Positions 1 to 63,214 of a DNA stretch of 63,214 nt are shown in pieces. Position 1 is the first letter of the stretch, and every line of letters starts with the position of its first letter. The notes beneath the pieces are model-generated. The model saw nothing but the letters and a program-made list of their open reading frames with translations, was not told where the DNA came from and searched no databases. Origin of the DNA: Kushneria avicenniae (GTDB lineage: Bacteria > Pseudomonadota > Gammaproteobacteria > Pseudomonadales > Halomonadaceae); contig NZ_FOLY01000010.1 in assembly GCF_900112585.1 (NCBI RefSeq), positions 1 to 63,214 of the forward strand, read 5' to 3'. The translations under genes and the position numbers were made by a program.

Positions 1-201
1 GGGCAAAACACCCATCGGATTTATTCTGGAAAGATGGCAGGATGACCCGGACAGGTTCCATCAAAACCCGAACCATTACTTCCCGGGACCAAATACCTAG
101 ACCACTTTTTGAGCTATCACTGAAAAATAAAATCCCGGCAAAGGCTTTTGGCCCATACCGGGAAAACATCCAAACGAATGGATTCTGGAGAACAAACAAC
201 T
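1..201. other. gene-free edge segment
   Basis: This is the 3' flank of the first glycosyltransferase gene on the minus strand. I see no convincing coding frame and no terminator. The next gene of the polysaccharide cluster, if any, lies outside the window. Confidence 0.5.
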
Positions 202-1023
202 CTATGCCGCTGGTTTTTTCCTCAGAATGCCCTGATATACGGCAGCCAGCAGCTTTTCGGGCATGAGGCGCAAGGGAGCTCTTTTGAGAATATTCATGTA
301 CATGGTGCCTGCACTGACAAACCCCATGTCATGAAATTTTTTCTGAAGTTTCACATCCTGCTTGAAGTAATGCCAACCTCGACGCCTTGCCAGCATGCCG
401 TTACCAACACGGGCATTAACCAGAATATCACTGACGTTATCGATATGACTGCCCTGACAAAGCAAACGCGCCCAGAGGTAATAGTCTTCGATGCCCAGAA
501 AATGCTGATAGCCACCGGCTTTCAGAATTGCCGAGCGGCGAAACATCACGGTCATATGATTGACCGGGCAGCGTGAGCGCGCAAAACGGGCGACCTGCTC
601 CTTACCGGTAGGCAATTCGCGAATGGCGTGAGGCTGCTTCGGATCTTCGTTGAACTCGGCGATCGCGCCACCCAGCATGTCCACTTCGGGGTGAGCACTC
701 ATGTAGTTCATCTGCAATTCGAAACGCCCGGGACAGCAGTGATCATCCGTATCCATTCTGGCGACAAGATCGTTACGGCACTGTTCAAGCCCTGCGTTGA
801 GCGCTTCCCCAAGCCCCCGGTTTTCATGCAGTCTGATAGAAACAATATCAAGACTGGTGCGATATTCATTCAGCGCATCATGCAGTTGATCGGTAATGGG
901 GCCATCTTCAACGATCACGACCTCGTCAGGCTGTACACTTTGTGTCCTGATGCTTTCAAGGCACTCACGTAAAAACAGTGGTGACTCCTTGTCATAGACT
1001 GACATCAGCACTGAAAATTTCAT
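202..1023 (-). CDS. family 2 glycosyltransferase (exopolysaccharide)
   Basis: A 273-residue inverting glycosyltransferase that probably adds one sugar of the exopolysaccharide repeat unit at the cytoplasmic membrane. The N-terminus has the GT-A nucleotide-binding start (FSVLMSVYDKE), the early acidic motif VIVEDGP and the metal-binding motif RMDTDD near residue 92, followed by an R-x-x-x-N-H-M-T segment typical of AmsE-like enzymes. There is no signal peptide and only weak hydrophobicity near the C-terminus. It is the most downstream gene of the cluster in the window, separated from the preceding gene by about 260 A/T-rich bases, so it may have its own promoter. The sugar donor cannot be told from sequence. 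Confidence 0.85.
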   Translation of the reverse strand: MKFSVLMSVYDKESPLFLRECLESIRTQSVQPDEVVIVEDGPITDQLHDALNEYRTSLDIVSIRLHENRGLGEALNAGLEQCRNDLVARMDTDDHCCPGRFELQMNYMSAHPEVDMLGGAIAEFNEDPKQPHAIRELPTGKEQVARFARSRCPVNHMTVMFRRSAILKAGGYQHFLGIEDYYLWARLLCQGSHIDNVSDILVNARVGNGMLARRRGWHYFKQDVKLQKKFHDMGFVSAGTMYMNILKRAPLRLMPEKLLAAVYQGILRKKPAA

Positions 1024-1283
1024 TGCAGCCTTTCCCTTGAAAATTCTTTAGAAAATTTTGTCATGGACGTCTTAGGCAAACTGGTATCAGCTATTTCTCA
1101 GATTCTCATCAACCAGCTTATCCATCCATACTTTAAACCAACTCTATTTGTGCCAGGCGAAGGGTAGCGAATAGTATAAACAAACCAGCTTTAACGATCC
1201 CTTCGTGCCTTACCAATAGAAATAATGTTTACAAATACGATCTGCCAAAACTGATTTTTAATATTAGCCTTCAAACACGCTCA
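1024..1283. other. A/T-rich intergenic spacer in polysaccharide cluster
   Basis: About 260 bases between two minus-strand glycosyltransferase genes. It is visibly richer in A and T than the flanks. No ORF or hairpin terminator stands out. Confidence 0.45.
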
Positions 1284-2357
1284 TTATAAATTAGCCATTT
1301 TTCCTTTCTTAGACATTATATTTTCATATAATGCCTTATAGTTTTGGCTCATGGCTTCGCCTGTAAACTGCGCCAGATAACGGTTGCGAGAACGCGTTGA
1401 CAGCTGATGGCGTTGATCAAGGGCATGAGTAATAGCGCTTTGAAGTGACGCCTGATCGCCAACGGTAAAGAAAGCCGCCTCGTCTTTTTGCAGAATCTCC
1501 CGAAAGACACCGATATCACTGCAAACACAAGGCAGACCGGCTGCCATGGCCTCAAGCAGCGCCAGTCCAAAACCTTCACTGATGCTGGGCATCATGTAAA
1601 TATCGTAATATGGTAAAAAAGCAGAAACGTTATCCCTGTATCCCGCGAACCAGCATCTATCTGCCACACCGGCTTCTTCAGCCTGATCCATAAGATCCTT
1701 TTTATAAGGACCATCTCCTATTACCACGAGTGCACATTCGGGCAAACCTGAAAGTGCACTAACTACCTGGCTGATTCCTTTTCTTTTTATAAGATGAGCA
1801 TTGGTTCCCAATACATGATATTGGCGAGAAAATATTTCTATCCTGTCAAGATCGTCAGAAGAGAGGCCATGTGTAGTTGCCAGCCCTCGAATACCATTAT
1901 GCACTACATGCAGCTTTTCCACTGGCAGGCTGGAGTAATAATAGTTGTAGGCATCCTGAGTCAAAACCGCCAGCCCATCCATCCTCCGCCAGGCATTCAT
2001 CCATAGAGGCGTTACAAGAGTTGCTGCTTTCTGACCATAAATATTTAATAGCTCATCTTTGACGTAGTTATGTAAAGTCGAGATGAATACACTTTTTTTA
2101 TTAAAAAAAGAAGCAAACACTCCCAAAAAGTCCGGCCTAATGCCATGGGAATGAACAACATCAAATGATTTAAGGGCCTTGATACTACGAAAATCTATCG
2201 GCCTTGTCTCACAACTAACCTCCAGGGTAGGTGGTCCTCTAAAATAGAAAACCGTTGACTCAACATCTGTAGGTAAATTGTCCACGATATTTTTGACAAC
2301 GTTAGCCGGCCCGCTCGGTTTAAGTTCAGTAATGATTTGAGCAATCTTCAATGTCAA
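1284..2357 (-). CDS. family 4 glycosyltransferase (exopolysaccharide)
   Basis: A 357-residue retaining GT-B glycosyltransferase. The N-terminal half opens with KIAQIITELKPSGPANVV, the glycine-rich acceptor loop of the GT4 family. The C-terminal half carries the nucleotide-sugar site SEGFGLALLEAMAAGLP with the E-x7-E arrangement near residue 265. It lies 7 bases after the EpsG-like gene and is surely cotranscribed with it. Codon and base use are more A/T-rich than in the wza-wzc part of the operon, as in its two upstream neighbours, which suggests a horizontally acquired serotype-like block. The exact sugar is unknown. Confidence 0.87.
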   Translation of the reverse strand: MTLKIAQIITELKPSGPANVVKNIVDNLPTDVESTVFYFRGPPTLEVSCETRPIDFRSIKALKSFDVVHSHGIRPDFLGVFASFFNKKSVFISTLHNYVKDELLNIYGQKAATLVTPLWMNAWRRMDGLAVLTQDAYNYYYSSLPVEKLHVVHNGIRGLATTHGLSSDDLDRIEIFSRQYHVLGTNAHLIKRKGISQVVSALSGLPECALVVIGDGPYKKDLMDQAEEAGVADRCWFAGYRDNVSAFLPYYDIYMMPSISEGFGLALLEAMAAGLPCVCSDIGVFREILQKDEAAFFTVGDQASLQSAITHALDQRHQLSTRSRNRYLAQFTGEAMSQNYKALYENIMSKKGKMANL

Positions 2358-2364
2358 CTCCGAA

Positions 2365-3423
2365 TTAACCGGGAAGGCGTGCCGCTGTTATAAGGAAATT
2401 ATACGCTGAGCTGAACAAGAAAGTAGGTGCAATACCCGCCATGACAAACAGCATGCGCATCAGAATCTTTTCATTTTGTGTTTTAAAACTACGATCAAGG
2501 TTCGCCGCAAAAATAGGCATGGTGACGATAAGCAGCATCATGCCAATTCGCTCAGCCTGCGCGCCACCCAGCGCTGGAATAAACGCCACAAATGTGAAAA
2601 TTGAATAAACAAGAGTTGTATTGTGGTGTATGAACTTCTTTAAACTAAAGTTCCCAATCACAAAGGCAACAATGGACATCGCAAAGAAAACTGCAAGATA
2701 AGCATAAGTCAGTGAAATCCCTGTGGAAGAAGAAGATTTCCCGAACTCGCTATCCCCCAGAGAAGAATAATATACGCCCGCCATCATTACGAGATAAAGA
2801 AACGCAAAAACACCTTTATGAAAAAAGCTGACTTTTGGTTTCGTCATTCCATTGGTCACTGCAAAAATATACAGCAGCGGCATATAAACGATGGCAGCGT
2901 TGTGCGTAAACAATGCAAGCAAGCCAAAAAATCCTGCTACCATGAGATTTCTGGCACCAAAAAATGCGAACAGCACGAAAACGCAGGCAATCAGCTGACG
3001 ATAGACATTCTGATACCCCATCAATAATGGAAAGAATACTATCAAGAAGGGAATGACATACATGGGCACTTTACTACTCAAGTGACGATTCCCCATCGCA
3101 TAAAACAACAGGGTAAGCCAGATCATATCAATGACCCATAGCGTTATGACATCATCCTGAATCATCTGGTACAGATAAGATGCCCCGAACCAGTATACAA
3201 ACTCTCTTATATAATATGTTGTTGCAGTGGCAAAATCGAGATTATAGGTAAGATATCTGGCATACCCCACCATGTCATAGTCAAAGCCAGAAGTGCGAAC
3301 AATCCACAGATAGTACGCGGCAATCACATAAGTAATTGCGATCAGTGCCGTTCTTTTGTTAAGAAAACAATAAAAGAACGCAAGACCACACAACACAAGA
3401 TACCATGCAAGCTCAGCAGTCAT
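2365..3423 (-). CDS. EpsG-like polysaccharide polymerase / O-antigen-polymerase-like membrane protein
   Basis: A 352-residue integral membrane protein with roughly nine to eleven hydrophobic segments over its whole length. It has aromatic loops such as RTSGFDYDMVGYARYL near residue 43, as in EpsG/Wzy-like polymerases, which join repeat units on the periplasmic side of the inner membrane. Sequence conservation in this family is poor, so the call rests on topology, size and position between two glycosyltransferases. It starts 11 bases after the upstream GT2 gene ends and is 7 bases from the next gene. No flippase (Wzx) is seen in the window and may lie further left. Confidence 0.7.
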   Translation of the reverse strand: MTAELAWYLVLCGLAFFYCFLNKRTALIAITYVIAAYYLWIVRTSGFDYDMVGYARYLTYNLDFATATTYYIREFVYWFGASYLYQMIQDDVITLWVIDMIWLTLLFYAMGNRHLSSKVPMYVIPFLIVFFPLLMGYQNVYRQLIACVFVLFAFFGARNLMVAGFFGLLALFTHNAAIVYMPLLYIFAVTNGMTKPKVSFFHKGVFAFLYLVMMAGVYYSSLGDSEFGKSSSSTGISLTYAYLAVFFAMSIVAFVIGNFSLKKFIHHNTTLVYSIFTFVAFIPALGGAQAERIGMMLLIVTMPIFAANLDRSFKTQNEKILMRMLFVMAGIAPTFLFSSAYNFLITAARLPG

Positions 3424-3434
3424 AGGCTAACTCA

Positions 3435-4340
3435 TCAGGATTTTTTTAATCTGGCAATGGCTTTATAAGTGCCAAGCAAATGAGGCAATAGAAAGAATAG
3501 ACCAATCTTATCAAGCATATCACCTGCCAACTTGATCGTTTTGAACTTTGGCTTCAAAAGCTCTGGCATGATGCGATCCGAAAAAAAACGATAAGCACCA
3601 TGATCCTTCAAAAGGGCCGCAAGTACAAAGTGACGTTTAGCGAAACCACTCATATGTCTTGGATCTACAAGATATTTTTTCATGAATACCTTGCTGGCTT
3701 CCATATTCATGGAGCTACTCATACGTCCATCACGGTCGCAATTCAGACGTACACCCGGTATAGGGTCATATCCCCACGATCTACTATGCTCGGCAGTATC
3801 GATCAAGAACCCCCAATCCTGATGTTTATTCAAGCTTTCATTAAATTTGAAGACATGCTTTTGATCAGCTGAAAAGCTAATCGTGGAGGTTCTTATATCC
3901 TTGTCTTCAATGAAGAGATAGTGTCGGGGATCATAAACATCGGGCTTTTCGATAAAATCTTTTTCCCCATCGACTGCCACATTGGTATAGGCGCCGAAAC
4001 AGAAATCGTAATGCCCTTGGCGCATAAATTCCAAACGCTCGGCGATATAGTTTGGTTTAAAATGATCATCAGAATCGAGCAAAAAAATATAATCGCCCGA
4101 AGCAAGATTAATACCAACATTTCTGGAAACAGCAGCGTTTGATTTTTTTCCTTTTTGCACGAGAGTCGCATTAGGAAAACCATTGACAACTGCTGTTAAT
4201 CTTTCAAAATCGTCAGAACAATCGTCAACCAAAATCGTCTCATATTCATAATCACATGCAGACTGATGAACGCTGTCAAGAGTATCTTTGATAAAACCGC
4301 TACTACGATATGTTGGAATGATTACTGATATTTTCATCAT
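3435..4340 (-). CDS. family 2 glycosyltransferase (exopolysaccharide)
   Basis: A 301-residue GT-A enzyme: start ISVIIPTYRSSGFIKDTL, acidic motif ILVDDCSDD, and donor/metal site FLLDSDDHF near residue 93. These are the hallmarks of GT2 enzymes acting on lipid-linked acceptors at the inner membrane. Two adjacent ATG codons could start it; the upstream one is used here. It opens the A/T-rich three-gene block (GT2, EpsG-like, GT4) and is preceded by about 350 non-coding A/T-rich bases. Acceptor and donor are not predictable. Confidence 0.86.
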   Translation of the reverse strand: MMKISVIIPTYRSSGFIKDTLDSVHQSACDYEYETILVDDCSDDFERLTAVVNGFPNATLVQKGKKSNAAVSRNVGINLASGDYIFLLDSDDHFKPNYIAERLEFMRQGHYDFCFGAYTNVAVDGEKDFIEKPDVYDPRHYLFIEDKDIRTSTISFSADQKHVFKFNESLNKHQDWGFLIDTAEHSRSWGYDPIPGVRLNCDRDGRMSSSMNMEASKVFMKKYLVDPRHMSGFAKRHFVLAALLKDHGAYRFFSDRIMPELLKPKFKTIKLAGDMLDKIGLFFLLPHLLGTYKAIARLKKS

Positions 4341-4694
4341 TTAATTCCAGTTACCCTTCAATCAAATTCATTCTGATGACTTCTTTGATTTTGACAATAA
4401 ATCTCACTCAATTTTTTTATCAACAAGACCATTAACAGCTTAGCAAGCCTAGAAAATACCAGCATGCAATATTAACAAAAATATTATTTTTACAAAATTT
4501 TGAAAGGGCTTTTTTATCGAAATCGACATATGTAAAGGTAAACACAAAACCTCAAAAAATATATTTCGAAAAAAAGAACCGCAATAACCCATTCACATCA
4601 TTTTGTCATTTTCAGATCTAAATATTTATCTGTATGAAACAGAAATCTGAGTGCAAGCAACACTGCCAGCACTCAGAAAATTCCTCTACAAATA
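4341..4694. other. A/T-rich intergenic region before glycosyltransferase block
   Basis: About 350 bases without a gene between the sugar-phosphate transferase and the next glycosyltransferase on the minus strand. It is strongly A/T-rich, with runs of A and T. It may hold an internal promoter or a former junction of an acquired block. No terminator hairpin was recognised. Confidence 0.5.
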
Positions 4695-5981
4695 TTATCT
4701 AGCACCAAAGCCTGTCAACATCGTTTTTATCGTGCGAATGACGATGAGAACATCCAACCAGAATGAAAAATTCTTGATGTAGTAAAAATCATGTTCAAGC
4801 TTTTTGGTCATGCCTTCTACTTCAGCTGCGTATCCAAGTTCGACCTGAGCCCATCCAGAAATCCCTGGACGCACGACGTGGCGATAGTTAAAGAATGGGA
4901 CGTCACGCTCATACCACTCTGCAAGGTTACAAGATTCCGGCCTCGGTCCAATCAGACTCATGTCTCCCTTGAGCACATTGAAAAGCTGAGGCAGTTCGTC
5001 AATACGATACTTCCTGATCACTTTTCCTACTCGTGTAATACGCGGATCCTCACCCTCCGATGTAAAACCGAGCCCTTCATGATTCATGTACATACTACGA
5101 AACTTGAAAAGCTTGAATGGACGGCAGTGAAATCCCATACGCTGCTGATTGAAAAATGCCGGCCCCGGGTCATCCCTTTTGATAATGATCATGGTAGCCA
5201 GCATGATCGGCAAAACAACTGGTAATACCAGCAGCACGCCAAAGACATCGATCAGGCGCTTGACAAGCTCGTAATTTTCGCTGGGCGTTAGACTACCATA
5301 TTTATTCTCATACAAATGATCCAGATGTACTCTGCCTGTTAATGATTCGTGAACCTGACGAGCATTAAATACCGGAATGCGATGAATTGTGCAGTCTGCA
5401 AGAAACTTTTGCCATTTATCATCCAGATCCGCACGGAGATCTGCGACAACACCATCGACGCGCATCGTTTCAAGGTCGGGGTTTTCCAACCACCGCCAAT
5501 CGACATTCTTGTCATGACAGAATTCGTGCACTCGACCAAAAGGCACCACCGCCAGTTTGCGAGTTCTATAACGCGTACTGAGCTGATACCCCATAGAGCA
5601 GTAGAGTACTGCAATCAGATAAGATAGAACGATCTGTGTGGTTGCAGTCTCTGTCTGCAGACTCATCAGAACCGCTGCCATCACAATGTAGGATATTGTA
5701 ATGAAAGGAATAATATATAAAAAGGCTTTCGTTCTAGGAAAGTGTACAAGACGGTGTACAGCAATGATGGCCACCAGGTAAGCTACGGCCGTACCAAGCA
5801 AGGTAATGCAACGCTCAGCCTGCCATTCTGCAATCAGACTCCAGCTCCACTGAAACATTGCCGGCAACAGTACCGCGATAATCAGTCCCAGTGCCTGATT
5901 GAAGCGATAGCTCAGCAGGAGCTTTTCGTACCACCTTGAATGCCGACGATTTTGTTCCATGAAATTTGTGAACGTTTCCAT
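4695..5981 (-). CDS. undecaprenyl-phosphate sugar-1-phosphate transferase (WcaJ/ExoY family)
   Basis: A 428-residue polyprenyl glycosylphosphotransferase that should start each repeat unit by moving a sugar-1-phosphate from a UDP-sugar to undecaprenyl phosphate. About four to five hydrophobic segments fill residues 25-130, a soluble middle domain follows, and a further membrane helix near residue 240 leads into the catalytic domain. That domain shows GPAFFNQQRMG, FKLFKFRSM, ELPQLFNVLKGDMSLIGPRP and the terminal VRPGISGWAQV. All are standard signatures of the family. The gene is third in the operon after wza and wzc, 71 bases downstream of wzc with a hairpin between them. Glucose is the commonest substrate, but galactose is possible. 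Confidence 0.9.
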   Translation of the reverse strand: METFTNFMEQNRRHSRWYEKLLLSYRFNQALGLIIAVLLPAMFQWSWSLIAEWQAERCITLLGTAVAYLVAIIAVHRLVHFPRTKAFLYIIPFITISYIVMAAVLMSLQTETATTQIVLSYLIAVLYCSMGYQLSTRYRTRKLAVVPFGRVHEFCHDKNVDWRWLENPDLETMRVDGVVADLRADLDDKWQKFLADCTIHRIPVFNARQVHESLTGRVHLDHLYENKYGSLTPSENYELVKRLIDVFGVLLVLPVVLPIMLATMIIIKRDDPGPAFFNQQRMGFHCRPFKLFKFRSMYMNHEGLGFTSEGEDPRITRVGKVIRKYRIDELPQLFNVLKGDMSLIGPRPESCNLAEWYERDVPFFNYRHVVRPGISGWAQVELGYAAEVEGMTKKLEHDFYYIKNFSFWLDVLIVIRTIKTMLTGFGAR

Positions 5982-6002
5982 GTTGCTTTTCTCACTTCCG
6001 AT

Positions 6003-6033
6003 GTGGCTACCCTACCGCATGTAGGGCAGCCAC
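6003..6033 (-). other. intercistronic hairpin between wzc and sugar transferase
   Basis: Inverted arms 6003-6015 and 6021-6033 pair over 13 positions with one A/C mismatch and a 5-nt loop. No T-run follows on the minus strand, so it is more likely an RNA-stability or attenuation hairpin than a full terminator. Confidence 0.55.
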
Positions 6034-6052
6034 GGGGCGCGCTCTTGATCTT

Positions 6053-8287
6053 TTATGACTTCTGACCGTAGCTGTAGTGGTAATTACCGTAATTACCGCC
6101 ATAGCGATGGGATGCTGTCTGCTCGATACCGTTGAGAACGGTTCCCTTGATTTCCACCCCGCTGTGTTCGAATCGACGCCTTGCCTGCTCGATCTCTGCG
6201 GGAGGATTCACGCCATATCGTGCCAGCAACATGTTGGTACCTGCCTGCTTGCCGATAATAGCTGCATCAGTGACAGCCAGAATGGGCGGCGTATCGATAA
6301 TGATCAGATCATAATGCTGATCTGCCCATGCCAGCAGCTCACTAAATCCAGCGCTCATCAGAAGTTCAGCAGGGTTGGGCGGAGCAACGCCTCGCGAAAT
6401 GAAATCAAGCCCATCGACACCGCCGGAACGCACCACTTCAGAAGCTGTTGTCCTGCGCGCAAGCACATCGCTCAGACCATTTTCCGAACGCCCCTTGAAG
6501 ATCTGGTGCAGATGGCCCATACGCATATCGGCATCGATCACGAGGACACGCTGGCCTGCTTGGGCACATACTACGCCTAGATTGGAAACCACGAAGCTTT
6601 TGCCTGCACCTGGGCTGGCACTGCTGATCATAAGTCGTGCGTTCGGTGCTTCCATCATTGCGAAATGAAGACTGGTTCGCAGGCTACGTACAGCTTCGAC
6701 AGCCTGATCATCAGAGTTACGCAGAGCCAGAACACCAGTATCGACTGTATTTCTGACGCCCTGCTTGCGCCCAAGGCCTAAACCACGCTTGCCACGAACC
6801 CTTTTCACCAGCCCACTCTGGTTACTACTGAGAGGCACTGAAGCATAAACGGGAATACCGATCTGCTCGAGCTGCTCCGGACTTTCGATACCACGATTCA
6901 TGATCCGACGGATCAGAACCACGATAATGGCCAATACCAAGCCCAACGCAAAGGCGATGACGGTTATCAGGGCCTTGCGTGGCGCCACCGGGCTACTACG
7001 CAGCGTTGAATCATCGATGATGCGGACGTTCCCTACAGCGCCTGCCTTGGCAATGTTCATTTCCTGCATGCGGTTAAGCATCTGAACGTACATTTCCTGG
7101 TTGACGTTCACGTCACGCTGAAGCCGCAATACTTCCTGTTGTGTTTCGGGAAGACTGTCGACACGCTTTTGCAGACGATCCTTTTCGGCATTGAGCTCTT
7201 CACGCTTCTGGAGCAGTGCCTGATATTGTGGATGGCTTTTATTGAAACGGCGTGACAAGTCAGCTTCGTCAAACTTGAGCTGATTGAGCTGATTATCAAT
7301 ATTGACAATCTGACTTAATACCGAAGAGGTCTCCTGATCAAGATCCACGGAGTCCTGATTGACACGGTAGTTATTCAGCTTGTTCTCTGCTTCCACCAAG
7401 CTGTCTCGAACCTGCGGAGCCTGCTCATTGAGAAAGTCAAGGCTCTTCTGAGCTTCGGCAGATTGCCTTTCAATATTTTGAGTGATGTAGATATCGGTAA
7501 TGGCCTTGAGGCTATCACGGATTTCATTGCGATCGGTGCCCTTTAGCGTCAGGCGCAGTATGCCCGTTCCGGAGCGACCAACTTCTTCAACCTCAAAACC
7601 GCTACGCAGACTGTTAATGGCTGACAGACGAGAGCGTTTGACAACCGTGAACTCGGCACCCTGCCCTGCGGTCATATCCATGATGCGCATCTCTACATTG
7701 CCATCACGTGATTGCGCCAATTGACCCACCTGTCCTTCCAGAACCAGCTGGCCGTCAGCACGTAACTCGTAGCGATTGTTGCCCAGCGATTTGATAGTGA
7801 GCGGTCTGTTGGTCCAGCTATCCGGTACGATAAAACGCGTAACGTTGATGCTTTCACCAGCCCACACGGAGGACCACCCCTGTGCAAACGACGGGCGTTC
7901 AACGCCTCGGCGCGCCAGCGTATCGCCGAGAATAGGCAGCCCTTCCGGCTTGATACTCAACTGAAGATTGAGCCGATCAACTGCCTGACCCAGCACCATG
8001 CGAGAAGAGAGAATTTCCATCTCGGCGGTTGAACGAGGGGTATCGCCAAAAACCCCCAGATTCTGGATCGGATTACTTGCCGGGTTGGCACGTCCTTCTA
8101 TTTCAAGCAGGGCATCGCTCTGGTAAACCGGCGTTTTAAAAGTAACGTAGAGGATCCCCAGAAACGTAAACACACATACGATCAGAGCGATCAGCCACTT
8201 ATTGTCGACCATCAGACCGAAAAGACGGCCTAGATCAAGCTCTTCGCCAGAATCGGCTGACTGATGTTTTTCAGTATTCGAGGCCAT
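6053..8287 (-). CDS. wzc: polysaccharide co-polymerase with BY-kinase domain (Wzc)
   Basis: A 744-residue inner-membrane protein that controls chain length and export of the polysaccharide. A hydrophobic helix near residues 32-50 starts the Wzz domain, a long periplasmic part with coiled-coil character covers about 270-400, and a second helix lies near 435-455. The cytoplasmic tyrosine-kinase domain follows, with Walker A SASPGAGKSF, Walker A' VLVIDADMRMG and Walker B LIIIDTPP. The C-terminus ends in a tyrosine cluster (YGGNYGNYHYSYG), the autophosphorylation tail, so regulation by a cognate low-molecular-weight phosphatase is expected; none is encoded in the window. It is second in the operon, after wza. 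The fused kinase form is the proteobacterial type. Confidence 0.95.
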   Translation of the reverse strand: MASNTEKHQSADSGEELDLGRLFGLMVDNKWLIALIVCVFTFLGILYVTFKTPVYQSDALLEIEGRANPASNPIQNLGVFGDTPRSTAEMEILSSRMVLGQAVDRLNLQLSIKPEGLPILGDTLARRGVERPSFAQGWSSVWAGESINVTRFIVPDSWTNRPLTIKSLGNNRYELRADGQLVLEGQVGQLAQSRDGNVEMRIMDMTAGQGAEFTVVKRSRLSAINSLRSGFEVEEVGRSGTGILRLTLKGTDRNEIRDSLKAITDIYITQNIERQSAEAQKSLDFLNEQAPQVRDSLVEAENKLNNYRVNQDSVDLDQETSSVLSQIVNIDNQLNQLKFDEADLSRRFNKSHPQYQALLQKREELNAEKDRLQKRVDSLPETQQEVLRLQRDVNVNQEMYVQMLNRMQEMNIAKAGAVGNVRIIDDSTLRSSPVAPRKALITVIAFALGLVLAIIVVLIRRIMNRGIESPEQLEQIGIPVYASVPLSSNQSGLVKRVRGKRGLGLGRKQGVRNTVDTGVLALRNSDDQAVEAVRSLRTSLHFAMMEAPNARLMISSASPGAGKSFVVSNLGVVCAQAGQRVLVIDADMRMGHLHQIFKGRSENGLSDVLARRTTASEVVRSGGVDGLDFISRGVAPPNPAELLMSAGFSELLAWADQHYDLIIIDTPPILAVTDAAIIGKQAGTNMLLARYGVNPPAEIEQARRRFEHSGVEIKGTVLNGIEQTASHRYGGNYGNYHYSYGQKS

Positions 8288-8382
8288 ATTGATTTATCAC
8301 TGATTCCATTTACGAAATGGTATATGAGCGTCCCTGTCAGACTTGATACAGCGCTCATTTCCGATGTTGCCGACTAAAGGAG

Positions 8383-8412
8383 TCACGCTATTCGACAGAC
8401 TGAATAGCGTGA
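8383..8412 (-). other. intercistronic hairpin between wza and wzc
   Basis: Perfect 11-bp inverted repeat (8383-8393 with 8402-8412) and an 8-nt loop in the 134-nt space between wza and wzc. There is no T-run on the minus strand. It could partly terminate or stabilise the upstream mRNA. Confidence 0.6.
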
Positions 8413-8421
8413 GCTCTTTGA

Positions 8422-9540
8422 TTAAAGATCGTTATAGTCGTTAACGGAGCCAACCGATTGACGCGTCAGATTGGTCGAAGGCAGCAGTTGGCTGATAACG
8501 CGGTTCCAGCGACTGATCGGTGCAGTAGTGACATAAACGATATCGCGCGGCTCAAGCTGAAACTCTGTACCAATGACATAGGCAGCAGCGTTACTGGCAT
8601 CAAGCTGATAGACAGTAGCCTGCTTGTCACCGGGGCCGCCTTGGCGGATGACAAAAATACCAGAGGCACGCGCTTGGATCTCATCAATACCACCGGACTG
8701 GCTCAACGCGTCAACAAGGTTGAAGCGGTGGCCACCCATTGGTAGGTCCTGAGGCCTTTGAACCTCGCCCAGCACGTAAACTTTCTCGTCGCCAACATCA
8801 GGCACATGCAACACATCGCCATCATGGAGCAGACGATTCTGACTGACCTGGCCGTTCTGCAGCATATCGTAAACGTTGATTATTTCTTCCTGACCATTGT
8901 GGGTCAGCACGACATGGCGCCAGTCAGCGTTTTCGTTAAGACCGCCGGCACTAGAAATGGCATCAAGCACGGTCAGCGGCGTGTTGGTAATGGGCTGCTG
9001 GCCAGGGTTATTAACCTGACCGCTGATATATGCCTTCTGGGACTGGAAGCTGGCAATATTGACCTCAACTTGGGGCTCTGCAATATAGTCAGACAGTGCA
9101 GAAGCAATCTGGCCACGCACATCCGCCACATTCTTGCCGGCAACCTGCATACGACCGACATAGGGGTAGAATATGGTCCCATCACTGTGTACAACGTTAC
9201 CGGTTTCGACCGCAGTTCGCTCCCCACCGGCAGGAATCGTCAACTCGGGATGGTCGTAAACAACAATGTTGAGGATGTCGCCCTTGCCTATACGGTAGTC
9301 GTAGTCACTACCATCAAACTTCAGGTCTTGCGAGGCCTCTTTCAGACTTCTCTGGGAGCTGACCTCCTTGCGCGCAGCATTTTGCGCCTGTACAAGGCCA
9401 AAGGTGATGGGCTGGACATCTACCAGATCATCGATGGGTGGCCCTGACTGTTCATAGGGCATGTCACTGCCGGGAGCAAGAACACAGCCTCCCAGAAAAA
9501 GGGAGCTCCCTACCAAGGCACAACTCAGCAGCCGCTTCAT
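8422..9540 (-). CDS. wza: outer-membrane polysaccharide export lipoprotein (Wza)
   Basis: A 372-residue lipoprotein forming the outer-membrane export pore. The start chosen at 9540 gives a classical signal peptide with lipobox LGGC (Cys19); a longer in-frame start at 9756 would add 72 residues without signal character and was rejected. Residues about 85-180 form the poly-export (PES) domain with the typical YRIGKGDILNIVVYDHPEL stretch. Two SLBB domains follow (starting YISGQVNNPG and VYVLGEVQRPQ), then an amphipathic C-terminal helix region. It is the first gene of the polysaccharide operon. Its leader carries an ops element and a long hairpin, so expression is probably RfaH-dependent. Confidence 0.95.
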   Translation of the reverse strand: MKRLLSCALVGSSLFLGGCVLAPGSDMPYEQSGPPIDDLVDVQPITFGLVQAQNAARKEVSSQRSLKEASQDLKFDGSDYDYRIGKGDILNIVVYDHPELTIPAGGERTAVETGNVVHSDGTIFYPYVGRMQVAGKNVADVRGQIASALSDYIAEPQVEVNIASFQSQKAYISGQVNNPGQQPITNTPLTVLDAISSAGGLNENADWRHVVLTHNGQEEIINVYDMLQNGQVSQNRLLHDGDVLHVPDVGDEKVYVLGEVQRPQDLPMGGHRFNLVDALSQSGGIDEIQARASGIFVIRQGGPGDKQATVYQLDASNAAAYVIGTEFQLEPRDIVYVTTAPISRWNRVISQLLPSTNLTRQSVGSVNDYNDL

Positions 9541-9579
9541 TAACCGCTCACTCCTGTCAAAATTATTCCGGCGTCTGGA

Positions 9580-9591
9580 CACGCTACCGCC
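9580..9591 (-). promoter_or_regulatory. ops element (RfaH recruitment site)
   Basis: The minus strand reads GGCGGTAGCGTG, the exact 12-nt ops core at which RNA polymerase pauses and RfaH loads. It sits about 40 bases before the wza start, on the transcribed strand, as in enterobacterial capsule, LPS and conjugation operons. The upstream part of the classical JUMPstart sequence is not obvious. Confidence 0.85.
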
Positions 9592-9629
9592 GCGGAATGT
9601 CCATACTGGCGTGTTTCCGAGGCCATAAA

Positions 9630-9676
9630 ATACCGTCGATGTCGCTTTTTCTACCTCGACACCATGTCGACGGTAT
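9630..9676 (-). promoter_or_regulatory. long leader hairpin upstream of ops
   Basis: Inverted arms 9630-9639 and 9667-9676 are perfectly complementary (10 bp). They continue into 9640-9644 with 9657-9661 after a 5-nt bulge. The hairpin lies just upstream of the ops site in the same leader. It may act in attenuation or as a protein-binding palindrome. Confidence 0.5.
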
Positions 9677-10123
9677 CGAATGATGCAGCGGCCCATGACT
9701 GCAAGTCGACTCGACGCCTCAATAACATGACCCGACCTGATTAAAGAAATCGGCAAAAGCGCCTACAACCTTTAATTAAAGGCCAGATAAAATTATTCAG
9801 ACTTTGGATTGGTGTCGATGCTATCAGACCCCCTTGAGCAGGGGTATGCTGCTTTGCGCATCATTATTCCGGGATTCTACAGCACCAGCATCTAACCTAC
9901 CATTGGCAAGACTTCGTTTTACGAATCATCATGTCACGTCGTGTTACATGAGCTTTTGAGACTGACGCCGAACTGCTTTGTAAAACGTATTCAGTATTTT
10001 AAGCATGCATCACTTCAGCGCTTGTGCAGAAAACACCATGTCGGCAAAACTTTAAAGCCGAAAGTCATAACGGCACGAGGCGCCATGAAAAATAGATCCG
10101 GCGATCAAAAAAACGCCAGGCAT

Positions 10124-10155
10124 AAAAAAAGGGCCGTCGAAACGGCCCTTTTTTA
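10124..10155 (-). terminator. rho-independent terminator of mvaT
   Basis: A 7-bp stem (10131-10137 with 10142-10148) with CGAA tetraloop, flanked by an A-run and a T-run, works in both directions. It lies 8 bases after the mvaT stop. Confidence 0.85.
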
Positions 10156-10163
10156 AAAGAAAA

Positions 10164-10553
10164 CTATTCGGTACGCTCAAGCCACTGCTCGACCGTATCG
10201 TTACCGTACTCTTCTTTCCATGCCTTGAGTGTTTTCTGGTTACCACCACGAGTTTCCACAACTTCCCCGGTATGGGGATTGCGATACACTTTCAGCTTGC
10301 GCTTGCGCCGACCTGCACTCTGGCTTTCTGAAGCGGTAGATGACGATTGCCTGGTGACGGGCTGATCGCCAGCGGGATCGAGGATCTCGATGACATCTGC
10401 TGCGGTCTTGTCATGAGTCTTCATCAGTTGTTCAAGCTTTTCCTTGAACTCCAGTTCACCCTTGAGCCTTTGATCCTGCTCGAGCTGTTGCAGTTCATCG
10501 CGCAATTGCTTGAGCAGTTGTTCTTTCTTCATGTATTCATTCAACAGCGACAT
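10164..10553 (-). CDS. mvaT: MvaT/MvaU family H-NS-like nucleoid protein
   Basis: A 129-residue xenogeneic silencer of the MvaT family, the Pseudomonas-type functional counterpart of H-NS. It binds A/T-rich DNA and oligomerises. It begins SLLNEYMKKEQLLKQL and has a charged coiled-coil oligomerisation segment to about residue 60, a linker rich in S, T and Q, and a C-terminal DNA-binding domain with KVYRNPHTGEVVETRGGN and LKAWKEEYG. It is a single-gene unit: its own terminator follows and a 425-base divergent region separates it from dinB. Its position next to an A/T-rich polysaccharide block makes that block an obvious candidate target, though this is inference. Confidence 0.93.
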   Translation of the reverse strand: MSLLNEYMKKEQLLKQLRDELQQLEQDQRLKGELEFKEKLEQLMKTHDKTAADVIEILDPAGDQPVTRQSSSTASESQSAGRRKRKLKVYRNPHTGEVVETRGGNQKTLKAWKEEYGNDTVEQWLERTE

Positions 10554-10979
10554 TATCGACCTCTTCAGCTAATGCACATCTCTTTAAAGGATGCTCGACC
10601 CTGCGGCCCATTAAAATGGTTTTAACCAGTGGCCCTTGAATACTACGCCAGGAAAAAAATACTTTAAAGCAAAAACTGGCTTCGACGCCTTTGAAAGGAT
10701 AAATAAAAACGAATCGTTCTACCATATCGGTTATCGTCAATATTAGCCAACGTGACTTAAAACTCATCTAATAATAAGATGCCGCTCCATTGGCAATACC
10801 ACGGCATAATAGCATTACCTCCCATCACACTGAAAATAACCACATCGAGATTCGAAACAGATGATTTATTATCCAGCAGCCAAACTATTGGAAACCTGAT
10901 GCCAAGTCACCTGTGAATAGCGCATTTACAGCTCTTCGAACCTGTAGTATGTATATGCGTACAGATATTTCCGGGATTC
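10554..10979. promoter_or_regulatory. divergent promoter region mvaT/dinB
   Basis: About 425 bases without a gene between mvaT (minus) and dinB (plus). It is A/T-rich in the middle. A LexA-like box lies at its right end. The mvaT promoter was not pinned down. Confidence 0.5.
10949..10964 (+). promoter_or_regulatory. LexA (SOS) box upstream of dinB
   Basis: ATGT-N8-ACAG matches the LexA consensus CTGT-N8-ACAG with one mismatch. It ends 15 bases before the dinB start, a position where repressor would block transcription. dinB is a classical SOS gene. Confidence 0.6.
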
Positions 10980-12026
10980 GTGATGCGCAAGATACTTCAC
11001 GCTGACTGCGACTGTTTCTACGCTGCTGTCGAGATGCGAGATAATGCGTCTCTACGCGACACCCCCTTGGTGATCGGAGGAAAAGCAGAGCACCGTGGCG
11101 TCGTGGCAACATGCAATTATCCAGCTCGCGAATATGGCATACGCTCTGCCATGTCGATGGCGCAGGCCAAAAGGCTATGCCCTCACCTGCAGCGTCTCAG
11201 CCCCGACTTTGACAAATATCGAAGGGCCTCACAGCAGGTACAGGAGATCTTTCGCGAACTCACCCCCATCATTGAACCTCTATCACTTGATGAGGCCTTT
11301 CTGGACGTATCACACATCGAGCTTATGCAGGGCAGCGCAACCTGGATGGCGCAATGGCTTAAAAGCGAGGTGCTGCAGCGTGTGGGCATTACCATTTCGG
11401 TAGGCGTTGCACCCAACAAGTTTCTCGCCAAGATTGCCAGCGACTGGCAAAAGCCTGATGGTCTCTACACCATTGTTCCGGATCAGGTCAGTGACTTTCT
11501 GGATCGCCTTCCCATTACAAGGCTCCATGGGGTGGGACCTGCTACGGCGAAGAAGCTCGAAGCTCAGGGCATTCATACCTGCAGTGAGTTGAAAGCTGTC
11601 GACCTTGCAACGCTTCTGGACGATTTCGGTAAATTTGGTGGGCGGCTTCATGAACTGGCCCGGGGAATAGACGAGCGCCCGGTCAAGATTGAGAGAGAAA
11701 GAAAATCAATCAGTGTGGAGACCACGTTTGATCGGGATCTGCCCAGCATGGCGTTATGCCGGAAAAATATCGCAGAGCTGGTCGTACGTCTGGGCGAGCG
11801 TATAGAGCGCTATCAACACCCCGCAATCAACAAGCTTTTTGTGAAAATACGCTTTGACGACTTTTCCATCACAACCATGGAAACGGCAGGTCAAACGCCA
11901 GAACTGGAACGGTTTCTGCCACTTTTCGACACTGCCTGGCAGCGCGCGGAACGTCCCGTCAGGCTTCTCGGTGTTGGCGTAAGGCTTACATCAGAGGATG
12001 CTCAGCGGCAACTCGGGCTTTTTTGA
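10980..12026 (+). CDS. dinB: DNA polymerase IV (DinB, Y-family)
   Basis: A 348-residue error-prone translesion polymerase. The palm carries HADCDCFYAAVE (metal site) near residues 7-18 and SLDEAFLDVS with the second acidic pair near residue 103. The helix-hairpin-helix GVGPATAKKL lies near 182, and the little-finger domain follows. The protein ends in QLGLF, a textbook sliding-clamp binding motif. The start is either GTG at 10980 or ATG at 10983. The upstream LexA-like box suggests SOS induction. It converges with purU, with 23 bases between the two stops and no evident terminator. Confidence 0.96.
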   Translation: MMRKILHADCDCFYAAVEMRDNASLRDTPLVIGGKAEHRGVVATCNYPAREYGIRSAMSMAQAKRLCPHLQRLSPDFDKYRRASQQVQEIFRELTPIIEPLSLDEAFLDVSHIELMQGSATWMAQWLKSEVLQRVGITISVGVAPNKFLAKIASDWQKPDGLYTIVPDQVSDFLDRLPITRLHGVGPATAKKLEAQGIHTCSELKAVDLATLLDDFGKFGGRLHELARGIDERPVKIERERKSISVETTFDRDLPSMALCRKNIAELVVRLGERIERYQHPAINKLFVKIRFDDFSITTMETAGQTPELERFLPLFDTAWQRAERPVRLLGVGVRLTSEDAQRQLGLF

Positions 12027-12049
12027 GCCGGTTGCCGCTGGAGCAGAAC

Positions 12050-12913
12050 TCAGGAAAATACTACGGTCTTGTTACCATCGATCAGTACCCTGTCCTGCAA
12101 ATGCCAGCGCACACCTCGTGCCAGCACGGACTTTTCAATATCCCGTCCCAGCCTGACCAGATCGCTGGTGGTATGGCAGTGAGTTACCCGCTGAATATCC
12201 TGCTCGATAATCGGCCCGGCATCCAGCTCCCGAGTCACGTAGTGACAGGTGGCGCCAATGAGCTTGACCCCTCGTGTATGCGCCTGATGATAGGGTCTTG
12301 CGCCAGCAAAGGAAGGCAGAAAACTGTGATGGATATTAATGATCTGTCCGCTATAACGCTCACACAGTGACGGTGGAATAATCTGCATATAGCGTGCCAG
12401 CACAATCGTGTCAGCGTCATTCTCTTCGATGGCTTTTTCGATATCAGCAAAGGCGGTCGCCTTGTTATCTGACAGCACCGGAATATGGTGATAGTCAATG
12501 CCATGCCATTCGACCACGCTGCGCAGATCATCATGATTGGAGATCACGCCGGCAATATCGCAATCGAGCTCGCCGGCCGACCAACGGTACAAAAGATCCA
12601 CCAGACAGTGTGACTCTTTTGAGACCATGATCATCAGACGGCGGCGCTTTTGTGCACCGTCTCGCCACTGCCACTGCATATCGAATTCTTCGGCAATTGT
12701 GGCAAAGGCCTGCCGAAAAGCATCGCTATCGATCCCAATATCTCTGGCCTCAACTTCATAGCGCATGAAAAAGCGCCCGGTTTCCAGATCGGAGTGCTGG
12801 TTGGCTTCGGTGATAGAGCCGCCCTTCTCGGCGATAAACGACGACACGCGTGCGACAATGCCAACACGATCAGGACAGGTTACCACTAAACGACAAAGGG
12901 ACATCAGATTCAC
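12050..12913 (-). CDS. purU: formyltetrahydrofolate deformylase (PurU)
   Basis: A 287-residue cytoplasmic enzyme hydrolysing 10-formyl-tetrahydrofolate to formate and tetrahydrofolate, which balances one-carbon pools and supplies formate to PurT. Residues 1-85 form an ACT domain (LVVTCPDRVGIVARVSSF) for methionine/glycine sensing. Residues 90-287 are a formyltransferase-like fold with the catalytic region INIHHSFLPSFAGARPY and the Asp in ELDAGPIIEQD. The start may be GTG at 12913 or ATG at 12904; an AGG lies just upstream. Length matches the family (about 280). Confidence 0.95.
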   Translation of the reverse strand: MNLMSLCRLVVTCPDRVGIVARVSSFIAEKGGSITEANQHSDLETGRFFMRYEVEARDIGIDSDAFRQAFATIAEEFDMQWQWRDGAQKRRRLMIMVSKESHCLVDLLYRWSAGELDCDIAGVISNHDDLRSVVEWHGIDYHHIPVLSDNKATAFADIEKAIEENDADTIVLARYMQIIPPSLCERYSGQIINIHHSFLPSFAGARPYHQAHTRGVKLIGATCHYVTRELDAGPIIEQDIQRVTHCHTTSDLVRLGRDIEKSVLARGVRWHLQDRVLIDGNKTVVFS

Positions 12914-13026
12914 GCTACCTGTTCAAAGACAGGAATTGTAGCGAATTCAGATGCTTTTGCGCAGTGTTCGTTGTGACCACCTGATGCGTTGCGTATAGTT
13001 GATCACAAACTATCGCCGGACCCGCC

Positions 13027-14673
13027 ATGGATCAGACTCGCGTACAAGTTCGTCCCCGTCGCCGTTCCGAGATCGAAATATTGCCGCTGGGTGGTTGCGG
13101 TGAAATCGGTATGAACCTGATGCTTTACGGCTTTCAGTCCCGCTGGCTGGTTGTTGATTGCGGTATGGCGCTGCGTCAGGATCTCCCTGACACCCCTCTG
13201 CAGATCCCGGACGTTTCCTCTCTGGCAACACTCGGCATTCGACCGGAAGCCATCGTCATCACCCATGGCCACGAGGATCACCTTGGCGCACTGGGTTGGC
13301 TGTGGCCACGTTTTGGCTGTCCGATATACGCCACGCCACTGGCCGCGGGTATTGCACGACAAAAACTCGTTGAACAGGGTCTGGCCACCGATGCCATCAG
13401 GGTTTTCAAACCCGGTGCCCGTTTCGATGCGGGGCCTTTTTCAGTGCAAAGCATCAACGTTGCACACTCCATCCCGGAAAGCGTTTCACTGCTGCTGGAA
13501 GTTGATCGACATCGTATTCTGCATACCGGTGACTGGAAAATCGATCCGAACCCGATACTGGGCGCCACAACCCGCGAACAGGACTTCACCCGGATTGCAC
13601 CGGTTGATCTGGTTGTAGGTGACTCCACCAATGCCATGGTAGAAGAGCACTCACGCAGTGAAGGCGACGTGGCAACCACGCTCGAACGGCTCATTGAGGG
13701 TTGCAAAGGGCGTGTCGTGGTCAGCTGTTTTGCCAGCAATCTTGCGCGCATCCTGGCGGCAGGACTTGCAGCGCGTCGCCATCGGCGCCGCATTGCGCTT
13801 CTTGGCAGGGCGATGGAAAAGATGGTGCGACTGGGGCGTGAACTGGGATACCTGGCTGACTTTCCGGACACGGTACCGCTATCCGATATTGGCTACCTGC
13901 CCCCGGATGAAATTCTGATTCTGGCGACCGGCAGCCAGGGAGAATCTCGAGCGGCCCTTTCCCGCCTGGCCGCCAATCAACATTCAGCACTCGAAATCGA
14001 GGCCGGCGATTGCATTATTTTCTCCTCACGCGCCATTCCCGGCAATGAAAGAGCAGTCACGCGACTACAGCAGGCTTTCACGCATCGTGGCGCTCACGTT
14101 TTCAGCGATGAAACGCATCCGGGCCTCCATGCTTCCGGCCATCCGGGTCAGGATGAGCTACTCAGCCTTTATCGATGGGTCCGGCCTGCCCATTTGCTGC
14201 CGGTACACGGCGAGACTCTGCATCAACAGGCCCATTGCGCCATCGCTGACTCGCTTGGCATCAAAAGCACCATCCTGCCAATCAACGGTCAATGGCTGCG
14301 CTGGAACGGTAAACGCATGATGACAGAAGAAATATTAACACTTTCTCCTGTCATCATTTCTCAGCGCAAGCGTGCAAGGAAACCCTCCCATCGCCAGAAC
14401 GATACGATCATTGTTTTGCCCGTCATCCATCAGATCGATAAAGGGCAATGGCAGCGGGTTGGCAGAATGCTTATCGACAGTCAGGTTGACGCCTTTGTGG
14501 ATGAAGAAACACTGGGGGACTGGGTCGACATTACGCTGGAAGGGATAACGGCACGCACATCCGTCGAGCTTTCACATCTGCTCGAAGAACTTGCCAATCA
14601 CTGGCTTGGAGAACAGCTCAGACAATCCTCCAGAGTCACGATCGATATTGTAGATACCACATTGCAACGATAG
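13027..14673 (+). CDS. rnj: ribonuclease J family beta-CASP metallo-beta-lactamase RNase
   Basis: A 548-residue zinc-dependent RNase. The metallo-beta-lactamase core has the ligand motif HGHEDHLGAL near residue 80 and LHTGDWKID near 175. The inserted beta-CASP domain (about 205-360) contains VVVSCFASNLARI and ATGSQGESRAAL. The later HPGLHASGHPGQDEL and LLPVHGE motifs belong to the same fold, and a C-terminal domain follows. RNase J does both endo- and 5'-exonucleolytic RNA decay and is standard in Firmicutes; its occurrence beside RNase E organisms is patchy. A hairpin with T-run follows the stop. Transcription starts in the 113-base divergent gap shared with purU. Confidence 0.9.
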   Translation: MDQTRVQVRPRRRSEIEILPLGGCGEIGMNLMLYGFQSRWLVVDCGMALRQDLPDTPLQIPDVSSLATLGIRPEAIVITHGHEDHLGALGWLWPRFGCPIYATPLAAGIARQKLVEQGLATDAIRVFKPGARFDAGPFSVQSINVAHSIPESVSLLLEVDRHRILHTGDWKIDPNPILGATTREQDFTRIAPVDLVVGDSTNAMVEEHSRSEGDVATTLERLIEGCKGRVVVSCFASNLARILAAGLAARRHRRRIALLGRAMEKMVRLGRELGYLADFPDTVPLSDIGYLPPDEILILATGSQGESRAALSRLAANQHSALEIEAGDCIIFSSRAIPGNERAVTRLQQAFTHRGAHVFSDETHPGLHASGHPGQDELLSLYRWVRPAHLLPVHGETLHQQAHCAIADSLGIKSTILPINGQWLRWNGKRMMTEEILTLSPVIISQRKRARKPSHRQNDTIIVLPVIHQIDKGQWQRVGRMLIDSQVDAFVDEETLGDWVDITLEGITARTSVELSHLLEELANHWLGEQLRQSSRVTIDIVDTTLQR

Positions 14674-14689
14674 AGGCAGCGTCGTTTAT

Positions 14690-14717
14690 AAAAGCCGTGG
14701 CACTATCACGGCTTTTT
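14690..14717 (+). terminator. terminator of RNase J gene
   Basis: A 10-bp stem (14690-14699 with 14707-14716), 7-nt loop and T-run, 17 bases after the stop. Confidence 0.82.
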
Positions 14718-14767
14718 CATGAAAAGCGAATATGGCCTGACGGTACTTTTCAGGTGAAAAGACACCA

Positions 14768-15067
14768 TCAGGCGCTGGCATCCTTGGGGGGACGGCCCCG
14801 ACGCTTGCGTGGCTGCTCGTTTCCAACAAGATCGTTAACCGATAAGCCGGCATCGGTCATGGCAGCACGAATTTCGGCAAGTTTTTGCTCCTTGCTGGCC
14901 TCTTCCTCTCGCCGCTTCTGCTCTTCTTCCTGCTTTTGCATCATGACTTCATCAATAATTTCGGAAAGCTTGGTCAACTGCTCCATGCTCAACTGACGCG
15001 CTGCAGCTCTGGCTACATTCTTGTTGCGAGCGATCTTTTCCAATGTCTCTGTCGACATATCCTGCAC
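14768..15067 (-). CDS. small H-NS-like protein with C-terminal AT-hook
   Basis: A 99-residue protein in three parts. An N-terminal helical segment (residues 5-40) leads into a highly charged Q/E/K/R coiled coil (about 43-66, MMQKQEEEQKRREEEA). A short H-NS-like helix IRAAMTDAGLSVNDLVG follows, and the tail is PRKRRGRPPK. That tail has the RGRP core of an AT-hook, which inserts into the minor groove of A/T-rich DNA. The second in-frame ATG (MSTETLEKIA) at 15058 is an equally good start. It resembles H-NS family histone-like proteins in order of parts rather than in a strong signature. It is likely a nucleoid-associated protein, and the second such protein within 5 kb. Confidence 0.7.
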   Translation of the reverse strand: MQDMSTETLEKIARNKNVARAAARQLSMEQLTKLSEIIDEVMMQKQEEEQKRREEEASKEQKLAEIRAAMTDAGLSVNDLVGNEQPRKRRGRPPKDASA

Positions 15068-15135
15068 TCCAGATAAAAGATATATGCCTTGAGTAGTATA
15101 TACCCTGAAAAAGGGTTATCAATTATTGAAACCAA

Positions 15136-15166
15136 AGAAAAAGGCCGACATGTGTCGACCTTTTTT
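15136..15166 (-). terminator. terminator of the molybdenum-cofactor operon
   Basis: A hairpin with arms about 15141-15149 and 15152-15160, one internal mismatch, flanked by A- and T-runs, about 20 bases after the moaA stop. Confidence 0.7.
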
Positions 15167-15183
15167 CATAAAAACGAAACGCT

Positions 15184-16173
15184 CTATCCACCAGTCATGT
15201 TCATGAACCTGACAATCTGAACATCGCCATCGGTTGTGAAATGATGACGGTGAGGCTTGAGGGACATCGACTCACGAATTCTTTGCTTCAGGGGCTCTAT
15301 CTCACCCGGATTTGCACGGATGACTTCCCGTAAATCCGTGGAGTGCTCATTACCAAGGCACAGCAGCAACCGGCCCTCGCAGGTCACACGCACCCGGTTA
15401 CAGCTGTCACAAAAATTGTGGCTATGCGGCGAAATAAAGCCAATGCGCGAATCGCTGTCAGCCATCCGGCAATAGCGTGACGGCCCGCCCGAGCTTTCCG
15501 GAGAATCCAGCAACGGATAACGTGCTTCGATGGTAGCGCGCACCTCATCGCTGGAGCAGAAGGTTTCCTCACGCGAATGCTCTGAAACATCGCCCAGCGG
15601 CATTTCTTCGATGAAGCTGATATCGATACTTTCATCACGAGCAAACTCGACAAGATCCAGTATCTCGTCGTCGTTTCGCCCTTTCAAAATGACAGCATTG
15701 AGTTTGATACGCTCGAAACCTGCCTCTTTTGCAGCACGAATACCATCGATGACCTTCTCGAGATTACCGGTACGAGTCAGCTCCTTGAAACGTTCCGGCT
15801 TCAGGGAATCAAGGCTGATGTTGAGACGCTGCATACCCGACTGACGCAGTGATGATGCATAGCGCCTTAGCTGGGCACCATTGGTGGTCATGGTGAAGTC
15901 TCGAAGACCTTCCAGCGATCCGATATTGTTGACCAGCTCGTCAATGTTGCGCCGTACCAGTGGCTCGCCGCCGGTCAAACGAATCTTTTCCACGCCCAGC
16001 TCTGTAAATGCTCTGGCCACCATCGAAATCTCCTCGATGGAGAGCACCTGATCACGTGGCAGAAAGGTCATCTCTTCGCTCATGCAGTAGACACAGCGAA
16101 AGTCGCAGCGATCCGTTACAGAGATGCGCACGTACTTGATACGACGATCAAAATCATCAATCAATTCACTCAT
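15184..16173 (-). CDS. moaA: GTP 3',8-cyclase (MoaA)
   Basis: A 329-residue radical-SAM enzyme for the first step of molybdopterin synthesis, rearranging GTP to 3',8-cyclo-GTP. The N-terminal cluster CDFRCVYC (Cys23, 27, 30) binds the SAM-cleaving 4Fe-4S centre. The C-terminal cluster, in [16 protein letters not shown] and further Cys in LLLCLG, holds the substrate-binding 4Fe-4S centre. The protein ends in Gly-Gly, needed in the family to help radical transfer. It is the last gene of the operon; its ATG overlaps the TAA of moaE by one base (TAATG), so it is translationally coupled. Confidence 0.97.
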
Positions 16174-16622
16174 TACTGCTCCCAGCGCTTCAACGACGCC
16201 AGATCGCTTTCACGCTCGCTGACCCAGTAAGCCCCACTGCTGGTATGTTCCTTTTTCCAGAAAGGCGCACTGGTCTTTAAAAAATCCATGATAAAAGCGC
16301 AGGCTTCAAAAGCGGCCTGACGATGTACCGTACTGACAAGTACCGCGACAATATCGTCTCCCGGCGTCATATAACCAATGCGATGAACAACGATCACATC
16401 GTTGATCTGCCAGCGCTGTCTTGCACGCTCGACGACATTTTCCAGCGCCCTTTCGGTCATTCCCGGGTAATGTTCAAGAGTGAGCGCCGTGACCTCAGGC
16501 GACTCATTAAAATCCCGCACCCGTCCCACGAAACTGACCACGGCTCCCGTGCCATGGCAGCCGTCCGAAAGCCGACGATACAGGGCACCAATATCGAAGG
16601 GATCATGCTGTATCGCAATCAT
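16173..16622 (-). CDS. moaE: molybdopterin synthase catalytic subunit (MoaE)
   Basis: A 149-residue large subunit of molybdopterin synthase, which transfers sulfur from MoaD thiocarboxylate to cyclic pyranopterin monophosphate. Visible motifs are [12 protein letters not shown] near residue 30, [23 protein letters not shown], and the active-site region [12 protein letters not shown] with its catalytic lysines. The start at 16622 ([10 protein letters not shown]) fits the family; a longer in-frame start at 16772 would run into the preceding gene and was rejected. It begins 22 bases after the moaC-moaD fusion, whose MoaD half is its partner. Confidence 0.96.
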
Positions 16623-16644
16623 GCCCTCTTTCTGACAGCCATTG

Positions 16645-17445
16645 TCAGCCTCCGGTAACGGGTGGAAAGAAGGCAACTTCGTCGCCGGGATTGACCGCGA
16701 CATCACCCTGAACCATATCGTGATTAACGGCGCACAAAAGGCGCGCTTGATCCAGCGCCTGAGGAGCGTCAACCTGCGATTTTATCCACTCCTTTACTGC
16801 CATCAGTGTAGGAGACGATAGATGCCCTGGTAAAACACTCAATTTTTCGACACCCAGCCGCTCTCTCAACTCGGCAAAAAAGCGTATTTCGATAGGAGTC
16901 TCCTCGGTTACCGCTGGGCCATCCGACGCTCGGGCATCGAGTACAGCGTGGCTATCAGCGGCTGACGAGGCTTCCTGTCGCTGCCATACACCGGAGCGCC
17001 CGCCGCTTTTATGATCCAGGCGTACCTCCATGATTTCCATGCCGCGATCCACGGCCTTGCACATGTCATAAAGCGTCAGGCAGGCAACGGATACCGCTGT
17101 CAGCGCCTCCATTTCGACACCGGTGCGCCCTTCCAGACGGCAGAAAGCTCTGACCCGTACGCAGTGCTCTACCGTATCAAGCTCAAAATCCACCGAGACT
17201 TTTGAAAGCATCAGCGCATGACACAGCGGGATCAGTTCATGGGTACGCTTGGCAGCCTGAATGCCGGCAATCCGCGCCGTTGCCAGCACATCGCCCTTGG
17301 GCATATCGCCATCGGCAAGCAGTTTCAGTGTTTCGGGCTGCATGACGATACGACCGGTGGCAACAGCTTCACGATGACTGTTCTGCTTGTCCGATACGTC
17401 GACCATGCTGGCCTCACCTCGTTCGTTCAGGTGGGTCAAAGTCAT
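16645..17445 (-). CDS. moaC-moaD: MoaC-MoaD fusion: cyclic pyranopterin monophosphate synthase plus molybdopterin synthase sulfur carrier
   Basis: One 266-residue frame holds two proteins usually separate. Residues 1-157 are MoaC, which makes cyclic pyranopterin monophosphate, with [13 protein letters not shown] near 67-79 and the catalytic [16 protein letters not shown] near 123-138 (Asp127, Lys130). A linker rich in A, S and D covers 158-183. Residues 184-266 are MoaD, a ubiquitin-like fold beginning [13 protein letters not shown] and ending PPVTGG, with the free C-terminal Gly-Gly that is thiocarboxylated and inserted into MoaE. Both halves look intact. Its ATG overlaps the moeA TGA (ATGA). 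The fusion would produce the two enzymes in a fixed ratio next to moaE. Confidence 0.93.
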
Positions 17446-18671
17446 ATCAATTCTCCAAGCGGTTGTATGGTCACGGGCGTGCCGGCATCACATGCTGCCA
17501 GCTCGGCCGGCAGTTCTATCAGACAGTTGGCATCATAAAGCGAGCTCAGCCGATGCGACCCCTGCTCCTGCAGGACACTGACGCTGATCACGCCCCGGCT
17601 GTCGACATGATAGCGCCCCCTCAGAAGATCCAGCCGGCCGTGCCGCCCTTTCAGAGGCTGCTTGCACAGGGCATGCCATTTAACAGGCATCCAGTGGCGC
17701 CACCCGCTCAATTGACGAAACAGAGGCTGTACAAACTGCATGAGAGTGACCAGCGCCGCCACGGGGTTACCCGGTAGTCCAAAAAATGGAACCTGCTGAA
17801 TATGACCGAAAGCCATCGGCTTGCCCGGTCGCATGGCCACACGCCAGGAGGTGACCTGGCCCAGCTGCTGGATGGCATCGCGAACCAGATCCGCCTGACC
17901 GGCCGAGACACCGCCAGAGGTAATGATCAGATCGGCCTGTCGACTGGCACTCGAAAGATGAGCCATGGTCTCATCAAGACGATCAGGCAATATATCGGTC
18001 ATGACCACCTCCGCGCCCCAGCGTTTCAGGCAGGCAGCAAGACTGAAGGTATTGGCGTCAAAAAGAGAGGAAGTCGTGTCATCACCGGCACGCCGCAGCT
18101 CGTCACCGCTGGAAAAAATGGCCACTCGGGGACGACGGTGCACATCAATATACGCCAGGCCCAATGAGGCTGCCATACCCAGCTGGGCTGGCCCCAGAAG
18201 TGTTCCCGCCTCGAAAACCCGATCCCCGATAGTAATCTCTTCACCGGCATGGCGAACGTTCTGCCCCCGCCTGACGCTATCCGGTTTCAGGAGTTCCACC
18301 CGTTCACCGCTGACGACAATCTCCTCGATCATTACCACCGTGTCGCATCCAGCCGGCAATGGAGCCCCCGTAGTGATGGCAACGGCCTCCCCCGACGCCA
18401 CCACCGCCTTGAAGGGGTGCCCTGCCAGCGCCTCTCCGGCCAGCCTGAAGCAGTGATGCCCCTCATGAGCAAAGGCAATGCCATCCATGGCGGAGGCGGT
18501 ATAGCGCGGCAGGTCCAGCGTAGCCACCAGCGGTTCGGCGAGGATTCGGTCCACGGCCTGCATCAGCGGTACGCGCTCCACTCCGACCGGCGCTGGCGCA
18601 GCGGCCTTGATATGCGCCAGCATATCGCCGACCTCAAGCAATGTCTCACGGGTCTCGAAGCAATCACTCAT
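17442..18671 (-). CDS. moeA: molybdopterin molybdotransferase (MoeA)
   Basis: A 409-residue enzyme inserting molybdate into adenylated molybdopterin. The start at 18671 (MSDCFETRE) overlaps the end of mobB by 8 bases; a longer in-frame start at 18824 lies wholly inside mobB and was rejected. Motifs seen are [14 protein letters not shown] near residue 53, the molybdopterin-binding block [15 protein letters not shown] near 250, and PGKPMAFG followed by [13 protein letters not shown]. The last is typical of the MoeA/MogA fold. A C-terminal beta-barrel domain follows. The downstream moaC-moaD gene is coupled by ATGA. Confidence 0.96.
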
Positions 18672-19230
18672 GACGCGGCCCCTGAGCCATGGCCTGCCAC
18701 CGCACGGGCCAGGCGACCAACCAGTCCAGCAGCGCGGCATGATCATCAAGATCAAGGCGTTCCACGTTTTCTGGCAATGCCACCTCATCGGTCGTTGCCA
18801 CGGCACGCACCCAGGGATCCTCAAAGGCCATCAGCGATTTGCCGACGGCGTCGCGATAAAGCTCCAGCTTGGGCAGGGGCCACTGCTTGAAGCCCTCGAT
18901 CAATACGAGATCGGGCGATAGCGTCAGCACCTGATCCAGCAGGATCGACAGGCAGGGCTCTTCCTGGCCGGGGGTTTCCATCATCAGAGCAAAACGTCTG
19001 CCGGAAGCAACCAGCATGGGCGCTGCCCCCGCCGTACGCAGGCGATGACTGTCCTTGCCGGGAACATCGACATCAAAATCATGATGGGCGTGCTTGATCA
19101 CGGCCACATTGAGGCCGCGCAAGCGCAGGTCGGGGAGCAGGGCTTCCAGCAGCGTTGTCTTGCCTGTGCCACTCCAGGCGGCAATGCCCAGAAGCGGGGT
19201 ATGGATATCGGAAAGCGTCAACTGCGTCAT
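18664..19230 (-). CDS. mobB: molybdopterin-guanine dinucleotide biosynthesis adaptor (MobB)
   Basis: A 188-residue GTP-binding protein assisting MobA in attaching GMP to the cofactor. The P-loop GIAAWSGTGKTTLLEALL lies near residues 16-33, the switch-like VIKHAHHDFDVDVPGKDSHR near 44-63, and the Walker-B-like LVLIEGFKQWPLPKLELYR near 110-128. The last is a typical MobB signature. It lies 74 bases downstream of mobA and overlaps moeA by 8 bases. Confidence 0.94.
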   Translation of the reverse strand: MTQLTLSDIHTPLLGIAAWSGTGKTTLLEALLPDLRLRGLNVAVIKHAHHDFDVDVPGKDSHRLRTAGAAPMLVASGRRFALMMETPGQEEPCLSILLDQVLTLSPDLVLIEGFKQWPLPKLELYRDAVGKSLMAFEDPWVRAVATTDEVALPENVERLDLDDHAALLDWLVAWPVRWQAMAQGPRHE

Positions 19231-19304
19231 GGTACCCTGCCAGATCAGGATGACACGGTTACCTGACGACGTTCAGACCCGGTACGGCATGGCCCGTGAC
19301 ATGA

Positions 19305-19886
19305 TCATCGACCAAAGGTATCCCTGTCATGGGGTGTATTGATATTGACGAAAGCACGGGCATTGTCGAAATGGCAGGCGACATTTGAATGGCGTGCATA
19401 CCATTGATCGATCTTGCGACCACCGTCGTCCAGCCACTGCGCCAGATCATCAAACAGCTCTCGCCTGAGTAAAACGACCGTAGGGTGAGCGCGCTCATGA
19501 TCGCTGGCATACGCAATATCGGCATTGCAATCTGCAAGGGCCGTCAGGAGCCTGTCGACCAGATTTTCTGGCAAAGCCGGCGTATCACACGGCACGATCA
19601 GCACCAGCGGCGTTGACGCCGCCTTCATCGCCGCATGAAAGCCTGCCAGCGGCCCGGCGCTGCCTGCAATCCGGTCAGTGATGACGGGATAGCCCAGCGC
19701 CTCATAATCGTCGATATGACGATTGGCATTGATCATGACCCGGGAAACCTGAGGCACTATTACAGTCAGCACATGGCTGACAAGGGGCCGACCATCGAGC
19801 TCTACCAGCCCCTTGTTGACGCCGCCCATGCGCCGTCCCAGACCACCGGCCAGCACCACGCCGGTAATGCTCGACCGATTATCCAT
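19305..19886 (-). CDS. mobA: molybdenum cofactor guanylyltransferase (MobA)
   Basis: A 193-residue nucleotidyltransferase making the bis-guanine dinucleotide form of the cofactor from Mo-molybdopterin and GTP. The N-terminal GTP-binding loop VLAGGLGRRMGGVNKGLVEL spans residues 11-30, and the metal-binding PCDTPALPENLVDRLL lies near 98. It begins only 8 bases after the upp stop, so upp and the cofactor genes are probably one transcript. Presence of MobA and MobB implies DMSO-reductase-family enzymes elsewhere in the genome. Confidence 0.95.
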   Translation of the reverse strand: MDNRSSITGVVLAGGLGRRMGGVNKGLVELDGRPLVSHVLTVIVPQVSRVMINANRHIDDYEALGYPVITDRIAGSAGPLAGFHAAMKAASTPLVLIVPCDTPALPENLVDRLLTALADCNADIAYASDHERAHPTVVLLRRELFDDLAQWLDDGGRKIDQWYARHSNVACHFDNARAFVNINTPHDRDTFGR

Positions 19887-19894
19887 GATCGCCT

Positions 19895-20524
19895 TCAGCG
19901 CGTTCCAAAAAGCTTGTCGCCGGCATCACCAAGACCGGGCACGATATAGCCATGGCTGTCGAGACCTTCATCGACCGCGGCCGTATACAGCTCGATTTCC
20001 GGATGCGAGCGGGAAACCCGTGCAATGCCTTCAGGCGTCGCCACCAGCACGATCACCTTGATTTGACGACAGCCCTTGGCCTTGAGCATGTCCAGCGTAG
20101 CGGCCATGGAGCCGCCTGTCGCCAGCATGGGATCGATGACAATCGCCAGACGCTCGTCCAGATCCTGTACGAACTTTTCGAAATAGGGCACAGGCTCGAG
20201 GGTTTCCTCGTTTCGATAAAGCCCCACAACGCTGATTCGAGCGCTCGGCAACAGGGTCGTGACGCCATCGAGCATACCAAGGCCTGCACGCAGAATGGGA
20301 ACGACCGTCACCTTCTTGCCCCTGATCTGCTGCACCTTCAATTGCTTGCCACTCCAGCCCTCGATGGTTTCATCGCCCAGCTCGAGCCCCTTGGTCGCCT
20401 CGTAGGTCAGAAGGGTCGCCAGTTCATTGGCGAGCTCGCGGAAGTGCTTGGTACTGATCCCCGCTCCACGCAGCAGTCCCAGCTTGTGTTTGACGAGAGG
20501 GTGATCAATGGTATGAACATTCAT
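19895..20524 (-). CDS. upp: uracil phosphoribosyltransferase
   Basis: A 209-residue pyrimidine salvage enzyme converting uracil and PRPP to UMP. The N-terminus [12 protein letters not shown] is standard; the PRPP loop [16 protein letters not shown] lies near residue 130; and the uracil-binding [20 protein letters not shown] is near the C-terminus. Length equals the family norm (208). It is the first gene of the run that continues into mobA. The 152-base gap to ung upstream should hold the promoter. Confidence 0.97.
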
Positions 20525-20676
20525 GATGGGTATACGACCTGATAGAAGAATATCACTGCCCTTTTATTTCATGATGGACAGCGCAAGTGCCCCCATTCTA
20601 CTCCGGCACACACGAGTGCGTTAAGCATCCGTGCGCCGACAACAGAGGACATATTGACACATCGTGGTAACGCCGC

Positions 20677-21378
20677 TCAGGCGTCGGAGAGCTGCTCAAT
20701 GGACGGCAGCTGCCAATCAATGGGTGACGCCCCCTTCTGGGTCAGAAACTCGTTGGCTTTCGAAAAGTGCTGGCAGCCGAAAAAACCACGATGGGCAGCC
20801 AGTGGTGACGGATGCGGTGCATGAAGCACCAGATGTTTTGTCCGATCCACGAAGGCCGCCTTTTTCTGGGCATAGCTGCCCCACAGCAAAAAGACGACGT
20901 TCTCGCACTGCTCATTGATGGCCTCGATGGCGCGATCGGTAAACGTCTCCCAGCCCTGCCCGCGGTGAGAGGCGGCCTGCCCCCGCTCCACGGTCAGTAC
21001 GCTGTTGAGCAGCAGAACCCCCTGGCGCGCCCAGCTTTCCAGAAAACCGTGACTGACCGGTTCAAAGGCCACGCTGTCGCTCTGCAACTCCTTGTAGATG
21101 TTGACCAGAGACGGTGGAATGGCCACTTCCGGACGGACCGAGAAGCAGAGCCCATGGGCCTGCCCAGGACCGTGGTAGGGGTCCTGTCCCAGAATGACGA
21201 CCCTGACGCTTTCCAGCGGCGTCAGTTCAAAGGCACGAAACCAGTTCTCCGATGCTGGATAGATGACCTTGCGCTGATCCTTCTCGTGACGCAGAAAGGC
21301 TTTCAACGCCTGCATGTAGGGAGCATCCACCTCATCGCCAAGGTAGCGGTTCCAGCTTTCGGGCAGCGGCAGGGCCAT
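20677..21378 (-). CDS. ung: uracil-DNA glycosylase (family 1)
   Basis: A 233-residue base-excision repair enzyme removing uracil from DNA. The water-activating loop [20 protein letters not shown] lies near residues 63-82, [13 protein letters not shown] near 124, and the DNA-intercalating loop [14 protein letters not shown] near 190. All family-1 signatures are intact. It starts 2 bases after the gpt stop, so it is cotranscribed with gpt. Joining of repair and salvage genes here may be simple operon packing. Confidence 0.97.
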
Positions 21379-21380
21379 GG

Positions 21381-21869
21381 TTACTCCTTGCGGGTACGAA
21401 GCTGATCCACCAGCGGCTCGACAAAGGAGATGCCCATATCCCAGGGGAACTGGATCCAGGTGTCCTGCGCCACTTCCGTCAGATACTGATCTACCATCGG
21501 ACGCCCTTCAGGCTTGGCGTAAATGGTCACGAAATGCGCGCGCGGCAGCATTTCGCGCACGGCACCGGCGGTCTTGCCGGTATCAACCAGATCATCCACC
21601 AGCAGCCAGCCATCACCATCATGATCGATGCCCTTGAGCACGCTGATGCTGCTCTGTGTCATGTGCTCGTAGCTTTTGATACAGACCGTATCGATCAGAC
21701 GGATATCGAGCTCGCGTGCGATCAGGGCAGCCGGAATCAGACCACCACGAGTCACGGCAACGATACCCTTGAAGTCACGGTCAACCAGCTGATGACACAG
21801 CATGCGAACGTCGCGGTGAAGACGATCCCAGGAGATCGTGAACTGGTTATGGTAGCGCTCGGTACTCAT
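21381..21869 (-). CDS. gpt: xanthine(-guanine) phosphoribosyltransferase
   Basis: A 162-residue purine salvage enzyme making XMP and GMP from free bases and PRPP. The start at 21869 ([20 protein letters not shown]) matches the family; an upstream in-frame start at 21941 would overlap apt and adds no conserved residues. The base-recognition loop [18 protein letters not shown] lies near residue 38 and the PRPP-binding [20 protein letters not shown] near 90. It follows apt by 40 bases and precedes ung by 2. Confidence 0.94.
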
Positions 21870-21909
21870 TGAAATGTCCTGTGCGTCAAGGGAGACACGT
21901 CTGCCCTGC

Positions 21910-22467
21910 CTATTCGTCTTCGGTGAAGGTGCAGGCCGCAAAAACGCTGTAACCGTCAGCGCGAATCATGTCACCACCGCCAAGCTCGGGCAGATCGATG
22001 ATGGCAGCCGTTTCAACGATGATGCCGCCGCTGCGCTCGATCAAACGAGCCGCCGCCAGCATGGTGCCTCCCGTGGCGATCAGATCATCCACCAGCAGGA
22101 TCCTGTCCCCCTTCTGGAACGCATCCGAATGCAGCTCCACGGTGGACTCGCCATATTCAAGGCTGTAGGTCTCGCTGATGGTGCGAAACGGCAGCTTGCC
22201 CTTCTTGCGTACCGGCACGAAGCTACAGCCCAGCTCGTAGGCCAGCGGTGCGCCGATGATGAAGCCGCGCGCATCAATGGCCGCGATGGCATCGATATCA
22301 AGCTCCTGATATCGATGAACGAAGCTGTCGATCAGCTTGCGAAAGGCAGCACTGTTTTGCAGCACCGGCGTAATGTCGCGAAAGTTGACACCGGGTTCCG
22401 GCCAATCCTTCACGGTACGAATCACAGACTTGATGTAGTCGCCGTAAATACTTGTCGCCACGTTCAA
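21910..22467 (-). CDS. apt: adenine phosphoribosyltransferase
   Basis: A 185-residue purine salvage enzyme (adenine + PRPP to AMP). Residues [19 protein letters not shown] and NFRDITPVL open the fold; [16 protein letters not shown] and the PRPP loop [20 protein letters not shown] near 125 are diagnostic. The only start fitting the family is TTG at 22467, with GTG at 22461 as alternative; no ATG is available, so initiation may be weak. It heads a salvage/repair run apt-gpt-ung. Confidence 0.94.
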
Positions 22468-22487
22468 TCTCTCGTCGACCCATATGC

Positions 22488-22511
22488 AAAACGACCGGAC
22501 AGTGCCGGTCG
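22488..22511 (-). terminator. terminator of ribE
   Basis: A 7-bp stem (22492-22498 with 22505-22511), 6-nt loop and TTTT on the minus strand, in the ribE-apt gap. A T-run on the plus side makes it potentially bidirectional. Confidence 0.72.
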
Positions 22512-22587
22512 CTTTTTATAAACGTTGATCATTTTACCCAATGGCGCCCGCGCAAGCGACCCGCGCAGGCCACATCAGCACGCAATT

Positions 22588-23196
22588 TCACGCTCTTGCC
22601 GCCAGAACACGTTCCACTGTCTCGACAATGGTCTGTGTCTGAGGGTCGATTTCAATATTGACGCCGTCGCCGATATCGCGCGTGCCGATTGTGGTCCGTG
22701 CCAGCGTATCGGGGATCAGGTTGACGCAAAATCGATTGTCTCTGACCTCACCGATGGTCAGGCTGATGCCATCAACACCAATATAGCCCTTGTCGAACAG
22801 AAAGCGTGACCACTGCGGCGGCAGTTCGAACCACAGTTGACAATTGTTGGGCGCATCCTCACGGGAAATCAGTGTGGCCATACACATGACATGCCCCGAC
22901 ATGGCGTGGCCGCCGATTTCATCGCCCAGTCGCGCCGCCCGCTCCACGTTCACGCTGTCCCCCACGTCCAGCGCCCCCAGATTGGTCACCGCCAGCGTCT
23001 CACGCATGAGATCAAAACCGACGCGCGCCCCTTCAATGCTTGTGACGCTCAGACAGCAACCGTTGTGCGCTACCGAGGCACCGTGAGCAAGCCCCTCAAG
23101 CAGGGGTTCGGGCATCTCGATAACGTGACGATTGAGCCCTTCCAGGCGCTCGATGGCGACCACCCGCGCCATGCCCTGTACGATACCGGTAAACAT
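22588..23196 (-). CDS. ribE: riboflavin synthase alpha chain
   Basis: A 202-residue enzyme dismutating two 6,7-dimethyl-8-ribityllumazine molecules to riboflavin. It starts with MFTGIVQG, the invariant N-terminus. Two homologous lumazine-binding barrels follow (about 1-97 and 98-195), with the repeat motif seen as VGFDLMRETLAVTNLG and FCVNLIPDTLARTTIG. A C-terminal trimerisation helix ends the protein. The gene stands alone between its own terminator and a 242-base divergent region shared with metN. No FMN riboswitch was recognised upstream. Confidence 0.96.
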   Translation of the reverse strand: MFTGIVQGMARVVAIERLEGLNRHVIEMPEPLLEGLAHGASVAHNGCCLSVTSIEGARVGFDLMRETLAVTNLGALDVGDSVNVERAARLGDEIGGHAMSGHVMCMATLISREDAPNNCQLWFELPPQWSRFLFDKGYIGVDGISLTIGEVRDNRFCVNLIPDTLARTTIGTRDIGDGVNIEIDPQTQTIVETVERVLAARA

Positions 23197-23438
23197 GATG
23201 GCCTCGTTGACAGCTGAAAAGCCCCATATTCGCCTTTTCTGCCGGCCCTGTCATCCGCAGCAACCGGCCGGCGCCATCATATACCCGCACTGTTGGGTCC
23301 TTATGACGCGTGAAGACGATGAATCAAGTATACTGACGCGCCTTGTGCCCAGCGCACGTTTTACGACGATCATTTTCACCACGTCAGGTACGCGCCCGGT
23401 GGTGCACGATCCAACAGCATTTAAGACATTCCCATCCA

Positions 23439-24482
23439 ATGATTCGACTTGAAAATGTGACCCGAGTGTACGGTCAGGGCGCCGGGGCCGTGACGGCTCT
23501 CAAGGACGTTAACCTGGAAGTGGCCCCCGGCAGCATCACCGGTGTCATCGGCGTCTCCGGTGCCGGCAAGAGCACCTTGATTCGATGCGTCAATCTGCTC
23601 GAGCGCCCGACACGGGGCCGGGTATTCGTGGCCGACCAAGAGCTGACTGCCCTGAACAAGGAGGCGCTTCGAAAGGCGCGTCACGGCATCGGCATGATCT
23701 TTCAGCACTTCAACCTGCTCGAGTCGCGCACCGTACGCGGCAATATCGGCCTGCCGCTGGAACTGATCGGCACACCGCGCCGCGACATCGATCAGCGCAT
23801 TGATGAGCTTCTGGAGCTGACAGGCCTTGCTGAACGGGCCAACGCCTATCCGGCCGCCCTTTCCGGTGGTCAGAAACAGCGCGTGGCAATTGCCAGGGCG
23901 CTGGCCAGCAACCCGAAGGCCCTGCTGTGTGACGAGGCCACCTCGGCGCTGGACCCGCAGACCACCAGCGCCATTCTGACGCTGTTGAGGGATATCAATC
24001 AGCGACTGGGGCTGACCATCCTGCTGATCACCCATGAAATGGAAGTGGTCAGAACCATCTGCGACCAGGTTGCCCTGATCAGCGGCGGAGCGCTGGTGGA
24101 AACAGCCCCGGTCGGGGACTTTTTCACTCGCCCTGCCACCGAGGAAGGCCGACTCTTTCTCAACGACTTCCTGCAGTTGGCGCCGTCCAATGCGCTGCTT
24201 CAGCGTCTTTCAGACGGCGGAGCCGGCAACGGCGTGCCCGTGGTACGTCTCACCTTTCGCGGCCAGTCTCTTTCCAGCGAGCTGATGACCCATCTCGAGC
24301 AACGCTTCGGCCTGCGGCTGCACATCCTGCAGGCGCGCGTCGAAAACATTCAGGGCCGCACGCTGGGCCTGATGATCGCGGAGTTTGACGGCGACCGGGA
24401 CATCATCGATGACGCCATGGCCCACCTGCACACGCTTGACGTACAAACGGAGGTACTTGGCCATGTCCAGCGCCATGATTGA
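23439..24482 (+). CDS. metN: methionine ABC transporter ATPase (MetN)
   Basis: A 347-residue ATPase of the MetNIQ importer for D- and L-methionine. Walker A GVSGAGKSTLIR lies near residues 38-49, the ABC signature LSGGQKQRVAIARAL near 140-154, and Walker B LLCDEATSALDP near 162. The last 100 residues form the NIL/ACT-like domain that binds methionine and gives trans-inhibition. The start at 23439 (MIRLENVTRVYG) fits the family; a start at 23343 would only add a low-complexity extension. It overlaps metI by 20 bases. Confidence 0.96.
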   Translation: MIRLENVTRVYGQGAGAVTALKDVNLEVAPGSITGVIGVSGAGKSTLIRCVNLLERPTRGRVFVADQELTALNKEALRKARHGIGMIFQHFNLLESRTVRGNIGLPLELIGTPRRDIDQRIDELLELTGLAERANAYPAALSGGQKQRVAIARALASNPKALLCDEATSALDPQTTSAILTLLRDINQRLGLTILLITHEMEVVRTICDQVALISGGALVETAPVGDFFTRPATEEGRLFLNDFLQLAPSNALLQRLSDGGAGNGVPVVRLTFRGQSLSSELMTHLEQRFGLRLHILQARVENIQGRTLGLMIAEFDGDRDIIDDAMAHLHTLDVQTEVLGHVQRHD

Positions 24483-25116
24483 TCGTATTCTCGATGCCGT
24501 TATCGATACCTTCTATCTGGTCATCTGCAGCGGCGTCATCGGTATCGTGCTGGGCATCATGATGGGTGTGGCACTCTACGTGACCCGTGAAAACCGCATC
24601 ATGGCGCTGCCGGCCCTCAACCGAGTCATCAGCCTGATCGTCAATGTTGGCCGGTCAGTGCCGTTCATTATTCTGATGCTGGCACTGGCCCCCTTTACCC
24701 GCTGGCTGGTGGGCTCCTACATTGGCACCACCGCCGCACTGGTGCCGCTGAGCATTGCTGCCATCCCCTTCGTGGCGCGTCTGGTCGAAGGCGCCCTCAA
24801 TGAAGTGCCGCATGGATTGATCGAAGCCGCCGAGTCGATGGGCGCCACGCCCTGGCAGATCATCACTCGCGTATTGCTGCCCGAGGCGCGCGGCGGATTG
24901 ATCACGGCGGCGACCATTACCATCATCGCACTGATCGGCTACAGCGCCATGGCCGGTGCCATCGGTGCCGGTGGTCTGGGTGCTGTGGCCTACAACTATG
25001 GCTACTCCCGTTATAATCCCATGGTCATGCTGGTGACGGTGCTGATCATGGTGGTCATGGTGCAGGGTGTTCAGATGCTGGGCGACTTCCTTGTTCACCG
25101 CAGCCGCCATCGCTGA
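24463..25116 (+). CDS. metI: methionine ABC transporter permease (MetI)
   Basis: A 217-residue inner-membrane permease with about five hydrophobic helices. The coupling EAA loop is visible as GLIEAAESMGATPWQIITRV near residues 117-136. A GGAGG at 24449-24453, 9 bases before ATG 24463, supports this start, which lies inside the metN 3' end; ATG 24475 is a weaker alternative. It works with MetN (ATPase) and the lipoprotein MetQ encoded 132 bases downstream. Confidence 0.95.
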   Translation: MSSAMIDRILDAVIDTFYLVICSGVIGIVLGIMMGVALYVTRENRIMALPALNRVISLIVNVGRSVPFIILMLALAPFTRWLVGSYIGTTAALVPLSIAAIPFVARLVEGALNEVPHGLIEAAESMGATPWQIITRVLLPEARGGLITAATITIIALIGYSAMAGAIGAGGLGAVAYNYGYSRYNPMVMLVTVLIMVVMVQGVQMLGDFLVHRSRHR

Positions 25117-25248
25117 AAGGCAGCCCACAGACCTGAAACAACCATGGCCTTAAAACAACCCTGACAACGATATTCGCGGGCATGAACCATCGCTCGTTAA
25201 CCCTTTTCGACAGCGTCGCCTGTTGACACCCTTGCAAGGAGATCAGAC

Positions 25249-26067
25249 ATGAAAGGTTTACCAGGGATTCTGGGCACCGCGCTGGCCCTGAGCGCCAGCG
25301 TTATCCTCACCGGCTGCGGTAGCCAGAGTGATGACGAGAACACCATCCGGGTCGGCACCATGGCAGGCCCGGAAACGGCGCTGATGGAAACTGCTGCGGA
25401 CGTGGCAAAGGAAAAATACGGGCTCGACGTCGAGATCACCGAATTCAACGATTACGTTTCGCCCAATGCCGCGCTCGACGACGGCAGCATTGATGCCAAC
25501 GCCTATCAGCACCAGCCCTATCTGGACAGCATGATGGAAGATCGCGGCTTTGACTTTGTCGCGGCCGGCAAGACATTCATCTACCCGATCGGCGCTTATT
25601 CCGACAAGTACCAGAGCATCGATGAGCTGCCGGAAGGCGCGACGATTGCCGTACCCAACGATCCGTCCAATGAGGCACGCGCCCTGCTGCTGCTGGCACG
25701 TGAAAACCTGGTCACGCTGCGCGACCCGAAAAGCCCGACCGCCACACCGGATGACATCACCGACAATCCGCACAACTATCAGCTGCGCGAACTGGACGCC
25801 GCCCAGCTCACGCGTGCGCTGCCGGATGTCGACATGGCCTTTATCAACAGCACCTACTCGGTGGCCGCTGACATGACCGTTGATCAGGCGCTGATCGTCG
25901 AGGATGGTGACTCTCCATACGTCAACCTCATCGTGGTCCGTCAGGGCGACCAGAACAGCGAGAAGGTTCAGCATCTCGTCGACGCCTTCCAGAGTCAGCA
26001 GGTCGTCGACAGGGCCGACGAGCTCTTCAAGGGCGGCGCGATCGCGGGCTGGCAAAAAGACCAGTAA
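25249..26067 (+). CDS. metQ: methionine-binding lipoprotein (MetQ)
   Basis: A 272-residue substrate-binding lipoprotein of the NlpA family. The signal peptide ends in lipobox LTGC (Cys23). The mature protein opens IRVGTMAGPETALMETAADV, and the middle has NDYVSPNAALDDGSIDANAYQHQPYL split over the usual ligand cleft, plus IAVPNDPSNEARALLLL. A strong ribosome site (AAGGAGA) precedes the ATG. A perfect terminator follows 23 bases after the stop, closing the metNIQ unit. Confidence 0.96.
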   Translation: MKGLPGILGTALALSASVILTGCGSQSDDENTIRVGTMAGPETALMETAADVAKEKYGLDVEITEFNDYVSPNAALDDGSIDANAYQHQPYLDSMMEDRGFDFVAAGKTFIYPIGAYSDKYQSIDELPEGATIAVPNDPSNEARALLLLARENLVTLRDPKSPTATPDDITDNPHNYQLRELDAAQLTRALPDVDMAFINSTYSVAADMTVDQALIVEDGDSPYVNLIVVRQGDQNSEKVQHLVDAFQSQQVVDRADELFKGGAIAGWQKDQ

Positions 26068-26090
26068 TCTACTCTACCCGTCGCTGACCG

Positions 26091-26116
26091 GGGCCGGCCC
26101 ATGCCGGCCCTTTTTT
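26091..26116 (+). terminator. terminator of metNIQ
   Basis: A perfect 8-bp GC stem (26091-26098 with 26103-26110), 4-nt loop and a run of six T. Confidence 0.9.
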
Positions 26117-26139
26117 ATGACTCAGCCATCGAGATCATC

Positions 26140-26625
26140 ATGAACGACACACGATCCACCACCGATTACGGCATGCTCAAGCGCCAGCTGTCTGCCCTGC
26201 TGGATACGCGGGACTGGGTAACCAATACCTCGCAGATGACCGCCTTTATCTTTCAGCAGATCCCTGACCTGAACTGGGCGGGCTTTTACATACAGCGTGA
26301 AGAACGTGTTTTACGCCTTGGGCCGTTTCAGGGGCAACCGGCATGCAATCCCATCGGATTTGAAGAAGGCGTCTGCGGCGCGGCAGCGCGCACGCGCCAG
26401 ACACAGCGTGTAGAGGACGTGCACGCCTTTCCCGGCCACATTGCCTGTGATGCGGCGTCACGCTCGGAGCTGGTCATCCCACTGATCAGCCACGATCGCC
26501 TCTGGGGCGTACTGGATCTGGACAGTCCTCTGGCCGGACGCTTTGCCAGCGAGGATCAGGAAGGCATTGAAGCGCTGTGCCAGGTATTGATCGAGCAGAC
26601 CGATCTTTTCGAGCCAATCGGCTGA
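26140..26625 (+). CDS. msrC: free methionine-(R)-sulfoxide reductase (GAF domain, fRMsr)
   Basis: A 161-residue single GAF-domain enzyme reducing free L-methionine-R-sulfoxide with thioredoxin. The motifs WAGFYIQ, LGPFQGQPAC and FPGHIACDAASRSELVIP are diagnostic. Three cysteines, Cys69, Cys79 and Cys103, have the same spacing (10 and 24) as the catalytic set of the E. coli enzyme, so it should be active. The start at 26140 follows the metNIQ terminator by 24 bases, so readthrough may give some coupling. Its place after a methionine importer fits uptake and repair of oxidised methionine. Confidence 0.92.
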   Translation: MNDTRSTTDYGMLKRQLSALLDTRDWVTNTSQMTAFIFQQIPDLNWAGFYIQREERVLRLGPFQGQPACNPIGFEEGVCGAAARTRQTQRVEDVHAFPGHIACDAASRSELVIPLISHDRLWGVLDLDSPLAGRFASEDQEGIEALCQVLIEQTDLFEPIG

Positions 26626-26650
26626 CTTTCATCGGCTGACAACAGGACGT

Positions 26651-26677
26651 AAAAAAACCCCGCCGATGCGGGGTTTT
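26651..26677. terminator. bidirectional terminator (msrC / tRNA-Val)
   Basis: A 6-bp GC stem (26658-26663 with 26668-26673), loop CGAT, seven A on the left and four T on the right. It serves msrC on plus and the tRNA unit on minus. Confidence 0.85.
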
Positions 26678-26685
26678 AGAAATTC

Positions 26686-26762
26686 TGGTAGGACCGAGCG
26701 GATTTGAACCGCTGACCTCCACGATGTCAACGTGGCGCTCTAACCAACTGAGCTACGGTCCT
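26686..26762 (-). tRNA. tRNA-Val(GAC), copy 2
   Basis: A 77-nt cloverleaf read on minus: 7-bp acceptor AGGACCG/CGGTCCT, D-arm GCTC/GAGC, anticodon stem CCACG/CGTGG with loop TTGACAT (anticodon GAC, valine GUC/GUU codons), and T-arm AGCGG/CCGCT with TTCAAAT. The CCA end is encoded. It is identical to the copy 47 bases upstream. Confidence 0.96.
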
Positions 26763-26809
26763 TCAAATCAGTATCCGTTGAAACAACCCGTTTTGATGTC
26801 CTGAAACGA

Positions 26810-26886
26810 TGGTAGGACCGAGCGGATTTGAACCGCTGACCTCCACGATGTCAACGTGGCGCTCTAACCAACTGAGCTACGGTCCT
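26810..26886 (-). tRNA. tRNA-Val(GAC), copy 1
   Basis: The same 77-nt sequence and fold as the neighbouring copy, with encoded CCA and anticodon GAC. It is first in the unit, about 38 bases downstream of a good promoter on minus. Both copies end at the terminator near 26651. Confidence 0.96.
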
Positions 26887-26924
26887 GCTTCAATGGCATG
26901 CGAGTGCCGTTTCAACGCTGCGCT

Positions 26925-26952
26925 ATTGTACTGATTTTCTGTTCGAGCGCAA
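26925..26952 (-). promoter_or_regulatory. promoter of the tRNA-Val pair
   Basis: On minus: TTGCGC, 16-base spacer, TACAAT. This is close to the sigma-70 consensus and is placed to start transcription about 30 bases before the first tRNA. Confidence 0.6.
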
Positions 26953-27132
26953 CCGTTTAACCTCCTCATCGTTATAAAATCCTGCTTTTGCAATGTCTCC
27001 CTGAAAACAAACCGAGCCGGCCGATGATCAATCAGCAGGCCCGGATATCATTCAGCGGCGGGACCGACAGCATTCGAATGTGGCGTCCTCCGACACCACA
27101 AACGCGGCGGCCCGCTGCTGTGCTTTACCGGC

Positions 27133-28659
<1,527 letters not shown>

Positions 28660-28692
28660 TTAGTACAAGCGGCGCATGGGCCTGATAACGAT

Positions 28693-29421
28693 TCAATAGA
28701 CGTAGGCAACCAGCGCGGCCAGGGTACTGCCAATGACCGGGCCGATAATGGGGACCAGCGCATAGCCCCAGTTGCTGCCGCCCTTGTTTTTGATGGGCAG
28801 AACGGCATGCGCAATGCGCGGGCCGAGATCGCGCGCCGGGTTGATGGCGTAGCCTGTCGGGCCACCCAGCGACGCACCGATCGATACCACCAGCAGCGCG
28901 ACCGCGAGAGGCCCGAGACCGCTGGGAGTATAACCGAACATGATGATCACAAAGATCAGCACAAATGTCCCGATGGCTTCAGTCACCACGTTCCACGCAT
29001 GAGACTTGACGGTCGGTCCGGTCGAGAACGTGGCAAGAATGGCGCCGGCATCTTCGGTGTCGTCATACTGCTTCTTGTAGGCAAGATAGCAGGCGATCGC
29101 CCCTATAAAGGCACCGATGAATTCGGCCACCAGATAGGCCACTGTGGTGGCAAACGTAATCGGGATACCATCGGCATATTCCTTCGCCGGCCCGATCAGC
29201 AGGGCAAGCGTTACGGCCGGGTTGATGTGAGCGCCGGTGTCATAAGCCACATAGACGGCGGCAAAAACGGCCAGCCCCCAGCCGAAGAAGATGACGATGC
29301 CATCACTGCCGTGACCATTGGTCTTGTTCAGCAGTACGTTGGCCACCACACCACACCCCAGCAGCGTCAGAATGGCCGTACCTGCAATTTCATGGACCAG
29401 AATGGTTTGAATGATATCCAT
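28693..29421 (-). CDS. glpF: glycerol facilitator (GlpF aquaglyceroporin)
   Basis: A 242-residue MIP-family channel for glycerol, with six membrane helices. The two pore motifs are GAHINPAVT (Asn-Pro-Ala at 67-69) and GYAINPARDLGPR near residue 200. The Asp after the second NPAR is typical of glycerol rather than water channels. It is the first gene of the glpF-glpK unit and is transcribed away from glpR. Confidence 0.95.
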   Translation of the reverse strand: MDIIQTILVHEIAGTAILTLLGCGVVANVLLNKTNGHGSDGIVIFFGWGLAVFAAVYVAYDTGAHINPAVTLALLIGPAKEYADGIPITFATTVAYLVAEFIGAFIGAIACYLAYKKQYDDTEDAGAILATFSTGPTVKSHAWNVVTEAIGTFVLIFVIIMFGYTPSGLGPLAVALLVVSIGASLGGPTGYAINPARDLGPRIAHAVLPIKNKGGSNWGYALVPIIGPVIGSTLAALVAYVY

Positions 29422-29772
29422 TCTCTACCCCGATAACGTTGATTTTCACACACAAGGTGCATGGCCGTGTTGCTTTTCGCGCATCCTATAGAAACCATTG
29501 AAAAATACGATGTGCCGTTTCTTTCTTTTCGTCAGCTTATTTTCAAGTAATTGATTAAAATAGATAAAAAACGCTTTAAACCTTAGTATTACATGGTGAT
29601 TTCAAGGGGTAAAAACGGGCTTTTTTGAGCGATAAGCAACACGATGTGTTGCCATGCCAACACGTTCATGATCAGGCGAAAACAACACTGATGTCGCTAT
29701 TGCCGGAAGCGGGCTCCGGGGATAACCTGGTCATGACGATCAGCACTTGAACGCTCATGAACAGGACAAGAC
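29422..29772. promoter_or_regulatory. divergent promoter region glpF/glpR
   Basis: About 350 A/T-rich bases without a gene between the divergent glpFK and glpR units. A repressor site is expected here, but no palindrome as clean as those before glpD was found. Confidence 0.5.
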
Positions 29773-30537
29773 ATGACCCAGCAGGAACGCCACGGCACTA
29801 TCATCGATATGGTCAAGCGTCAGGGCTACGCCACCATCGAGCAGCTGGCCCACCACTTCAACGTCACCCCGCAGACCATCCGACGCGATCTCAAGGTGCT
29901 CGCCGATGAACAGCTGATCCGACGGGTTCACGGTGGCGCCGGCCAGCTGGAATCCAGCACGGTCAACACGGCCTATAGTACCCGCAAGCTGATCAATCAT
30001 GACGCCAAGGCGCGCATTGCGCGCGCGCTGGCCGAGCAGATTCCCGATCAGAGCTCGCTTTTCATCAACATCGGCACCAGTACGGAACTGGTTGCCGAGG
30101 CGCTGCTCAATCATCACGGGCTGGAAGTCATCACCAACAATCTCAACGTCGCCGCCACGCTTCAGCACCGTGAGGACTTCAACGTCATCGTGGCCGGCGG
30201 CAGCGTGCGCTCGCGCGACGGCGGCATCATCGGAGAGGCCACCGTGGACTTTATCAATCAGTTCAAGGTCGACTTCGGCATTATCGGCATCAGCAGTATC
30301 GATGAAGACGGCGCTCTGCTCGACTTCGATTATCAGGAAGTTCGAGTCGCGCAGGCGATCATCAGCAACTCACGTCGCGTCTTTCTGGCAGCCGATCACT
30401 CCAAGTTTGCCCGCAACGCCGTGGTACGCCTGGGGCATCTGCGTCAGATTCACGGGCTGTTTACCGACCAGGAGCCACCGGCCGGCATCCGCCGTCTGCT
30501 CCATGAGCACGGCATCACTCTCAGCATCTGCCCCTGA
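29773..30537 (+). CDS. glpR: glycerol-3-phosphate regulon repressor (GlpR, DeoR family)
   Basis: A 254-residue DeoR-family repressor. The N-terminal winged helix has [20 protein letters not shown] near residues 20-40 followed by the family signature [11 protein letters not shown]. The C-terminal sugar-phosphate isomerase-like domain (from about 75) contains [18 protein letters not shown], the ligand site for glycerol-3-phosphate. It sits between glpFK and glpD, its expected targets, and two palindromes of the GlpR type lie downstream before glpD. Confidence 0.94.
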
Positions 30538-30605
30538 GCGCAGCGAGGTTCAAAGGGAAACCGCGTCTATCGTACCGATGATGTCGAACAATGACGGACG
30601 GCTTG

Positions 30606-30621
30606 ATGTTCTTTCGAACAT
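30606..30621. promoter_or_regulatory. GlpR-type operator 1 upstream of glpD
   Basis: A perfect inverted repeat ATGTTC-TTTC-GAACAT about 90 bases before glpD. The half-site matches the E. coli GlpR half-site ATGTTCG. Confidence 0.7.
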
Positions 30622-30626
30622 GGCAT

Positions 30627-30644
30627 ATGTTCACATTCGAACAT
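30627..30644. promoter_or_regulatory. GlpR-type operator 2 upstream of glpD
   Basis: A perfect inverted repeat of the same halves with a 6-base spacer, ATGTTC-ACATTC-GAACAT, five bases after operator 1. The different spacing suggests paired sites of unequal strength. Confidence 0.65.
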
Positions 30645-30708
30645 TCATGATGGTATCGTTACCGCGTTTTCCAATCTCTTACCCGGCGCAAACGCGCAAG
30701 GCAGGCGC

Positions 30709-32277
30709 ATGACTTCCGACAAGACTTCCGCAATGGACACCCCGGTTCTGGACCTTTTCATCATCGGTGGCGGCATCAACGGCACCGGTATCGCCAATGA
30801 TGCGGCCGGCCGCGGTCTCAGTGTCGGACTCTGTGAACAGGCCGACCTTGCCAGTGCCACCTCCTCGGCTTCCAGCAAGCTGATCCATGGCGGTCTGCGC
30901 TATCTGGAGCACAAGGAATTTCGTCTGGTACGCGAGGCGCTTCACGAGCGCGAAGTGCTGCTCAACAAGGCCCCGCACATCATCTGGCCGCTGCGCTTTA
31001 TCCTGCCGCACCGCCAGCACCTTCGTCCGGCATGGATGCTGCGGGCCGGGCTGTTTCTGTATGATCACCTGAGCCCGCGCGACACGCTGCCCGGCTCGAA
31101 ATCGCTCAAATTCGACAGCCAGAGCGCGCTTAAACCCGACATCAAGCGCGGCTTCGAATACTCCGACTGCTGGGTCGATGATGCCCGCCTGGTCGTGCTC
31201 AACGCCCTGCAGGCACAGGAACAGGGCGGTGAGATCCTGGTACGCACCCGCTGCATCAACGCCGTGGAAAAGGACGGCGTCTGGGAAATCACGCTGGAAA
31301 ACATGCGCACCGGTGAACAGATGGTTCGCCGTGCCAGGGCGCTGATCAACGCCGCCGGCCCGTGGGTCGAGTCCTTCATCAGCGGCAGCACCCCGCGCAA
31401 GTCGCGCTATGGCATCAACATGATCAAGGGCAGCCATATCATCACCCGCCGTATCAACGGTGATGATCGCGCCTACATCCTGCAAAACGAGGACAAGCGC
31501 ATCGTCTTCGTACTGCCCTGGCAAAACGACTATAGCCTGATCGGGACGACCGACCAGAACTACGAGGGTGACCCGACCCACATCACCATCAGCGACCAAG
31601 AGACCGACTACATCCTCAATGTCGTCAATGCGCACTTCAAAAAGCAGCTGACCCGTGACGACGTGGTCACCAGTTACTCCGGCGTTCGCCCGCTGTGCGA
31701 TGACGAATCTGATGACCCGTCAGCTATGACGCGTGACTATACGCTTTCGCTGGATGATTCCGGTGCACCGATGCTGTCGGTCTTTGGCGGCAAGATCACC
31801 ACCTTCCGTCGGCTCTCGGAATCCGCCATGGAAAAGATCGAGCCCTGGTTCCCGAACATGGGCAAGCCCTGGACCGACAAGCGAGTGCTGCCGGGCGGCG
31901 ACATCGGTTCGCGCGAGGACTACACCCGCAAGCTGCTCGGCCAGTATCCGTTTCTGGGGGAACTGCGCGCCCGCCGATTTGCCTCCAGCTACGGCACGCT
32001 GTGTGAAACATTCCTGGACGGTGTGACCGATGAAGCCGGTCTGGGCGAGGATTTCGGCGCCGGTCTGACCCGCGCTGAAGTGGACTACCTGATCGACCAT
32101 GAATGGGCCACGCAGGTGGATGACATCCTCTGGCGTCGTACCAAGATGGACATGCGCCTGAACGACACTCAGCGTGCGCGTCTGCAGGAATACGTGACCG
32201 AACGTATGTCGTTCACCGCAAACGACATGAGTGAGCCGGTCGGAACGCCCTCGCCGGATCACGCTCTGGCACACTGA
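30709..32277 (+). CDS. glpD: aerobic glycerol-3-phosphate dehydrogenase
   Basis: A 522-residue FAD enzyme of the inner membrane oxidising glycerol-3-phosphate to dihydroxyacetone phosphate and passing electrons to quinone. The FAD-binding motif FIIGGGINGTGIANDAAGRG lies near residues 15-34. The family signature SSKLIHGGLRYLEH is near 65, and the later YSGVRPLCDDE and SVFGGKITTFRRLSE blocks follow. A C-terminal cap domain ends the protein. Two GlpR-type operators precede it and a strong terminator follows. Confidence 0.96.
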   Translation: MTSDKTSAMDTPVLDLFIIGGGINGTGIANDAAGRGLSVGLCEQADLASATSSASSKLIHGGLRYLEHKEFRLVREALHEREVLLNKAPHIIWPLRFILPHRQHLRPAWMLRAGLFLYDHLSPRDTLPGSKSLKFDSQSALKPDIKRGFEYSDCWVDDARLVVLNALQAQEQGGEILVRTRCINAVEKDGVWEITLENMRTGEQMVRRARALINAAGPWVESFISGSTPRKSRYGINMIKGSHIITRRINGDDRAYILQNEDKRIVFVLPWQNDYSLIGTTDQNYEGDPTHITISDQETDYILNVVNAHFKKQLTRDDVVTSYSGVRPLCDDESDDPSAMTRDYTLSLDDSGAPMLSVFGGKITTFRRLSESAMEKIEPWFPNMGKPWTDKRVLPGGDIGSREDYTRKLLGQYPFLGELRARRFASSYGTLCETFLDGVTDEAGLGEDFGAGLTRAEVDYLIDHEWATQVDDILWRRTKMDMRLNDTQRARLQEYVTERMSFTANDMSEPVGTPSPDHALAH

Positions 32278-32297
32278 GGCTGCCTTTGCCGGCATAC

Positions 32298-32326
32298 AAA
32301 AAAGGGCCCCGTTCGGGGCCCTTTTT
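32298..32326. terminator. bidirectional terminator between glpD and fumC
   Basis: A 7-bp GC stem (32304-32310 with 32315-32321), loop GTTC, A-run left and T-run right. Confidence 0.88.
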
Positions 32327-32374
32327 ATGGTGTGACTCTGATATGTAGCGACTTGCAGACGTCGGCAGACGCCA

Positions 32375-33754
32375 TTATTCCTGAATGCCGCCCTGGGTCA
32401 GCTGCGCCGGATCGAGATAGCGCTCGAGCTCTTCGCGGGAAAGCTCGGTTTCCTCCTCTGCCACCTCGATGATCGGCCGCCCTTCCTGATAGGCCTTCTT
32501 GGCCACGCGCGCCGCCTCGTTGTAGCCGATCACCGGATTGAGTGCCGTGACCAGCACCGGATTACGCGCCAGCGGCGATTCGATGTTGTCACGACGGACA
32601 TTGAAACTACTGATGGCCTTATCCGCCAACAGCAAAGAGACGTTGTTCAAAAGCGATATCGAGCTTAATACATTGTGTGCCATTAGCGGCAGCATGACGT
32701 TGAGCTGGAAGTTGCCCGACTGCCCACCGACGGTCACCGCAGCATCATTGCCGATCACCTGGGCGGCCACCTGCGCCGCTGCCTCGGGAATTACCGGGTT
32801 GACCTTGCCAGGCATGATCGAGCTGCCTGGCTGCAGGGCTTCAAGTTCGATCTCACCCAGTCCTGCCAGCGGTCCGGAGTTCATCCAGCGCAGATCATTG
32901 CTGATCTTCATCAGCGCACAGGCATAGGCCTTGAGATGGCCCGACATCTCCACGGTGGCATCCTGCGAGCCCAGCGCCGCAAAGAAGCTGTCCGCCGGCG
33001 TAAACGCAAGCCCGGTCTGCTCGGACAAACGCCGGGCAAAGCGCTCGGAGAACTCCGGATGTGCATTGATGCCGGACCCCACGGCCGTGCCGCCCTGCGC
33101 CAGCCGCAGCATACGCGTCATGGCATTTTCAAGCCGCTCGATGGACTGTCCGACCTGGCTGGACCAGCCGCCCAGTTCCTGACTCATGCGCACCGGCATG
33201 GCATCCATCAGGTGGGTACGCCCGGTCTTGACCACGTCATCCAGCGACGCCGCCTTGTCATCAATGGTCTTTTTCAGATACGCAAGCGTTGGCAGCAAAC
33301 GCTCATGAAGCTCCATGGCAATTGACACATGCAGCGCCGTTGGAATCGTATCGTTGCTGCTCTGGCCCATATTGACGTGATCGTTGGGCCCGATCTCGAG
33401 ATCATCCCGTGAGGCCAGATGCGAGATCACCTCGTTGACGTTCATGTTGGTCGAGGTGCCAGAGCCGGTCTGATAGATATCGATCGGGAACTGATCGACG
33501 TGTTCACCACGAATGATCGCATCGGCTGCCTTGACGATGGACAGGGCCCGCCCTTCATCCAGCAGGCCGAGATCCATGTTGACCTCGGCAGCTGCTCGCT
33601 TGACGCGCGCCACGGCGGCGATGAAAGACGCCGGCATGGGCTGACCGCTGACCGGAAAGTTATTGATGGCCCGCTGGGTCTGTGCACCGTAAAGCGCCTC
33701 GATCGGCACTTCCAGCTCGCCCATACTGTCCTTTTCGATACGGGTCTGGCCCAT
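32375..33754 (-). CDS. fumC: class II fumarate hydratase
   Basis: A 459-residue iron-independent, oxidation-resistant fumarase of the TCA cycle. The N-terminal GELEVPIEALYGAQTQRAI, the catalytic TGRTHLMDAMPVRM near residue 188, and the superfamily signature GSSIMPGKVNPVIPE near 318 are intact. Length is standard. It is a single-gene unit, converging on glpD across the shared terminator. No superoxide-responsive site was sought in detail. Confidence 0.97.
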   Translation of the reverse strand: MGQTRIEKDSMGELEVPIEALYGAQTQRAINNFPVSGQPMPASFIAAVARVKRAAAEVNMDLGLLDEGRALSIVKAADAIIRGEHVDQFPIDIYQTGSGTSTNMNVNEVISHLASRDDLEIGPNDHVNMGQSSNDTIPTALHVSIAMELHERLLPTLAYLKKTIDDKAASLDDVVKTGRTHLMDAMPVRMSQELGGWSSQVGQSIERLENAMTRMLRLAQGGTAVGSGINAHPEFSERFARRLSEQTGLAFTPADSFFAALGSQDATVEMSGHLKAYACALMKISNDLRWMNSGPLAGLGEIELEALQPGSSIMPGKVNPVIPEAAAQVAAQVIGNDAAVTVGGQSGNFQLNVMLPLMAHNVLSSISLLNNVSLLLADKAISSFNVRRDNIESPLARNPVLVTALNPVIGYNEAARVAKKAYQEGRPIIEVAEEETELSREELERYLDPAQLTQGGIQE

Positions 33755-33872
33755 GATCTTCTCCTGCTGATGGATTAACGATGACGTCCCGAAGGGCGCT
33801 TTCAGAGTAGCAGGCGTGTCGACATTACAGCCATTGATATTGACCGCCGGAAAGCTTCAGGGATTCTGTCGA

Positions 33873-34997
33873 CTATAGATCGATGATCTGGCGAATGGCC
33901 TGCCCGGAAGCCAGCCGCTCGAAGCCCTCGTTGATCTCGTCCAGTTTGATTCGATGGGTCAAAAGCCGGTCTACCGGCAGCCGCCCGGCCTGATAGAGCG
34001 CAATGTACTCCGGCACATCCAGCGACGGCACATGCCCGCCCAGATAGGACCCCTTGAGCGTACGCTGCTCGGCCACCATGCGCGTCGGGCTGATGGCCAG
34101 CCTGACATCAGGGTGCGGTAATCCCGAAGTTACCGTGGTGCCGCCGCGTCGGGTGCATTCAAAGGCAAACTCCAGCGCCGGGGCCACGCCAGCAAACTCG
34201 GCCGCCAGATTTACCCCGCCGCCGCTGATGTGACGCACCTGTTCGATGGCATCATCATCACCGCTGTTGACCACATGGGTGGCCCCCATGGCTTTGGCTG
34301 TTTCAAGCTTTACGGCGTCAATATCGGCCGCGATTACCTGACGCGCACCGCCGCCAATCGCCCCCAGCACCGCTGCCAGCCCTACGCCCCCCAGGCCGAC
34401 CACCAGTACCGACTGTCCCAGCCTGAGTTCGCCGGTATGCACGACTGCCCCGACACCGGTCAGCACCGCACAGCCGAACAGCGCTGCGATATGAAACGGC
34501 AGGTCTGGATCGATGCGCGTCAGCGAACGGCGAGAGGCCACGGCATGCTCGGCAAACCCGGACACGCCGATATGGTGATAGACCGTCTCGTCACCGCGGT
34601 GTAGCCGCATGCCACCGCCCAGTAGATGCCCGGCGGTATTGGCCGCCGCACCCGGCTGACACAGCGCCGCGTCACCGGAAAGACAAAAGGCGCAGGTGCC
34701 GCAGTTGGGAGCAAACGAAAACACCACATGATCGCCCACATCGAGATCATCAATCCCCTCGCCGACCTCGACCACTTCTCCCGCTGCTTCATGCCCCAGC
34801 ACCATGGGTAGCGGTCGTGGCCGGTCACCGTTAATGGTCGATAGATCGGAGTGACACAATCCGGCCGCGCGGATACGCACCAGCACCTCCCCACGACCAG
34901 GCGGATCAAGCGTCACCTCCTCGATCGACAGCGGCCTTGATGCCCCGTAGGGACGGGGTCTTTGCATTGCTCGCAGCACGGCGGCCCGGGTTTCCAT
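33873..34997 (-). CDS. zinc-dependent alcohol dehydrogenase (MDR family)
   Basis: A 374-residue medium-chain dehydrogenase. The catalytic zinc ligands are in GLCHSDLS and GHEAAGEVVEVGEGI. The structural zinc lobe is CGTCAFCLSGDAALC. The NAD-binding fold has VVGLGGVGLAAVLGAIGGG near 195. It begins 48 bases after the lactonase gene and is probably cotranscribed with it. In Agrobacterium the analogous blc/att operon pairs such a lactonase with a gamma-hydroxybutyrate dehydrogenase, which is a reasonable but untested guess here. That enzyme is iron-dependent, so any match would be functional, not homologous. Confidence 0.88.
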   Translation of the reverse strand: METRAAVLRAMQRPRPYGASRPLSIEEVTLDPPGRGEVLVRIRAAGLCHSDLSTINGDRPRPLPMVLGHEAAGEVVEVGEGIDDLDVGDHVVFSFAPNCGTCAFCLSGDAALCQPGAAANTAGHLLGGGMRLHRGDETVYHHIGVSGFAEHAVASRRSLTRIDPDLPFHIAALFGCAVLTGVGAVVHTGELRLGQSVLVVGLGGVGLAAVLGAIGGGARQVIAADIDAVKLETAKAMGATHVVNSGDDDAIEQVRHISGGGVNLAAEFAGVAPALEFAFECTRRGGTTVTSGLPHPDVRLAISPTRMVAEQRTLKGSYLGGHVPSLDVPEYIALYQAGRLPVDRLLTHRIKLDEINEGFERLASGQAIRQIIDL

Positions 34998-35045
34998 GGC
35001 AATTCTCCTGGTCCTGAAGATGACAATGCCAGCATGACGCTGAAC

Positions 35046-35831
35046 TCAGCGGTAATACTCGGGGGCATGGCGAAACGTGGGCCATGCCTCGGGGTCATGG
35101 CCAGTGACCACCATGGCCTGCGTCTTGCGCGCCAGTGCATGAAGCTTTTGTACCGAGCGTACGGCGTCCACGGTAGAGGCCAGAAACCCCGGCAGCGCCT
35201 TTTCGTTCCAGTGATCGGTGGTATAGGCCGCATCAACCGCCAGCAGGACAGGCCCCGTCTGTTCGAGATTGATGAGAAAACTGGCATGGCCGGGTGCGTG
35301 GCCGGGGGTAAAAATAAAGCGAATGACACCATCGCCGAAGACGTCGTAACCGTCCTCGCTGTCATCGAGAAAATGCCAGTTCAAACCGGGACGATCGAAG
35401 TCCTTGCGGATATAGCCGCCGGCCGCAAACCAGTCCGGGGCCATGGCGTATTCATATTCACGCCGACGAACGACATGGACGGCATTGGGGAAGCGGCCGG
35501 TCGCTCCGGTATGATCGAGATGGAGATGGCTGTGTAACACGTAACGCACATCTTCACGCGCAACTCCCATGGACTGAAGCGCCTGCACGCATCCCTCTTC
35601 CTCACGCATGACCGGCTGATAGACCGCGGTAATATCGCCCCAATGACCTTCGGCATCCGTGGCACACTCTACCGCGCAGCCGCCATCGATCACGACATGC
35701 CCTTCCGGATGGGTAATCAGATACCAGGGCACTGGTATCTCATAATCATCAAGTCCGGCATTCATGCTGATGTTGCAACGACGACACTTCAAGGTGCCGG
35801 TCTGGAACATGTAGAGGCGCAGCTGGTTCAT
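35046..35831 (-). CDS. attM: N-acyl homoserine lactone / gamma-butyrolactone lactonase (AttM/BlcC type)
   Basis: A 261-residue metallo-beta-lactamase-fold lactonase that opens lactone rings. The dinuclear zinc motif HSHLHLDHTG lies near residue 103, and further ligands are in FTPGHAPGHASF, VDAAYT and VVTGHDP. The N-terminus LRLYMFQTGTLKC and the blocks YEIPVPW, PDWFAAGGYIRKDFD and LPGFLASTVDAVRSVQKL closely recall Agrobacterium AttM/BlcC. The start at 35831 gives this family N-terminus; a longer frame to 35969 was rejected. The natural substrate may be gamma-butyrolactone or acyl-homoserine lactones (quorum quenching). Confidence 0.88.
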   Translation of the reverse strand: MNQLRLYMFQTGTLKCRRCNISMNAGLDDYEIPVPWYLITHPEGHVVIDGGCAVECATDAEGHWGDITAVYQPVMREEEGCVQALQSMGVAREDVRYVLHSHLHLDHTGATGRFPNAVHVVRRREYEYAMAPDWFAAGGYIRKDFDRPGLNWHFLDDSEDGYDVFGDGVIRFIFTPGHAPGHASFLINLEQTGPVLLAVDAAYTTDHWNEKALPGFLASTVDAVRSVQKLHALARKTQAMVVTGHDPEAWPTFRHAPEYYR

Positions 35832-36058
35832 GGCAACTCTCCCGACAGGAACATGACAGGGGTCTGGACATGGCACATCGACTGCCCGAAAGATAACCCG
35901 CCTGCCTGATCCCTTCCGTCCTACCTTCTGACAAGACCACTGCCAGTCTCCGGTTTTAAAGCCCTGCAAACGATCAGAACAATAGCCCGGAGCAGGACGC
36001 TCCCGACGCGCTCATCTACCCTTTACCATCAAATACATTCACCAGGGAGCAACCGCTC

Positions 36059-36478
36059 ATGTGGTACCGCCAGCAGATTACCCTCAAGCCCTACACGCGC
36101 GGCTTTCATCTGATCACCCACGACATTCTGGGCGCTCTGGACCCAATAAAGGAGATCTCCACCGGGCTGTTACATCTGCAGATGCTCCACACCTCGGCCT
36201 CATTAACGCTTAATGAAAATGCCGACCCGGACGTACGCCATGACATGGAAGCCTTTTTCCGTGACCGCGTGCCGGGCGATCTGCCCTATTTTCGCCATAC
36301 GATGGAAGGTCCGGACGACATGCCCGCCCACATCAAGGCCAGCCTCATGGGCACCGAACTGACGCTGGCCGTCGATAACGGCCGACTGGCCACCGGCACA
36401 TGGCAGGGCATCTGGCTGGGGGAACATCGAGAAAACGGCGGCAGTCGCCGCATTCTGGCGACGCTGTTCGGCGAGTAA
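36059..36478 (+). CDS. yjbQ: YjbQ/UPF0047 family protein
   Basis: A 139-residue member of the widespread UPF0047 family, sometimes named secondary thiamine-phosphate synthase for a weak side activity; the true role is unsettled. Signatures are [11 protein letters not shown] near residue 13, [20 protein letters not shown] near 41-60, the central [19 protein letters not shown], and C-terminal [11 protein letters not shown]. It stands alone, divergent from the lactonase and converging on the TRAP operon. Confidence 0.92.
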
Positions 36479-36480
36479 CG

Positions 36481-36517
36481 ATCCATCTGCCGGGGTCCAT
36501 CGTCCCGGCAGACGGAT
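36481..36517. terminator. convergent terminator-like hairpin
   Basis: Arms 36481-36494 and 36504-36517 pair over 14 positions with one mismatch and a 9-nt loop, in the 48-base gap between yjbQ and dctP. There is no clear T-run. Confidence 0.6.
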
Positions 36518-36526
36518 CGCTTGGTT

Positions 36527-37537
36527 TCAGGACCGGGGTTCGGTGTCTGAAACGCTTTGAATCGACTTGATCATCTCGTCACCGTTCTGATCGATATAAG
36601 TCTTCCAGACGGGCTGGATGGCCTGTTGGAAGGCGGCGGTATCGACATCACGATTGACCTTCATGCCCTCGTCCTCAAGCGTTTTGATCATCGCCTCGGT
36701 CTGCTCACCATTCATCTGTCGCTGCATGGCAGTAGCATCCGCTGCAGCTTTCTCGACGATCTGCTGCTGCTCGGGCGTCAGGCTGTCAAAGCGCTTCTGG
36801 TTCATGACCATCAGAAGCGCCGAGTAGGCATGATTGGTGATCGACAGGTACTTCTGGACCTCATTGAAGTTGAACGACACCACGATGCCCAACGGATGGT
36901 CCTGAGCATCGACCACACCGGTTTCAAGCGCCGTGTAAAGCTCGGCCACCGGCAGCTGCTGCGGGTTGGCGCCGAGGCGTTCGAACATGTTGTTGAGCGT
37001 GATGGAGTTGTTGACCCGCATGCGCAGGCCCTTCAGATCCGCCGGTTCACGAATCGGTCCGCGGTTGTTGGTGATCTCGCGAAAGCCATTTTCCGGGAAG
37101 GCCAGTCCCTTGAGGCCCAGTGCCGGCAGCTTGTCCATCACCTCCTGTCCCGGCGCACCATCCAGCGCCTGGTAGGCAGCGGCGCTATCGGCAAACATGA
37201 ACGGCAGCTCAAAGGCCCCGGCCTCCGGCACCATGCCGGTAAAGTTGTTCAATCCTGACAGCGTGATGTCGATGATGCCCGAGCGCGCCCCGTCGATCAT
37301 CTGGGCATCGTTGCCCAGCTGCCCATTGGGAAAGATCTGTACTTTCAGGTCGCCGTTGCTCTGGGCCTCGACCTCCTCCTTGAACTTCTCGGCCAGCTTG
37401 TGCTGCAGATCATTTTGCGGCGTGGGATGGGCAAAGCGTAGCGTGGTGGCCGCCGCCGCACCGCTGGAGACCGACATCGCCACCACCAGTGCCGCCATTG
37501 TTGTACCGAACGTTTTGCCAAACAGGGATATTGTCAT
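36527..37537 (-). CDS. dctP: TRAP transporter substrate-binding protein (DctP)
   Basis: A 336-residue periplasmic binding protein with a cleavable signal peptide (hydrophobic residues about 12-29 ending GAAA). The TRAP signatures include FAHPTPQNDLQHKLAEKF near residue 34, FPNGQLGNDAQMIDGARSG, and the substrate-binding arginine segment DLKGLRMRVNNSITLN near 160. This arginine pairs with a carboxylate ligand, so the substrate is an organic acid. It is the last gene of the operon, 23 bases after dctM. Confidence 0.94.
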   Translation of the reverse strand: MTISLFGKTFGTTMAALVVAMSVSSGAAAATTLRFAHPTPQNDLQHKLAEKFKEEVEAQSNGDLKVQIFPNGQLGNDAQMIDGARSGIIDITLSGLNNFTGMVPEAGAFELPFMFADSAAAYQALDGAPGQEVMDKLPALGLKGLAFPENGFREITNNRGPIREPADLKGLRMRVNNSITLNNMFERLGANPQQLPVAELYTALETGVVDAQDHPLGIVVSFNFNEVQKYLSITNHAYSALLMVMNQKRFDSLTPEQQQIVEKAAADATAMQRQMNGEQTEAMIKTLEDEGMKVNRDVDTAAFQQAIQPVWKTYIDQNGDEMIKSIQSVSDTEPRS

Positions 37538-37560
37538 GTGGTTGCTCCTTGCCTTCAGGC

Positions 37561-38841
37561 TCAGCCGATCAGCCAATGCATCGGCACGGTAATGATCTGG
37601 GGTATCAGCACAAACAGCGCCAGCAGCGCGATATACACCAGAACAAAGGGATAGACGCCACGCACGGCGTCGCTCATCGTCGATTTACTGATGCCGCAGA
37701 CCACGTTGAGTACGGTCCCCACCGGCGGCGTGATCAGACCGATACAGCAGTTGATGACAAACATCAGCCCGAAATAGATCGGATCGATCCCCGCCTCGCG
37801 CACCAGCGGCATGAACAGCGGCACCAGAATCAGAATCGCCGGCGCCAGATCCATCACCATGCCCACCAGCAGCACCACCACCATGATGGCGGCCATCAAG
37901 AGCCTTGGATGATCGACCAGTGGCCCCAGCAGCTCGGCAAGCTGCTGCGGTAGCTGCGCGATGGTCATCACCCAGGAGGCCACCATCGCCGCACCGACCA
38001 GAAACATCACCAGCGCCGTTGAACGCCCGGCACTTTTCAGTACCTGCGCCAGTTTGGCGAGACTCATTTCGCGATAGATCACGGTCGAGACAACAATGGC
38101 GTAGACGGCAGCCACCACGGCGGCTTCCGTCGGCGTAAAGACCCCAAAGCGGATGCCGACGATGATGATCACCGGCAGCAGCAATGCCCAGACACTCTCC
38201 CTGAGCGCCTTGAGCCGTTCGGCCCGGCTTGCCTTCGGCTGAGGCTCAAGATCGGATGTACGCATCATGAATCGCCAGGTCACCATCAGCGCCAGTCCCA
38301 TCAACAGGCCGGGCACGATGCCGCCGATAAAGAGTTTGGCAATCGAGATATTGCCCGCCACCCCCAGAATGATCAGCGGTAACGAGGGCGGAATCACCGG
38401 CGCGATGATGCCACCAGCCGCCAGCAGCCCGACCGAGCGAAACGCCGGATAGCCACTTTTACGCATCATCGGGTAAAGAATGCTGACCAGCGCCGCGGCG
38501 TCCGCCACGGCTGAACCCGAAAGCCCGGCCAGCAGCAGCGATGTGATAATCGCCACGTACCCCAGCCCGCCGCGCCAGTGACCCACCAGCGTCATGGCCA
38601 GGCGCACGATGCGATCGGACAGCCCACCGACCGCCATGACCTCGCCTGCAATCATGAAAAAAGGAATTGCCAGCAGCGCAAAATTGTCCACGCCATTGAT
38701 CATGGACTGCGACAGGATGTCGGCACTGAACATGCTCAGATGGAGCATCAGCGCGCCCGCGGACAGCAGCAGCGCAAAGGCCACCGGCAGACGGAGCAGG
38801 ATCGCCCCGATCAGTACGCCCAGAAATAGTGCCAGCGTCAT
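37561..38841 (-). CDS. dctM: TRAP transporter large permease (DctM)
   Basis: A 426-residue membrane protein with about twelve helices, the sodium-coupled translocating subunit. Typical segments are PFFMIAGEVMAVGGLSDRIV near 56, LLLAGLSGSAVADAAALVSI near 100-120, IIAPVIPPSLPLIILG near 145, and ITPPVGTVLNVVCGIS near 370. Its start overlaps the dctQ stop by ATGA. Sodium-driven TRAP import of organic acids is common in marine and halophilic bacteria. Confidence 0.95.
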   Translation of the reverse strand: MTLALFLGVLIGAILLRLPVAFALLLSAGALMLHLSMFSADILSQSMINGVDNFALLAIPFFMIAGEVMAVGGLSDRIVRLAMTLVGHWRGGLGYVAIITSLLLAGLSGSAVADAAALVSILYPMMRKSGYPAFRSVGLLAAGGIIAPVIPPSLPLIILGVAGNISIAKLFIGGIVPGLLMGLALMVTWRFMMRTSDLEPQPKASRAERLKALRESVWALLLPVIIIVGIRFGVFTPTEAAVVAAVYAIVVSTVIYREMSLAKLAQVLKSAGRSTALVMFLVGAAMVASWVMTIAQLPQQLAELLGPLVDHPRLLMAAIMVVVLLVGMVMDLAPAILILVPLFMPLVREAGIDPIYFGLMFVINCCIGLITPPVGTVLNVVCGISKSTMSDAVRGVYPFVLVYIALLALFVLIPQIITVPMHWLIG

Positions 38842-39380
38842 GAGCGGTGCTCCCCGTTGGAAGAAGGCGTGGCCTCATCAACCGCCTGCGAAGGCCCCTC
38901 GCCCGCCGGCTCGCCTGGGGCCCGCCCGGGACCGGGACGCAGCAGGCCCATCAGCGAGGTCATACTCATCAGGGCGCCGGCCACCACACCAGCCAGATAG
39001 AACAGTCCGCTCGGCAACCCGGTCAGCGGTGAAATGTTGTGCCAGTTGGCCAGCGTCTGCTTCCAGCACCCCATCATCAGCATGACCGAGCCCCCCAGAA
39101 TCACGACCCAGAGAAGACGCGCAATGATCGAGCGTACCGGGCCCGGCAGGCGATCAAAGACCTCGGACACGGCGAGATGCTCACCATCCTTCAGACACAG
39201 TGACGCTCCCAGCATCACGATCCAGACAAACCCGAGCCGGGAAAGCTCTATTCCCGAACGCAGCCCCGAGGAGAAGCCATAGCGCAGCACCACGTTGACA
39301 AACACCAGCACCATCATGGCGGTCATCAAGGCCACAATCAGCCATTCGATGCTGCGCCATACTCCGCGAAACATGATCAT
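38838..39380 (-). CDS. dctQ: TRAP transporter small permease (DctQ)
   Basis: A 180-residue membrane subunit with four hydrophobic helices, the second carrying the GFVWIVMLGASLCLKDGEHL stretch characteristic of DctQ. The last 35 residues are a hydrophilic P/G/E-rich cytoplasmic tail, longer than usual. Two ATG codons two codons apart may start it. It couples to dctM by ATGA. Confidence 0.92.
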   Translation of the reverse strand: MIMFRGVWRSIEWLIVALMTAMMVLVFVNVVLRYGFSSGLRSGIELSRLGFVWIVMLGASLCLKDGEHLAVSEVFDRLPGPVRSIIARLLWVVILGGSVMLMMGCWKQTLANWHNISPLTGLPSGLFYLAGVVAGALMSMTSLMGLLRPGPGRAPGEPAGEGPSQAVDEATPSSNGEHRS

Positions 39381-39461
39381 CGCTCCCCCCTGTCGGCCCC
39401 TCCGGGCCGCCGCATCGGTTATCCCCTGCTACCTGCCTGCCGCGTCATGCCCCACACCGCT

Positions 39462-40412
39462 TTACGCCCCCTGCGTCTGCCCGGACCCATCGCTGCCGGG
39501 CGGCCGATCCAGTTCCGCGATATAGCGCTGCGTCACGGTCAGATCGAGCTCGCCCAGTCCGCGCTCGCCCAGATCCTGATACAGCGCCAACAGCGTGGAG
39601 AGCTGTGGCGTCACAACCTGCTGCTGCGCGGCTTCATCCCGCGCGAAGCCGAGATCCTTGGTCATGTAGCGGGCAATACCGGAAGGCGTATAATCCTTGT
39701 CGATCAGGCGTTGCTTGCGTGATTCCAGAAAGCGACCGCCGGCATAGCCGCCGCCCAGACAGCCCAGCAGTCTTTCCACATCAAGACCGGCACGCTCGGC
39801 AATGTTGGTCGCCTCGGAGAGCGCCACCATGGTCGCGGCCACCACCATCTGATTACACGCCTTGGCAACCTCGCCCGCACCGAGCGGGCCCAGCAGTACC
39901 GGCGTGCCCATGGTCTCGAGCACCGGACGCGCCCGTTCGAGATCGGCCTCTTCGCCGCCCACCATGATGGAAAGCCGGCCGGCCTCGGCGCCGTCCGTAC
40001 CGCCGGACAGCGGCGCATCCAGCACATGAATCCGGCCCTCGCTTTTCTCGCTCAGTGTTCGCGCCAGAGCCCGCACGCCCTCGGGCGATGACGTCGAACA
40101 GATCACCAGCAACAGGGGGCCATCAACCCCGGCCAGAATCCCCTCATCGCCGTCGATCAGCGCCTCGAGCTGGGGCAGGTCGGGCAGCACCGTGATGAGC
40201 ACATCACTTTGCGCCGCCAGTGCCTTCGGCGTCTCACAGCGCTCGGCGCCGGCCTCAAGCGCCGGCGCCAGTTTCTCCGGTGAGCGGCCAAACACACTGA
40301 CCCGACCGGCCAACCCGGCGCGAAGCAGGTTGAGTGCCATCGGCATGCCCATGCTGCCCAGCCCGATCATGCCAACCCGCATGGTGGACCCCGCCTTATC
40401 GACATCCTGCAT
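39462..40412 (-). CDS. NAD(P)-dependent beta-hydroxyacid dehydrogenase (GarR/3-hydroxyisobutyrate dehydrogenase family)
   Basis: A 316-residue beta-hydroxyacid dehydrogenase. The dinucleotide motif GMIGLGSMGMPMALNLLRAG lies near residues 14-33. The substrate-binding DAPLSGGTDGAEAGRL lies near 130, and the catalytic-lysine segment GAGEVAKACNQMVVA near 180. The start at 40412 has a good ribosome site (GAGAGGAAAG) and adds ten residues before the usual start at 40382. Reactions of the family include tartronate semialdehyde reductase and 3-hydroxyisobutyrate dehydrogenase; which applies is unclear. It sits between iclR and the TRAP genes. Confidence 0.88.
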   Translation of the reverse strand: MQDVDKAGSTMRVGMIGLGSMGMPMALNLLRAGLAGRVSVFGRSPEKLAPALEAGAERCETPKALAAQSDVLITVLPDLPQLEALIDGDEGILAGVDGPLLLVICSTSSPEGVRALARTLSEKSEGRIHVLDAPLSGGTDGAEAGRLSIMVGGEEADLERARPVLETMGTPVLLGPLGAGEVAKACNQMVVAATMVALSEATNIAERAGLDVERLLGCLGGGYAGGRFLESRKQRLIDKDYTPSGIARYMTKDLGFARDEAAQQQVVTPQLSTLLALYQDLGERGLGELDLTVTQRYIAELDRPPGSDGSGQTQGA

Positions 40413-40449
40413 AGGTCTTTCCTCTCAAAGTGGTTTTCGTGATCGGCCG

Positions 40450-41229
40450 TCAGAGATCGATACCGGCACCGCCTTGGCCCAGATTCATCGGATTGGCAAT
40501 ATGGGCGGCCATGACAGACAGTGCCTCGATGGCCTGCTGTTCGATGTGGACGTTGCAGTACACCTCCAGCAGCGAGGCCCCCACGGCATACGCCTGTTCA
40601 CCGCTGTACTGCGGTGCCACGGCAACCGCCAGTCCCCGAATGCCCGGAAACACCTCCCCTTCATCCCGGGCATGGCCACGCCCACGCACGTCACGAATCT
40701 TGTCGATCAGCGCATCCAGGTCGGTGACTGAATGGGCGGTCCAGGCCGGACGCGTGGCGGGGTCTTCAAAGCGATGTCTGAGCTCGTCATCCTCCAGCTT
40801 GGCCAGCAGAGCATTGCCCACAGCGGTGATCGAGGCCGGGAAACGACTGCCAATGCTGGCCGTCATTCTCAGCGGCAACCGCCCGGCATGCGCGGCAAGG
40901 TAGAGCACCTCCGTGCCATCCAGCACCGCCAGCTGACAGATTTCATCATGTAGAAAGGAGATATCACTGCAGGCCTGATAGAACGCCTGAACCGGGTCAA
41001 CCGTGCGCAGATAAGCGCCTCCCAGCTCCACCAGCCGGCGACCCAGCCGGTAGCCCCCCTCACTGCGCTGGACCACGCCTTCGGCCTCCAGCGCCAGACA
41101 GACGTTAAACAGTGACGAGCGCGCCACGCCCAGCTGACGTGCCATTTCGCTGACGCCCAGCGTCTCGCCGCCGGCGGCTTCCAGCAGTGCCAGCACACGC
41201 AGTGCACGGGTGACGGCCGGAGCACTCAT
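40450..41229 (-). CDS. IclR family transcriptional regulator
   Basis: A 259-residue regulator with an N-terminal winged helix (TRALRVLALLEAAGGE, then MARQLGVARSSLFNVCLALE near 28-47) and a C-terminal effector domain (IclR_C) ending with HIEQQAIEALSVMAAHIANP. The start overlaps the upstream dehydrogenase stop by one base (TGATG). Lying inside the operon, it probably controls the transporter and reductases in response to their substrate. Confidence 0.92.
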   Translation of the reverse strand: MSAPAVTRALRVLALLEAAGGETLGVSEMARQLGVARSSLFNVCLALEAEGVVQRSEGGYRLGRRLVELGGAYLRTVDPVQAFYQACSDISFLHDEICQLAVLDGTEVLYLAAHAGRLPLRMTASIGSRFPASITAVGNALLAKLEDDELRHRFEDPATRPAWTAHSVTDLDALIDKIRDVRGRGHARDEGEVFPGIRGLAVAVAPQYSGEQAYAVGASLLEVYCNVHIEQQAIEALSVMAAHIANPMNLGQGGAGIDL

Positions 41230-42281
41230 CAGTAGAACTCGACCGTATCGACACGATTTACAAGTGCTTCGCCGTTGAGGTAGCGCCGCGCGTTATCGGC
41301 GAAAAATTCGGCAATCAGGCGATCTTCCGATTCACTGAGGGCCGCGGTGTGCGGGGTCAACAGCACATTGGGCATGTCCCACAGAGGGGATGCCTGATCC
41401 AGCGGCTCCGAGGCCGTGACATCCAATACCGCCAGGCCGATATGCTGACGCTGCAGGGCCTCGATCAGGGCAGGCTCATCAATCACCGTGCCTCGGCCCA
41501 CGTTAACGATGGTGACTCCGGGTTTCATCTCGGCCAGAAGCTCGGCATCGATCAGCCCTTCGGTGGCCTCCGTCCCCGGCAGCGCAATCACGATGGCATC
41601 CGCGCGGCGCACGCCCTCACGAAGCTGTGACGGCGGAATGATTTCATCGACATGGGGCACCATGCGCTGCTGACGGGACACGCCCAGCACATGCATATCC
41701 AGCAGCGAGAGGCGACGCGCCACTTCGCGTCCAATGCCGCCGAGCCCCAGAATCAGCACCTGCTGCTCGCTGATCTGTCCCATCATCCAGCGACCGCCCC
41801 AGTGATGATCACGTTGCTGCGCCACGATGCGCGGCAGCTGCTTGGCCCCGGCCAGCACGCCGAACACGGCGTACTCCGCCAGTGGCCCACCATGCACCCC
41901 GGCGGAGGTGGTGAACATCACTCGCTCCAGCGCCTCCGGGGATAATCCCGCGGCCTTGACCTGACCGCCGCCACCAGCGGCCATCACATGCACCCAGCGC
42001 AGCTGTGGATTGGCCTTGACGATGCGCGCCAGACGCTGCGGGTCCACATCCGGAATGCCGTAGAGCACCTCCGCCTCACACAGCAGCCTGTCAAAGCGCG
42101 CCTCCTCTTCCGGCGTGCGCTTGAACGACGGATCACCGGCAAAGTCCGCCGGATGGCGCATGGGCGGTAACAGTGACTGATCGCGCAGTAGCTCGATCCC
42201 GGGCACCCTCGACTCGATCAGTGCGCAAAGCGCTTCGCTTAATGGCGTGGCCACCGCCACTTTCAGCGTTTTGGGGGGCAT
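41229..42281 (-). CDS. D-2-hydroxyacid dehydrogenase
   Basis: A 350-residue NAD(P)-dependent dehydrogenase of the D-isomer-specific family. The Rossmann motif LILGLGGIGREVARRLSLLD lies near 175-194, the catalytic-arginine region IVNVGRGTVIDEPALIEAL near 255-273, and the catalytic His in LTPHTAALSESED near 310. The extended N-terminal domain with HVMAAGGGGQVKAAG resembles the D-3-phosphoglycerate/hydroxypyruvate reductase-like subgroup. It is translationally coupled to iclR and 149 bases downstream of panE. Confidence 0.9.
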   Translation of the reverse strand: MPPKTLKVAVATPLSEALCALIESRVPGIELLRDQSLLPPMRHPADFAGDPSFKRTPEEEARFDRLLCEAEVLYGIPDVDPQRLARIVKANPQLRWVHVMAAGGGGQVKAAGLSPEALERVMFTTSAGVHGGPLAEYAVFGVLAGAKQLPRIVAQQRDHHWGGRWMMGQISEQQVLILGLGGIGREVARRLSLLDMHVLGVSRQQRMVPHVDEIIPPSQLREGVRRADAIVIALPGTEATEGLIDAELLAEMKPGVTIVNVGRGTVIDEPALIEALQRQHIGLAVLDVTASEPLDQASPLWDMPNVLLTPHTAALSESEDRLIAEFFADNARRYLNGEALVNRVDTVEFY

Positions 42282-42430
42282 GATGCGCTCCGAAGACCAG
42301 CGGTCGTACAGTGGGTTGAACGTTGTTCATTGGACTGTACAGCGCCTGACGCCGACTTGAAGCGCGGCTTTGGTCGATATCGGGACCAAAGTGCAATGCC
42401 CGGCTTTTCAGGCATGCCCGGCAGGTCGTC

Positions 42431-43345
42431 TCAGGGAAGGGAATGGCCGCAAGAAGGGGCACCCTGTTCCAGCGCGCGGACCAGCACCAGCAGGGTATGG
42501 TTAATGGGCGTCTCGATACCGTGAACTTTTGCCTGTCGCACAATAAAGCCATTGAGGTGCTCGATTTCACTGGGGCGCGCACGGGCCAGATCCTGCGCGG
42601 TCGAGGAACGCTGCCCGGCCATGCTGTCGGCAATCGTGAGCGTGGCGCGCTCGATATCATCGGGCAGTGTCACCGCACTGGCCTGTGCCACGCGCTGGCA
42701 CTCCCTGACGACGGCCGTCACCACCTCGCGCATGCCACCGACCGCCATCAGGGCACCATAAGGCTGCTGCGTGATGGCCGACACCGCATTCCAGGCGCAG
42801 TTGATCACAAGCTTCGCCCACAGCATGGCGGTCACATCTTCTGCAAACGACGCGCCAATATTCGCCTGTTGAAAAAGAGGCACCAGCGATTCGCTCATGG
42901 GGGAAGCCCCCAGCGCCAGTTCACCACGACCGTGATGGCGCACGTGCCCCGGCCCCGCCATGGTAACGGCCGCATACACCACGACCGGAATCACTTCGCG
43001 ACGCACGATGGCGGATAACCGCTCGGCATTATCGACACCGTTTTGCAGGCTCAGCACGACCGCGCTTCCGGCCAGCATCGGGGCCATCAACGCACCGGCG
43101 GTTTCGGTATCACTGGATTTGACGCAAAAGAGCACCAGCTCGGCGTCCTTCAAGGCAGCCACATTCTGGCTGGCCATCACATCAAACGTCTCGCATCCAG
43201 CGGTCGTTTCCAGTATCAGCCCCGACCGCGAGATCGCCTCGACATGCGCTGAACGGCCTATCAGCGTAATCGAATGCCCGGCCCGCGCCAGCAACGCGCC
43301 GTAATAACAGCCCACCGCCCCGGCCCCCATGATCGCAATCTGCAT
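42431..43345 (-). CDS. panE: 2-dehydropantoate 2-reductase family (ApbA/PanE-like)
   Basis: A 304-residue ketopantoate-reductase-family protein. GAGAVGCYYGALLARAGHSI binds NADPH near residues 7-26. The C-terminal domain has the catalytic-lysine region AKLVINCAWNAVSAITQQPY near 180-200. The family includes pantothenate pathway PanE but also many catabolic 2-ketoacid reductases. Its position as first gene of an IclR/TRAP operon suggests a catabolic role rather than vitamin synthesis. A start at 43345 gives the canonical N-terminus. Confidence 0.85.
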   Translation of the reverse strand: MQIAIMGAGAVGCYYGALLARAGHSITLIGRSAHVEAISRSGLILETTAGCETFDVMASQNVAALKDAELVLFCVKSSDTETAGALMAPMLAGSAVVLSLQNGVDNAERLSAIVRREVIPVVVYAAVTMAGPGHVRHHGRGELALGASPMSESLVPLFQQANIGASFAEDVTAMLWAKLVINCAWNAVSAITQQPYGALMAVGGMREVVTAVVRECQRVAQASAVTLPDDIERATLTIADSMAGQRSSTAQDLARARPSEIEHLNGFIVRQAKVHGIETPINHTLLVLVRALEQGAPSCGHSLP

Positions 43346-43513
43346 GCCCACTCCTGTCAGTCTGATGCCGTCATGGGACATCCTGCCTCACGGTAACGCC
43401 CCGTCGCGAGCGCTATTGTGTAGGATAGGAAGCCCTCACCCCACCGCCGATTCGGCGCCGGGGTCACTCGAACGGCACACCTTCATTACAGGCATTTAAA
43501 CAAGAGGCATGGC

Positions 43514-44011
43514 ATGAACACGCTTACCCGACGTCAACAGCTCTTTGGCCTGGCCGGCTGGCTACTGCTGGCCTATCTCGCTGCGACCATCGGCGCTGTC
43601 GCCTCCGTCAATGCCGCCGAGTTCTATCAAACGCTCCAGCAGCCCTCATGGGCACCACCGGCCGGCGCCTTCGGGCCGGTCTGGACCACGCTCTATGCCC
43701 TGATGGGCATCGCGGCCTGGCTTGTCTGGCGGGAAAAATCTGTTCGGAACGTGCAGCCGGCCCTGACCCTTTTTGTCGTGCAGCTGGCCCTCAACGCGCT
43801 TTGGAGCTGGCTCTACTTTGTCTGGCACCTGGGCGCCATCGCCTTTGCCGGCACGGTCGTTCTGTGGCTACTGATTCTGGTCACGCTGATTGCCTTCTGG
43901 CGCGTCAGGCCGCTCGCAGGCGCTCTGCTGGTGCCCTATCTGGCCTGGGTGACGCTGGCCACCGCGCTCACCTGGAGCACCTGGCATCTCAACCCACAGC
44001 TGCTGGGATAA
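43514..44011 (+). CDS. tspO: TspO/MBR family tryptophan-rich sensory protein
   Basis: A 165-residue membrane protein with five helices and the family's aromatic signature QPSWAPPAGAFGPVWTTLYA near residues 41-60, then LNALWSWLYF near 95. TspO proteins bind porphyrins and modulate stress or tetrapyrrole metabolism in the membrane. It ends 4 bases before the start of a carboxylesterase, so the pair is surely one transcript. An upstream GAGG lies close to the ATG. Confidence 0.93.
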   Translation: MNTLTRRQQLFGLAGWLLLAYLAATIGAVASVNAAEFYQTLQQPSWAPPAGAFGPVWTTLYALMGIAAWLVWREKSVRNVQPALTLFVVQLALNALWSWLYFVWHLGAIAFAGTVVLWLLILVTLIAFWRVRPLAGALLVPYLAWVTLATALTWSTWHLNPQLLG

Positions 44012-44015
44012 TCCC

Positions 44016-45380
44016 ATGCCGCAGCCGGATACCCCAGCAGACCCACCCTGTTTTAACGCGCCCGCCGGTGAGATTATCGGCTGGCATGACGGCGACGTGC
44101 ATCGCGCCACCGGCATTCCCTACGCCCGTACCCGACGTTTTCAGCCGCCCGAACGGCTGGCACGCGCCGAGCAGCCGATCGATGCCACGCAGTGGTCACC
44201 CGCCAGCCCCCAGCGCCCCATGCAGGCCTTTAACCGTTTGCTGGGCGTTTCAACTGACGCCATGGCGCAGCAGGAAGACTGCACCCGCCTGTCCATCTGT
44301 CTGCCGTCCAGACCGGCCACGAAAGCTCGCCCGGTCATGGTCTGGATCCACGGCGGCTCCTACATTTTCGGCGCGGGCGATCTGCCCATCCACGACACGA
44401 AGCCGCTGGCATCGGAGCAGGATGTGGTAGTCGTCAGCATCACCTACCGACTGGGCCTCTTCGGTTTCGTCGGCGGCGCATCCAAGGGTGAAACAGGCAG
44501 ACGGCCCGCCAATCTCGGGCTTCTGGACATGATCGCCGCGCTGGACTGGATCAGGGACAACATCGCCGCCTTTAGTGGTGATCCCGACAATGTCACCCTG
44601 TTCGGCGAATCGGCCGGTGGCGATGCCATTGCCCACCTGATGGCCGCCGATGGCACCAAAGAACTTTTCCGACGCGCCATCATCCAGAGCGCGCCGCTGG
44701 GCATTACGCCCGGACGCCGCGCCATGCACACCGCCATGGCCAGAGCCGCCGAAAACGTTGGTGAGCACAGTTCACTTGAAGCCTGTCTGGATACACAGCG
44801 ACAGGTCGAAAAGATCGGTCAACGCTATCTGCTGGGCGGCCTGATGCCCTTCGGCGTGCAGTTCGGTCAGGCCCCGCTACCGCCGCTCGACCAGCGTCAA
44901 AGCGCCCTTGAACAGCGCGCGCCACATTGCGATCTGCTGATCGGCCATAACGCTGATGAAGCCGAACTGTTCATACCCGAGGCCGAAGCGCTGCAGGGCC
45001 TGTTCCGACTGCCAGTGGTTGGCATGTGGTGTCGGCGCGCGCTGAGCCGTGCCATCACCGCCGGGCTCTACTCACGCCCCGCCGAACGCTTTGCCCAACA
45101 GCATGCCGCCGCTGGCGGGCACGCCTGGCACTATCGGCTGGACTGGGGCAGCAAGCGTGCCGCCCGCGGCGCCTGCCACAGCATTGACCTGCCCCTGCTG
45201 TTCGCCGGCTGGGCGCAGTGGCAACATGCCGGCATTATCGAAGGCATGAACAAACAGGAACTGGAGAACAGCAGCCGCCAGCTGCGGGCGCTATGGGCGC
45301 GCTTTGCGCGGGAAGGCACGCTGGAGGCGCATGGAACCATCGAGAGTGTGCTGGAGTGGCACAGGGTCACGAAACGGTAG
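44016..45380 (+). CDS. type B carboxylesterase/lipase family protein
   Basis: A 454-residue serine esterase of the cholinesterase-like family. The oxyanion hole is in WIHGGSYIFGAGD near residue 110. The nucleophile elbow NVTLFGESAGGDAIAHLMA lies near 187-205. The conserved DQRSNVG-like region is seen as LGLLDMIAALDWIRDNIAAF. The probable catalytic His lies in ACHSIDLPLLF near 390. It has no signal peptide, so it is probably cytoplasmic. It starts 4 bases after tspO. The C-terminal domain is shorter than in eukaryotic relatives. Substrate unknown. Confidence 0.9.
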   Translation: MPQPDTPADPPCFNAPAGEIIGWHDGDVHRATGIPYARTRRFQPPERLARAEQPIDATQWSPASPQRPMQAFNRLLGVSTDAMAQQEDCTRLSICLPSRPATKARPVMVWIHGGSYIFGAGDLPIHDTKPLASEQDVVVVSITYRLGLFGFVGGASKGETGRRPANLGLLDMIAALDWIRDNIAAFSGDPDNVTLFGESAGGDAIAHLMAADGTKELFRRAIIQSAPLGITPGRRAMHTAMARAAENVGEHSSLEACLDTQRQVEKIGQRYLLGGLMPFGVQFGQAPLPPLDQRQSALEQRAPHCDLLIGHNADEAELFIPEAEALQGLFRLPVVGMWCRRALSRAITAGLYSRPAERFAQQHAAAGGHAWHYRLDWGSKRAARGACHSIDLPLLFAGWAQWQHAGIIEGMNKQELENSSRQLRALWARFAREGTLEAHGTIESVLEWHRVTKR

Positions 45381-45462
45381 GTTAATGGTCTTTTGCAGAT
45401 GCAGCTCTCCTTAGCCCCTTAACCTCTCCCCCCCGCCCCACTGACGGCAGACCAACGAACAA

Positions 45463-45489
45463 CGCCCGCCCGTGAAATCCGGGCGGGCG
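45463..45489. terminator. convergent GC-rich terminator-like hairpin
   Basis: A perfect 10-bp GC stem (45463-45472 with 45480-45489) and 7-nt loop between the converging esterase and lipoprotein genes. No T-run is present. Confidence 0.65.
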
Positions 45490-45518
45490 CGGTGTCCATT
45501 TTCAGATGGCCCTTGGAA

Positions 45519-46025
45519 TCAGGATGCGGGGCCGAGCTGCTCCAGATGGGCGCGCCATTCCCCGTTGACCTGCTCAACGCGATAGAGATGGCTCTGGGCG
45601 CCCAGATTGCCGGAGTAGTAGGTGCCGCGTGCCATGCAGTTGCCTGTCGCCGAACACTCGGTAATGTCCACGCCGTAGAGCACCGCCGGCTGACCGTTGA
45701 AACTGGCGCGCTCACCTCCGCTGCATTGAGACGCATCGACAACGGGTACTGATGACGCCTGATTCAGGGCCGCGAGCAGGGCATCCGAGGGTGCCTGAAG
45801 ATCAGGCGCACTGCCAATGCCTGCACAGCGGGTGGCGGTATCATTCCCCGTTCCGCCCTGTTCAAACATCTGCTGAAAAACCGCCCGCTGCATTTCGGTC
45901 GAGGCCTGAGGAGACCGGTCAGCAGTATCATGGCTCCCCGACGTCTCCGGATCTGAAGAGGCGCAGGCGGTCAGCAGTGCCGCAACAGCCAGCACAGGAA
46001 TGCCCTGTAACATTCTTGTCGTCAT
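45519..46025 (-). CDS. hypothetical lipoprotein
   Basis: A 168-residue predicted lipoprotein with signal peptide and lipobox LLTAC (Cys21). A linker rich in S, T and D follows the signal, and then a compact domain with four Cys (two possible disulfide pairs), containing QCSGGERASFNGQPAVLYG and ITECSATGNCMARGTYY. I do not recognise the family. The start at 46025 is chosen because it gives the signal peptide; an in-frame extension to 46214 has no such feature. It is probably a periplasmic or outer-membrane-anchored small protein. Confidence 0.75.
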   Translation of the reverse strand: MTTRMLQGIPVLAVAALLTACASSDPETSGSHDTADRSPQASTEMQRAVFQQMFEQGGTGNDTATRCAGIGSAPDLQAPSDALLAALNQASSVPVVDASQCSGGERASFNGQPAVLYGVDITECSATGNCMARGTYYSGNLGAQSHLYRVEQVNGEWRAHLEQLGPAS

Positions 46026-46191
46026 GAAAAGCTCTCTCCTGCATGTCGCGTTAATGGTCACGAAAACAACCAGTCTGGCCTCTGATATGCCCGGAAGCCA
46101 CTCCGGGACAGCCCCTTTCAGCTCGAGTTGAGACGATGAGTGACACGCCAGATCACCAGATGCCCTCTTTAGAATGTGCCCCTCGAAGACG

Positions 46192-47133
46192 TCAGCCCGA
46201 TGCCTTCGGGCCACCTACCTCTTTAGAGCGCCGACGCCGCCGTGGCGCCGAAAGGCAGACCAGACACGCGATGACCAGCACAATGCCCGCCCAGCCCAAC
46301 GGCGGCAGGCGCTCGCCCACGATCACCACTGCCAGCAGCGCGGCGACAACCGGCTCGAACAGAGTGATGGTCGTGGCCGTACTGGCCGGCACTCTTGCAA
46401 GACCAAATCCGAAGCCGAGATAGCCCAGAAACATCGGCACCAGCGCCATATAGAGCCCGACCGCGGCATTACCGACCGAGGCCAGAAGCGGCGCGCCTGT
46501 CAGCAGCAGTACCGGCATCAGCATCAGTCCGCCCAGACCAAAGGTCGCCCCCATGGCAGCACGTGTCGCAATCCCGCCCTGCATCAGACGTCGCGCCGAC
46601 CAGGCATAAAACGCATAGGTCAGCCCTGCCACCAGCCCCATCGCCACGCCCTGCAGTACCTGTGAGGTACTCCCCACGCCTGCGATGGGCCCGGTTTCTG
46701 CCAGACACAGCAGCACCATGCCGATCAGTCCCAGCGTCGCGCCGATCTTCCAGCGTCTCCCCAGCACCAGACCATCAAGGCGCGACTCGATCAACGCCGA
46801 GAGCAGCGGGGCCGAGCCGATCGACACCACCGTGCCAATGGTGACCCCTGCCAGACGCATCGAGCCATAAAACGCCAGTGGATAGATCGCCACCGCCACG
46901 GCGCCTGACAACAGCCAGGGTCTGCGGGCGCGTAACGAGGGCCAGGCCTTTCGAATACGCGGCGCGGCCATCAGTGCCTGCAGGAGCCCGCCACCGCCCA
47001 TGGCCACAGCCCCGATGGCAATGGCGCTGACTTGCGGTGCCAGGGTCGCCGCCGTGCCGGTCGTGCCCCATAACACTGCCGCCAGAAGCACGCCGCCCAC
47101 ACCGAGAAAACGCTCAAGAGCCGTGGTATTCAT
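46192..47133 (-). CDS. EamA/DMT family transporter
   Basis: A 313-residue transporter of the drug/metabolite superfamily with ten helices in two EamA halves. The first half opens VLLAAVLWGTTGTAATL, and the second half, starting near residue 160, ends with EPVVAALLAVVIVGERLPPLGW, the usual signature. It lies 7 bases after the TetR gene and is cotranscribed with it, so it is probably an efflux system induced by the TetR ligand. The C-terminus is basic (RRRRRSKE). Confidence 0.92.
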   Translation of the reverse strand: MNTTALERFLGVGGVLLAAVLWGTTGTAATLAPQVSAIAIGAVAMGGGGLLQALMAAPRIRKAWPSLRARRPWLLSGAVAVAIYPLAFYGSMRLAGVTIGTVVSIGSAPLLSALIESRLDGLVLGRRWKIGATLGLIGMVLLCLAETGPIAGVGSTSQVLQGVAMGLVAGLTYAFYAWSARRLMQGGIATRAAMGATFGLGGLMLMPVLLLTGAPLLASVGNAAVGLYMALVPMFLGYLGFGFGLARVPASTATTITLFEPVVAALLAVVIVGERLPPLGWAGIVLVIACLVCLSAPRRRRRSKEVGGPKASG

Positions 47134-47140
47134 AATGTGT

Positions 47141-47728
47141 TCATGATGCAGTCACCATCGCCCACGCCATGTCATGGGCCTCACGCACGCAGCGGCTGTG
47201 GCCTTCAAGGCCCGCGCGCACCATCGCACCCTCCAGCAAAAAAGCGAGCTGACGTGCCAGCCGTGATGCCCTGGCCTCATCATCGATAAGTTCTTCAAGC
47301 GGCGCCGTCAGCAGTGATTCCACCTGCCGCTTGTGACGAAGGACCACATCGCGCCCTTCATGGCCCGCCGGCAGCTCGGCAGCCGCATTGAGCAGTCCAC
47401 AGCCCCGAAAGCCACGCTCGTAGGCCCATTCGGCATGATCCTGATAGGCCAGAAATACCGCCAGTACCCGATCAACAGGGGTAAATGCCTTTGTCATCCG
47501 AGTTTCATAAAGGGCGAGCCATTCGCTGTGACGTGCTTCCATATAGGCGGCGACCAGTGCTGCCTTGGAATCGAAGTTGTTGTAGAGGCTCTTTTTGGCC
47601 ACGCCTGCCCGCTTGACGATGGCATCAATGCCGGTCGCGACAATGCCATCGCTATAAAACAGCATGGCGGCAGCGTCGAGCAGTCGCTCACGCGCACTGC
47701 CCATCGGCAGGGCTTCAGAGGAGGTCAT
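47141..47728 (-). CDS. TetR family transcriptional regulator
   Basis: A 195-residue repressor. The helix-turn-helix is in DAAAMLFYSDGIVATGIDAI and VKRAGVAKKSLYNNFDSK near residues 18-57. The C-terminal ligand domain has a well-placed GCGLLNAAAEL block as in YxaF/LmrA-like regulators. The start at 47728 is preferred because GGAG lies 7 bases upstream; ATG 47734 would be too close to it. A perfect 30-bp palindrome 19 bases upstream is the likely autoregulatory operator, also controlling the downstream EamA transporter. Confidence 0.92.
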   Translation of the reverse strand: MTSSEALPMGSARERLLDAAAMLFYSDGIVATGIDAIVKRAGVAKKSLYNNFDSKAALVAAYMEARHSEWLALYETRMTKAFTPVDRVLAVFLAYQDHAEWAYERGFRGCGLLNAAAELPAGHEGRDVVLRHKRQVESLLTAPLEELIDDEARASRLARQLAFLLEGAMVRAGLEGHSRCVREAHDMAWAMVTAS

Positions 47729-47746
47729 GGTCATGCTCCGCCATTC

Positions 47747-47776
47747 ATGGGTAGGTAGACCAGTCTACCTACCCAT
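47747..47776. promoter_or_regulatory. TetR operator (perfect 14-bp arms)
   Basis: ATGGGTAGGTAGAC, 2-base centre CA, then its exact reverse complement: 30 bases in all. It is placed just before the TetR gene start. The size and symmetry fit a TetR dimer or pair of dimers. Confidence 0.85.
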
Positions 47777-47917
47777 AAGGGCATATCAAGCAATGATGGC
47801 AGCAAGACGCCGCCTGCCGCTGAATCCGTATATTCATATTTTTTTATTCTCCTGACCAAGGCATGATAAGACCGGCCCTCTGGACAGTGGCCCTATCACT
47901 TGCAAGGACACTACTGC

Positions 47918-47989
47918 ATGAACCCCCGGCTGATCTTTATTCTGCTGGCATGTCTGGGCTTTATCATCTGGATGATGCTGGACCGATAA
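47918..47989 (+). CDS. putative 23-residue single-helix membrane protein
   Basis: A short frame encoding MNPRLIFILLACLGFIIWMM followed by LDR: one hydrophobic helix with positive N-terminal flank. AAGGA lies 9 bases before the ATG, and a strong terminator follows 45 bases after the stop. This layout of ribosome site, membrane helix and terminator looks like a genuine small-protein gene. It was found by eye and is too short for usual gene callers. Function unknown. Confidence 0.5.
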   Translation: MNPRLIFILLACLGFIIWMMLDR

Positions 47990-48033
47990 CCTCACATCCC
48001 TGGGACGACAGTCTCATGGGAACCCGAGAATAC

Positions 48034-48068
48034 AAAAAAGCCCCGGCGCAGTGCGTCGGGGCTTTTTT
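48034..48068. terminator. bidirectional terminator
   Basis: An 11-bp stem (48039-48049 with 48053-48063, one G-T wobble) with triloop AGT, flanked by A6 and T6. It serves the DJ-1 family gene on minus and the 23-residue frame on plus. Confidence 0.87.
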
Positions 48069-48083
48069 GATAAATACCGGTCT

Positions 48084-48773
48084 TCAGCGCTTGAGGGCTT
48101 CCAGCAGCCTCTCGGCCACGGCCTCGGAACTGGCCGGGTTTTGTCCGGTGATCACCAGGCCATCTTCCACGGCAAACGGTGTGAAGGCCTCGACCTTTTG
48201 ATAGTCTGCCCCACGACGCTTGAGCTCATCTTCCAATAGATGCGGCACCACATCCGTCAGGCCGACCGCGGCCTCCTCCTCGTTGGTGAAACCTGCCACC
48301 CGTTTGCCCTTGATCACGAACTCACCGCGATCATCCTTGAGATTCAAAAACGCCGTGGGCGCGTGACATACCGACGCGATCGGCTTTTGCTGGCGCAAAA
48401 AGCCTTCCAGCAGCGCGATGGAATCCTGATTATCTGTCAGATCCCACAACGGACCGTGGCCGCCAGGGTAGAACACGGTGTCGAAATCCTCGACGCGCAT
48501 GTCGGCCAGTCGCTTGGTACCGGCAATGCGCGCCTTCGCTTTTTCATCAGCGTAGAAGCGCCGCGTGGCCTCGGTCTGGGCGTCCTCGCCTTCGCTATTG
48601 GGATCAATCGGTGCCGCGCCCCCTTTCGGCGTGGCAAGCACGATATCGCAGCCGGCATCAAGAAAGGTGTAATAGGGTGCAGCAAACTCCTCGACCCAGA
48701 AGCCGGTCTTGTGGCCGGTGTCGCCCATCTCGTCGTGCGAGGTCAGAACCATCAGAATACGCGGTGCACTCAT
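48084..48773 (-). CDS. DJ-1/PfpI family protein (Hsp31-like, glyoxalase III type)
   Basis: A 229-residue class I glutamine-amidotransferase-fold protein. VFYPGGHGPLWDL near residue 95 and the nucleophile elbow ASVCHAPTAFLNL near 127 (catalytic Cys) are typical of the Hsp31 subgroup, which detoxifies methylglyoxal or acts as chaperone/deglycase. The N-terminus LMVLTSHDEMGDTGHKTGFW is also characteristic. The start at 48773 is preferred over an extension to 48842. It is a single-gene unit ending at a strong terminator. Confidence 0.92.
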   Translation of the reverse strand: MSAPRILMVLTSHDEMGDTGHKTGFWVEEFAAPYYTFLDAGCDIVLATPKGGAAPIDPNSEGEDAQTEATRRFYADEKAKARIAGTKRLADMRVEDFDTVFYPGGHGPLWDLTDNQDSIALLEGFLRQQKPIASVCHAPTAFLNLKDDRGEFVIKGKRVAGFTNEEEAAVGLTDVVPHLLEDELKRRGADYQKVEAFTPFAVEDGLVITGQNPASSEAVAERLLEALKR

Positions 48774-48882
48774 GGAACACTCCTGAACAGGTGAATTACC
48801 CATGAGATCGTTGCACCGGAGCGTGATATCAACTCCTGGCAAACCGGACCGTTTGTCGCAGGCCGCACCTCACTCCGGTTGG

Positions 48883-48918
48883 AAAAAATGCCCCCTCGAA
48901 AAATTGTCGAAGGGGCAT
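48883..48918 (-). terminator. terminator of the metallothionein gene
   Basis: Arms 48888-48894 and 48912-48918 pair perfectly, with further inner pairing and a T-run on the minus strand. Confidence 0.7.
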
Positions 48919-48959
48919 AGCATGACAGGCCTGGTGCAACAGGCCCTGTCAGGCGGGCA

Positions 48960-49118
48960 TTACTCGCCGCAGCTGCAGTTGTGGCCGCAGTCTTTTGAGC
49001 CATCAGCGTGACCAGTGGCACAAGCCTGGCAGCAGTACAGCTCGCCGTTATGCTCAACGGCGTTGTCTTTAACGTCACAGGTGCATTTCGGGCAGGCGCA
49101 GCGGGTCTGATCGGACAT
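48960..49118 (-). CDS. bacterial metallothionein
   Basis: A 52-residue cysteine-rich protein. The N-terminal part reads TRCACPKCTCDV, the middle ELYCCQACATGH, and the C-terminus KDCGHNCSCGE. Ten Cys and several His in this arrangement match the bacterial metallothionein family (SmtA/BmtA), which stores and buffers zinc, cadmium or copper in the cytoplasm. AAGGAG lies 7 bases before the ATG. It is a single-gene unit with its own hairpin downstream. It is short and easily missed. Confidence 0.92.
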   Translation of the reverse strand: MSDQTRCACPKCTCDVKDNAVEHNGELYCCQACATGHADGSKDCGHNCSCGE

Positions 49119-49268
49119 GGTCTTGCTCCTTGTAAGGTGAACAACACCTTTGTAAACCTTCTACCTTCTATAAGGTCAAGGCCTTTTCGATCATTAAAGG
49201 TGCCCTGCGGTCATCCGGTCACCACCAGACGCTGGTCAATGGGCGTTACGGGCGCAGAAAAATGGACG

Positions 49269-49301
49269 AAAAAAAGCCCGCCGGCGATGTAACCGGCGGG
49301 C
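49269..49301 (-). terminator. terminator of small acidic protein gene
   Basis: A perfect 9-bp stem (49276-49284 with 49293-49301), 8-nt loop and T7 on the minus strand. Confidence 0.87.
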
Positions 49302-49325
49302 CCGATGTCTGATTCAGGGAGCGTC

Positions 49326-49532
49326 TCAGCCCTCTTCTTCGTTCATGCGACGGCAGTCTTCTTCGGCCTCCTCGCGCACCTCATATTCGGTGCTGACATA
49401 GCGCTCTTCTTCGAGATCCCAGATACGAAAGCACTCCAGCGGCATCTCGTCCATCTCCTTTTGCTGCTCCCGATTGGGCGCGCCCTGTACGTGCGCAGTG
49501 GCGTGCTCATGCACTTCATAGCGGCTTGCCAT
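49326..49532 (-). CDS. small acidic protein, paralogue of the gene at 56686
   Basis: A 68-residue acidic protein starting MASRYEVHEHA and ending EVREEAEEDCRRMNEEEG. No known domain was recognised. A ribosome site (GGGAGGAAGG) precedes it and a strong terminator follows, so it is very probably expressed. It shares a start (MA-S/T-R-x-EVH) and the motif VS-x-x-Y-x4-EEAEE-x3-RM with the small protein encoded at 56686-56907. Role unknown; strong acidity is in keeping with a halophile. Confidence 0.8.
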   Translation of the reverse strand: MASRYEVHEHATAHVQGAPNREQQKEMDEMPLECFRIWDLEEERYVSTEYEVREEAEEDCRRMNEEEG

Positions 49533-49652
49533 GCCTTCCTCCCTGATTGATTGGTGCCAGAGAAAGTGTGGTCAGGAAAATCGCGAAATGCCACCGAACA
49601 GCACACAAAATCATGTGGCCCCTGTCATTATCGTGTTCCAGTCGATGACAGC

Positions 49653-49689
49653 CCCGCAGGAAAGGGCATGACGCTCCCTTTCCTGCGGG
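49653..49689 (-). terminator. strong hairpin terminating gcd
   Basis: A perfect 14-bp stem (49653-49666 with 49676-49689) and 9-nt loop, 16 bases after the gcd stop. The T-run is weak, but the stem is very stable. Confidence 0.75.
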
Positions 49690-49705
49690 ACGAGACCATT
49701 GGAGA

Positions 49706-52099
49706 TCAATGTGAAGTGGCATCCTCCGGCAGCGCGAAGGCCACAATTTTGGTGCTCAACTCCGTTTTGAGCGATTGACGCCCACCCGCTGCAATCACGA
49801 CAAACTGGCGGCCGCTTTTCGGACCGACATAGGTCACCGGGGTCGCATTGCCGCCTCCGGGCAGGCGTGACGACCATAGCGTCTCGCCGGTGCGGGCATC
49901 GAGTGCACGGAAGGTCTGTTCGGCAGTCGCCCCGATGAAAACGAGGCCGCCCGCCGTTGTCATTGAGCCTCCGGTCATCGGTGTGCCGATCGTCAGCGGT
50001 ATCCCACTGGCCATTCCCATCGGACCGGTATCCCGCGCGCTTCCCAGTGGTCGCGACCAGAGCAGCTTGCCACTGGCAAGATCGACGGCAGAGACTGCCC
50101 CCCAGGGCGGCGCATTGCAGGGCGCGCCCAGCGGCGACAGGAATGGCACGCCGTAAGCGCCATAGGGGGTATCCAGCATCGGGCGCTGAGCGGCACCACC
50201 GGCGCTGTTGCCCTCGGCGATCTCGAAATTGCGCTTGATGGCTTCTTCTCGTGTGACAAGCTCAACGCGGTCGGTCAGGCGCATCCAGTTCACAAACATC
50301 ACGCCATGGTCGAGATCCAGTGAGACCCCGCCCCAGTTAACGCCACCACTGGAGCCAGGATCGATAAGAACCGGGGTGTCGAGCTGAAGCGGTGTCAGAT
50401 GGCCTTCATAGCGTGAGGTGCGATAATCGATGCGACACAGCATCTGGTCGACCGGCGAAATTCCCCACATATCCCGCTCTTCAAGCACGGGACGGCGAAA
50501 CGCGGGAATACCGATGGAAGCTGGCTGTGTCGGCGATAGCCACTCACCTTCAACGATGCCGCCCTGAGGCACAGGCTGCTCCTCGACCGGAAAGATGGGC
50601 TCGCCTGTCACCCGATCAAGGATGAAAACTTCACCACGCTTGGTCGGCTGGATCAGCGCCTGGCGCATTTCACCATCGACCGGTAGATCCACCAGCGTCG
50701 GCTGGGCGGGGACATCGTAATCCCAGATGTCGTGATGGGTGGTCTGGAAGCGCCAGCGCAGGCGCCCGGTCTCGGCATCCAGCGCCATCACGGAGCTTGC
50801 CACCCACTCATCCCCCGGGCGCCTCTGGCCACCGTAGTTGTCGGGCGTGGCGTTACCCACCGGCAGATAGACCAGACCCAGCGATTCGTCGGCACTGATT
50901 GGAGCCCAGGCGTTGGGGGATGACGGCGTATAAACCTCACCTTCCTGAGGCGCGCCCATACGCTCCGGCTCATTGGGATCGAAAGCCCAGTTCAACTCTC
51001 CGGTCACGGCATCAAAAGCGCGCACGACACCGGAGGGGCCGCCCCAGTATTGGCCGTCTGGAATGCCACTGCCCACGACGATGTTGCCGCGGATCACCTG
51101 CGGCGCAGAACTGACGTAATAAAGACCATGCGGATAAGGCTGGATATTGTCGCGCAGATCGATCGCGCCCTCGTCACCGAAGCCTTCGCACATCTCGCCG
51201 GTGCGCGCATCAAGCGCGACCAGTGTCGGTGTCTGGCTGGGCGCATAGATCCGCTCGGAGCAACTGCCGGTCGCTTCCGGTACGCGATAATACGCCACCC
51301 CGCGACACGACTTTCCGGAAGCGTCGACCCCCTGTGAAATATCCGTGTGCCAGCGCTCTTCCCCGGTCTCGGCATCAAAGGCAAACACGCGGTTGTTACT
51401 GCTGCAGGCGTAGAGGGTGTCTCCAATCATGATGGGAGAGACCTCAAGCCCGATTTCCGGTCCCGGCGACGCCGGGCCCACATCGGCCTCCCAGGCCACC
51501 TCGAGCTTTGAAACGTTATCTGCCGTCACCTGATCGACGGGGCTGAAGCGTGTACCGCCCTGGTCATTACCGAACGCCGACCACTCGTTATTGGCGATGT
51601 TCGGTCCGAGATCGCTGGGCGCCGGATAGTCCTTCGCGATGCCGGTGCGATCGATCGGCCCGGTATCAACCGCGGGATGGATCATGTGAAGCAGCGAGCC
51701 AAGACCAAGCGCCCCGACAAGCGTTGCGACACCGCCCAAAAGACGCGAACGGCGAAAGCGACGCGGCGCACTCCAGAGGGCCGTGGCCAGCAACAGCACG
51801 CCCAGTAACGCCAGCACCCCGAGTCGGGGCACGAGTTGCCACCCGTTGAAGCCGACTTCCCAGAGACTCCAGGCCAGCGTCACCGCAAAAAAGACCACAA
51901 ACAGTGCCAGACCGCCGGGCCGACCCGATAAATGCAGCCCGCCGACAACCAGCAGAGCAAGACCCGCCAGCAGATAATAGGGGGAACCCCCGTGATAGAG
52001 CAGAATGCCGCCACCGATCAAAAGGCTGAACCCCAACGCCAGCACCAGCAGTGCGACCAGTCCACGCGCAACCGTGGAAAAACGATTATTGCGAGTCAT
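49706..52099 (-). CDS. gcd: membrane-bound PQQ-dependent glucose dehydrogenase
   Basis: A 797-residue quinoprotein. Residues about 12-145 hold five membrane helices. The rest is a periplasmic eight-bladed propeller oxidising glucose (or another aldose/quinate) to the lactone, with electrons to ubiquinone. Motifs seen are NNEWSAFGNDQGGTRFSPVD near 170, TPDNYGGQRRPGDEW and TTHHDIWDYDVPAQPTLVD near 455-475, and GGSMTTAGGLVFIGAT near 745. PQQ synthesis genes are not in the window. The gene is 30 bases after a lipoprotein gluconolactonase, giving a periplasmic direct-oxidation route glucose to lactone to gluconate. Confidence 0.94.
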   Translation of the reverse strand: MTRNNRFSTVARGLVALLVLALGFSLLIGGGILLYHGGSPYYLLAGLALLVVGGLHLSGRPGGLALFVVFFAVTLAWSLWEVGFNGWQLVPRLGVLALLGVLLLATALWSAPRRFRRSRLLGGVATLVGALGLGSLLHMIHPAVDTGPIDRTGIAKDYPAPSDLGPNIANNEWSAFGNDQGGTRFSPVDQVTADNVSKLEVAWEADVGPASPGPEIGLEVSPIMIGDTLYACSSNNRVFAFDAETGEERWHTDISQGVDASGKSCRGVAYYRVPEATGSCSERIYAPSQTPTLVALDARTGEMCEGFGDEGAIDLRDNIQPYPHGLYYVSSAPQVIRGNIVVGSGIPDGQYWGGPSGVVRAFDAVTGELNWAFDPNEPERMGAPQEGEVYTPSSPNAWAPISADESLGLVYLPVGNATPDNYGGQRRPGDEWVASSVMALDAETGRLRWRFQTTHHDIWDYDVPAQPTLVDLPVDGEMRQALIQPTKRGEVFILDRVTGEPIFPVEEQPVPQGGIVEGEWLSPTQPASIGIPAFRRPVLEERDMWGISPVDQMLCRIDYRTSRYEGHLTPLQLDTPVLIDPGSSGGVNWGGVSLDLDHGVMFVNWMRLTDRVELVTREEAIKRNFEIAEGNSAGGAAQRPMLDTPYGAYGVPFLSPLGAPCNAPPWGAVSAVDLASGKLLWSRPLGSARDTGPMGMASGIPLTIGTPMTGGSMTTAGGLVFIGATAEQTFRALDARTGETLWSSRLPGGGNATPVTYVGPKSGRQFVVIAAGGRQSLKTELSTKIVAFALPEDATSH

Positions 52100-52129
52100 G
52101 AGCCATCATCTCGTCGTTAACGGATCAAA

Positions 52130-53176
52130 TCAGCGCGCAGACACGGGCCGATGCGAAAAGAGCTCGAGCCCCGGTGCCAGGGCCCGGGCACGAAAGATAT
52201 TGGCACCGCTGTCCCCCTTGCGATCCCCCGAGACGATATAGGCCGTGGCCTCATCAGGGGCGATGGCAAGATTGGTCGTGGCAGGATGACGCCCCTGCTC
52301 CCGACCGGGCAGCAGAATCTGCGCGATCGGGACGCCGTTATCCGCGAACACCAGAACACGCGCCTGGCCATTCAATGCCACATAGAGATGGCCGGCGCTG
52401 TCGACGCGCATCGAATCCGGCGGCGGACCGGCAAAGTGATATGCGACCTGCGTTCCATTGGCGGCCGGGCGGCCCGGCGCCTGCAGATCAATCCGGTGCA
52501 GGCGGCTTTTGCTGTATTCAATGACCCACAGGGTTTTGCCATCCGGAGACATCGCCACCCCATTGCCACGGGCGATGTCGGGCAATACCGTCGTGATCTC
52601 GCCACCACCCGGGGCAACGTAATACACGCCACCCGATGGCTCGGTCGAGCTCCCCCGGAAATCCGTGAAATAGATGCCCCCCTGCTCATCGAACACCAGA
52701 TCATTGGGCACCAGGCCCCGCTCCGGCGGTACGATCATTTCGGGCTGCGAGCCGTCTGGCTGCAGCGCCACGATATACCCCCGCGTGAAGTGATCGGCAG
52801 TGACCGCCACGAAGATACGACCGTCACGATGAATGGCCGTACCGCCGGGCCCATCCTTGCCGAAATCGTGCAACGTCGTCACATTGCCATCCGGCGACGC
52901 GCGCAGGAGTTTGCCCCCAAAGGGATCGGTGAAGATCAGATTGCCCTGACGATCAAGGCTTGGCCCCTCAAGCAGGGTTTTGCCTTCGGAGACCGTGATC
53001 CAGTGCTCGGCAAGCGTTGCCGGCAGTGCACGTTCGGCAAGCGGAATTGGTGCCGCACCTGAAGCCGAAGCGCCAGCAAGAGGCGTGTTTGCAACCGATT
53101 GCGAGGGGCCATCGCTGACGCAGCCGCCAAGCGTCATCGCTGCGACCAGCAGTGGCAAGGCCGAAAGTCTTGTCAT
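52130..53176 (-). CDS. SMP-30/gluconolactonase family lipoprotein
   Basis: A 348-residue predicted lipoprotein with lipobox LGGC (Cys19) and a six-bladed SMP-30 propeller. Probable metal ligands are the Glu of LLEGPSLDRQGNLIFTD near 68, the Asn of PNDLVFDEQGGIYFTD near 158, the Asn of ARGNGVAMSPDGKTLW near 203 and the Asp of DSMRVDSAGHLYV near 255. Its partner gcd is directly downstream, so it probably hydrolyses the periplasmic lactone product. Its ATG overlaps the stop of a short upstream frame. Confidence 0.9.
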   Translation of the reverse strand: MTRLSALPLLVAAMTLGGCVSDGPSQSVANTPLAGASASGAAPIPLAERALPATLAEHWITVSEGKTLLEGPSLDRQGNLIFTDPFGGKLLRASPDGNVTTLHDFGKDGPGGTAIHRDGRIFVAVTADHFTRGYIVALQPDGSQPEMIVPPERGLVPNDLVFDEQGGIYFTDFRGSSTEPSGGVYYVAPGGGEITTVLPDIARGNGVAMSPDGKTLWVIEYSKSRLHRIDLQAPGRPAANGTQVAYHFAGPPPDSMRVDSAGHLYVALNGQARVLVFADNGVPIAQILLPGREQGRHPATTNLAIAPDEATAYIVSGDRKGDSGANIFRARALAPGLELFSHRPVSAR

Positions 53177-53481
53177 GAGTCAACCACCTGTTCCAGTGAA
53201 TAATCCGTAAAGGGTTTCTGTGACTGCCCAGAAGCGATATCCATGCGGATACCCGAATGTTCCTGATTGTCTAATTGATTCTGCAGCCCCGAGTCACCTG
53301 CGCCTTGCCTGTCCGAGCGCTTGCCGTCCCCCAAAAGGCCGTCAGACTCATAGACACTTCGTTGTTCATCATCCTGATCAGGCCTGATGTTTTCTGACCG
53401 TGCCGGGTTGCTTTCAAAAAAGCGCGCAACACGTCGTGGCTCGAGGCATGCTGGTGGTTGTGCAATCCCTTCAAGGCACAA
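53173..53481 (-). CDS. doubtful short frame upstream of gluconolactonase gene
   Basis: A 102-residue frame whose TGA overlaps the ATG of the gluconolactonase gene. It is rich in D, Q, R and S, with no signal peptide, no recognised domain and no clear ribosome site. It might be a coupled leader gene or only the 5' untranslated region. I place more weight on the second. Confidence 0.2.
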   Translation of the reverse strand: MCLEGIAQPPACLEPRRVARFFESNPARSENIRPDQDDEQRSVYESDGLLGDGKRSDRQGAGDSGLQNQLDNQEHSGIRMDIASGQSQKPFTDYSLEQVVDS

Positions 53482-53618
53482 GGAAAACCGCTTGGCGCTT
53501 GCGGCATCGAAGGGCCCACCGAAACTCCGTTGCTGGCGCTCAGGATGACCGCATGCGCCGGCGCTGCCACCATCAATATCTTGAGCAGGCCCTGCGTCCG
53601 TAGGGCCTGCTCATATCG
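53177..53618. promoter_or_regulatory. presumed promoter region of gluconolactonase-gcd operon
   Basis: About 440 bases between the hydrolase stop and the gluconolactonase start. A perfect hairpin lies at its right end. Apart from a doubtful short frame, no gene is supported. Confidence 0.45.
53583..53612 (-). terminator. hairpin terminating the Tat hydrolase gene
   Basis: A perfect 11-bp stem (53583-53593 with 53602-53612) with 8-nt loop, 7 bases past the stop, without T-run. Confidence 0.7.
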
Positions 53619-54752
53619 TTATGCCACGAGATGCTGATTGAAGAACTCGGTCATCCGGTCAAACGGAATGATGTCCATCTGGTCATAAAGATCCGTATGG
53701 CTGGCGCCGGGAATGATCATCAGCTCTTTCGGCTCGGCCGCGGCTGCATAAGCAGTTTCACTAAAGTAGCGTGAATGTGCGTTTTCACCATGAATGAACA
53801 GTACCGGACGCGGAGAGATTTCTGCTATGTAGGTCAATAGCGGCATGTTCATGAAAGACAGCGGATTCGTGACGGTCCAGGAGCCGTTCGAATTGACCGC
53901 GCGCGGGTGAAAGCCTCGCGGTGTTCGATAATAGTCGTGGTAATCCACCAGAAACTGCGCCTCGCCACCCTCAAGCTCGTTCATGAGCGGCCCATAGGCG
54001 GGTGTACCACTTTCAGCATCTGCCCAGCGCTGCTGGCCAAGCTGCTCAAGGGTCTGAGTACGCTGCTCGAGGGTCACGCTGTCGTTATAGCCTCGGGCAA
54101 AAAGACGAGACATGTCGTACATGGTGCTGGCCACCACCGCCTTGACGCGCTTGTCCACTGCCACCGCATTCAGCCCCATGCCGCCCCAGCCGCAGATACC
54201 GATCACGCCAATCCGGTCACGGTCGACACCGGGCTGAAGCCCCAGACAGTCAACCGCTGCGCTGAAATCTTCGGTATTGATATCCGGTGAAGAGACGTTG
54301 CGCGGCTCACCACCGCTTTCGCCGGTATATGAGGGATCAAAGGCCAGAGTGACGAATCCACGCTCGGCCATGGTCTGGGCATAAAGCCCTGAAGACTGCT
54401 CCTTTACTGCGCCATAAGGGCCGCTGACAGCGATTGCCGGCAGTTTGCCTTCAGCATTTCGAGGGGAATAAAGATCACCGACCAGCGTGATGCCATAGCG
54501 GTTTTGAAAGGAGACCTTGCGATGATCGACCTTGTCACTTTCAGGAAAAACCTTGTCCCATTCCCGGGACGTATTGACGGTTTTTGTACCGGGTTCTGCC
54601 CTGGAAAGATTGAACATCGCACCAGCACCATACAGAGCGACACCCGCCCCGGCCTTTTTCAGCAGGTCACGCCGGCCGGCATCAAGTGCCCTGGAAGCAA
54701 GTGCCTTGGAAGAGGATACCTGGTGATCATCAGCATCGTTATAATCGCTCAT
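53619..54752 (-). CDS. Tat-exported alpha/beta hydrolase with Cys nucleophile
   Basis: A 377-residue alpha/beta hydrolase. An N-terminal hydrophilic stretch precedes the twin-arginine motif GRRDLLKKAGAGVALYGAGA (Arg27-Arg28), so it is probably exported folded to the periplasm. The nucleophile elbow is IGVIGICGWGGMG, with Cys187 where serine is usual, as in dienelactone-hydrolase relatives. The catalytic His lies in PGASHTDLYDQ near 355, and an acidic residue is in LFIHGENAHSRY. The family resembles YcjY/DltD-like uncharacterised hydrolases. Substrate unknown. It is a single-gene unit. Confidence 0.87.
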   Translation of the reverse strand: MSDYNDADDHQVSSSKALASRALDAGRRDLLKKAGAGVALYGAGAMFNLSRAEPGTKTVNTSREWDKVFPESDKVDHRKVSFQNRYGITLVGDLYSPRNAEGKLPAIAVSGPYGAVKEQSSGLYAQTMAERGFVTLAFDPSYTGESGGEPRNVSSPDINTEDFSAAVDCLGLQPGVDRDRIGVIGICGWGGMGLNAVAVDKRVKAVVASTMYDMSRLFARGYNDSVTLEQRTQTLEQLGQQRWADAESGTPAYGPLMNELEGGEAQFLVDYHDYYRTPRGFHPRAVNSNGSWTVTNPLSFMNMPLLTYIAEISPRPVLFIHGENAHSRYFSETAYAAAAEPKELMIIPGASHTDLYDQMDIIPFDRMTEFFNQHLVA

Positions 54753-55429
54753 CGTGATATCTCCAATCGGTTACTGATCCATTAGCCCCCGTCATCTTAA
54801 ATATCGACCTGTGCCACGATTACCCGCTCAAAACACGCATAGTCATGCAATAAACTAATAAATAAAGGATAAAAATATAAAACCTTATTGATATCAGCAG
54901 GATACATTAAACACCTCTTATGCCCTCCACCGCTGATTCTTGTATCAGACTGAATGTCAGTGTCGGCTCGACTTCGTGACACCTCTCTATTTACGCCATG
55001 ACATCTCTACTGGATTAGTGAACCTGACTCATGGTTGCTATCGGATTATTGTCATTCACAATCATTGTCGGCATTTATAGAATTCTTTCCCTGTTTGCAC
55101 GCCTGCCTTCCGGATTGACGACTCGATCATTACCGAGCGCTTTTGCATTACGGCCCCTGCCTCGTTCGAAAGGGGCTGATGTCCGTTGGTACACCAGAGA
55201 ACGACCTCAGGCACTGCACAACACTCCAAAAGCGTGAAATAACCTGCTGACCCTTGCCACTGATATCAACGACAGCAAACAAACCATCGTTTGACTGCTC
55301 AGCCCCGGGCATCAGCGGGTCATCAATATCTCCTTATTCCCTGCCCACCTGCAGAAACAGGGCCTTTTATGCCGTCAGGGCCCGGGCTTCCAGCAGTGGG
55401 TATCAAGCCATCGATAGAGCGCTATTACC
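54753..55429. other. intergenic region, no gene supported
   Basis: About 675 bases between the hydrolase and the MFS gene. It is A/T-rich near 54840-54900. Short frames occur, the longest on plus at 55031-55237, but none shows a ribosome site or convincing composition. Promoters for both divergent neighbours must lie here. Confidence 0.45.
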
Positions 55430-56632
55430 GTGCAAAAGAAATCCCCGTTCACCCTTTCTCGTATCAACTGGCCACTGCTCGCCCTCGGGCTTGGCGCCTT
55501 CGGCATTGGCACTACAGAATTTGCACCCATGGGGCTACTCCCCGTCATCGCTGATGGCGTGAATGTGTCCATCCCTACCGCTGGTACGCTGGTGACCGCT
55601 TACGCCATTGGCGTCATGATTGGCGCCCCCGTCATCACCCTGATGCTGAGCCGGTTCACAAGGCGGACGTCGTTGATGCTGCTCATGGGCATCTTCATTC
55701 TGGGCAACCTGCTGTCTGCGATGGCACCAGGCTATGGCACGCTACTGGTCGCGCGTGTGATTACCAGCCTGTCGCAGGGGGCTTTTTTCGGATTCGGCGC
55801 AGTGGTCGCCACAAAGGTCGTTCCCGTAGACAAACAGGCCAGTGCGGTTGCCACCATGTTCATGGGACTCAGCATTGCCAATATTGGCGGTGTCCCCGCG
55901 GCGGCCTGGATCGGCCAGCATATCGGCTGGCGTGAAGCCTTTGGCGGTACGGCCGTACTGGGCCTGCTCGCGCTGACAGGGTTGGCTTTGGCCCTGCCAC
56001 GGGGTGAACAAGGCCAGCGGCCGGACGTCGCGCGAGAATTAAGTGCCCTGTGGCGACTGGATATGCTGGTGGCCATGTCTCTCACGGTCCTTTTCGCCGC
56101 CGCTTTTTTCACGCTGTATACCTACGTTGCCCCGCTGCTACAGAACCTGACCGGCGTGTCGGATAATTTCATCACGCTGGCGCTGGTGCTGATCGGCCTC
56201 GGGCTGACGCTGGGTAACTGGCTTGGCGGACGTCTGGCGGATTGGTCACTGGATGGCGGCACCGCCATCGGCCTTGTCGCACTGGCCGCTGCCATGCTGT
56301 TCATGCCGCTCATGGCGGCCACCCCGATCGGTGCTGCCATCGGCCTGGTCCTCTGGGCCGTTGCCGCCTTCATCATCGTGCCGCCCTTGCAGGTGCGTGC
56401 CATGCGCGCTGCTGCAGAGGCCCCCAGTCTGGCCGCCGCCATCAATATTGCCGGTTTCAATCTGGGCAATGCGATCGGGGCCAGCGCCGGTGGCGGTGCA
56501 CTCGGCCTTGGCCTCGGCTACAGCGCCATCCCGATGACAGGCGCCATACTCGCCCTTGTCGCACTAGTGATTCTGTGGCTGAGCCGCTTGACTCGCAATA
56601 CAACCGGGTCGGCCCCCAGCGCTGCCGTTTGA
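55430..56632 (+). CDS. MFS transporter (DHA1 drug/sugar efflux type)
   Basis: A 400-residue major facilitator with twelve helices. The opening LGLGAFGIGTTEFAPMGLLP and the motif VTAYAIGVMIGAPVITLMLS are typical of the AraJ/YdhP DHA1 subgroup. The family motif A after helix 2 appears as LSRFTRRTSLML. It starts with GTG at 55430. These transporters usually export sugars, arabinose-like compounds or drugs; substrate unknown. It is a single gene on plus. Confidence 0.9.
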   Translation: MQKKSPFTLSRINWPLLALGLGAFGIGTTEFAPMGLLPVIADGVNVSIPTAGTLVTAYAIGVMIGAPVITLMLSRFTRRTSLMLLMGIFILGNLLSAMAPGYGTLLVARVITSLSQGAFFGFGAVVATKVVPVDKQASAVATMFMGLSIANIGGVPAAAWIGQHIGWREAFGGTAVLGLLALTGLALALPRGEQGQRPDVARELSALWRLDMLVAMSLTVLFAAAFFTLYTYVAPLLQNLTGVSDNFITLALVLIGLGLTLGNWLGGRLADWSLDGGTAIGLVALAAAMLFMPLMAATPIGAAIGLVLWAVAAFIIVPPLQVRAMRAAAEAPSLAAAINIAGFNLGNAIGASAGGGALGLGLGYSAIPMTGAILALVALVILWLSRLTRNTTGSAPSAAV

Positions 56633-56685
56633 TTCCGGATACTCGAGAGAAACCGGTCATGGTGGAGGCCTCTTCATCAGCAGGG

Positions 56686-56907
56686 TTATTGAGCAGGGCC
56701 ATCGCCTTCCGGTATGGCCTTGAATAATCCGACAAGGTCAGCCTGCTCGATACCCGGATGCTCATGAGCGGCGCAAGGCACTGAGTATTGCGGTCTTGTC
56801 AGCTCGGGCAGTGTCTTCATTCTCTGCCAGCCTTCTTCGGCTTCTTCGCACGCCTTATATGCAGAAACGGACACGGCGTCGTCATGGACTTCATGGCGTG
56901 TTGCCAT
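56686..56907 (-). CDS. small protein, paralogue of the gene at 49326
   Basis: A 73-residue protein starting [17 protein letters not shown] with the motif [11 protein letters not shown], which it shares with the 68-residue protein encoded at 49326-49532. It lacks the central segment of that relative and has its own C-terminal extension ([20 protein letters not shown]). A GGGAAG precedes the ATG. No known domain; function unknown. Confidence 0.6.
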
Positions 56908-57049
56908 GTCTTTTCTTCCCGCTCGATTAATCCCCTTGCCTTATCCCCTTGTCGGGGTTCCCGCATTAAGTCATTTGCATATACTCGCTTTGAAACCGGC
57001 AGGATGGTTTCACCATGTCCCGTGTAAAGACGAAAGCGGAGGAACAACG

Positions 57050-58072
57050 ATGAGAACCATGAAAGCAGCTGTTGTCCCAGCGTTCAAAGCGCGTCTGGAC
57101 ATTCGCGAAGTTCCGGTTCCCGAGCCCGGCCCCGGTCAGGTACTGATGCGGGTACAGGCCTCGGGCGTCTGCCATACCGACCTTCACGCCGTGGAAGGTG
57201 ACTGGCCGGTGAAACCACAGCCCCCCTTTATTCCCGGGCATGAAGGCGTCGGATTTGTCGATGCCATCGGCGCCGGCGTCAAACATCTCAAGGAAGGCGA
57301 TCGCATCGGCGTGCCCTGGCTCTATGATGCCTGCGGCCACTGCGAGCACTGTCTGGGCGGCTGGGAGACGCTGTGTGAATCGCAGCACAACACCGGCTAC
57401 AGCGTGGATGGCGGCTATGCCGACTACGTGCTGGCCGATGCCAACTATGTCGGCCATTTGCCCGACAACAGCGACTTCGTGGAAATCGCCCCGATCCTCT
57501 GCGCCGGCGTGACCGTCTACAAGGGCCTCAAGATGAGCGAGGTCAAGCCCGGCCAATGGGTCGCGATCTCCGGCATCGGCGGTCTGGGCCATCTGGCCGT
57601 GCAGTATGCCCGCGCCATGGGCATGCGCGTCATCGCCATCGATGTCTCCGAGGACAAGCTGCAACTGGCCGAACGGTTGGGCGCAGAACTCACCGTGAAC
57701 GCCCGCGAGCAGGACCCCGTCAAAATCATCAGGGAGAGCATCGGTGGCGCCCATGGCGCGCTGGTCACTGCGGTATCGGAAAGCGCCTTCAGCCAGGCAC
57801 TGAACCTGGTCCGCCGCGGCGGCACCATCTCGCTGAATGGCCTGCCGCCCGGCAGGTTCGACCTCTCCATTTTCGACATGGTGCTCAACGGCATTACCGT
57901 GCGCGGCTCCATTGTCGGCACACGGCTGGATTTGCAGGAATCACTGGAACTGGCCGGCGACGGCCGCGTACGCGCCACCGTGAGCAGTGACCGGCTGGAA
58001 AACATCAACGAGATCTTCGATCGCATGCGTCAGGGGCAAATCGAAGGCCGTGTGATGCTGGATATGCAGTAG
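57050..58072 (+). CDS. adhP: alcohol dehydrogenase AdhP (zinc-dependent, propanol-preferring)
   Basis: A 340-residue medium-chain alcohol dehydrogenase. Zinc ligands are in [16 protein letters not shown] and IPGHEGVG (catalytic) and [15 protein letters not shown] (structural). The NAD site [18 protein letters not shown] lies near 173. Length and the [17 protein letters not shown] segment fit AdhP, which oxidises ethanol/propanol or reduces short aldehydes. GGAGG at 57038-57042 supports the start at 57050 over an upstream frame to 56906. A terminator follows. Confidence 0.95.
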
Positions 58073-58094
58073 CCTGAAAGGGTGGAAGCCAATG

Positions 58095-58125
58095 AACCGG
58101 GGCTGCGAGAGCGGCCTCGGTTTTT
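58095..58125 (+). terminator. terminator of adhP
   Basis: A 9-bp stem (58095-58103 with 58114-58122, one G-T wobble), 10-nt loop and T-run, 22 bases after the stop. Confidence 0.82.
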
Positions 58126-58271
58126 GCTTCAGATGTGAAACGCCTTCTGAATCGTTTTGATCTTTGCGATTTTGAGTGGCAACACTGGCAGAATATCGAT
58201 CAGGGCATCGCTCGTAATTGCAATCAGCCGGCCACCATCAGGGACCGGCCATCATCAGGGAGTCGCACTTC

Positions 58272-58907
58272 ATGGCACTGGCGGTCTGGTTGACCTACCT
58301 CGGCGTGATTGCCGCGCTGATCTTATTTCCCGGGCCGAGTGCTCTGCTCTGCATGAGCCACGGGCTGCGCTATGGCCGCCGGCGCGCACTGGCGACGGTA
58401 GTGGGCGGCGCACTGGCCGCACTGGTGCTGATGACGCTGTCGTCCCTGGGGCTGGGGGCGATTCTGGCCACTTCGGAAACGGCCTTTATCGTGCTGAAGG
58501 CCGTGGGGGCGGCCTATCTGATCTACCTTGGCGTGCAGGCGTGGCGAACCCCTGCCGAGCCGATGGCCACACCGGCGGCAACCCGGAAGGTCATGGCAGG
58601 TATTCATGCCACTCGGCGACTGTTCATCAAGGGCCTTACCATAGGCCTCAGCAACCCGAAGGATCTGCTGTTTTTCGCTGCACTGTTCCCCAACTTCATC
58701 GACCCGGGTCAACCACAGTGGTCGCAGTTCGTCATACTGGCACTGACATGGCTTGTGGTGGATCTGGCCGCGATGACCACCTACGTTTGCGTTGGCTCAA
58801 CGGTCAGCCGGTGGTTCGGCACGCGGCGACGCGTAAAGCTCTTTAACCGCGCTTCCGGGAGCCTGTTCGTGGCAGCCGGCGGCGCGCTGGCCTCATCACA
58901 TCGATAG
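58272..58907 (+). CDS. LysE/RhtB family amino-acid exporter
   Basis: A 211-residue membrane exporter with about six helices. LTYLGVIAALILFPGPSALL near residues 7-26 carries the family FPGP motif, and GLTIGLSNPKDLLFFAALFP near 122-141 is the second signature. The family exports homoserine, threonine, lysine or related compounds. It ends 22 bases before the preferred start of the racemase homologue, so the two are one transcript, hinting at a shared amino-acid substrate. Confidence 0.92.
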   Translation: MALAVWLTYLGVIAALILFPGPSALLCMSHGLRYGRRRALATVVGGALAALVLMTLSSLGLGAILATSETAFIVLKAVGAAYLIYLGVQAWRTPAEPMATPAATRKVMAGIHATRRLFIKGLTIGLSNPKDLLFFAALFPNFIDPGQPQWSQFVILALTWLVVDLAAMTTYVCVGSTVSRWFGTRRRVKLFNRASGSLFVAAGGALASSHR

Positions 58908-58917
58908 GTTGCGACGG

Positions 58918-58947
58918 GAATCTCGTCATATGGAATCTCGTCACATG
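58918..58947 (+). repeat. 15-nt tandem duplication spanning alternative starts
   Basis: GAATCTCGTCATATG followed by GAATCTCGTCACATG (one mismatch). Each unit brings a purine-rich stretch and an in-frame ATG, giving the racemase homologue two start codons (58930 and 58945). Confidence 0.8.
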
Positions 58948-59751
58948 GAGTCACAGGGCCTTCATCGACCGATCGCCGTGTTTGATGCCGGCATCGGTAG
59001 CTATGCCATCGTGGCGGAAATACAGCGGCGCCTGCCCCATCAGGACGTGCTCTATTTCGCGGATCGTGCCAGTTTTCCCTACGGCACCAAGACGCCGGAG
59101 ACGCTGGCCCGGATCATGACGCAGACATTGCGCCTGCTGGAAACCTTTGAGCCCTCGGCGATCGTCATGGCCTCCAACGCGCCCTCGATCACCGTGCTGG
59201 AAGAGGTACGCCCCATGACCCGGGTGCCGATCTTCGGTGTCTTTCCACCGTTGCAGGAGGCGCTGGCGAGCTCGACAAGCCACACGGTCGGGATCATGGG
59301 CGTCGAGTCCCTGATAGAGAGCGAGATGCTGCGCGCATTCGTGGCCCGCCACGATCTCAAGGGCGCCCATGTCGAACGGATCAATGCTTCAAGCATGGTC
59401 GAACTGGTCGAGAGCGGCAGGTTCCTGTTTGACCTGCAGGAGACCCAGCAAAGGGTCAACGATTTTACAGCCGCCCTCTTCCAGCGCGCGCCCGATATCG
59501 ACGTTCTCACGCTTTCAAGCACTCACCTGCCCTGGCTCAAGGCGTTTTTCGAACGCGCACGGCCTCAGTGTCGCTTCCTGGACCCCGCCGAAAGCGTCGT
59601 CGCCGGTCTGGGAAACGGCACGCCAGGCCACGGCAGGATTCGAACGCTGGTGACAGAAGACGCGCGCTATTCGGTCAGCGATTTTCGCCGCATGCTGGAT
59701 CGCCTTGGCGTGGCCCTGACGCTTGAGGTCGTGGAAGCCCCCTCCCCGTGA
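58930..59751 (+). CDS. glutamate/aspartate racemase family protein lacking both catalytic cysteines
   Basis: A 273-residue MurI-like protein. The N-terminus IAVFDAGIGSYAIVAEIQRR keeps the Asp of the family; YFADRASFPYGTKTPE matches the substrate loop. At the first catalytic site the protein reads VMASNAPSI where MurI has A-C-N-T (Ser codon at 59173-59175). At the second it reads LSSTHLPWL where MurI has G-C-T-H (Ser codon at 59518-59520). Both active-site cysteines are thus serine while the surrounding Asn, Thr and His remain. It is unlikely to be a standard racemase. TTG 58909 and ATG 58945 are alternative starts. It sits directly after a RhtB exporter. Confidence 0.85.
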   Translation: MESRHMESQGLHRPIAVFDAGIGSYAIVAEIQRRLPHQDVLYFADRASFPYGTKTPETLARIMTQTLRLLETFEPSAIVMASNAPSITVLEEVRPMTRVPIFGVFPPLQEALASSTSHTVGIMGVESLIESEMLRAFVARHDLKGAHVERINASSMVELVESGRFLFDLQETQQRVNDFTAALFQRAPDIDVLTLSSTHLPWLKAFFERARPQCRFLDPAESVVAGLGNGTPGHGRIRTLVTEDARYSVSDFRRMLDRLGVALTLEVVEAPSP

Positions 59752-59893
59752 CCTCGGGCAGACCCGCTTATCGCTGACGAGGTAGCGTCCGGTGTCACGG
59801 CCCCTTCCAGCAAGGCCACCGCCATGGCCGGGTGCTACTTTCCTCCACCGTCCCGGGCTATGCTGGGCGTTTCCGTGATCAAGGACCCCTCAC

Positions 59894-60787
59894 ATGCCGC
59901 TGATGGATCGACGCCGTCTGCTTTGCGCTGCCTCACTACTGCCGCTGGCCACACTAACGCTGCCTGCCCTGGCCAGAACCGCTGCCACACCCGACCCAAA
60001 AGCCGTTCAGCGCAAGCTTCAGGCGCTGGAAGAGCAGCACGGCGGCCGGCTGGGGGTGGCCCTCATGAATGTGGGCACAGGCGCGGTGGTCAGCCATCGC
60101 GGCGACGAACGCTTTCTGTTCAACAGCACGGGCAAGGTCTTCATGGCGGCGGCCGTGCTGGCGCGGGTCGACAGCGGCGAGGAGTCGCTGGATCGGCGGC
60201 TCGAGATCAAGGCGTCGGACATTGGCGAATGGGCGCCCGTCACCGAGCCACACGTCGGAGGCCCCGGCATGACGCTGGCCGAACTCTGCCAGGCGGCCAT
60301 GGCCTGGAGTGACAACACCGCCGCCAACAAGCTGATCGAGAGCGTCGGCGGCCCGGAGCCTATCACCGCGTACCTGCGCCGCATTGGCGACGACACCACA
60401 CGGCTCGACCGCTGGGAACCCGAACTCAACACGCACGATCATGAGGGTGACGAGCGCGACACCACCACCCCGCTCGCGATGATGCAGACGCTTCGAACCC
60501 TGCTATTGGGCGATGCCCTTTCCCCCTCCTCGCGCCATCAGCTGGCGGCCTGGATGATCGAAGGCAAAACTGGCGATGCCCGTCTGCGCGCGGGCATGCC
60601 CCCCGGCTGGCTGATCGGTGAGAAGACCGGCACCAATAGCGTCGGCAACGCCAATGATGTCGGCATTGCCTGGCCGGCCGATCGCGGTGCGGTAATTGCC
60701 GTGGCCTACACCTGGCTGCCAAAGGCCAGCAAGACACAGCGCGACGAGGTCATCGCGGAGATCGGCCGGCTGGCCGCCAGCGTGTAG
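59894..60787 (+). CDS. class A beta-lactamase (Tat-exported)
   Basis: A 297-residue serine beta-lactamase. All class A elements are present: STGK (Ser78-Lys81), SDN (139-141), EPELN (the general-base Glu175 to Asn179) and KTG (244-246). The signal DRRRLLCAASLLPLATLTLP has an RRR start resembling Tat signals, followed by AxA. AAGGA lies 8 bases before the ATG. It appears to be a chromosomal, environment-type enzyme: no integron, transposon or LysR regulator is next to it. The spectrum cannot be predicted by eye. Confidence 0.95.
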   Translation: MPLMDRRRLLCAASLLPLATLTLPALARTAATPDPKAVQRKLQALEEQHGGRLGVALMNVGTGAVVSHRGDERFLFNSTGKVFMAAAVLARVDSGEESLDRRLEIKASDIGEWAPVTEPHVGGPGMTLAELCQAAMAWSDNTAANKLIESVGGPEPITAYLRRIGDDTTRLDRWEPELNTHDHEGDERDTTTPLAMMQTLRTLLLGDALSPSSRHQLAAWMIEGKTGDARLRAGMPPGWLIGEKTGTNSVGNANDVGIAWPADRGAVIAVAYTWLPKASKTQRDEVIAEIGRLAASV

Positions 60788-60917
60788 GCCGTCTCCACAA
60801 TGCTCTGCGCCGAAATCCTTTTTAAACTCGCCTCTTGACCTCAAGGGTACTTGACGTCGCACTGTCGCTCCCGTTTATCGATCAAGCATTATCTGATGTA
60901 CAAACGGGAGCGCTGTC

Positions 60918-62120
60918 ATGAAGCCTGTATTCCTGGTGTGTCGCGGCCTTGTGGGCACGTGTGTGCTAACGATGTTGATTGGACTCAACCTGCGGCCCTC
61001 GATGGCAGCCATCGGCCCTGTCGTGGAATCCATTCGTCATGATGTCCCCCTGAGCTTCAGGCAGATTTCCCTGCTCACGACCCTGCCGGTGATCGCCATG
61101 GGGCTGGGCTGCTTTGCCAGTGGCGCACTTGTCAGGCGGCTCGGGATGAGTGGCGTGATCACTCTGGCACTGACCACCATTGCGGCCTCTGATGCCCTGC
61201 ACTGGCTGGGGCTGGGCTTTGCCGGACTATAGATCGCGGCAATGGGCGCCGGTATCGGTATTGCCTTTATTCAGGCCATCCTGCCCGGTTTTATCAAACA
61301 CGTTGCCAGAGACAACACGTCTCTGGTCATGGGCATATATGTCGCCGCCATCATGGCGGGCGCGGCACTCTCTGCCTCCATGGTTCCCTTTATCAGCCGT
61401 TTACTGGGCTGGCAGACCGGACTGGCCTCATGGAGTCTGCTCGCGCTCATGGCTCTGGTGGTCTGGCACTACCGCGATCGAACGCTTGCGACGCCATTGC
61501 ATGATCAAGACCGGCAGCTCTCCTTTCGCCAGATGGCAACGGTGCCGAGGTTCTGGACTCTGGCCGCTTTCTTCGGCCTGGGCACCGCCGGATACACCTG
61601 TCTGCTCGCATGGCTGCCACCCACCTTCGTGACGCTGGGGTGGTCGGAATTTCGGGCCGGATTCATGTTGAGCTGGATGAGCCTCATTGAGGTCATGGCC
61701 GCGCTCGCATTCCCCGCCCTGTCTCAGCACATGAATGACCGACGCCCCATTCTGGTCCTCGTGCTTCTGCTGTCATTCACGGGCTTTGTCCTGTTGAGTC
61801 AATGGCCTGTCACCACCGCCTGGCTATCCACGGCCCTGCTCGGCCTGGGGATCGGCGGCCTTTTTCCCATGAGCCTACTGGTCACCATGGATCATTTCGA
61901 TGATTCGATCGCGGCAGGTCAATTGACCGCCCGGGTACAGGGCATCGGATACCTGATGGCCTCGATATCACCGCTCGTGGCGGGCATCATGAAAGACACG
62001 CTCGGCGGGTTTGAGCAGGCATGGCTACTATTGGCCATCGTATTTCTGGGCCTGCTCTTTTTGAGCCTCACATTCAATCACGCTGAAATTACCCGACCCA
62101 TGCAGACGGCATCCCTTTAA
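60918..62120 (+). pseudogene. MFS transporter of CynX/NimT type, interrupted by in-frame TAG
   Basis: A 400-codon frame stays open on both sides of a single TAG at 61230-61232. The first part (104 codons) begins LIGLNLRPSMAAIGPVVESI, the CynX/NimT start. The second continues IAAMGAGIGIAFIQAILPGF and runs to a natural end with PLVAGIMKDTLGG. No frameshift is needed: removing the TAG restores a normal twelve-helix protein of standard length. A CAG-to-TAG change is the simplest cause. It is a probable recent pseudogene, unless TAG is read through. Confidence 0.88.
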
Positions 62121-62215
62121 CTGCCAGTGCCCCGGCAGGGCCAATGTTCGTCACCCGGCCAGGGCTGGCATGGGGTCAATCGACAGGAACGATAAAACGC
62201 CAGGAGGCTGGTCCC

Positions 62216-62718
62216 ATGGAAGACTCCCTTAACAACGAGGAAGGCAAGGCGCTGCTTTTCCGCTACGCCACCAGAGAAGATTTGCCTGCCATCGTGGCGC
62301 TGCTGGCGGACGATGAAAAAGGAAAAACGCGTGAGCAGTATTGCGATCCCCTGCCTTCGGCTTACAGCGATGCCTTTGACGCCATGGAAAGCCAGAGCAC
62401 CGACTGCATTGCCCAATCGGTATCTTCTGTCCTGTGACGGGAACGACATTGTCGGTGGCTTACAGCTCACCATGATTGCCGGCCTGTCACGGCGGGGCCA
62501 GTTGAGAGCGCAGATTGAAGGCGTCAGGATTGCTTCACATGCCAGAGGCCAGGGGATTGATTGGCGAAAGACTCATCCAGCGGGCCATTTCCATTGCAAA
62601 AGAGCATGGCGCCGCCCTGCTCCAGTTCACGACAGATAAAACACGCCCGGATACCCACCGCTTCTACGAACGGCTGGGATTCATCGCGAGTCATGAGGGC
62701 ATGAAGATGGCGCTATAA
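62216..62718 (+). pseudogene. GNAT family N-acetyltransferase with two frameshifts
   Basis: Three reading frames in turn encode one acetyltransferase. First comes LLFRYATREDLPAIVALLAD from 62216. After a shift near 62410-62440, CDGNDIVGGLQLTMIAGLSR and the acetyl-CoA site IEGVRIASHARGQG follow. After a second shift near 62556, IGERLIQRAISIAKEHGAAL and FYERLGFIASHEGMKM follow. The second shift coincides with a GATTGATT duplication; deleting one GATT restores the frame. Each shift is of the +1 type. The gene appears inactivated, though assembly errors should be excluded. Confidence 0.85.
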
Positions 62719-62747
62719 AACGCACTTTTGAAATCAAGTGCGTTTTT
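62717..62747 (+). terminator. terminator after the acetyltransferase pseudogene
   Basis: A perfect 11-bp stem (62717-62727 with 62736-62746), 8-nt loop and T-run; it starts within the stop codon. Confidence 0.85.
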
Positions 62748-63094
62748 GGACGTCATGCCGTTCATGAAGCCACAACAGCGATTCTGGCGATGGCCCAGAG
62801 GCCTGATTGCGGCTTGTTGACTGAAGCACTCAAGGAGTTAGATGAGTGGAAAGTTCATTGAACGAGGCAGGACTATAAAAACCATATAAGTAATTGATAT
62901 TTAAGTATTAAATATATACTCAAACAGATTTATATACCATTGGGTATACCATGGGATGCCTTTGGAGAACCATACTTTTCCCTATGCGATAGTTGGCCTC
63001 AAGGCAGCTTACGGCCAAAAGCGGTCGTTGATACTTCGCTGATATTAACGCTGCAAACACTGGCGCAGCATTGCTGCGTCCGAGTGATTTGACT
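62748..63094. other. gene-poor A/T-rich segment before the insertion sequence
   Basis: About 350 bases without a supported gene. A good ribosome site (AAGGAG near 62831) precedes a 14-codon frame at 62841 that soon stops, possibly a gene remnant. The stretch 62880-62960 is very A/T-rich. Confidence 0.45.
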
Positions 63095-63214
63095 TGTTAG
63101 GCTGACTACCTGACCTAGGTGTATGGTCCCGGAGTGTAGTGGTTTATGGTATGACTCACTAACGGAGGAGGATCCATGGCTCAGATACTTCACCAACGCG
63201 CCACGACCACGCAC
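63095..63214 (+). mobile_element. left end of an IS481-type insertion sequence (cut by window edge)
   Basis: TGTTAGGCTGACTACCTGAC at 63095 has the TGT start of IS481 terminal repeats, about 80 bases before the transposase start, as in this family. The right end is outside the window, so neither the inverted repeat nor the target duplication can be checked. Confidence 0.65.
63176..63214 (+). CDS. IS481-type transposase, N-terminal fragment (window edge)
   Basis: Only the first 13 residues are visible, MAQILHQRATTTH, which resembles the N-terminus of IS481 transposases (M-x-x-LH-x2-A-TTT). A strong ribosome site (GGAGGAGG) lies 4-11 bases upstream. The helix-turn-helix and DDE domains lie beyond the edge, so the call depends on a short match and on the adjacent terminal repeat. 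Confidence 0.65.
   Translation, partial: MAQILHQRATTTH

Follow-up and report, generated by a model that had tools for sequence, protein, structure and literature searches.

A conserved MurI-like protein family with serine in place of both catalytic cysteines: a candidate repurposed subfamily

Glutamate racemase (MurI) is a cell-wall enzyme. In the DNA of Kushneria avicenniae analysed here (63,214 nucleotides; "the window" refers to this whole stretch), a MurI-like open reading frame carries serine at the positions of both catalytic cysteines. We therefore asked whether this gene is a broken copy of murI or whether it belongs to a family that has been put to another use, and if so, to which.

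The gene, its active-site residues and its predicted fold

The following features of the window, all on the + strand, are referred to below. Residues are numbered from the ATG at 58945, the start that matches the starts of the relatives in the alignment, and proteins with the serine pair are called Ser/Ser proteins.

58272..58907, + strand: RhtB/LysE-type amino-acid exporter gene (PF01810, 126.3 bits, cut-off 25.6)
58918..58947, + strand: imperfect tandem duplication of 15 bases across the start region, read from the sequence
58930..59751, + strand: intact Ser/Ser MurI-like open reading frame, from the ORF list, Pfam, NCBIfam, PDB sequences, alignment, and fold
58984..58989, + strand: Asp14, retained, and Ala15, which is Ser in MurI (D-S-G to D-A-G), from the alignment (Ala in 30/30 Ser/Ser rows, Ser in 27/27 MurI rows)
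59065..59067, + strand: Arg41, beside the P-Y-G loop, present in 30/30 Ser/Ser rows
59173..59175, + strand: Ser77 (TCC) at the first catalytic Cys position, motif A-S-N-A-P-S-I, from the alignment
59179..59184, + strand: Ala79-Pro80, which is Thr-Ala in MurI (A-C-N-T-A to A-S-N-A-P), from the alignment (30/30 Ser/Ser rows vs. 27/27 MurI rows)
59518..59520, + strand: Ser192 (AGC) at the second catalytic Cys position, motif T-L-S-S-T-H-L-P-W, from the alignment
59521..59526, + strand: Thr193-His194, as in MurI (30/30 Ser/Ser rows and 27/27 MurI rows)

The stop codon of the Ser/Ser gene lies at 59749-59751, and in-frame ATGs are found at 58930 and 58945, giving proteins of 273 and 268 amino acids, respectively. 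The 15-base duplication accounts for the second ATG and for five extra residues when compared to the relatives. An initial annotation of this DNA had placed serine at the codons of both catalytic cysteines (59173-59175 and 59518-59520), and the alignment confirmed this. It had also described the flanking Asn, Thr, and His residues and the N-terminal Asp as kept. This holds for Asp14, Asn78, Thr193, and His194 (each in 30/30 Ser/Ser rows), and Glu156 is kept likewise. The first motif has changed from ACNTA to ASNAP, however, so the threonine reported there is in fact alanine; alanine has likewise taken the place of Ser in the N-terminal D-S-G.

The protein matched PF01177 (Asp/Glu/hydantoin racemase superfamily) at 54 bits, above the Pfam cut-off of 31, and no other Pfam family matched with an E-value of 1 or less. 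Against the NCBIfam glutamate racemase equivalog TIGR00067 it scored 109.3 bits, below the cut-off of 146.65, and all Ser/Ser proteins listed scored under the same cut-off. Scores for aspartate racemase (TIGR00035, 20.2 vs. a cut-off of 93.1) and for the CuyB model (18.7 vs. 190) were also below threshold; at cut-off, no NCBIfam model covers the Ser/Ser clade. A phmmer search against PDB sequences (E up to 0.001) returned 23 distinct matches, all of them named glutamate racemase. AlphaFold2, given the window protein and seven relatives as input, yielded a model with pLDDT 77.4 and pTM 0.77; two of the five models were near that level, and three were poor (35-39). The first 48 of the best 50 Foldseek rows were glutamate racemases, followed by aspartate-racemase-like structures at much weaker E-values. 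TM-scores (query-normalised) against MurI structures reached 0.81, at moderate model confidence. The window protein is accordingly predicted, from this model and the searches together, to have the MurI fold.

Conservation of the serine pair and occurrence of the family

We compared 30 distinct full-length Ser/Ser rows (the window protein, L034-L042, L046, L053-L066, and L074-L078) with 27 MurI rows. Duplicate loci of the same genomes (L004-L006, L044, L045, and L047-L052) and partial or broken copies (L007 and L067-L073) were left out. The full-length relatives are 39-82 % identical to the window protein. Both serines were found in 30/30 rows and both cysteines in 27/27 aligned MurIs; the serine codons were always TCN at site 1 and always AGY at site 2 (30/30). 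Ten columns were fixed differently in the two groups, with the Ser/Ser residue in 30/30 rows and the MurI residue in 25-27 of 27. Given as Ser/Ser vs. MurI, these are 15 A/S, 19 S/G, 20 Y/L, 77 S/C, 79 A/T, 80 P/A, 102 P/A, 160 F/gap, 192 S/C, and 219 V/A, and seven of them (15, 19, 20, 77, 79, 80, and 192) lie within the three active-site motifs. D14, N78, T193, H194, E156, P45, and G47 are among the residues common to both groups. Three further residues, Arg41, Trp197, and Glu238, never vary within the Ser/Ser family, which does not hold for MurI. Column 41 is Asn in 17/27 MurIs, with no Arg among the residue types listed there, and Arg41, beside the P-Y-G loop, is a possible new ligand contact that hints at a second anionic group on the compound bound.

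In an unrooted tree with 28 MurIs, the 30 Ser/Ser rows formed one clade with 100/100 support. The Fusobacterium row is one of the long branches that the tree flags, and its position within the clade is therefore unsure. We defined the subfamily by the serine pair together with DAG, SNAPS, LSSTHLPW, and membership of the single clade, and the window protein has all of these. A simple Nei-Gojobori count gave dN/dS values of 0.066-0.214 in 15/15 pairs, which were hand-picked and mostly close, five of them with dS about 1 or more; judged from these ratios, the family is clearly under purifying selection. In a draw of 398 genomes the scores dropped from 331 to 114 bits, and no match scored between these values. 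The next 24 matches in this draw were Cys/Cys (24/24), and no Cys/Ser intermediates were found among them.

The initial annotation had favoured a new activity or a binding role over decay, and had named close Cys/Cys homologues as the sign of decay confined to this strain. No such homologues were found among the aligned rows or in the 398-genome draw; the nearest Cys/Cys proteins were ordinary MurIs at 24-34 % local identity. The shared serine pair (30/30) and the signal of purifying selection likewise support its view. A decaying murI duplicate in the window strain would agree with the truncated or interrupted copies seen in five relatives, but the window frame is intact, and the double serine in one clade at the dN/dS values above argues against it. 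Strain-specific decay was rejected on these grounds and we consider it hardly credible. Since the double serine is kept across the whole family, these proteins probably do a different job and are not broken copies.

Relatives were found by several routes. A pattern scan of genome contigs gave seven at 78-82 % identity (five Salinicola, one Modicisalibacter, and one Halomonas), and the plasmid collection held one in Phyllobacterium zundukense (59 %) and one in Fusobacterium vincentii (40 %). The Fusobacterium record (NZ_CP084075.1, L042 and L099, 2.1 Mb) is filed as a plasmid and looks like a mislabelled chromosome, judged by its size and by its gene content, which includes murI and pyr-like genes as well as one resembling a ribosomal-protein gene. 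Two pattern scans of viral contigs revealed no relative of the Ser/Ser protein. At family level (E up to 1e-40), 27/275 genomes matched, 22 with full-length and five with partial or broken copies, and a search with the window protein found one further fragment in genome G033. Nine further congeneric genomes gave no Ser/Ser match. The phylum draw gave a match in 3/398 genomes. In the order of G298, 6/297 genomes matched, all within genus g207, which looks alphaproteobacterial from a reading of its genes. One public record labels a Ser/Ser member "Asp/Glu racemase". Among the five genomes with partial or broken copies, G454 and G674 retain both Ser motifs on separate pieces, G010 retains the first motif only, and G602 the second only; in G642 the second site is unlike the family and reads as after a frame change. 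Given the sporadic occurrence of the gene and these five broken copies, its function is dispensable.

A separate true murI, the existence of which the initial annotation had listed as a point to confirm, was located by a PF01177 search of the window's own genome (L002, canonical, with ACNTAS and GCTH). Further matches in this search were L001, of hydantoin/allantoin type by eye, and L003, a weak match inside another gene. The window's own gene was listed when the window protein or TIGR00067 served as query and not by the PF01177 genome search, so such a search can miss members. We searched the 35 genomes or records that carry the Ser/Ser gene or part of it with TIGR00067; 28 of them (27 halomonads and the Fusobacterium record) had a match above cut-off that was separate from the Ser/Ser gene, five of the 27 halomonad MurIs passing only with neighbouring frame pieces added. 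These 28 MurIs comprised 23 with Cys/Cys in one piece, four in two pieces that hold one Cys apiece, and one showing its first Cys only. The remaining seven were six g207 genomes and one plasmid. MurI above cut-off was found in 0/29 g207 genomes; at E up to 0.001, TIGR00067 matched in 6/29, each time the Ser/Ser protein, and gave no match in 23/29. This genus is apparently MurI-less and presumably makes D-glutamate another way. There is an annotation hazard here, as a MurI search run at a permissive threshold would assign a glutamate racemase to each of the six g207 genomes.

These six genomes, in which the Ser/Ser protein is the only TIGR00067 match, would be in keeping with the idea that it supplies D-glutamate in place of MurI, at least where MurI is absent. 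Most members of g207, however, lack both MurI and the Ser/Ser protein; the latter is thus not needed for their D-glutamate, which in most of the genus must have another source. Every halomonad genome that has the gene or part of it (27/27) also has a canonical MurI, as does the Fusobacterium record, and MurL orthologues are reported in Alphaproteobacteria (PMC5808125). Replacement of MurI was set aside on the 23/29 g207 genomes without any TIGR00067 match, and we regard it as very improbable.

The RhtB-type exporter and other neighbours

The initial annotation had put the gene directly after an RhtB-type exporter. This is correct: 22 bases separate the exporter stop from the ATG at 58930, and the two genes are probably co-transcribed. 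The window exporter scored below the equivalog cut-offs of the named RhtB/LysE members (best NF007812, 166.8 vs. 209), so its substrate is not given by a model. An RhtB gene was found upstream on the same strand and within about 170 bases at 10/25 full-length loci tested (window included; the g207 rows L074-L078 were outside this test), and all ten are halomonads. The upstream genes of the relatives are about 75-81 % identical to the window's exporter, and at one of the ten loci (L035) rhtB is split over two frames. RhtB also precedes two of the broken Ser/Ser copies (G010 and G602). It was not adjacent at L037, L054, L062, and L063, in any of the eight g11 rows of the same family, or in Phyllobacterium and Fusobacterium, and ORF clustering found none among the neighbours of five g207 loci (L092-L096, i.e. 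four of the rows L074-L078 and the locus of L046). Weaker LysE-type paralogues within about 1 kb of L079 and L088 were given no weight because such paralogues are common in these genomes.

Across the 275 family genomes, 16 carried an RhtB gene at least 75 % identical to that of the window (rounded, E up to 1e-70). The Ser/Ser gene or a remnant was present in 14 of these 16 vs. 13 of the 259 others (Fisher p about 2e-14, which is overstated since relatedness is ignored). Both genes were present on different contigs in G587 and G592, the exporter was present alone in G596 and G600, and G012 had the Ser/Ser gene without the exporter. This partial linkage makes the exporter a clade-level partner and not a defining one. 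The initial annotation had raised the prospect of a conserved double-serine clade with RhtB neighbours; the clade was borne out (30/30 rows, 100/100 support), whereas the RhtB neighbour did not extend beyond part of the halomonad branch. A universal RhtB operon was rejected, as the other clades have other neighbours. In Phyllobacterium this is a PLP-enzyme gene. Named by eye, the others are, in g11, an MscS-like channel gene (8/8 loci viewed) and a hydrolase-like gene (6/8); in g207, acs-like and fmt-like genes (5/5 loci viewed) and rmuC-like and def-like genes (4/5 each); and, in Fusobacterium, convergent rplS-like and pyr-like genes. None of the neighbours viewed recurred as a partner in every clade.

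Directly downstream of the Ser/Ser gene lies a class A beta-lactamase-like gene (59894-60787, + strand, PF13354, 158 bits). Five congeners have 75-78 % matches to it, and blastn of the 1.5-kb flanks of these matches revealed no rhtB or Ser/Ser similarity. Its presence in the five congeners marks it as a gene of the genus and not as part of a cassette. A recent insertion of the exporter and Ser/Ser genes beside it was considered as a possible history of the pair. In the congener G006 (L195, about 297-1072), which gave no Ser/Ser match, a truncated rhtB (its first 128 residues) comes right after the C-terminal remnant of a beta-lactamase-like gene; this is what is left of a related gene order within the genus. 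Further downstream in the window, an MFS-transporter-like frame (by eye; 60918-62120, + strand) is divided by an in-frame TAG at 61230-61232 into two same-frame ORFs, and is probably a pseudogene or a sequencing error. At 62144-62639 (+ strand), two overlapping ORFs in different frames together resemble one frame-changed acetyltransferase-like gene (by eye).

Possible functions and comparison with known systems

We hypothesize that the Ser/Ser proteins are a repurposed, non-racemising subfamily derived from MurI with a new reaction, and we assign this statement as a whole a probability of about 0.5. That they form a conserved, functional subfamily other than MurI is in itself very likely. If they do, a new enzymatic reaction is mildly favoured, ligand binding or regulation would be a less likely role, and genuine Ser/Ser racemisation an unlikely one. 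The active site seems to have been rewritten as a unit, with Cys to Ser twice, DSG to DAG, CNTA to SNAP, and the invariant Arg41, Trp197, and Glu238. Racemisation by the two-thiol mechanism would thereby be lost, while the polar core of Asp14, Asn78, Thr193, His194, and Glu156 would be kept and used for a different reaction. The new chemistry would most likely be one-base, elimination-type (dehydratase or lyase) or hydrolytic, and its substrate a small compound, other than glutamate, that resembles an amino or hydroxy acid. The RhtB-type exporter in front of the gene in part of the halomonads suggests that the substrate or product is exported or detoxified.

Glutamate racemase retains some elimination activity when its cysteines are mutated to serine. 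In MurI the Ser of DSG and the Thr of CNT presumably contact glutamate. For OpaE, a member of the superfamily, epimerase activity is 4.8 % in C90S and at most 0.3 % in both C199S and C90S/C199S (PMC12661438). With the double Cys-to-Ser mutant nearly dead, a natural Ser/Ser protein is not likely to racemise well by a two-base mechanism. Among members of the proline racemase family, those with Cys-Cys are racemases or epimerases, the Cys-Thr type is a dehydratase, and several with Ser-Thr carry a dehydratase annotation (PMC4364671). By analogy, the OpaE data, the proline racemase precedent, and the presumed roles of the MurI residues favour a one-base, elimination, or hydrolytic enzyme, and leave a binding protein as the main rival.

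Such a protein would use the MurI pocket to sense a small acid without performing chemistry, for example to tune the exporter or MurI. The double replacement removes both bases, the pocket residues Asp14, Asn78, Thr193, His194, and Glu156 are invariant, and some of the halomonads have the exporter upstream; the polar residues that are kept suit a binding protein just as well as an enzyme. However, a hydroxyl at exactly both positions in 30/30 rows across phyla is unneeded for pure binding, the search that matched PF01177 alone showed no output domain, and the neighbours viewed hold no constant partner. We take a binding role to be possible at something over one chance in four, and an enzymatic role for the subfamily to be more probable than binding alone. 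Racemisation or epimerisation by unusual means, either through serine alkoxides or with Asp14 and His194 serving as its two bases, would be compatible with the invariance of these two residues in both the Ser/Ser and MurI groups and with the predicted retention of the MurI fold. Against this, two presumed glutamate contacts, the Ser of DSG and the Thr of CNT, are lost, and cysteine-to-serine changes are damaging in OpaE, as described above, and in HisR, of another fold, where C67S and C209S activities are greatly reduced (PMC11602996). We judge an unusual racemase unlikely. A wider reading combines new Ser/Ser-Asp/His chemistry, for instance that of a dehydratase, lyase, or hydrolase acting on an amino-acid-like compound that the cell exports, with horizontal spread among Gammaproteobacteria, Alphaproteobacteria, and Fusobacteriota and an RhtB cassette in some halomonads; as a joint claim it is tentative and falls somewhat short of even odds.

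The fold and superfamily are known, and what stands out is a distinct clade without the cysteine pair. Among the matches listed in our literature search, which covered mostly open-access papers, there was no description of a double-serine MurI family. A long-lived clade that lacks the cysteine pair but keeps much of the polar pocket would be a natural experiment in the conversion of a racemase into something else.

The closest known system to our proposed repurposed enzyme is MurI itself (PDB 1zuw, 2oho, 2dwu, and others), with the same fold, length, Asp/Asn/Thr/His/Glu core, and P-Y-G loop. Identities to the window protein are 24-34 % in local matches and 18-28 % in the first 48 Foldseek rows. 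MurI differs by its cysteine pair, DSG, and CNTA, where the Ser/Ser family has the serine pair, DAG, and SNAP along with the invariant Arg41, Trp197, and Glu238. Aspartate, hydantoin/allantoin, and cysteate racemases, arylmalonate decarboxylase, and OpaE have PF01177 in common with the window protein. Arylmalonate decarboxylase holds a deprotonated cysteine in a "thiolate hole", whereas the Ser/Ser protein has no cysteine at either position. The trans-3-hydroxyproline dehydratases of the proline racemase family (Cys-Thr and Ser-Thr members; PMC4364671) offer a precedent for how such a protein might work, since replacement of the cysteine pair there goes with dehydration. They belong to a different family, we claim no sequence kinship, and the precedent covers Ser-Thr and not Ser-Ser.
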